The notes under the pieces are model-generated. The model saw nothing but the letters and a program-made list of their open reading frames with translations, had not been told where the DNA came from and did not search any database. This document shows, piece after piece, positions 1 through 24,712 of a stretch of DNA of 24,712 bases; within the stretch, counting starts at the first letter, position 1, and each line of letters begins with the position of its first letter. The DNA comes from a virus. Position numbers and translations under genes: made by a program. Where the stretch lies: IMG/VR virus record IMGVR_UViG_3300006071_001298, positions 1 through 24,712 of that record, one strand, 5' to 3'.

Positions 1-527
1 GTTTGAGTTAAATCAAAACCCAAATCAATAGTTTGTGGTAAAGCATAATCAGATGTTGCTTGTGTAGAACCATCACCATTATATGTAATTAAAGTAATAC
101 CAGGAACTTTTGTTGGCTCATATACACCATCAATTAGTATAGTATCATTTACTAATGTCTTTTTTAATTCAAAATAATTTTTTAATGTAAACCCATCATT
201 TACTATTGGTTTAATTACTAAACTATCATTAATTGTATTTGAATCAATTGATAATACTGAACCTTCATTATAAGATTGACCTTGTACATTAAAAGTAATT
301 TGATTCTTATATGTTCCTATATTATCTAAAAATAATTTTATATCTGCACCAGTTGGTGTAGGTGGCGGAACAATTTGTGTATTTGTATTAATTTGTGAAC
401 TATCTCCACTTGTTATACTACCCCCATTATTTCCATAACTACTATTAAGGACATCTAATGAAGTGAATGGTGTGTATGTAGCACCATCCATATTTTGGGA
501 ATATAAATTACTTAAATAGTCTAACAT
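1..527 (-). CDS. Large phage protein, C-terminal end cut off by window edge
   Basis: An open frame starts with ATG at 527 and runs through 175 codons to the left edge without a stop, so the C-terminus is outside the window. The protein begins MLDYLSNLYSQNMDGATYTP. Residues about 30-60 are rich in Gly, Ser, Asn and Pro and look like a linker; the rest alternates polar and hydrophobic residues as in beta-rich virion proteins. It starts 15 bases after the stop of the preceding gene (543-1763) and is the last visible gene of the baseplate/tail operon, so a structural role is likely from position. I do not recognise a family. There is no Shine-Dalgarno before the start, as for most genes here. Confidence 0.8.
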   Translation of the reverse strand, partial: MLDYLSNLYSQNMDGATYTPFTSLDVLNSSYGNNGGSITSGDSSQINTNTQIVPPPTPTGADIKLFLDNIGTYKNQITFNVQGQSYNEGSVLSIDSNTINDSLVIKPIVNDGFTLKNYFELKKTLVNDTILIDGVYEPTKVPGITLITYNGDGSTQATSDYALPQTIDLGFDLTQ

Positions 528-542
528 TACTTATAAATATCC

Positions 543-1763
543 TTATTTAAAATAGTTTGTATTAAAATCAATATAATTAGATAATCCAGTATACATTGAA
601 TATGTTCCATTTGAATACGAACCTCCACCACCTCCACTATATATTGGAGTAGTTGTTTCTACTGGCAATGGATCTGCAATATGAGTAGGTACTATCACAT
701 CTTCTTTTATTGTTGTAATAGGTGTTGTATCAATTGTAACTGGTGTTTTATTTACTATACCTAATTTATCGTTTTGTGTTAGATTACTTTTTGTTGTATA
801 AGTTGTATCTAATAATGATTGTAATAATTGTGAATCAGTTTTTGATTGTGTATAATCTTTTACAATTTGTGGAATATCATATTGTGTAATAAATGATGAA
901 TTATATTCAATCGATTCATGTAATCTATTTTGTAATATTGATATTATATCATTTGTTTTATAAAATTCATCTATATTAAATGGTGTATTTGTTTTATTAC
1001 CATAATTAGCTGAATTAATATTAAATTCTTTACCATTTAATTGATAGTAAACTGAATTTTTAAAATCACTAAATACTTTTGTTTTAAATGAAGTATAAGA
1101 TAGATGATTAAATTTATAATCAGCTATAACTTTATCTAACCACACTTTACCATGAGTTGAAATAAAATAGTTATCAATTAAATCACTAATTTGTAATTCA
1201 ATTGAATCTATTGTATTTTCTATATTAGTAATAACTTCTCTTAATTCATTTGCTTTATCTAAAAAAGAATTGTATCTATTTGTAATTTTTTGATTCAAAA
1301 TTTCATCATTTCCCAATAAAGGCATTATTCTAATTTCAGTTCTACTAGGTGAAACTTCATGTATCCATACTCTTTGTTTCTTATCCTCATTTCCTAAATA
1401 ATTTTTTAAAAAATTAAATGAAACTTTAAATTGTCCATTACCATAGCCTGCTTCATAAATTAATTTTTCAACATCAATATTATAAATCAATTCTTGTGTA
1501 ATAGGGTCAGTTGTACTTAATAGATATTTTGATAAATCATCTTTATGAATATATCTTACATTATTACCACCTGTTTGTTGTAATAAGTTGTTCGAAATAT
1601 CATATATTCTAAATTCAATAACATCATTATTAGACATTCCAAAATCAGTGATATTTTTCGCGCCTGTTTTGAATATCGTTAAATCTTTAGATGCAATTAA
1701 TTGTGCTGTTGAATCTAAATTAAGATTAATATTTTCAATATTTTGGAAATCGTTTATTGCCAT
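543..1763 (-). CDS. Putative virion structural protein with Gly-rich C-terminus
   Basis: A 406-residue protein in the tail operon, starting 2 bases after the coiled-coil gene. The N-terminal half (about 1-165) is beta-rich and contains a segment near residues 130-150 with the sense 'WIHEVSPSRTEIRI'. I associate this kind of segment with tail-region proteins of marine T4-like phages, but I cannot name the family. Residues about 165-345 are mostly polar and helical. The C-terminus has five consecutive glycines (377-381) followed by a Ser/Tyr/Asn-rich tail, suggesting a flexible or exposed end. Possible roles are a baseplate-peripheral, fibre-attachment or neck protein. No enzymatic motif is visible. 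The coding assignment is secure; the function is inferred from operon position. Confidence 0.75.
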   Translation of the reverse strand: MAINDFQNIENINLNLDSTAQLIASKDLTIFKTGAKNITDFGMSNNDVIEFRIYDISNNLLQQTGGNNVRYIHKDDLSKYLLSTTDPITQELIYNIDVEKLIYEAGYGNGQFKVSFNFLKNYLGNEDKKQRVWIHEVSPSRTEIRIMPLLGNDEILNQKITNRYNSFLDKANELREVITNIENTIDSIELQISDLIDNYFISTHGKVWLDKVIADYKFNHLSYTSFKTKVFSDFKNSVYYQLNGKEFNINSANYGNKTNTPFNIDEFYKTNDIISILQNRLHESIEYNSSFITQYDIPQIVKDYTQSKTDSQLLQSLLDTTYTTKSNLTQNDKLGIVNKTPVTIDTTPITTIKEDVIVPTHIADPLPVETTTPIYSGGGGGSYSNGTYSMYTGLSNYIDFNTNYFK

Positions 1764-1765
1764 AA

Positions 1766-2839
1766 TTAGTTATGATTATATATTCTCATTACAAAATCTT
1801 TGTTTTCAATTTTACCATTAGGGTCTATATCTGTAGCTGTTATAGTCATAGTATAATTTAATTGTGTTGGAGATGAATGTGAAAACAATCCACCACCATT
1901 TTGACCAGGTAATTGATTTAAGTATGCAGATGGAGAATCCATTTGAAATCTTTGAGTTTGATTTGCTTTTAATTGAACTGGTAAAGATACTCCTAAATTC
2001 CAAGGAGATTGTAATACATCACCTTTAAATGATATATTAACAGATATATCTTTAGGTCCAGCTACTACATCGAAATATGTTTGATATGTGCTAGCAAATG
2101 GATTACCACTTGCTGCAAATTGACCTGCCTTTGCATTACTTCCATATCCACCACCATAATCCTGAGATATCATTACACCTTGTTGAATTAACTTAGTAGG
2201 ATCTCCATTTGAAAAAACTATTGTGGATAATTCACCAGTAGAAACACCACCCGCAGCTACTGCTTGTTGTTTAGCACTTAATTGTTGTTGTGCTACTTGT
2301 ATTGTTGCATTTGCTTGTGCTAATAAATTGTTTAAAGTATCAATCTGTTTAATTAAAGCATTCTTTTGAGCCGTTAAACCCGCATTCTCTGCTTCTAATG
2401 CAGTTCTTTCAGTTGCTTCATTAATTGCTTTAGTTAAAGATGTAGTTAAGTTAGTTCTTAATTCTAATGTTGTTTGTTGAACCGAATCTATTGTATTTTG
2501 TAACTTAGCTGCGGCAACTCTTAAAGAATCATTATCAGTATATAAAGAACTACTATCTGCTAATAATGATTGAACTCTAGATTTTAATGCATCGTTATCT
2601 GTTGTTAAAATATTTACTTGCAATTGTAAATCTGCACTATGTGATACTTCTGCATCATATACAGGTTTTGGAACTAAATCTAAACTTGCAGTTGGTAATC
2701 CTGTAATTAATTCAGTAACTTTAATATCAATAGCATTTGCTAATTGAGTTGCATCATATTGGTCAATATACAACTTAGCAGACATTGTTGATTCTGAATT
2801 TAAATCACTAAAATTAATGTATGATGTTTCTATTGCCAT
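1766..2839 (-). CDS. Coiled-coil virion structural protein
   Basis: 357 residues. Residues about 65-195 form a long heptad-like region rich in Leu, Gln, Ala, Asn and Thr with no prolines, typical of a trimeric or dimeric coiled coil. The remaining C-terminal part (about 200-357) is Gly/Ser/Pro-containing and beta-rich, like a globular head on a stalk. The start ATG shares one base with the stop of the DNRLRE-like gene (TAATG), so the two are probably translationally coupled. Stalk-plus-head organisation within a baseplate operon fits a short tail fibre, pin or connector, but no named family is recognised. No signal peptide or membrane segment is seen. Confidence 0.75.
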   Translation of the reverse strand: MAIETSYINFSDLNSESTMSAKLYIDQYDATQLANAIDIKVTELITGLPTASLDLVPKPVYDAEVSHSADLQLQVNILTTDNDALKSRVQSLLADSSSLYTDNDSLRVAAAKLQNTIDSVQQTTLELRTNLTTSLTKAINEATERTALEAENAGLTAQKNALIKQIDTLNNLLAQANATIQVAQQQLSAKQQAVAAGGVSTGELSTIVFSNGDPTKLIQQGVMISQDYGGGYGSNAKAGQFAASGNPFASTYQTYFDVVAGPKDISVNISFKGDVLQSPWNLGVSLPVQLKANQTQRFQMDSPSAYLNQLPGQNGGGLFSHSSPTQLNYTMTITATDIDPNGKIENKDFVMRIYNHN

Positions 2840-3921
2840 TATTCGTAAATATCAAATGAACCTATTTCAAAAATCTCTTCGTTATCAACATCTATTGTTT
2901 TTACCAATAATGTGTAGTTTCTACCAATAGGCCAGTTGGTTAAGTTTAATTTTACCAAATTATTAAATTCACCTTGTATTACTCTACTTGCATCAGAATA
3001 AGGAATTATAGTTTCTTTTGTTACGGTATCTATAATTGAATAATATGATGTTGTAGGTAAATAATATTTTACCTGATATGCAAAAGTAGAATTAAATTGT
3101 TTTACCGGATACAATTCTCTAGCATCCACTTTTATAGTTACCTTTTGTCCTTCATTATAAGATGTTTTAATATTTGGAGAATACACTCTATATTGAACAT
3201 CATATGAACTACTATTAATATAATCTGTAATATCCACTAAACTTCCACTAATACTATCATCTTCTAAATAAGTAATTACTAATTTAGGTTGATATATTGT
3301 ATTGGTTTCTTTTGAAAATATTTTAATACTACCATAATCTACGGTATCTTGTTCATTTGCCGTTGGAAACTTTAATATAATTCCATTATTAACTAATTCA
3401 TTATCTGCCCATCTTTCAAAGAATTGAGTAACATCTAAATTAATATCATCTAATCTATAATTAAATGATTGTGTTGATATTGAACTTGTATACCAACTAC
3501 CTCCCCAACCACTACTATCACCTGTTACAAATTGAGAATAAGATGCGGTAATACCATTCATTGTTGTATACCAATTAATTGATGTATTATCACCATTTCG
3601 ATACATCCAAGTTGCACCATTAGTAGTTAAATTATCGAAACGAGTACCAGTACCCATTTCCCAACTTCCACTAATAGGATATGCTTCAATACTAAATCTT
3701 GCAGGAACTTCATCTGCTTTAGTTATTTTTAATTGTAAAGATGCACTAAATGGAACATCTGGTAATTCAATGTTATCAAATTGAATTAATACTCTACTCA
3801 TATCAGGTGTATCGCCATAATATACTTTAGATATTTCCAATACTTCATCTATACCAGTATTTTGGTAAGGTTGTTGTAAATATATAGTTGCATCTTGTGA
3901 TGCGGTATAAAATAATACCAT
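2839..3921 (-). CDS. DNRLRE-like beta-sandwich protein in the baseplate operon
   Basis: 360 residues. The first ~225 follow the pattern I associate with DNRLRE-type domains: an early 'DATIYL' strand and 'NTG', then 'SRVLIQFD' (about 42-49), 'SGSWEMGTGTRFDN' (about 84-97) with a following 'GATWMY', then an 'INLDVTQFFERW' strand and 'PKLVITYLED' closing the sandwich. In secreted bacterial proteins such domains are linked to surface or carbohydrate contact. Here the gene directly follows gp6, where T4 encodes further wedge proteins, so it may be a peripheral baseplate or receptor-contact part. The C-terminal ~130 residues are also beta-rich but unassigned. It overlaps both neighbours by one base. 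Domain call by pattern only. Confidence 0.7.
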   Translation of the reverse strand: MVLFYTASQDATIYLQQPYQNTGIDEVLEISKVYYGDTPDMSRVLIQFDNIELPDVPFSASLQLKITKADEVPARFSIEAYPISGSWEMGTGTRFDNLTTNGATWMYRNGDNTSINWYTTMNGITASYSQFVTGDSSGWGGSWYTSSISTQSFNYRLDDINLDVTQFFERWADNELVNNGIILKFPTANEQDTVDYGSIKIFSKETNTIYQPKLVITYLEDDSISGSLVDITDYINSSSYDVQYRVYSPNIKTSYNEGQKVTIKVDARELYPVKQFNSTFAYQVKYYLPTTSYYSIIDTVTKETIIPYSDASRVIQGEFNNLVKLNLTNWPIGRNYTLLVKTIDVDNEEIFEIGSFDIYE

Positions 3922-5927
3922 TATAATGCTCTCCCTTTAATATCCGTATTAGGAAACTTCAATTCAAAAATAGAAGGATCCATTGAAGGATAAACAATTT
4001 TATTTTGTGTTGCTGCCTTTATATCATAAGTATATAGAGAATATCCATCTTGTGCAATATTAATTATTTCAACACTAGGAACGGATGCCACACCTTCAAC
4101 ATTTGCTAATTCTAATTCTAATTCACTTAAATTAATAGGTTGATTTATTTTTCTATTATTAATATCAAAATAATTAGTTACGGCTTGTACACATGCTAAT
4201 ACAACTGCACTTTTATTATAATTTGAATAAACTGTTATTTGAAAATTAACTCCAATATTAATAATAAATCCGTCTAATATATTCACTGCATCTGTAATCA
4301 ATCTATACTCGTTTAAATACGTTTTAAGGTTGTTTTTAGTTGCATCATTAAGTTGTGTAAGATTTCCATTACTATCGTACCCCAATGTATACATATTGAT
4401 TGCAAATGGGTTATTATTTGAATTAACAGTACCTTTAGATTGTAAGAATGTATCTATTGCAATTTTAGTATCTGCTTCGCTTAAACCTACCAAAGATTTT
4501 GTGAATGCTACAAATTGTGCTCTAGCAGCAGGATCTCTTAATATATTTTGTGTAGGAGTTATATCTGCTGAAGAATCTTGTTCTACATATACTTTTGCTA
4601 TACTACCAAATGAAGGGTCTAATGATAACGCTCTAACCTCATAATCTGATGCTGTTACACATCTATTTTGTGATGCATAATTTGCAATTGCATTTTCTCT
4701 AATTTCATCTAATGTTTCAATACCTCTACCACCCGTAGCAGGAATTAAATTATCTACTGCTATTGAAGCTTTTGATTGTTGATATGTAGGTAATGATATA
4801 TTACTAAAAGATAATAATTCTTCATCAAAATCAATACCTGTTATTTTTCTTAAATCATTAGATTTTACATTTGATGAAATCCCACCACCACTTAGATATG
4901 TTACTGTTAAAGTATTTCCTATACCGGATGGTGCTATACCATATGTAGATGTTTTTAAGAAATTAGATGGGTCAAAAGATGCATCTAATCTATTTATTGA
5001 ATTGTTTAAACCCAAACCAACATTTTTAGTATTAGGAACAATCATTTCATCTGCCGTTGTCTCACTTGCTGCACCAAATCTTAATTGAACGGTATCAACA
5101 TCAATTACTCTTGTAGTAAACCTTCTATTGGTTTTAACTAATTTTAATGTGTATGGTGTAACATCACTATTACCTGCCAATGTTGAATCATATATAGATG
5201 CATTTGGTTGTTTTACATACACCATTTCTTGTGCCAAATACGGAACTTCATAATAAGTGTTTGCATTATCAGTAACCGATATTATTTTTATAAAATTAGA
5301 ATCTACAATATTAAATGTTGGATTTGGTGTAAATGTTCCCAATGGAAAAGTTTCAGTTACTACATTTGCACTAATCGCCTTAACTGTTTTTGTTAATAAA
5401 TAAAGTTGAGGTGTGCCTGTTGTATCGGTAGTTAATACAGAAACCGTTCTACCATTAGCATCGGTAAAATCAACCACATCCTCTGTTATAAATGTAACAC
5501 CTGAATTTGATTGTGATTGTATTTGCATTCCTGCTTTAATCTTAACACAATAATTAAAATCCGGTTCACCATTATTAGATGGAACGGTTTGATAAACTGT
5601 CAATGTAGTTGTAGCCGGTCTACTAATCTTAGGAACGTATCCAAAGTTTTGTGCGTGAGTAAGTATGTTTGAATAATTACTTGCAATGTTAATAAAGGAT
5701 TCTTTTAATTGTGCATCGGTATAGTATGATAAAACATCACCCACATAAGCGGCTTGTTCTATAAACATCATACCAGGAGATGCATCACTAAAATCACTAT
5801 TAGTATTTGCGAAATATGTTTTTGTAAATTCAATTAAAGCCTGTTTTAAAGATGTGAAATCTCTATTCACATATTTAATATCTTTTTTATTTGTTGACCA
5901 GCTTTTATCTATTGGATTAAGTGCCAT
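3921..5927 (-). CDS. gp6: Baseplate wedge protein, T4 gp6-like (baseplate J family)
   Basis: 668 residues, close to the ~660 of T4 gp6. The N-terminal region has the signature I associate with gp6-like wedge proteins: 'VNRDFTSLKQALIEF', then 'SDASPGMMFIEQAAYVGDVL' with an 'LSYYTDAQLKESFINIA' helix. The middle is beta-rich. The C-terminal part carries the baseplate-J-like arrangement 'ASDYEVRALSLDP', then 'INLSELELELANVEGVASV' near the end. In T4, gp6 dimers interlock six wedges around the hub, next to gp25 and gp53. The gene lies immediately downstream of gp25 (1 base), as expected for a wedge operon. The start 'MALNPIDKSW' is the only sensible one. High confidence in identity, from motif and synteny. 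Confidence 0.92.
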   Translation of the reverse strand: MALNPIDKSWSTNKKDIKYVNRDFTSLKQALIEFTKTYFANTNSDFSDASPGMMFIEQAAYVGDVLSYYTDAQLKESFINIASNYSNILTHAQNFGYVPKISRPATTTLTVYQTVPSNNGEPDFNYCVKIKAGMQIQSQSNSGVTFITEDVVDFTDANGRTVSVLTTDTTGTPQLYLLTKTVKAISANVVTETFPLGTFTPNPTFNIVDSNFIKIISVTDNANTYYEVPYLAQEMVYVKQPNASIYDSTLAGNSDVTPYTLKLVKTNRRFTTRVIDVDTVQLRFGAASETTADEMIVPNTKNVGLGLNNSINRLDASFDPSNFLKTSTYGIAPSGIGNTLTVTYLSGGGISSNVKSNDLRKITGIDFDEELLSFSNISLPTYQQSKASIAVDNLIPATGGRGIETLDEIRENAIANYASQNRCVTASDYEVRALSLDPSFGSIAKVYVEQDSSADITPTQNILRDPAARAQFVAFTKSLVGLSEADTKIAIDTFLQSKGTVNSNNNPFAINMYTLGYDSNGNLTQLNDATKNNLKTYLNEYRLITDAVNILDGFIINIGVNFQITVYSNYNKSAVVLACVQAVTNYFDINNRKINQPINLSELELELANVEGVASVPSVEIINIAQDGYSLYTYDIKAATQNKIVYPSMDPSIFELKFPNTDIKGRAL

Positions 5928-5928
5928 T

Positions 5929-6354
5929 TTATAATGAAATTGTTAATGTATCAGTTGTTGGAATTGCTGAAAAGTTTATTGAATATTTTAATTCTAAATT
6001 TACCAAATGTTTATCTTTGTTATCATTGTTATTTTCAAATATAATAGATTCAATTGTAACATAAGGTAAATACTTTGATATTGCAGTTGTTATAACATTT
6101 TCAATTTTTGATTCAAACTCACCTTCCTCATATGGTTCAAATATAAATTGTCTTAATGGAGTACCGAATGTTGGATTTGATATTCTTTCACCCGGCTCAG
6201 TTAATATTAAGTTTTTTAAATTAGATTTTATTTGATCTTTTGTAGTATAATTTACAGCAAAATATCCGTTATTTGCACCACCAATAGGCAATGCTAAACC
6301 AACGGATTTATCTTGTGTATCAATTACAAATGATTTTTCTAATTCAAATGCCAC
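5929..6354 (-). CDS. gp25: Baseplate wedge protein, gp25-like
   Basis: 141 residues, typical for the GPW/gp25 family (T4 gp25 is about 130). The family core is visible: 'KSNLKNLILTEPGERISNP' with E53-P54 and R57 forming the conserved EPxxR-like knot, then 'FGTPLRQFIFEP' (63-74), then a helix and a C-terminal strand pair. In T4, gp25 forms the wedge core with gp6 and gp53 and structurally matches the type VI secretion protein TssE. The first codon is GTG at 6354; there is no nearby in-frame ATG, and an AAGGGG stretch lies about 8 bases upstream, one of the few Shine-Dalgarno-like sequences in the window. It lies 5 bases after the 161-residue gene and 1 base before gp6. Confidence 0.92.
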   Translation of the reverse strand: MAFELEKSFVIDTQDKSVGLALPIGGANNGYFAVNYTTKDQIKSNLKNLILTEPGERISNPTFGTPLRQFIFEPYEEGEFESKIENVITTAISKYLPYVTIESIIFENNNDNKDKHLVNLELKYSINFSAIPTTDTLTISL

Positions 6355-6359
6355 TTACA

Positions 6360-6845
6360 TTACCCCTTATTGAATTTTTTTACTAATTGAGAATAATCTC
6401 TATTCAAAGCTTTTAATACAGGAGCTGTTGCCTGTGGATTTCTTTGTGCTGCAATTTGTGCCTTAACATGTAATGGAATACCACCTTCTTCTTGTCCTTG
6501 TAAATAAGAACCATATTCTTCATCTCCACGACCACCCCAATTACTTGCTGGTGCTTGTTCAGGTTGCATATAATCATTAAATCCATCACCATATCCTAAC
6601 ATATCAGGTGATATCATAGGTCTAGTTGGCGCTGCTTGTCGTTGTGAATAATCTATTGTTCCCCAACCACCATCATCTTTTGATTTAAATTGATAATCTT
6701 CATTTACTCTTGGTTTTTGAGTAGGTTCTGAAACTTGTTCGTTTAGAACTTCATGTACAGCTTTGCGAATTTCTTCTTTAAGAGTTTTTTTAATATCTTC
6801 TCTTAAAACCTTCACTAATGCCTTAATTAATTCTTTTTGATCCAT
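6360..6845 (-). CDS. Hypothetical phage protein in baseplate operon
   Basis: 161 residues, not recognised. Residues 1-38 are an amphipathic charged helix (Lys/Glu-rich with Leu/Ile/Val spacing). Residues about 40-125 are low in hydrophobics and rich in Gly, Pro, Gln, Asp and Tyr, so probably disordered. Residues 126-161 form a short basic helix ending 'DYSQLVKKFNKG'. Helix-linker-helix architecture suggests a scaffold, chaperone or head/tail assembly factor rather than an enzyme. It lies between the CHAP protein and gp25. The 31-base gap before it is one of the larger gaps in the tail operon and is almost pure A/T. No transmembrane or signal segment. Confidence 0.7.
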   Translation of the reverse strand: MDQKELIKALVKVLREDIKKTLKEEIRKAVHEVLNEQVSEPTQKPRVNEDYQFKSKDDGGWGTIDYSQRQAAPTRPMISPDMLGYGDGFNDYMQPEQAPASNWGGRGDEEYGSYLQGQEEGGIPLHVKAQIAAQRNPQATAPVLKALNRDYSQLVKKFNKG

Positions 6846-6876
6846 AAATTGTGTTTTTACTATATATAATTATTTA

Positions 6877-8199
6877 TTATTTCTTTTTTGGGATAATAAA
6901 TCCATTAATTGCTCCTAATCTTGGATTCTTTACAAATACCCCTACACCATCTCTATTAAATCCACCACCCGTAGTATTTCCTTCTATTGATGTAATTCTA
7001 CCTTGTGCATTTGGGTTAGGGTCTGCAACTATACCAATGTGATGTGGATGACCCGCTGCATTTGAATAAATAATAGCTGCACCATACACTGGAGTGGATG
7101 ACCATAATCCATTTCTAATTGCCCAAGATTTCCATTTGGCACAACTGGCAGAATTGGGTGAATGGGCTCCTGCTTGTTTAAACCAATAACTAACAGCTGC
7201 TGCACACCAAAATGCAGGACGATTAATACCTACTGCATTTAAATATGTAGTAACATATCCACCATAATTTGAAGTTGCAGGTGTTTCTAAAACTGGAATA
7301 GATGCTGCTATTTTTGCATATGCTACAATTCGTTTTCCAATATTATCATCTTCGGTAGACTGTTGTATATTATTCAAAATATCAACATCTACACCAACAC
7401 TAACATTCATACCGGTAGAAATTTTATAAGTAGCTAATTCCTTTGCTTCGTATGAAGATTCTAATAATATAACTGCTTCATCATCTGATATTTCTTTTGT
7501 AGCTTGTTTTTGTTTAACCTCTACAATTGTTTCATCTGCTTTTTTCAAATCGTTTTCTGCACCTATTGTTTCATCATTAGTTAATTTAAAATCTGCATTA
7601 TTAATTTCATATGGTGCAATTGATTGAGTTGAATTTAATTTACCCATTTCAACTTTATATCCGGTCCAACTTATAACACCAGGTCCAGGTGGTAATGGTG
7701 GTGGGTATTGTGAAATTGTATAACAACTACCTTGTATTGTAGTTAAATGCAATTGTGCTAAACTTATAAACAATTTTAGAAATTCATCTACATTTGTAAT
7801 TGGAGGAGTAACCCCATTTGAAAATTTACCAGGATTAGTAACAACATTAGAAGTAACAGATAAATTAACTAATGTACCAGGTGCAGGAAATACCGGAATA
7901 GAAGTGTTTTGTAATTCGGAACCCGTCCAATATCCAACAACCGCATTTCCTAATAATGTAATGTATGAACTATAAAATGATGGATTAGAAGCTGCTAAAG
8001 AAATTGCCGCTGCTGATTGTAAAAGTGTATTCATCAATTCTACATTACCTTTTTTAATTGGATTTTTTGTAGTATTATCAAATCCTCTCTTTATACACTC
8101 ATCATATTTCTTACTAAAATAATTTGCCCATTCATCCGAAGATTTCCAATCGGCTTGTTTCATTTTAGTTCCTACTTCATCATAGAATTGTGACCACAT
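6877..8199 (-). CDS. Tail-associated peptidoglycan hydrolase with C-terminal CHAP-like domain
   Basis: 440 residues. The C-terminal ~135 residues have the order expected of CHAP/NlpC-P60-type amidase-peptidases: a nucleophile-like Cys332 in 'AFWCAAAVSYWF', a His in 'GHPHHIGIV' (His387), and an acidic/Asn partner in 'SIEGNT' (406-409). The N-terminal ~200 residues are mixed, with a Pro-rich piece 'PPPLPPGPGV'; residues about 200-290 are charged and helical. Such enzymes cut cell-wall peptides. The gene directly follows the gp5-like spike (one-base overlap), which lacks a visible lysozyme domain, so this protein likely provides tail-borne wall digestion during DNA entry. No signal peptide is present, consistent with virion delivery. 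CHAP versus another papain-like family is uncertain. Confidence 0.8.
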   Translation of the reverse strand: MWSQFYDEVGTKMKQADWKSSDEWANYFSKKYDECIKRGFDNTTKNPIKKGNVELMNTLLQSAAAISLAASNPSFYSSYITLLGNAVVGYWTGSELQNTSIPVFPAPGTLVNLSVTSNVVTNPGKFSNGVTPPITNVDEFLKLFISLAQLHLTTIQGSCYTISQYPPPLPPGPGVISWTGYKVEMGKLNSTQSIAPYEINNADFKLTNDETIGAENDLKKADETIVEVKQKQATKEISDDEAVILLESSYEAKELATYKISTGMNVSVGVDVDILNNIQQSTEDDNIGKRIVAYAKIAASIPVLETPATSNYGGYVTTYLNAVGINRPAFWCAAAVSYWFKQAGAHSPNSASCAKWKSWAIRNGLWSSTPVYGAAIIYSNAAGHPHHIGIVADPNPNAQGRITSIEGNTTGGGFNRDGVGVFVKNPRLGAINGFIIPKKK

Positions 8200-9500
8200 T
8201 AGATAAGGTAATTATTTTTAGATAGAGTATCTTTCAATTGATTCTTTATATTATTAAATGGTGATTTATCAATAGGACCAGGAGCCGATGGACCAGATGG
8301 TGTTGCAATTGTCATAGCATCTATTGCATCGATTAATTGTCCCAATAAATCTACTAATTTGTTACCTAAGATAGCCTGTTGGTCTGCACCATCTTTACCA
8401 TGAAATACTTTACCACCACTATTAACTGCTAATATAACATTTTTATTATTTTTAGCATTTATTTCAATATTACCATTTTGAGAAATAAGTGTATAACCCT
8501 TTTCAGTATCTATTGTAACAATATCATCAGTAAAGATACTAAATGTTTTTTTACTAAACAAAAATGTCTCTGCATTTTTTGATGAAAGAATTATTCTACC
8601 TGTATTAACTACTATTTGATCTCCAATTAAATTATCTGAAGATGGATAGTTAGAATTTGCTTCTTTACTAACTTTTACATTTGTAGAATTAAAAAGTGTT
8701 TTATATTGACCGGATGTTATTTGTATTGAACTACCATCACCATTTACATCCTCACTTACTACATCATATATTTTCTTTTGTTGATTATTAGAACTTTCTC
8801 CATTACGAATTAATATTGCAGGATAAGATGTTCCATTTGTTTTATCATCATGTATATATCCACTAAAACGAATTGAATGTCCAAATCTACCTTGAATTAT
8901 AGTATCACCCTCATTCATAGCTAATTGATGAATTTTCATATTTCTTTTAAAATATTTACCACCAAACCCATCCTTTATATTATCAGAAGTATTTGTACCT
9001 TTATCCGAATTAGCTATGCCCGTTTGTGAAGTTTCTTGATAATTGTTTAAATTACTATTACTACCACCATCAGTCTCCTTTGTAGTTTTCAATCCATATA
9101 AAACTAATGTTGTATCTGTATTAAAGTTTGGAGAATTTTCTGGAGTTATTTTTTCGTAATAATCTCTACCCGATATATTATAAATTCTTACAGTCTCATT
9201 TTTTACGGGTATTTGTAAAAACTCTCTTCTTAAAGGATATGCAACCGATAATTTATCTTCATTTATTTCAACCGCTGCACCAGGCTTTCTATAATAAATA
9301 GCACCATAATATAATCCATCTTTGTCTATATAATCACTATCTTTAAATTCAGAATATGCTTTATCTAAATCTTGTATTGGATTTTTAATATCACTTATAT
9401 TCAATACTACACTATGAACCAATGCAATGTCGTATTGCAATCCAGTTGTATTAGGTGCAAAATTTGCAGAAACTTGTTGTGATTGGAAAAAATTAGCCAT
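8199..9500 (-). CDS. gp5: Baseplate hub/central spike protein, gp5-like without lysozyme domain
   Basis: 433 residues. The first ~160 contain a strand-rich region with 'LSVAYPLRREFLQIPVKNETVRIYNI', as in the OB fold of gp5-like spike proteins. A second region (about 185-270) includes 'IIQGRFGHSIRFSGY' and 'AILIRNG', which I associate with phage gp5-type proteins. Residues about 290-375 show short repeated strands ('GRIILSSKNAETFLFS', 'IVTIDTEKGYTLIS', 'IEINAKNNKNVIL') fitting a trimeric beta-helix needle. The tail is Pro/Ser-rich and then helical. In T4, gp5 carries a lysozyme domain between OB fold and needle; no ExxxxxxxxDxxxxxT-type motif is apparent here, and wall hydrolysis appears to have moved to the next gene. 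It overlaps both neighbours by one base. Confidence 0.78.
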   Translation of the reverse strand: MANFFQSQQVSANFAPNTTGLQYDIALVHSVVLNISDIKNPIQDLDKAYSEFKDSDYIDKDGLYYGAIYYRKPGAAVEINEDKLSVAYPLRREFLQIPVKNETVRIYNISGRDYYEKITPENSPNFNTDTTLVLYGLKTTKETDGGSNSNLNNYQETSQTGIANSDKGTNTSDNIKDGFGGKYFKRNMKIHQLAMNEGDTIIQGRFGHSIRFSGYIHDDKTNGTSYPAILIRNGESSNNQQKKIYDVVSEDVNGDGSSIQITSGQYKTLFNSTNVKVSKEANSNYPSSDNLIGDQIVVNTGRIILSSKNAETFLFSKKTFSIFTDDIVTIDTEKGYTLISQNGNIEINAKNNKNVILAVNSGGKVFHGKDGADQQAILGNKLVDLLGQLIDAIDAMTIATPSGPSAPGPIDKSPFNNIKNQLKDTLSKNNYLI

Positions 9501-9922
9501 TATTTACTACCCAATGTTTCTTTTAAGTTTTCAATTTCAAATTCTAAATCTTCAATCTTATCTTCTGTATTTTGTGTTATTTCTTTTGCAGTTGCATCCA
9601 TTTCCTCTAATAATGCTTTCTTATCATCTTCACTTAACCAACCTTCATCACCTGCCTTCTTAGTGTTTGCTAATACTAACTTTTGTGCTATATTCGCAAT
9701 CTTAATAAGGTGGTCATCATTACTAATACTAGCTTCTATCAATTGAGTAATAATAGGACCAACAGTCACTACATCTCTGGTTGAAGTAACTAACTTTCTC
9801 ATTTCCTCAATTAATGCTGAAATGTTTTTCTTTTTTGCTTGTTGGTTTTCATAGATATCTCCCAACAAATCACTAAATGTTTTTCCCTTAAATAAAGGAA
9901 AATTCATGTCTACACTTTCCAT
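9500..9922 (-). CDS. Helical hypothetical protein preceding the spike gene
   Basis: 140 residues, predicted almost entirely helical. The start 'MNFPLFKGKTFSDLLGDIYENQQ' (from Met6) resembles a family of unnamed small proteins I associate with uncultured marine T4-like phages. A Glu/Asp-rich C-terminal coiled-coil helix (about 110-140) ends it. Either Met1 (9922) or Met6 (9907) could be the start. It heads the tail operon and its stop overlaps the spike start by one base, so it could be a tail or hub assembly factor. The 34-base gap upstream, after the carbamoyltransferase, has no promoter of the type seen elsewhere in the window. No enzymatic motif. Confidence 0.72.
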   Translation of the reverse strand: MESVDMNFPLFKGKTFSDLLGDIYENQQAKKKNISALIEEMRKLVTSTRDVVTVGPIITQLIEASISNDDHLIKIANIAQKLVLANTKKAGDEGWLSEDDKKALLEEMDATAKEITQNTEDKIEDLEFEIENLKETLGSK

Positions 9923-9956
9923 AAATCTTTTTTATAAATATTGTGTAAATAAAAAC

Positions 9957-11654
9957 TTACTTACTAATGATATAACTACCCAAAACTAAATAATCCATTT
10001 CACAATCGTAAAATGTTTTAATAGCAGTTTCAGGATCTAATACTATTGTTTGACCTCTTAAATTGAATGAGGTATTAAGTAGAATAGGATATCCACTTAG
10101 TTTCTTAAATTCCTTAAGTAAGAAATATATGTCTGTATTAAATTCTCTCTTTACTGTCTGAACTCTTGCTGTACCATCGGCGTGAGTAATTGATGGTAAA
10201 CCTGCAATAAAACCATCCTTAACCTTAAATACTTGATTCATATAAGGAACTTCTTGTCCTAACATTTCAAAGTAGTTATTGGCTTCATCTGCAAGTACCA
10301 TAGGAGCAAATGGCCGGAAACCTTCTCTTTTTTTAATTACTCTATTAACTTTAGGTTTAATATCTGGAATAGTTGGGTTAGCTAAAATAGAACGATGTCC
10401 CAATGCTCTTTGTCCAAATTCACTACTACCTTTAAACCAACCTACAATTGCTCCTTTATGAATCAACTCAGCTACTTGCTTATGTAGTGACATCGGGTTT
10501 AGAGTGTGTTTAATCTTATCTTTAGGAACAAGTCTATGAAGTACATTAAGATAATCTGCATTGTGATAATGAGGACCTAAATAGGGATTATGGTTATCTA
10601 CCTTTGGGTGTGTAGGATTGTGTTTATAAAATTCATATAATGCACAACCAATAGCACTACCAGCATCAGATGGAGCAGGTGGTACATAAACATTCTTATA
10701 CGGAGTATTTAGAGTTATCTTACCATTTGCTAAACCATTATATGCACAACCACCACTTAAACATAAATTATCCATTGGGTAGTGTGAATGAAAATTATTC
10801 AACATTGCAAAGAATAATCTTTCGTAATGAGTCTGTAATGAAAATGCAATGTCCATATATTGTGGTTCAATTTCACTTTCAGGTGTTCTCGGTGCTATAT
10901 TAAATAATTCAGCCATTTTTTCGGTAAACATACCTCTTTCTGAATAATGGAATGAAAAATATTTCAAATCCAATTCTAATGTGTTTCCGTTTAGTTTTGC
11001 TAACTTTTCAAATTGTTCTTTATAAATATCTTTAGAATTACCGTATGCTGCTAATCCCATAACTTTGTATTCACCACTATTAGGTTTGAATCCTAAAAAT
11101 GCTGTAACTGATGCGTATAATAAACCCAATGAATGTGGAAAATAATTTCTTTCTAATTGTTGAATGTATTTACCTTTTACTCCCAACCCTAATACGGCTG
11201 TTTCATTTTCACCAACTCCATCAACGGAGAATAAATGTGATTCGGTAAATGGTGATGTATAGAATGAATATGCTAAGTGAGAAAGATGATGTTCACAATA
11301 TTTTATTTCACCTCTATACTTTAATGTATTTCTAATAATAGAATCAATATCATTATTACCTTTCCATGTCAATAACTTTTTAGTTAATCTCCATGTTTTA
11401 GGAAAATATTTGTGATATTGTTCTTTAAATCTTTCGTATTTCTTTTTAGGATCTTCGTACCAAACAATTTTATCTATTTGATTAATCTTAAGTTTATTTT
11501 GTTTTAGAATCCAATTAATCGAATTGATAGGAAATCTTTGGTCATGTTTAATACCGGTAAATCTTTCTTCCTCTTGTGCAGACAAGACCTTACCATCTAC
11601 AATTAATGCAGCTGCTGAGTCGTGGTAAAAAGCTGATATACCTAGTATTCTCAT
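9957..11654 (-). CDS. Carbamoyltransferase, NodU/CmcH/TobZ family
   Basis: 565 residues, full length for the family. These two-domain enzymes make carbamoyl-adenylate from carbamoyl phosphate and ATP, then transfer the carbamoyl group to a hydroxyl, usually on a sugar or antibiotic. Visible landmarks: 'GISAFYHDSAAAL' (5-17), 'EEERF' (28-32), the metal-binding 'EHHLSHLAYSFY' (121-132, His122/123 and His126), 'SVDGVGE' (143-149), 'NSGEYKVMGLAAYG' (192-205), 'CLSGGCAYN' (298-306), the YrdC-like C-terminal 'SEFGQRALGHRSILANP' (411-427), 'FRPFAPMVL' (446-454) and 'LLNTSFNLRGQTIV' (525-538). All key elements are intact. The start overlaps the sigma-factor stop as ATGA, so they are co-translated. 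The acceptor is unknown: a surface glycan, DNA base sugar or host metabolite are all possible. Confidence 0.95.
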   Translation of the reverse strand: MRILGISAFYHDSAAALIVDGKVLSAQEEERFTGIKHDQRFPINSINWILKQNKLKINQIDKIVWYEDPKKKYERFKEQYHKYFPKTWRLTKKLLTWKGNNDIDSIIRNTLKYRGEIKYCEHHLSHLAYSFYTSPFTESHLFSVDGVGENETAVLGLGVKGKYIQQLERNYFPHSLGLLYASVTAFLGFKPNSGEYKVMGLAAYGNSKDIYKEQFEKLAKLNGNTLELDLKYFSFHYSERGMFTEKMAELFNIAPRTPESEIEPQYMDIAFSLQTHYERLFFAMLNNFHSHYPMDNLCLSGGCAYNGLANGKITLNTPYKNVYVPPAPSDAGSAIGCALYEFYKHNPTHPKVDNHNPYLGPHYHNADYLNVLHRLVPKDKIKHTLNPMSLHKQVAELIHKGAIVGWFKGSSEFGQRALGHRSILANPTIPDIKPKVNRVIKKREGFRPFAPMVLADEANNYFEMLGQEVPYMNQVFKVKDGFIAGLPSITHADGTARVQTVKREFNTDIYFLLKEFKKLSGYPILLNTSFNLRGQTIVLDPETAIKTFYDCEMDYLVLGSYIISK

Positions 11655-12379
11655 TTAGTTATTACTCTCTTCCAAAACGGGTCTTTTGATTCTTGTGTAA
11701 TATCTCCTTCATCTAAAAATTGATAATACAATTTCATTTGAGTTTCTTTCATTTTAGAAACAACTTTAGTTATATAATGTGTTTTATAACCAGTCATTTC
11801 TCTTACCAATAAGTATAACGATTTTTTATTAAATGATTCTATATATTCTGCTCTTCTAAATAATTCTAAAACAGCATCTGCAATTTGAATATCTCTTTTC
11901 TTTGAAAATTCTCTATTAAGATTTAAATCCCAATATTGTAACATTCTATCATTAAAAGTTTTGAATTCTTCATTGTGAGATGTTTGTTTGAAATCATTTT
12001 CCAAATCCCAACTTTCAGGCATTTCACTAATTTGAGATGTAGCTTTAAATCTTTTATAATTTGAGTTGTTATTTAAAATAAGATAATTACGAGCTGCGAT
12101 TGTAAAGTAACTGAATGCTTTACCTTTGCCTTCTTCAAATTTATGAATTTTTTCCAAAAGAAATGAAATTACTTCATGTTTAATATCTTCTTTATCATCA
12201 TCAAAATAAGTAAATCCCCAAGTATTTAATACATTTTCCGCTAACTTATAAAATGAATAGTGGATATGTTCTGAATATAATTTATTCCTTTCTAATTGAT
12301 TTGTTGACTTATTGTATGCTATAATAGCAGCTTCCGTTTGCTCCGTAAAGTAACGGGTGTCTTTTTTCTTTCTACCCAT
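11651..12379 (-). CDS. gp55: Late-transcription sigma factor, T4 gp55-like
   Basis: 242 residues. The core 'DDKEDIKHEVISFLLEKIHKFE' followed by 'GKGKAFSYFTIAARNYLI' (61-101) matches sigma region 2 as found in gp55-type phage factors: a 'D..HEV..FL..K..KF' helix, then 'AFSYFT..ARN'. The C-terminal ~60 residues may form a short DNA- or clamp-contacting helical region ('REMTGYKTHYITKVVSKMKETQM', about 188-210). The N-terminus is basic ('MGRKKKD'). In T4, gp55 replaces the host sigma and recognises late promoters (TATAAATA) with gp33 and the sliding clamp gp45. It overlaps the small membrane-protein gene by 8 bases upstream and the carbamoyltransferase by 4 bases downstream. I see no convincing late promoter in this window, so promoter preference is open. 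Confidence 0.82.
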   Translation of the reverse strand: MGRKKKDTRYFTEQTEAAIIAYNKSTNQLERNKLYSEHIHYSFYKLAENVLNTWGFTYFDDDKEDIKHEVISFLLEKIHKFEEGKGKAFSYFTIAARNYLILNNNSNYKRFKATSQISEMPESWDLENDFKQTSHNEEFKTFNDRMLQYWDLNLNREFSKKRDIQIADAVLELFRRAEYIESFNKKSLYLLVREMTGYKTHYITKVVSKMKETQMKLYYQFLDEGDITQESKDPFWKRVITK

Positions 12380-12644
12380 TAGTTTCTTCTATTTCTTTTA
12401 AATTTTTTTCAATAGTATCTTTCAAATCATTAAATATGGCACCAACTTCATCATCACTTTCAAATGCACCATTAGTATCTATTTCTTTCATTGCTACATA
12501 CATTGCAATAAGTTTATCTAAATTATATTGTAGTTTTAAATCCTGAGCTTCTACTAATTCTTCCATTTTCTCCAATTTTTTTAGGAGATTCCAAATTATA
12601 TAACCCAATGTAAGTAAAACTAATATTGTTAATATTACAAACAT
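12372..12644 (-). CDS. Small single-pass membrane protein with cytoplasmic coiled coil
   Basis: 90 residues. Residues 2-20 ('FVILTILVLLTLGYIIWNL') form one strong transmembrane helix at the very N-terminus with no cleavage motif, so it is probably a membrane anchor. The rest is a charged helix with the stretch 'EIDTNGAFESDDEVGAIF' (about 54-71), a pattern I associate with an unnamed small-protein family of marine T4-like phages. It starts 1 base after the peptide deformylase stop and overlaps the sigma factor gene by 8 bases, so it belongs to that operon. The role is unknown. Confidence 0.75.
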   Translation of the reverse strand: MFVILTILVLLTLGYIIWNLLKKLEKMEELVEAQDLKLQYNLDKLIAMYVAMKEIDTNGAFESDDEVGAIFNDLKDTIEKNLKEIEETNG

Positions 12645-12645
12645 A

Positions 12646-13263
12646 TTATGCTACCTCCCATCCTTGTTCTAAGTAAGTTGATAAATTCTTTTTCTTAACT
12701 GAAAGTGTTTCTTCACCCTTTTTAAGAATAAATTTTTCATTTCTACCTAATTTAGCAAATGCAGTTAAATGTACAGTTTCAGTATATTGTCTATCTCTAA
12801 TTGTTAAACCATTTAAGTGGTCAACTTCATGTTGAACACAAACTGATTCTAATAATCCTAAATCACTAAATAATTTATTAATATCTTCGTGATTTCTTTC
12901 TTCCGTACCAAATTCTAATACGTCAGGAAAATTATCTGCTTTTACCTTTACATTATAAGAACGAACTGTCTTAATAGGTTTTTTCATTGTTTTGGGTAAA
13001 GATAAACAACCTTCAAAATAAACCAATTTTTCTTGTCCTTCATCAACTATTTCTGGATTAACTAATACTAATGGAGTTTCTCTCACATTAATTACACAAA
13101 TTCTTTTATTTAATCCAATTTGATTTGCACTCATACCTAAACCTTGTTGTTCGGTTACTGCGGTTAATAATGCAGCTGTTGCTAAATCTTGTTCTTCTTT
13201 AGTGAATGGTGTGTTAGGAATTGATTGTTTTAATATTCCCTTGTCTGTTACTATTTTTATCAT
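12646..13263 (-). CDS. def: Peptide deformylase
   Basis: 205 residues. The enzyme removes the formyl group from N-terminal formyl-methionine of new proteins using a bound metal. All three defining motifs are present: motif I 'GLGMSANQIG' (41-50, Gln48), motif II 'EGCLSLP' (84-90, metal ligand Cys86) and motif III 'QHEVDHLNG' (144-152, ligands His145 and His149, catalytic Glu146). It should be active. Unusual points are a longer segment between motifs II and III, including 'ERNHEDINKLFSDLGLLES' (122-140), and a basic C-terminal extension (about 165-205, ending 'STYLEQGWEVA'). Cyanophage deformylases are usually shorter. A promoter lies immediately upstream; the leader is only about a dozen bases and A/T-rich. 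Confidence 0.95.
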   Translation of the reverse strand: MIKIVTDKGILKQSIPNTPFTKEEQDLATAALLTAVTEQQGLGMSANQIGLNKRICVINVRETPLVLVNPEIVDEGQEKLVYFEGCLSLPKTMKKPIKTVRSYNVKVKADNFPDVLEFGTEERNHEDINKLFSDLGLLESVCVQHEVDHLNGLTIRDRQYTETVHLTAFAKLGRNEKFILKKGEETLSVKKKNLSTYLEQGWEVA

Positions 13264-13280
13264 ATGTAATGTTTAATACT

Positions 13281-13311
13281 CAAATATACATTAAATAATT
13301 AATTATTCAAA
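13281..13311 (-). promoter_or_regulatory. Bacteroidota-type promoter for the def-sigma-carbamoyltransferase operon
   Basis: On the minus strand TTTG (13311-13308) is followed after exactly 19 bases by TATATTTG (13288-13281). This fits the Bacteroidota primary-sigma consensus (TTTG near -33, TAnnTTTG near -7). The predicted start is around 13275, about 12 bases before the deformylase ATG. The 14-mer GTATATTTGAGTAT at the -7 element is identical to the one at the 19436-19466 promoter. The -33 element lies in the last codons of the upstream SGNH gene. Confidence 0.75.
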
Positions 13312-13967
13312 ATAAATTTATGTATTTTTTCGGCTAATCGTATGTTTTCACTATTACTTATATGACCATCATTCCATTTACCATTTGTTTCATCTGATAT
13401 TTTTTCTAAATTTGTAGAGCAAACAAAGGGATCATTATTATCTAATATAATCATTCTTTTATCTTCTATTACATTAATTTTATTTGGTTTTATCCAAAAT
13501 AAAGAATAACATTTAATTCCATAACTTTCTAAAAAATTAAATATAGAATATACTCTTTGCATTTCATACCAACTACGATATTCTTCAAATTTGTCTAAAT
13601 ATGATAATAAAACTATACTATCTTCCATAGTAATATTAGTTTCTCTTAAAAGCATATCTATATCTATCTTTGGATTTAATACGAAGTCTTTCCATTGCAA
13701 ATTATTATCATTTATTCTAAAAAATGCATTTTGAAAGAATTGAAATTGAAATACAACTATTTTTGCATTATCAATTAATTCTTTTAAAGAATCTGTTAGT
13801 ATATTAACATTATTAACTAAATTATTACCAACCCCTGCCATATTTTTATAATCCATACCTATTTTTTGTGATAAATAATATGGATATGGTTCGTATGTAT
13901 AATTTAAATCTTTGGGTTTAAAATATTCCATCCCCTTTGTATGACTATCTCCAAAATAGTATATCAT
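13299..13967 (-). CDS. SGNH/GDSL-like hydrolase or transferase
   Basis: 222 residues. The N-terminus 'MIYYFGDSHTKGME' carries block I of the SGNH family (Gly-Asp-Ser with nucleophile Ser8). 'AGVGNN' (44-49) resembles block II, with Gly and Asn oxyanion residues. 'WNDGHISN' near the C-terminus (Asp200, His202) is block V, supplying the Asp-x-x-His-like dyad with the spacing D-G-H. Members are esterases or acyl (often acetyl) transferases or removers acting on glycans or lipids. There is no signal peptide or membrane segment, so it acts in the cytoplasm or on the virion. It is the last gene of a cassette with a 2OG oxygenase, a glycosyltransferase and a SAM methyltransferase (2-6 base gaps), which points to glycan editing. 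The substrate is unknown. Confidence 0.72.
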   Translation of the reverse strand: MIYYFGDSHTKGMEYFKPKDLNYTYEPYPYYLSQKIGMDYKNMAGVGNNLVNNVNILTDSLKELIDNAKIVVFQFQFFQNAFFRINDNNLQWKDFVLNPKIDIDMLLRETNITMEDSIVLLSYLDKFEEYRSWYEMQRVYSIFNFLESYGIKCYSLFWIKPNKINVIEDKRMIILDNNDPFVCSTNLEKISDETNGKWNDGHISNSENIRLAEKIHKFILNN

Positions 13968-13969
13968 AT

Positions 13970-14626
13970 CTATAATTTCTCAAAATAACCACCAATATCA
14001 AATTTTGCTTTCATATTAATTGAACCTGCTTCATTTGGTATAAATTTAGCTGGATCTACTAAACGAAAATCAACTGATACTCTTGTTTGGCTACTATCAT
14101 TGTTTTTATTACCATGATATAAATTTGCACCACTAAATACTAATATTTCACCATAATTAACAGTATATGGTTTGTAATCACCCTTATCTTCTACACTCTC
14201 CATCCAAATTGTATTTTGTTCGTTGGTATTTACAAATGGCATCCAAAAATTAACCTCTGTCACTCCATGATTGTAAGTTCTATCTTTATGCCACTCACCC
14301 ACTCCCAAATTACCTTCTGCTAATTGAACTCTAAATGTTGGTATATCTTGATATATAATTTCATCGTAACCAAATCGTTCTTTAAGCTCTTTTACTAATT
14401 CTAAGTAAGTAGGTAAGAATTCTGTTTTATATTTTTCGTAATATCTTTTATGCCAAATCGTTGCTTGGTCTTTTTCTCTAACAAATAAATCATAATGTTC
14501 TAAAGTATGTAAATCTTCTAATGGAATAGTATCGCCTTCCCATACTTCTAACATTTTTGAAACTATTTCTCTAAATGGATACTTTTTTGTATCGTAACTG
14601 ATTTTGTAAGGTGTTTGTAAATACAT
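13970..14626 (-). CDS. 2OG-Fe(II) oxygenase (phytanoyl-CoA dioxygenase/StrG-like)
   Basis: 218 residues. The iron triad is visible: His113-x-Asp115 in 'GEWHKDRTYNH' and His171 in 'SGANLYHGN', with Arg182 in 'TRVSVDFRLV' placed to bind 2-oxoglutarate. Other fold landmarks are 'EVNFWMPF' (124-131) and 'YGEILVFSG' (158-166). The pattern 'VNFWMPF ... TIWMES ... LVFSGANLYHGN' is closest to small-molecule and sugar-type dioxygenases of the StrG/PhyH kind rather than prolyl hydroxylases. It sits between the family 2 glycosyltransferase and the SGNH hydrolase, so oxidation or hydroxylation of a sugar intermediate is an attractive inference. It is clearly different from the other four oxygenases of the window. 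Confidence 0.85.
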   Translation of the reverse strand: MYLQTPYKISYDTKKYPFREIVSKMLEVWEGDTIPLEDLHTLEHYDLFVREKDQATIWHKRYYEKYKTEFLPTYLELVKELKERFGYDEIIYQDIPTFRVQLAEGNLGVGEWHKDRTYNHGVTEVNFWMPFVNTNEQNTIWMESVEDKGDYKPYTVNYGEILVFSGANLYHGNKNNDSSQTRVSVDFRLVDPAKFIPNEAGSINMKAKFDIGGYFEKL

Positions 14627-14631
14627 AATTT

Positions 14632-15273
14632 TTAATATAAGTTATAATAATCTTTTAATCTTAAATCATTTTCTCTAATTTCTTGTATTTTAGGATCTGC
14701 ATCTAAAATATTGTTTGTAACCGATAATTCACCATAAATAGTATATCCTACTAATTTATAATTTTGTTTTCTCCTATTTCTAGCTTTTACAAATAACCAA
14801 TCATCTTGTCCCCACAATTTCATTTCTTCCGGTATTGGAGAATAATTTTCTTTATGAACAAAGATTGCACAACCCCATCCACCATTTCTTCTTTCAATTG
14901 GTTCTAATCCAAACTCATGTCCATAATGTTCAATATTATATTCCGTTTCATCTAAACCAATTAATCCATTTTGTTCAGTAACGTGAGGTTCTAATATATC
15001 TAATATTTTCCAATCCATCCAAATATCATCATTTAAAATTAGAAGTTTATCATATTTTGCCATGCTTACACCTTTATTCCAAGCTGCGGTTACATAGGTG
15101 TTTTCTCTTTCAATTACATGATATATTTTAGGATGTATGATTTCATATCCCAATTCACCACCACTATTATCAATCAAAATAATTTGACCAACCAAAGGAT
15201 GTTCACATAATTCGTTTAATGTTTCACCCAATCTTTTTGCTTTCCACATTGTGGGTATTATAACTGAATACAT
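14632..15273 (-). CDS. Family 2 (GT-A) glycosyltransferase
   Basis: 213 residues. It begins 'MYSVIIPTMWKAKRLGETLN', the nucleotide-binding first strand and helix of GT2 enzymes, then 'IILIDNSGGE' (31-40), 'TYVTAAWNKGVSMAKYDKLL' (59-78) and a DxD-like 'LNDDIW' (80-85) that would bind the metal and sugar-nucleotide. 'NGGWGCAIFVHKE' (130-142) and 'WGQDDWLF' (154-161) match the acceptor side and the catalytic 'ED/DD' position. The length is short for GT2 but a complete single domain. There is no membrane segment. It follows the SAM methyltransferase by 6 bases and precedes the 2OG oxygenase by 5. The acceptor is unknown. Confidence 0.88.
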   Translation of the reverse strand: MYSVIIPTMWKAKRLGETLNELCEHPLVGQIILIDNSGGELGYEIIHPKIYHVIERENTYVTAAWNKGVSMAKYDKLLILNDDIWMDWKILDILEPHVTEQNGLIGLDETEYNIEHYGHEFGLEPIERRNGGWGCAIFVHKENYSPIPEEMKLWGQDDWLFVKARNRRKQNYKLVGYTIYGELSVTNNILDADPKIQEIRENDLRLKDYYNLY

Positions 15274-15279
15274 ATTTTA

Positions 15280-15801
15280 TTATTTTTTAATTCCGTAAAA
15301 ATATAAATCTGATGGATTTTGTCTACTACTAAATTTATAATCATTAAATATAGAATCAAAATCTATCTCACCTTTCATTATTTCTTCATTTAAGTTTCTA
15401 TAATAATCTCCCACAAATGGTGCATCCTGCGGAGATGTTCTACGAGTCCCATGTTCAGGTCTACCATCTGTTGCACATGTAAATAAAAATAATCCACCAC
15501 TCTTTAAATGGTGAATAATGTTGTTTATTGTTTGAACCCAATATTCATCATGCTCAAAACACTCAGTAGATATAATAACATCATATCTTTCATCCGTTTT
15601 GTATTCATGTCCTCTACTAATTACATCTACATTTTTACCTTTACCTAAATCTACCCCAACATAGGTGTAATCTTCAAATAAATAACGATTATTACCATTT
15701 ATATCCAAAGAACCAATATCTAATACTGAAACTCCTTTAAATTTATCTGGAAACTTTGATTGAACTGAAACGCAAAAATCCTTTTGCTCTTTATGTGCCA
15801 T
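15280..15801 (-). CDS. Class I SAM-dependent methyltransferase (small-molecule type)
   Basis: 173 residues. Motif I 'VSVLDIGSLDINGN' (24-37) is the SAM-binding loop, followed by motif II 'YTYVGVDLGKGKNVD' (45-59) and motif IV-like 'YDVIISTECFEHDEYW' (73-88), then 'LKSGGLFLFTC' (99-109). This is the Methyltransf_11-like pattern of O/N/C-methyltransferases for small molecules and sugars, without a DPPY/SPPY motif, so DNA is an unlikely target. It lies directly upstream of the GT2 glycosyltransferase in a compact cassette. Likely substrates are sugars or sugar-nucleotides (inference). Residues 110-120 ('DGRPEHGTRRT') are unusually basic for this position. Confidence 0.85.
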   Translation of the reverse strand: MAHKEQKDFCVSVQSKFPDKFKGVSVLDIGSLDINGNNRYLFEDYTYVGVDLGKGKNVDVISRGHEYKTDERYDVIISTECFEHDEYWVQTINNIIHHLKSGGLFLFTCATDGRPEHGTRRTSPQDAPFVGDYYRNLNEEIMKGEIDFDSIFNDYKFSSRQNPSDLYFYGIKK

Positions 15802-15802
15802 T

Positions 15803-16831
15803 TTAGTATGTTTTTGTTATTGAATCAGTATTATCTAATTCTTTTAAATGATCCCTATATAATTTATTGTATTTGTGAATAGAATTACCATTTTGCATCC
15901 AATATTTAACTGCTGCTGGATTGTTTATCCATAAGTTCTTATTTTCCCAATTAAAATCTGGTTCTTCGTAGTATGGTATGGGTTTTTGTTCAATAATAGG
16001 TTCATTTTCATCGATTTTATCATCACCATACACTCCATATGTTTTTTCATCATATCCATCTACAAATTCTTCTAATTCTTTTTGAAATACCGATTCTTTT
16101 TCTTCTTTTTTAGCAATTAATCCGTTAAATGCGATAATAAGTGCTACTGCAAGAGGGTCAAACACAATTACAATCAAAAATATGAAGAATTTTACTACTT
16201 TTTTCAATTCTACACCAAAAGCCTCTGCTACAAATCGAAATCCACCAACTTCTTTCTCCAAATCTAAATTAAAAACCTTAATTTTGTTAATTTCTTCGTT
16301 ATTTTTAGTATTTTCATCTTGCAAATCACTAATTTTTTTGTTAATTTGTGCACTTTGCTTATCTTTGTTATCAATTGAACGTAAAAGTCGGTTATTTACC
16401 TTACCATTATCCAAAATTTTACCTTGCGTTGAGGATAAATTGGTTAATTGAGTGTTAAGTTGTGTAATTTGAGCTGAATTTTGCTCTATTTTTGTTGTAT
16501 AAACCGCAATTTCTCTATCTACCTGTTGCAATTTAAGATTTTGTTGTTGAAATGCGTTAGAAAGATAACCAAATATACCAGCAGAAGTGATTATCATTAA
16601 TAATCCTACTGCTAAAGTAAGATACCATTTGTTAAACCCCTTAAGGGTACTCCATTCTTGCTTCAAATATGTTGCAGACACTAATTTAGCGAACTCCAAA
16701 GAGCCCGCCATAACCATTACGGATATAGATGCTCCACTAAATAGAACACCTAAACCCGTTACGGAAAAGAAAGCGGCACAACCAGCTATGATTATTGCCG
16801 AAATACCAACCAACCATTTAAGCCAGTTCAT
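15803..16831 (-). CDS. Multi-spanning membrane protein with central coiled coil
   Basis: 342 residues. Four hydrophobic segments are seen: about 4-24, 28-46, 69-91 and 213-240. Between the third and fourth lies a ~115-residue coiled coil (about 93-208) rich in Gln, Asn, Lys and Leu, then an acidic cytoplasmic tail (241-342) with Tyr/Pro/Trp-containing stretches. I associate this layout with unnamed membrane proteins of marine T4-like phages. It could act in lysis timing, membrane remodelling or superinfection exclusion, but nothing in the sequence decides this. The start shares one base with the stop of the upstream 60-residue gene and the stop lies 1 base before the methyltransferase start. 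Confidence 0.78.
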   Translation of the reverse strand: MNWLKWLVGISAIIIAGCAAFFSVTGLGVLFSGASISVMVMAGSLEFAKLVSATYLKQEWSTLKGFNKWYLTLAVGLLMIITSAGIFGYLSNAFQQQNLKLQQVDREIAVYTTKIEQNSAQITQLNTQLTNLSSTQGKILDNGKVNNRLLRSIDNKDKQSAQINKKISDLQDENTKNNEEINKIKVFNLDLEKEVGGFRFVAEAFGVELKKVVKFFIFLIVIVFDPLAVALIIAFNGLIAKKEEKESVFQKELEEFVDGYDEKTYGVYGDDKIDENEPIIEQKPIPYYEEPDFNWENKNLWINNPAAVKYWMQNGNSIHKYNKLYRDHLKELDNTDSITKTY

Positions 16832-17013
16832 TATCCTTCTCTTTCTAAATCTACTAATTCATTTACTTTAGTTAATGAATATAAAATTTCATCAATCATT
16901 TTAATAGCATCCTGCGGAGTAATAGGCTTACTACCCTCAGTTGCTTGTCTTAAATAATTAACTCTAATTTCAATGTTGTTTAAATTGTCTCTTACTTGTT
17001 CTTTGTATCTCAT
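16831..17013 (-). CDS. Small helical hypothetical protein
   Basis: 60 residues, highly charged and predicted to be two helices separated by 'GSKPITPQDA' (27-36). I take it as real because it exactly fills the gap between the DNA methyltransferase and the membrane protein, starts 6 bases after the former's stop, and overlaps the latter's start by one base (TAATG), the same junction as at several secure gene pairs here. No family recognised. It might regulate a neighbour or form a small subunit. Confidence 0.65.
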   Translation of the reverse strand: MRYKEQVRDNLNNIEIRVNYLRQATEGSKPITPQDAIKMIDEILYSLTKVNELVDLEREG

Positions 17014-17019
17014 ATTTGT

Positions 17020-17910
17020 TTATTTAAAAAATTCTGCTAATTTTGTTTCTTGTTCTAATTCATCAGGCGAGCAATACTTTGGAATCTCATAATCTCCTGG
17101 CTTTCTGAAAACTAAAAGATACTCATGTACCTTTGAGGTGTAACGTTTTGCCGCAGTTTTTCCAATTTGTAATGCTGCGAATGGTGAAATATTTTCTAGT
17201 ATAACTATATCGTGCTGTAAAAATCCGTGCTTCTTAAAAGAATTGATAACATCACCATGAAAGTTTTGAAACTCACCACCAGTCCTTAAATCACCTACAA
17301 CCCAACATGCAAATGCCCCACTCTTTAAAACTCTATAACAATTAGAAATACACACATCAATTTTACTCATAAAGGATTCATATCTATTCTCATCACTTAA
17401 TTGACCAGGAACTGATTCGTATCTTTCTAAATTAAAGTAAGGTGGACAAGTAAATATTAAATCTGCACTCTTATCTGAAATTTCTTCCATTAAAGTTCCA
17501 TCACTATTAATAACATGTGGTTTAACACCATGTGCTGCAAAATGTGTTTGAACTCTTTCGTATGTTCTCGGTGAAATCTCAAATCCGGTGTAATCTCTAC
17601 CCAATTTAGTTGCAACAAATCCTCTTGTTACTCTACCGGCAAATGGGTCAACTACCTTACTACCTTTCATACTCCAAAACTTATACACTTGTTCAGCTAA
17701 GCCAGCATGGAATTCGGAGAATGTATAACCTGGTAAAAACTCTGATGTGTCACTACGGCGTTGTTCATCCATACCATCGTTAAGGTACGCATCGTGCCAT
17801 TTTAACTTACTTTCTTTAGTAGGTCTGTTAATTGATAGGGGTAAGAACCCAAATTGGTCTACAACCTTTATATCGGTTCGTAGAGGTAATACTTGTGAAT
17901 ATTCTGCCAT
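17020..17910 (-). CDS. DNA adenine/cytosine-N4 methyltransferase
   Basis: With the start used here the protein is 296 residues, beginning MAEYSQVLPLRTD. The SAM-binding motif I 'DPFAGRVTRG' (88-97) precedes the catalytic motif IV 'TCPPYFN' (154-160), the (D/N/S/T)PPY type of amino-methyltransferases acting on adenine N6 or cytosine N4. No restriction endonuclease is adjacent, so it likely protects phage DNA or marks it (inference). An upstream in-frame ATG at 17946 would add 12 residues, but those codons lie inside the intrinsic terminator at 17911-17943, so I prefer 17910. There is no Shine-Dalgarno. Its own promoter (17944-17974) abuts the terminator. The target sequence cannot be read from the gene. 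Confidence 0.88.
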   Translation of the reverse strand: MAEYSQVLPLRTDIKVVDQFGFLPLSINRPTKESKLKWHDAYLNDGMDEQRRSDTSEFLPGYTFSEFHAGLAEQVYKFWSMKGSKVVDPFAGRVTRGFVATKLGRDYTGFEISPRTYERVQTHFAAHGVKPHVINSDGTLMEEISDKSADLIFTCPPYFNLERYESVPGQLSDENRYESFMSKIDVCISNCYRVLKSGAFACWVVGDLRTGGEFQNFHGDVINSFKKHGFLQHDIVILENISPFAALQIGKTAAKRYTSKVHEYLLVFRKPGDYEIPKYCSPDELEQETKLAEFFK

Positions 17911-17943
17911 AATAAAAAAAGGGTAGTTGTTTAGACTACCCTT
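17911..17943 (-). terminator. Intrinsic terminator after hsp20
   Basis: On the minus strand a 9-base-pair stem AAGGGTAGT / ACTACCCTT (17943-17935 with 17927-17919) encloses a 7-base loop and runs into seven T residues (17920-17914) and then ATT. This is the clearest terminator in the window. It lies 24 bases past the Hsp20 stop and ends at the ATG of the DNA methyltransferase. Confidence 0.88.
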
Positions 17944-17974
17944 CAAATATACGAAATATAACTGAACTAACCAA
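17944..17974 (-). promoter_or_regulatory. Bacteroidota-type promoter for the DNA methyltransferase operon
   Basis: TTGG (17974-17971) is followed on the minus strand after 19 bases by TATATTTG (17951-17944), with the context CGTATATTTG shared with the lipoprotein promoter (CGTATCTTTG). Transcription would start near 17938, inside the first arm of the terminator hairpin. Transcripts from this promoter would therefore lack a full stem and escape termination, while read-through RNA from hsp20 would form it. Confidence 0.68.
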
Positions 17975-18386
17975 CTTTAATGGATAGTTTTTTTGGCTTT
18001 CTTTCCTCAAACTTTGGAATAGATATATAAAGAACGCCGTTTGTAATTGTGGCTTCCGCCTTTGCACCATCCCAATCTTTTCCAATAGTTAATGTCTCAT
18101 CAATTGTTTGAATTAACTCATTTTGAATTTTAGAAGGTTTGGTAACTTCATCATCGTTTGTTTTAGATTTAACTCTAATTTTATCAGACTCATAATCTAA
18201 TGTTAATGTCTCTGCTGAATGTCCTGGTACTAATAAACCAATCTCTAATACATCATCTGTAATATCAATTGCTACTCTTTGTGATGATGTTTTGAAAGTG
18301 GTTTTAGTACCTGTTGTTTTCCAATTCTGACTGTAATCTGTTGAGAACCAGTCTTCAACTAATTTGTTGTAATCTACTAAATACAT
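17967..18386 (-). CDS. hsp20: Hsp20/alpha-crystallin small heat-shock protein
   Basis: 139 residues, usual for the family. The alpha-crystallin domain spans about 36-135: 'RVAIDITDDVLEIGLLVPGH' (37-56), 'LTLDYESDKIRVKSK' (61-75), then 'AEATITNGVLYISIPKFE' (about 110-127), matching the A-x-x-x-NGVL motif, and a C-terminal 'LSIKVG' with an I-x-V-like tail motif. Hsp20 proteins are ATP-independent holdases; T4-like cyanophages often carry one, probably to support capsid protein folding. It has a 76-base leader after the HD gene and a strong terminator downstream, so it is likely its own unit. I found no promoter of the TTKG-N19-TATMTTTG type before it. Confidence 0.9.
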   Translation of the reverse strand: MYLVDYNKLVEDWFSTDYSQNWKTTGTKTTFKTSSQRVAIDITDDVLEIGLLVPGHSAETLTLDYESDKIRVKSKTNDDEVTKPSKIQNELIQTIDETLTIGKDWDGAKAEATITNGVLYISIPKFEERKPKKLSIKVG

Positions 18387-18462
18387 AATTTAATGTTTTT
18401 GTTTGTTAATAATACTCTATATAATACAATATCCGTACCATTAGGATTAAACTGACAATTTG

Positions 18463-19133
18463 TTAGAATTTTCCAACATTGAAAGTAAATGTGTCAGATT
18501 TTGCTGACTGTCTTTCAATAATTGTACTCATATGGTCTGCCCAATGCATTACATATTGTATGTTTGATTTAAGATATTTACTTGTATCAAAAACCTTATA
18601 ATATTTTTGATTATCTTCATCATATAAACCATCGGTTAATTTAATACCAAAATATTCATTTTCAGTAATTGCAATTGCGTATTGATTTAATAATAACATA
18701 GTTCTATCCGTTGCGGTTAAATATGATAATTGTGGGTTTCTCTTATAAACTTCTCCTCTTTCAACATGCCATTTACTATCATTTGGTACATAATTTAATT
18801 GCTCTTTAGTACCTAATTTACCTAAGTCGTGATGTAAGCAGTAAAAATCAATTCCTCATCAGTAAAATCAATATTACCACCTTGCGATGCAAATAACTCT
18901 TTCATTTTAATTGCGTTTTTACATACATTAAAGATGTGGTCAATATAACCACCCTCATACGCATTGTGATAATTTACATTACCACTCGCAGGTGATACTA
19001 TCAAATTTCCACCTAATTCATCTTCCGAATACATAAACAATAACTTGTCTAATCTTTCTCCGGTAAAATACTTTTTAATAATAGCAAGAAACTTATCATA
19101 GTTCTGCTTTAATTCTACATCTGTTTTTTTCAT
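18463..19133 (-). pseudogene. HD-domain phosphohydrolase interrupted by a one-base frameshift
   Basis: Two reading frames together encode one protein. Frame one starts at ATG 19133 and ends at TAG 18822 (103 residues) with 'NYHNAYEGGYIDHIFNV' (first His ligands) and 'FTDEELIFTAY'. The next frame then supplies 'HDLGKLGTKEQLNYVPNDSK' from 18831 and runs to the stop at 18463, including 'MLLLNQYA' and 'YVMHWADHMSTIIERQ'. One added base makes 672 bases, exactly 224 codons, giving a complete HD phosphohydrolase of the YhaM-like type. The missing base lies between about 18831 and 18848, where a run of five T's (coding strand, 18847-18843) is a likely spot. It could be a true mutation, a sequencing or assembly indel, or a recoding site, though no canonical slippery heptamer is seen. 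The likely substrate is a nucleotide or RNA. Confidence 0.85.
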
Positions 19134-19423
19134 TTTGTTAGATTTTCTTTTGTTAAGATTTTATATAATAATTCTACTTCTTCTTCGGTTTCTAACATTG
19201 GTAAATTATCAAAAAGGGTCATTAAATATTCACCCTCATTAATATCCATTGTTTTCCATTCATCGTTTGCTATTGATATAAGTGTAGGTCTATCACTAAC
19301 ATCATCATCTTCTTTTGGTAGTGGTAATATCCAATAATAAAATTCTGAATCTTCATCACTTTCCTCTATTTTAATTGCTCCCCACTTCTTAAATGAATGG
19401 TCGGTAATTGGTGTTTGCGGCAT
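19130..19423 (-). CDS. Small acidic hypothetical protein
   Basis: From ATG 19423 the protein is 97 residues: 'MPQTPITDHSFKKWGAIKIE' followed by acidic stretches ('EESDEDSEFYYW', 'KEDDDVSDRP') and a C-terminal helix pair ('LMTLFDNLPMLETEEEVELL'). Longer starts exist (ATG 19432, TTG 19438) but they lie at or upstream of the predicted transcription start, so 19423 is preferred. The stop overlaps the HD gene's ATG by 4 bases, so the two are probably coupled. No family recognised. The acidity suggests a regulator or a DNA-mimic-like factor, but that is only a possibility. Confidence 0.68.
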   Translation of the reverse strand: MPQTPITDHSFKKWGAIKIEESDEDSEFYYWILPLPKEDDDVSDRPTLISIANDEWKTMDINEGEYLMTLFDNLPMLETEEEVELLYKILTKENLTK

Positions 19424-19435
19424 TGTAATCATACT

Positions 19436-19466
19436 CAAATATACTAAATTTTATTCTAATCACAAA
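19436..19466 (-). promoter_or_regulatory. Bacteroidota-type promoter for the acidic-protein/HD unit
   Basis: On the minus strand TTTG (19466-19463), 19 bases, TATATTTG (19443-19436). Same spacing as the other three promoters, and the -7 region shares the 14-mer GTATATTTGAGTAT with the deformylase promoter. The -33 box lies within the 3' end of the lipoprotein gene. The predicted start near 19430 leaves a leader of only about 7 bases before ATG 19423. Confidence 0.75.
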
Positions 19467-20064
19467 TAATTTTGATTGATTTTTGAATTGAATCCAGTTT
19501 AATCTTTGAAAACAAATTATCTACTGGGATTTCTATTGTATATTTTGCTTTAGCTGTAATTGTAATCGTATCACCTTTCATTGCCGAAACTGGTGCGAAC
19601 ATTGTATTAACTTCACCACTACTTCTATCTGAATAAGAAACCGGATTTATTGTAGGAATTAAATATGATTGATATGAAATTAATGGTTTAAGATTAACAG
19701 TCATTAATTTTCCAGTGAATGTATTGAAATATGTTTTTACTAATTGTGCCGTAGTATCACCTGCACTTAGTACCCAAAAATGGTCACTACTCCATAATAT
19801 TTGTTCATCAACCGGCGATGGTATTTTATTTGGTTTACCATCTACTAAAAATGTACCTGTTATACGAGCTAAGTTTTGGAAAGACATTGTATCAATAATC
19901 ATATGATAAAATCCATTCTTATCCAAAGTAAGTGAATTTGAACCTGTCCTATTTAATACTGAATCTATCGAAAATAAAACTGAATGTTGTGGTGGTATTG
20001 GTGTAGTAACTTCTTTATTACATGCACATAAAAATATAATACCAATAATAGATAAAATCTTCAT
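19456..20064 (-). CDS. Phage-encoded lipoprotein
   Basis: 202 residues. The N-terminus 'MKILSIIGIIFLCACNKEVT' is a short lipoprotein signal: basic start, hydrophobic core (3-12) and the lipobox L12-C13-A14-C15, giving a lipidated Cys15. The following N-K-E resembles the charged lipoprotein-export signal known from flavobacterial surface lipoproteins (Cys-x-Lys-Asp/Glu), so surface display in a Bacteroidota host is possible. The remainder is beta-rich with Thr/Ser/Pro and no recognised domain. It has its own promoter. Phage lipoproteins often block superinfection by coating receptors or DNA-entry machinery, and this could be such a conversion factor (inference). A second cysteine (201) lies next to the C-terminus. 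Confidence 0.8.
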   Translation of the reverse strand: MKILSIIGIIFLCACNKEVTTPIPPQHSVLFSIDSVLNRTGSNSLTLDKNGFYHMIIDTMSFQNLARITGTFLVDGKPNKIPSPVDEQILWSSDHFWVLSAGDTTAQLVKTYFNTFTGKLMTVNLKPLISYQSYLIPTINPVSYSDRSSGEVNTMFAPVSAMKGDTITITAKAKYTIEIPVDNLFSKIKLDSIQKSIKIICD

Positions 20065-20088
20065 ATCTTAGAGTTTAATGTTTATAGT

Positions 20089-20119
20089 CAAAGATACGAC
20101 TTTTTTACCTAATTTCCAA
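20089..20119 (-). promoter_or_regulatory. Bacteroidota-type promoter for the lipoprotein gene
   Basis: On the minus strand TTGG (20119-20116) is followed after 19 bases by TATCTTTG (20096-20089), a TAnnTTTG element. The predicted start near 20083 gives a leader of about 19 bases to ATG 20064. The GTTGG and CGTAT(A/C)TTTG contexts match the methyltransferase promoter at identical positions. Confidence 0.7.
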
Positions 20120-20136
20120 CTATTTTAGGGTATTTT

Positions 20137-20167
20137 TTATAACTTGTTGATAATCAATTAGTTATAA
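20137..20167. repeat. Inverted repeat overlapping the stop of an oxygenase gene
   Basis: Arms TTATAACT (20137-20144) and AGTTATAA (20160-20167) flank a second small inverted repeat TTGAT/ATCAA (20147-20157), so the 31-base stretch is nearly palindromic. It covers the TAA stop of the gene at 20162-20686. On the coding strand the hairpin is followed by an A tract, not a T tract, so it is not a standard terminator; on the plus strand a T7 run follows a few bases later (20174-20180). It may be a weak terminator or a protein-binding palindrome. Confidence 0.4.
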
Positions 20168-20686
20168 TAATGTCTTTTTTTCTTTTGATTCGAACTGAAA
20201 GAATGTGATTAAACTATATCTAACTCCACTTTTAACCGGAGAAACTCTATGCATTAAAGTTTCATCCATTAATAGTGTTTTATTTGTGCTAGGCTTAATT
20301 TTATGAATATTTGAATCTTTATCTTTGTATTCAAATTCACCATTTTCAAAATCATCATTTAAATAAGTAACCGCTGTCATATACGACATATCATGATGAA
20401 AATCATCATTCTTATTTGTTTCGGGTACAACTTTGTTAATCCAACTATTAACTTTAGAAAAATCGATTACATTAAATCTATTAATATTTACATTATTTTG
20501 TAATGCAATTTTTAATTTTGAATAGTAAATTTCCAAATCTTTATTATCAATAAAAACTCTATTGTAATAATTTGAACTAGTTTTTCTATTAATTTTATCA
20601 AAATTATCCGTATTAAAATCTAAACATTTTAAATTTAAAAATTCTAATTCTTCACTTGATAAAATATTGTGAAGTTCAATAATCAT
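20162..20686 (-). CDS. 2OG-Fe(II) oxygenase, prolyl-4-hydroxylase-like
   Basis: 174 residues. The core is 'NDDFHHDMSYMTAVTYLNDD' (93-112) with His97-x-Asp99, then 'FENGEFEY' (113-120), 'LLMDETLMHRVSPV' (138-151) with distal His146, and Arg156 in 'SGVRYSLITFF' for 2-oxoglutarate. This is the compact P4H-type layout (HxD ... G-G/G-E-F ... H ... R). It starts on the base after the stop of the zinc-ribbon-like gene, so they are co-translated. P4H-like enzymes hydroxylate protein side chains or small molecules; the target here is unknown. It has low similarity by eye to the other oxygenases of the window, so it is not a recent duplicate. Confidence 0.83.
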   Translation of the reverse strand: MIIELHNILSSEELEFLNLKCLDFNTDNFDKINRKTSSNYYNRVFIDNKDLEIYYSKLKIALQNNVNINRFNVIDFSKVNSWINKVVPETNKNDDFHHDMSYMTAVTYLNDDFENGEFEYKDKDSNIHKIKPSTNKTLLMDETLMHRVSPVKSGVRYSLITFFQFESKEKKTLL

Positions 20687-20968
20687 TTAAAAAATAGTTT
20701 TCTTCTTTTTTTGTTGTATGAAAAATGTATCATCTACATTTTCCCATTTTTTTAAGGGACATGGGTTATATTCATTTGTGAATATTTTTTTGCCAATTGG
20801 ACACCCACATTCATTACAAAATTCACCCCACTTCTTTTCTTTAAATAATCTTTTTTTAGAAGGACACTCATCACAAATCTTACCTCTAGCTTCCGCTAGT
20901 TCCTTTTGTGCCGGTGTTGGATTACCCGCAATAATCCATGCTTCAACGATTTCTTTAAAATTCAACAT
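20687..20968 (-). CDS. Cysteine-rich zinc-ribbon-like protein
   Basis: 93 residues. Two Cys knuckles, C32-x2-C35 ('ICDECPSK') and C51-x2-C54 with C56 ('FCNECGCPIGKK'), plus C70 in 'NPCPLKKW' suggest one or two bound zinc ions. The N-terminus 'NFKEIVEAWIIAGNPTPAQKELAEAR' resembles a small unnamed phage protein family with the same 'EAWI.A..PT..Q..LA..R...C..C' order (recalled from family experience, not searched). The C-terminus is basic ('QKKKKTIF'). It may bind nucleic acid or a protein partner. It is coupled to the downstream 2OG oxygenase. Confidence 0.77.
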   Translation of the reverse strand: MLNFKEIVEAWIIAGNPTPAQKELAEARGKICDECPSKKRLFKEKKWGEFCNECGCPIGKKIFTNEYNPCPLKKWENVDDTFFIQQKKKKTIF

Positions 20969-20986
20969 ATAACCTTTTATTTAATA

Positions 20987-21076
20987 TTATGAATGTGTTG
21001 TAACTATTAAATTACCAATTTGGGTAACAATAGTATTCATAGCTTGGATATCAGTATCAGAAATTATCTTGCTCAT
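20987..21076 (-). CDS. Possible 29-residue mini-protein
   Basis: An ATG at 21076 opens a 29-codon frame ending with TAA at 20987: it begins MSKIISDTDIQAMNTIVTQI and ends in NLIVTTHS. It occupies most of the 126 bases between the Hint-like gene and the zinc-ribbon gene, which is otherwise empty in a window where genes abut. The upstream sequence is A-rich (TAAAATATATAAAATATG), like other starts here. The peptide would be an amphipathic helix. There is no homology evidence; it may be a short leader, a small effector or chance. Apart from it the gap holds only A/T-rich sequence. Confidence 0.45.
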   Translation of the reverse strand: MSKIISDTDIQAMNTIVTQIGNLIVTTHS

Positions 21077-21094
21077 ATTTTATATATTTTAAAA

Positions 21095-22591
21095 TTAACA
21101 GTTAGGTGCTGTACAAATGTGTTGTACATTACAATAAGGTTGTGTTTTATTTGGGCAAACATAACATTGTCCATTACAACTTGCACATGATCCACAACCA
21201 AAATTATGTTCAAATAATGCAAATGTATTATCCGTAGTAGTATCTTTTACAATGTAGCAGTGTTCTGCACTTTTAACCGATACAATCCAACCTTCAAAAA
21301 TAGTAGATTCAACTACTACTGAACTTACGGTCTTTAATAACGCATCAAACGCTGCATCATCCGTATTAGTTGTGTTTACACCGATTAATTGGTCACCATT
21401 AATTAAATCACCACTTACTACCCATCTAACTTCATTATCTCTAAGTGTTAAAAAACTTACAACATTACCATCGGTCCAAGTAGTTCCATCGGTAAAAGTT
21501 ATTGTTGCAATTTTTGAATATGTTTGTAATGGTATCACATATCCAAGTGGTGCAGTTGTATAAGTTAAACCACTAACAAATGTTGTGTAATCCATATGGA
21601 AATTAGCAGATTCATTTGTTGTATCGGTATTATTTGGATTTGGGAACACTATTGTTTTAATAATATCATCTTCCTTTAATTCAGATGGAAATTTCCAAGT
21701 ACCATCTGCCATTTCGATTTTATCGGTATTGCGTAATTTAGGGTGACCAGATTGTCTAACAACATTAGTTAAATATCTTCCTCTAGAAAGATCTTCTAAT
21801 TCAAAAGTATCAGTATTATAAGTTGGAGTTTCACTAAATAAATCCAATTCTGGTATTTGTGTGTTTTGTCCCAAACTAATTGATTCTAATGTAGGTGGAT
21901 ATAACAAATTATATGATCTTATAGTTTGAATATGTGAACCAAACAATAATTTATCTGCATTAAATAAAAATTCAGTTAAAATATATTGGTCACCCAAAGA
22001 ATCAATTACTTTATCTAAATCAGTCTGAGTTGTTATTTTTAATAATTTAGGATATACATTAATATCATAGTTAGGATATCTTGATTTTATAATAAAGTTT
22101 GGGTGCACTCCATTATCCTTAATTTCATTAATTGTATTTATTAAAGTACCATTTGAATCAGTTAATGCGTATTGTAAACCAAAAGTTGAATTACCAACTA
22201 ATTGTAAAAAATTACTCTTATCTGCACAATATGTATCATCTATAATAGCGGTAGTATCATATGCACTTCTGATAATTAAAATATCATCACCATCCTCAAC
22301 ATACGGTACAGTCAATGAATCACCACCTACATTGTAGTAAGTATACTCAATTGAATGTGTATTACAAAATGGACTTAATGCCTGATTTAATTCTGCAATA
22401 TCCCCAATATACACTAATTTTGTAAAATTGTTATTTGTAATAAATGCTTCTAATGCTTCAAAATTGAATACATCTTCTACCTTTTCTATAATGCTGTTTG
22501 GATTTAAAGTAACATTTGTATTGATTTCAATAGGCTTTAAATTACCTGAGTTATCATACATAAAGTCAGTACCAACTAATACGGTTCTCAT
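21095..22591 (-). CDS. ATP-grasp-like / degenerate Hint-like protein with Cys-rich C-terminus
   Basis: 498 residues in three parts. (1) Residues 1-~280: 'GTDFMYDNSGNLKPIEIN' (7-24) looks like the C-terminal metal-binding strand of ATP-grasp enzymes (D...G...EIN), while 'ILIIRSAYD' (104-112), 'ADKSNF' (123-128) and 'PNFIIKSRYPNYD' (164-176) look like their earlier parts, so the order appears permuted. (2) About 284-463: a Hint (intein/hedgehog) pattern, 'NTDKIEMADGTWKFPSEL' (288-305), 'SGDLINGDQLIG' (393-404), 'GWIVSVKSAEHCYIV' (434-448) and the terminal 'FALFEHN' (457-463). The expected N-terminal Cys and the TxxH His are not visible. (3) 464-498: 8 cysteines in 35 residues. The domain calls are pattern-based. 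The gene follows the 2OG oxygenase cluster after a 57-base gap. Confidence 0.72.
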   Translation of the reverse strand: MRTVLVGTDFMYDNSGNLKPIEINTNVTLNPNSIIEKVEDVFNFEALEAFITNNNFTKLVYIGDIAELNQALSPFCNTHSIEYTYYNVGGDSLTVPYVEDGDDILIIRSAYDTTAIIDDTYCADKSNFLQLVGNSTFGLQYALTDSNGTLINTINEIKDNGVHPNFIIKSRYPNYDINVYPKLLKITTQTDLDKVIDSLGDQYILTEFLFNADKLLFGSHIQTIRSYNLLYPPTLESISLGQNTQIPELDLFSETPTYNTDTFELEDLSRGRYLTNVVRQSGHPKLRNTDKIEMADGTWKFPSELKEDDIIKTIVFPNPNNTDTTNESANFHMDYTTFVSGLTYTTAPLGYVIPLQTYSKIATITFTDGTTWTDGNVVSFLTLRDNEVRWVVSGDLINGDQLIGVNTTNTDDAAFDALLKTVSSVVVESTIFEGWIVSVKSAEHCYIVKDTTTDNTFALFEHNFGCGSCASCNGQCYVCPNKTQPYCNVQHICTAPNC

Positions 22592-22627
22592 ATTTTTCTA
22601 TTTTCTTTGTTTATATCTATAAGTATA

Positions 22628-22647
22628 ATAATTTTTAAAAAAATTAT
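22628..22647. repeat. A/T hairpin in the leader of the Hint-like gene
   Basis: Arms ATAATTTTT (22628-22636) and AAAAATTAT (22639-22647) with a 2-base spacer form a perfect 9-pair A/T inverted repeat in the 57-base gap between the oxygenase stop at 22649 and the gene start at 22591. No T tract follows on the coding strand. It could be a weak terminator or an A/T palindrome of no function. No TTKG-N19-TATMTTTG promoter is present in this gap. Confidence 0.3.
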
Positions 22648-22648
22648 A

Positions 22649-23155
22649 TTAAAGTAATGTTTTGTTTAATTTATATTTTTCTATTTTATAATCCCATGGA
22701 TTTATTGCGATTATAATTCGTTCACCTCTAAATGGTTCTACCATATGTAATAATCCTTTTGGGAATGTAATTAATTCATTTGTTTTTGGGGTGTATGTTT
22801 CCAACTCTGTTATCAAATTTCCCCCAATTAAATTTTCAATTTTTGCATAGTATACTATACTGCAAATGGGTGTTTTAATTTCACCTGTTTTACTTTTTAA
22901 AACGTCATCTGAATCTATGTGCCATCCAGGATGTGTGTTGACATGTGACCAACATTCTATACCAACCATGTTTGATAAATCAACATATTCATTTATTTTG
23001 TTTAGTATTTTTTTCAATGGTAATTCTGCATGTTCAAATGTTTTATAATTTCCATCAAACCATTGACTAGATTTATTATTTTTAAAATAATCTAACATAA
23101 TTACATTTTCATTTGGTGTTAAGGCCGATTCAATTTTTATTATTTTATTGCACAT
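22649..23155 (-). CDS. 2OG-Fe(II) oxygenase (aspartyl/asparaginyl hydroxylase-like)
   Basis: 168 residues. 'THPGWHIDSDD' (74-84) holds His79-x-Asp81. 'FPKGLLHMVEPFRGERIIIA' (131-150) holds distal His137 and Arg146 for 2-oxoglutarate, followed by 'INPW' (151-154). The phrase 'WHIDSD ... CSIVYYAKI ... GGNLITE' fits a cupin-like dioxygenase. The 'H.V.P..G.R' end is typical of this superfamily. It lies 2 bases after the next oxygenase gene, the third of three in a row. The substrate is unknown. Confidence 0.83.
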   Translation of the reverse strand: MCNKIIKIESALTPNENVIMLDYFKNNKSSQWFDGNYKTFEHAELPLKKILNKINEYVDLSNMVGIECWSHVNTHPGWHIDSDDVLKSKTGEIKTPICSIVYYAKIENLIGGNLITELETYTPKTNELITFPKGLLHMVEPFRGERIIIAINPWDYKIEKYKLNKTLL

Positions 23156-23157
23156 AT

Positions 23158-23682
23158 TTAAAATAATTTTTGTTCTTTATCTAAAAAAAATTGTAATGTA
23201 ATTCTATTAGGTGCACCTATGTTTACACAACTTACAGAATGTTCTACACCATCCATCTGCAAAACAGCTAAGTTTTTATCAGGTTTAATTGCCTTTATCT
23301 CAGTATCTTCTTTATACATTAAATACCCACCCCAATTATCATTCCATTCTTCATTTAAATAAACTGTCAATGCTGCTTTAACATGCGTATCATCATGCCA
23401 TGTAATGTAACTTAATGGTGGAAAAATATGAATAACAATGTTTGTAATTACATATGGAATTTTAGGTTCACATTCTAATTTAATTTTTCTAAGAATATCC
23501 AATTCGTTTTTACCAAACTCATATCTTGCAATCAATCCACTATTACCTTTTAAACTATCTTGCCAACTAAGATTTGTATTAAATAAACCAGATTTATTTC
23601 TTATTAAAGAATTTACATATTCAGTTATTTCGGTGTATAGTTCTGAACTAAAAAATGATTCATATTTTATTATATTTTTCAT
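23158..23682 (-). CDS. 2OG-Fe(II) oxygenase, P4H-like
   Basis: 174 residues. Landmarks: 'NIVIHIFPPLSYITWHDDTH' (81-100) with His96-x-Asp98, 'ALTVYLNEEWNDNWGGYLMY' (104-123) with the Gly-Gly turn, and 'LQMDGVEHSVSCV' (141-153) with distal His148, then Arg160 in 'NRITLQFFL'. The arrangement matches the P4H group in which 'YLNxxWxxxxGG' precedes a two-strand lid. The first codon overlaps the preceding oxygenase stop by 4 bases. I judge it a complete, potentially active enzyme on an unknown target (protein, sugar or nucleotide). Confidence 0.85.
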   Translation of the reverse strand: MKNIIKYESFFSSELYTEITEYVNSLIRNKSGLFNTNLSWQDSLKGNSGLIARYEFGKNELDILRKIKLECEPKIPYVITNIVIHIFPPLSYITWHDDTHVKAALTVYLNEEWNDNWGGYLMYKEDTEIKAIKPDKNLAVLQMDGVEHSVSCVNIGAPNRITLQFFLDKEQKLF

Positions 23683-24329
23683 ATGATACTTTTATTTTCC
23701 GTTTTTACAATAGTGTTGAAATTTATAATATATCTATTGTGTTCCTTCGGCCATCCTGGTGTATGTAACAATATACCATCAAAAACAACAACTCTACCTT
23801 GCTTTGGTGATACGGATACAATCTCTTCTAAATTTTTAAAATCACCCGTTATTGCTTCTTGTTCAACTTTATTATTTATTATAGGTGTATTTCCTAATTT
23901 ATTTCTAAAAAGTGTTGTACTACCATCGGTATCATTAACATAATATACCATAACTAAATGAGGTATGTCTTTATCAGTATGTATCTGTCTTAAAAAAACT
24001 TCACTATCCGGATAAGGTGATATAGGTGGATAACAACTTAACTTATATCTGTAATTAGATAATAATTTCATATCAATTTTTTCTAATACTGTGTTTTCTA
24101 TATTTTTAACAATATCAATAATATTAGAATCTACCTTAGTTTTTGAATTTATATCAATTGACCAAGCTGGAAATTCATAATCATAAAATCCATGATTATC
24201 TCCATGTGATATATCTTTTTTAAAATGAACCCAATTTTTATAATTGTTATCAAAATAATTTAGCAATTCTTTTTGTAAATCGGTAGTTATTATATCATCT
24301 ATAACATAATATTTTTCACCCAATACCAT
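23679..24329 (-). CDS. 2OG-Fe(II) oxygenase
   Basis: With ATG 24329 as start the protein is 216 residues, beginning MVLGEKYYVIDDIITTD. An upstream in-frame ATG at 24371 would add 14 residues but overlap the glycosyltransferase end by 41 bases, while 24329 starts 1 base after its stop, as is usual here. The iron and 2-oxoglutarate ligands are in 'RQIHTDKDIPHLVMVYYVND' (His131, Asp133 in the longer numbering), 'DGSTTLF', 'VVVFDGILLHTPGW' (His203) and Arg213 in 'HNRYIINFN'. This is the largest of the three clustered oxygenases. It is distinct in sequence from its neighbours, arguing for different substrates rather than duplication. Confidence 0.84.
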   Translation of the reverse strand: MVLGEKYYVIDDIITTDLQKELLNYFDNNYKNWVHFKKDISHGDNHGFYDYEFPAWSIDINSKTKVDSNIIDIVKNIENTVLEKIDMKLLSNYRYKLSCYPPISPYPDSEVFLRQIHTDKDIPHLVMVYYVNDTDGSTTLFRNKLGNTPIINNKVEQEAITGDFKNLEEIVSVSPKQGRVVVFDGILLHTPGWPKEHNRYIINFNTIVKTENKSII

Positions 24330-24330
24330 A

Positions 24331-24712
24331 CTATAATAATTTACTTGATTTTTTAATTTTATATCTTTCAAATGGATTCATCGTTTCATTTCCTCTGTTT
24401 AAATAAAGATAAATAAATTCATCTATATGATATTCTGTTTTTAATAAAGGCAATATATCCCTCATAAAATATGAATCTTCACCATGATTGATATCATAAA
24501 ATTTTATCTTCTTAACCAATTCAGATTTTATAACATTTTTTTGGTCAGGTGTAAAATTCATTATTGCATTTTCATAATCGATTTTATTATTAGGTGGTGC
24601 AAATCGTATTGAACAATATTTGTGAAAATTTTTAAGTTTACCCCATTGTTCTATATTACACCATTGGTTAAATGATATCACATCTACATCTTCATTAATT
24701 CCTTTCATAATC
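24331..24712 (-). CDS. Glycosyltransferase (GT2-like), N-terminal part outside window
   Basis: The frame is open to the right edge; the first visible Met is at 24708, but the preceding codon is ATT, not a stop, and the visible piece looks like the C-terminal half of a glycosyltransferase, so I treat it as partial. 'DVDVISFNQWCNI' near the start resembles the strand after the DxD region. 'YDINHGEDSYFMRDILPLLK' (about 71-90) contains the acceptor-side Glu-Asp catalytic motif, followed by 'HIDEFIYLYLNRG'. It ends 1 base before the preferred start of the 2OG oxygenase. A sugar-modifying role would fit the rest of the island. If the true start is 24708, it would be an unusually short, truncated GT. 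Confidence 0.65.
   Translation of the reverse strand, partial: IMKGINEDVDVISFNQWCNIEQWGKLKNFHKYCSIRFAPPNNKIDYENAIMNFTPDQKNVIKSELVKKIKFYDINHGEDSYFMRDILPLLKTEYHIDEFIYLYLNRGNETMNPFERYKIKKSSKLL

Follow-up and report, generated by a model that had tools for sequence, protein, structure and literature searches.

The sequence studied here, called the window throughout, is the whole 24,712-nucleotide stretch of the IMG/VR virus record IMGVR_UViG_3300006071_001298. On its minus strand it carries a gene that we call the hub, flanked by a cassette of genes for predicted modifying enzymes. The features of the locus are as follows.

21095..22591, minus strand: hub (precursor) gene, a 498-aa ORF with a permuted ATP-grasp domain, a Hint domain and a Cys-rich tail
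21752..22591, minus strand: circularly permuted ATP-grasp domain of the glutathione synthetase/GspS type, residues 1-280 (from structure matches and invariant residues)
22517..22567, minus strand: ATP-grasp metal-binding motif D...E-x-N-T, residues 9-25, moved to the N-terminus (invariant in 100 homologues)
21203..21739, minus strand: Hint/intein-like domain, residues ~282-463 (coordinates are those of residues 285-463), without Cys1 and the block-B T..H
21203..21208, minus strand: H462-N463, predicted C-terminal self-cleavage site by Asn cyclisation (H in 99/100 and N in 100/100 homologues)
21098..21202, minus strand: hypervariable tail peptide, residues 464-498, with 8 Cys, the predicted released product (sequence after N463)
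20687..20968, minus strand: 93-aa Cys protein (cl3, phrog_13558), near-obligate partner of the hub, tag KKTIF
20162..20686, minus strand: 2OG-Fe(II) oxygenase, tag KKTLL
22649..23155, minus strand: 2OG-oxygenase-like protein (weak match), tag NKTLL
23158..23682, minus strand: 2OG-Fe(II) oxygenase, tag EQKLF
23679..24371, minus strand: 2OG-oxygenase-like protein, tag NKSII
24331..24708, minus strand: glycosyltransferase-like protein at the window edge, tag SSKLL

Single-protein searches of the hub against Pfam, PHROG and PDB sequences returned nothing useful; an HCBP-related match (E 0.011) was weak, lay below the cut-off and was discarded. Profile searches of IMG/VR retrieved 220 relatives with a first profile and 222 with a second, more divergent one. 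From these relatives 112 distinct hub proteins were collected, and 100 homologues serve for the column counts given below. The same three-part layout is common to more than 110 homologues, nearly all of them on IMG/VR phage contigs, which reach 335 kb; an architecture kept in so many proteins is not a matter of chance. Among INPHARED phages, the hub, its partner cl3 and the sulfotransferase-like family cl1 were all without a match. One scan of a bacterial and archaeal genome collection with the hub profile found none, and a second gave a single match (VHCC01000082.1), on a 3.7 kb contig of a Pelagibacterales MAG that is probably a mis-binned or stray phage contig. Bacteroidota-type promoters (TAnnTTTG) showed no enrichment over shuffles. 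The AlphaFold2 model of the hub, built with 100 homologues, has a pLDDT of 88.9 and a pTM of 0.84, with the tail (467-498) as its only unordered part. The initial annotation had read ATP-grasp-like, Hint-like and Cys-rich parts fused in one protein; the predicted fold, which resembles both ATP-grasp and Hint structures, the structure matches and the homologues indicate that all three are real.

Residues 1-280 modelled alone reached a pLDDT of 93.2. Their best structural match is yeast glutathione synthetase, found by Foldseek with an E value of 2.9e-6 (1m0t) and by VIA with Z 9.4 over 227 residues and an rmsd of 4.9 (1m0w), followed by the E. coli proteins YjfC (Z 9.0) and YgiC (8.7) and by GspS (8.1); human glutathione synthetase was matched too. 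The glutathione synthetase branch of the ATP-grasp enzymes is reportedly circularly permuted. Eukaryotic glutathione synthetase, glutathionylspermidine synthetase and the YgiC-YjfC proteins have their E-x-N near the N-terminus, and in the hub D9...E22-x-N24-T25 likewise occupies the position expected for a permuted domain. The permutation suspected earlier is thus borne out by the fold and by this N-terminal motif. In the alignment of 100 homologues D9, E22, N24, R108, D112, D118, K169 and R225 are invariant, while K125 is kept in 82% and the hinge residue E207 in 88%. The hub nevertheless differs from the glutathione synthetase group in its fusion to a Hint domain and a peptide, and in having no detectable sequence match: an N-terminal-domain profile run against PDB sequences gave no glutathione synthetase, only a chance match to dynein, and the RimK model was weakly matched in 3 of 92 homologues (best E 0.017). 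At Z 9.4 and rmsd 4.9, the structural matches of this domain are moderate, which counts against the explanation that we favour below.

The Hint domain matches intein and BIL-domain structures with Z up to 15.8 (6y75, a BIL domain; rmsd 2.2 over 140 residues, aligned range 280-465), and the superposition places residue 285 of the model at the first intein position and N463 at the terminal intein Asn. As in BIL domains and inteins, the fold ends in a His-Asn pair, and no +1 nucleophile is required. Unlike them, the hub family is missing both Cys1 and the block-B T..H, as had been noticed at the outset: position 285 is Lys here and never Cys in 100 homologues (K44 H28 I12 S10 D4 V2), and of the two block-B columns 374 is Asp or Glu and 377 is mixed. 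Therefore neither splicing nor N-terminal cleavage is expected, and we do not file the domain as a splicing intein. Its most conserved feature is the H462-N463 pair. In inteins, Asn cyclisation can cut the C-terminal side even when the N-terminal step does not take place, and the two assisting His residues are each dispensable in some of them (PMC4031507). The block-F His, present in the window protein as H444, is replaced by Asp in more than half of the homologues (D56 H34 R5 M4 K1); this could slow Asn cyclisation and counts against cleavage. In 21 close pairs pN/pS was 0.17 for the ATP-grasp domain, 0.16 for the Hint domain and 0.40 for the tail. The initial annotation had left a choice between C-terminal-only cleavage and decay. 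The first is the best reading of sequence and model, because H462-N463 is kept, the Hint fold ends at the Asn and the domain appears to be under purifying selection as strong as that on its ATP-grasp neighbour; the second is at odds with that selection.

After N463 comes the tail announced by the first reading, FGCGSCASCNGQCYVCPNKTQPYCNVQHICTAPNC, with 35 residues and 8 Cys. In 100 homologues the tails extend 23-162 residues past N463 (median 36), and no two are identical. Their Cys number is even in 99 of these 100 proteins, which are related and do not amount to 100 independent events; 6 Cys occur in 55 and 8 Cys in 37, in 64 distinct spacings. Compared with the hub body, the tails are enriched in Cys (30-fold), Trp (4.8), Pro (3.0) and Gly (2.7), and depleted in Asp, Glu, Lys and Thr. 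When hub bodies are 80-90% identical, non-Cys tail residues are only 52% identical. Graspetide systems also associate an ATP-grasp enzyme with a small peptide (e.g. PsnB, 7dro). However, Foldseek places PsnB much lower than glutathione synthetase among the matches of the hub, and graspetide-type crosslinks are unlikely because the residues that form them are those in which the tails are poor. In the MHN group of homologues (e.g. L009, L090, L007), those tails that are without the S74 domain discussed below often end in K-[LIV] (PFKL, PQKL, QEKL, EKI), which faintly recalls the enzyme tag.

The genes around the hub recur with it. Over 112 hub loci, cl3 (a 95-aa Cys protein) was found in 102, the 2OG oxygenases of family cl0 in 101 and the sulfotransferase-like cl1 in 97; conversely, a scan seeded with cl3 gave 68 new loci, of which 65 contain the hub and three lie on contigs that stop at cl3. 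One homologue of cl3 is weakly DUF6171-like. The cassettes also include Trp halogenase (1.9e-87), radical SAM, Asp/Asn beta-hydroxylase (4.9e-13) and SET proteins (6.2e-12; closest to PBCV-1 vSET, 2.7e-23), several types of 2OG oxygenase, and a family, cl27, closest to guanidinoacetate methyltransferase (E 2.7e-21). An APS kinase (cl11, 6.7e-20) is present in 33 loci, every one of which has sulfotransferases, and this suggests that the phage supplies their PAPS. It always comes with a small nucleotidyltransferase-like protein, cl9 (L089, L131, L064 and 30 more loci); the kinase gene is found upstream of the hub, close to one for a DUF2061 membrane protein. Several minor features were seen at these loci. 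Untagged short paralogues of cl3 with CPLNKW as their last residues are found at a distance from the cassette core (L010:2839-3057 and L132:6812-7030), and in a second cl3 copy of L010 (5675-5962) the tag is borne by a C-terminal extension, as if it were a modular addition. In the window itself, a cl10 gene (18462-19133, minus strand; about 215-228 aa in relatives, e.g. L014:12711-13394) is broken near 18830 into a first part of 103 aa and a remainder in another frame; the break may be genuine or may come from misassembly. A predicted lipoprotein (MKILSIIGIIFLCACNKE; 19456-20064, minus strand), with relatives in the collected loci (cl30), adjoins the cassette.

Unrelated cassette proteins end in a common K-[S/T/K/N]-[LI]-[IL]-COOH. 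This tag is carried by 41-100% of the members of 15 unrelated families and by 35-39% in three more, for example by 89% of the 2OG family cl24, 73% of cl3, 67% of cl0 and 50% of the SET proteins. It occurs in 0% of 35 other local families, in 4-17% of four more, and at 0.44% of internal cut points. Within the window the tag is confined to the cassette (20162 to 24708), where six of seven genes bear it, the exception being the hub; all 112 hubs are without it. Tag frequency peaks at 0.56-0.69 in positions +1 to +4 of the hub and falls to about 0.06 twelve genes away, and only 3 of 203 opposite-strand genes carry it. A DNA signal, in the form of a T4-late-promoter-like TATAAATA over the stop codon, was considered and rejected: it was found in 10 of 594 cases, with varied Ser, Thr, Leu and Ile codons. 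Because the codons are diverse, the tag acts at the peptide level. Moreover, at positions -1 and -3 the tags that different families carry in the same locus are more alike than permuted tags (0/1000 each), as expected if a single co-evolving partner reads them. A literature search that covered few subscription papers turned up neither a description of the hub architecture nor an enzyme tag of this kind, and the shared tag is the element for which we found no counterpart.

The presence of each enzyme family was compared with the residue composition of the tail by phylogenetic regression (PGLS) on the hub-body tree over 99 loci, that is, in 1040 family-residue tests (52 families x 20 residues). 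The strongest association was that of the guanidino methyltransferase cl27 with tail Arg (t 5.5), which was found before cl27 had been recognised as such an enzyme, and the second was that of SET with tail Lys (t 4.2). The 2OG families cl24 and cl0 were associated with tail Pro (t 3.1 and 2.3), which ranked first of the 20 residues for both. These four positive associations were absent from residues 1-463, from the Hint domain alone and from neighbouring proteins, in which cl0 went with less Pro. Pairs of nearest relatives gave ratios of 9:1, 10:3, 14:3 and 9:2 for the four. When only loci flanked by 4 kb or more in both directions are counted, the SET-Lys pairs fall to 7:3 (p 0.17), and the cl0-Pro association drops to p 0.08 when the last four tail residues are left out. 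After phylogenetic correction there was no association of Trp halogenase with Trp, of Asp/Asn hydroxylase with Asn or Asp, of sulfotransferase with Tyr, or of the 2OG family cl6 with Pro. The combined p of 1e-5 for the positive associations is optimistic because they are a selected set and other pairs were negative; in addition, many contigs are short, which makes enzyme presence and absence noisy. The initial annotation had raised the idea of a modified peptide, and the enzyme cassette, the shared tag and the associations with tail composition lend it independent support.

We propose, as somewhat the more probable account on balance, that the hub is both the precursor and the centre of a phage peptide-maturation system making a self-releasing, enzyme-decorated, RiPP-like peptide. 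The precursor would hold the peptide while tagged enzymes decorate it, and would then release it. For release, the Hint domain, having no N-terminal nucleophile, would cleave at its C-terminus only: N463 would cyclise with the help of H462 and free the 35-residue tail, a prediction based on invariant residues, fold and selection. The tail would be the variable core, its cysteines pairing most likely as disulfides outside the reducing cytoplasm. From the matching between enzymes and tail composition, we infer that its side chains may be decorated by prolyl-type 2OG hydroxylases, SET Lys methyltransferases, guanidino methyltransferases and sulfotransferases, the last presumably fed by the phage APS kinase. 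One partner would read the shared tag and gather the enzymes, and the simplest candidate for this reader is the hub itself. Enzymes of the glutathione synthetase type couple a peptide carboxylate to an amine, and the ATP-grasp domain, whose catalytic residues are intact, may perform one ATP-driven ligation on the carboxylate of a peptide. The product would be either a free peptide released at lysis or, in the branch described next, a segment of a trimerised virion tip. A bolder proposal, to which we give a slim chance, makes the fused ATP-grasp domain the tag reader: it would activate the free C-terminal carboxylate of tagged enzymes and ligate these to either the hub or the peptide, so assembling them covalently around the precursor by a phage-encoded conjugation of the ubiquitin or sortase kind.

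The peptide may not be free in every case. In 17 of the 112 homologues, among which the window protein does not figure, an S74 self-cleaving chaperone follows the Cys segment; its Pfam score is below the cut-off, and a Ser + Lys(+5) dyad is present in 17 of 17. This dyad is known from the S74 domains of phage endosialidases and MYRF (PMC3742443). Since it comes right after the Cys segment, the segment is flanked on both sides by a domain apparently capable of self-cleavage. From the S74 branch it would seem that some products, at least, are trimeric virion parts, and the hub could more generally be a tail or fibre tip protein, with the Hint domain as a structural spacer, the Cys tail as the receptor-contacting tip and the cassette decorating virion proteins or glycans. 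A C-terminal trimerisation chaperone is a tailspike feature, baseplate genes are present in the window, and receptor-binding proteins typically have hypervariable tips. Yet a spacer has no need of an H-N pair conserved at 99-100% while other Hint positions drift, invariant ATP-grasp catalytic residues are odd in a structural part, and most homologues have no S74. We consider this reading unlikely, but a released product could still be bound to the virion, given the trimerisation domain of the 17 homologues, and being a peptide does not preclude being a virion protein.

It is more doubtful that the tagged enzymes act on polysaccharide or other non-tail substrates, the hub being one more enzyme and the tag a common signal for localisation or turnover. 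Some cassette families do look glycan-related, namely the glycosyltransferase-like protein and the sulfotransferase, which is closest to heparan sulfate 2-O-sulfotransferase (E 0.0024), and the window encodes a Nol-type carbamoyltransferase. However, SET and guanidino methyltransferases target Lys and Arg-type groups, not sugars, and track Lys and Arg in the tail only; furthermore, the hub is the sole member that is never tagged, and the tag gradient is centred on it. A shade less probable again is a Hint-released toxin, in which the tail would be an effector that the enzymes only tune. Polymorphic toxins are known to use a HINT domain placed directly ahead of the toxin domain for release (PMC3482391), a variable C-terminal effector being set free by autoproteolysis, and the hub, with its conserved body and hypervariable Cys-framework tail, is laid out in the same way. 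It differs in having a permuted ATP-grasp domain rather than a secreted stalk at the N-terminus, with no secretion leader apparent, in its predicted product, a small Cys-rich peptide, and in the phage cassette of tagged modifying enzymes, which, like a fused ATP-grasp domain, is not part of the polymorphic toxins described; no immunity-like partner (conserved, untagged and small) stood out in the cluster table. Finally, that a decayed intein is fused to a decayed enzyme and followed by a non-functional read-through tail would fit the loss of Cys1 and of the block-B T..H, but is scarcely credible, being contradicted by strong and equal purifying selection on both domains, invariant catalytic residues, the even Cys parity and more than 110 intact homologues.

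The peptide-maturation reading finds its closest parallel in RiPP systems, in which a conserved N-terminal part precedes a hypervariable core, tailoring enzymes are encoded alongside and the core is released by proteolysis. In the hub cassette the "leader" is instead an ATP-grasp-Hint enzyme of 463 residues that is itself predicted to free the core, the enzymes, which would modify the core, share a C-terminal tag, and the whole is encoded by phages. On the best reading, the cassette would function in the manner of a RiPP system that, as polymorphic toxins do, uses a Hint domain for release, with both release and modification predicted; we do not claim that it belongs to the RiPP class. If this is true, phages have combinatorial peptide factories of their own, in which the precursor is predicted to free its own product and about fifteen enzyme families or more are directed to a single assembly line by the C-terminal tag that they share. 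It would also explain phage clusters of 2OG oxygenases, sulfotransferases and methyltransferases that have no known substrate, would open a large source of naturally diversified, disulfide-type peptides, and would offer a short, genetically encoded tag that might serve to bring enzymes to a substrate of choice. A cluster with some of the same families occurs in the T4-like cyanophage S-CREM1 (Synechococcus phage, locus L165; OP535465, 56663-64780), in which, as in the hub cassettes, a Trp halogenase accompanies a row of 2OG oxygenases. The stretch examined has neither tag nor hub gene; it has a JmjC protein and eight 2OG oxygenases beside a collagen-like gene, and is possibly a parallel system with a different substrate.
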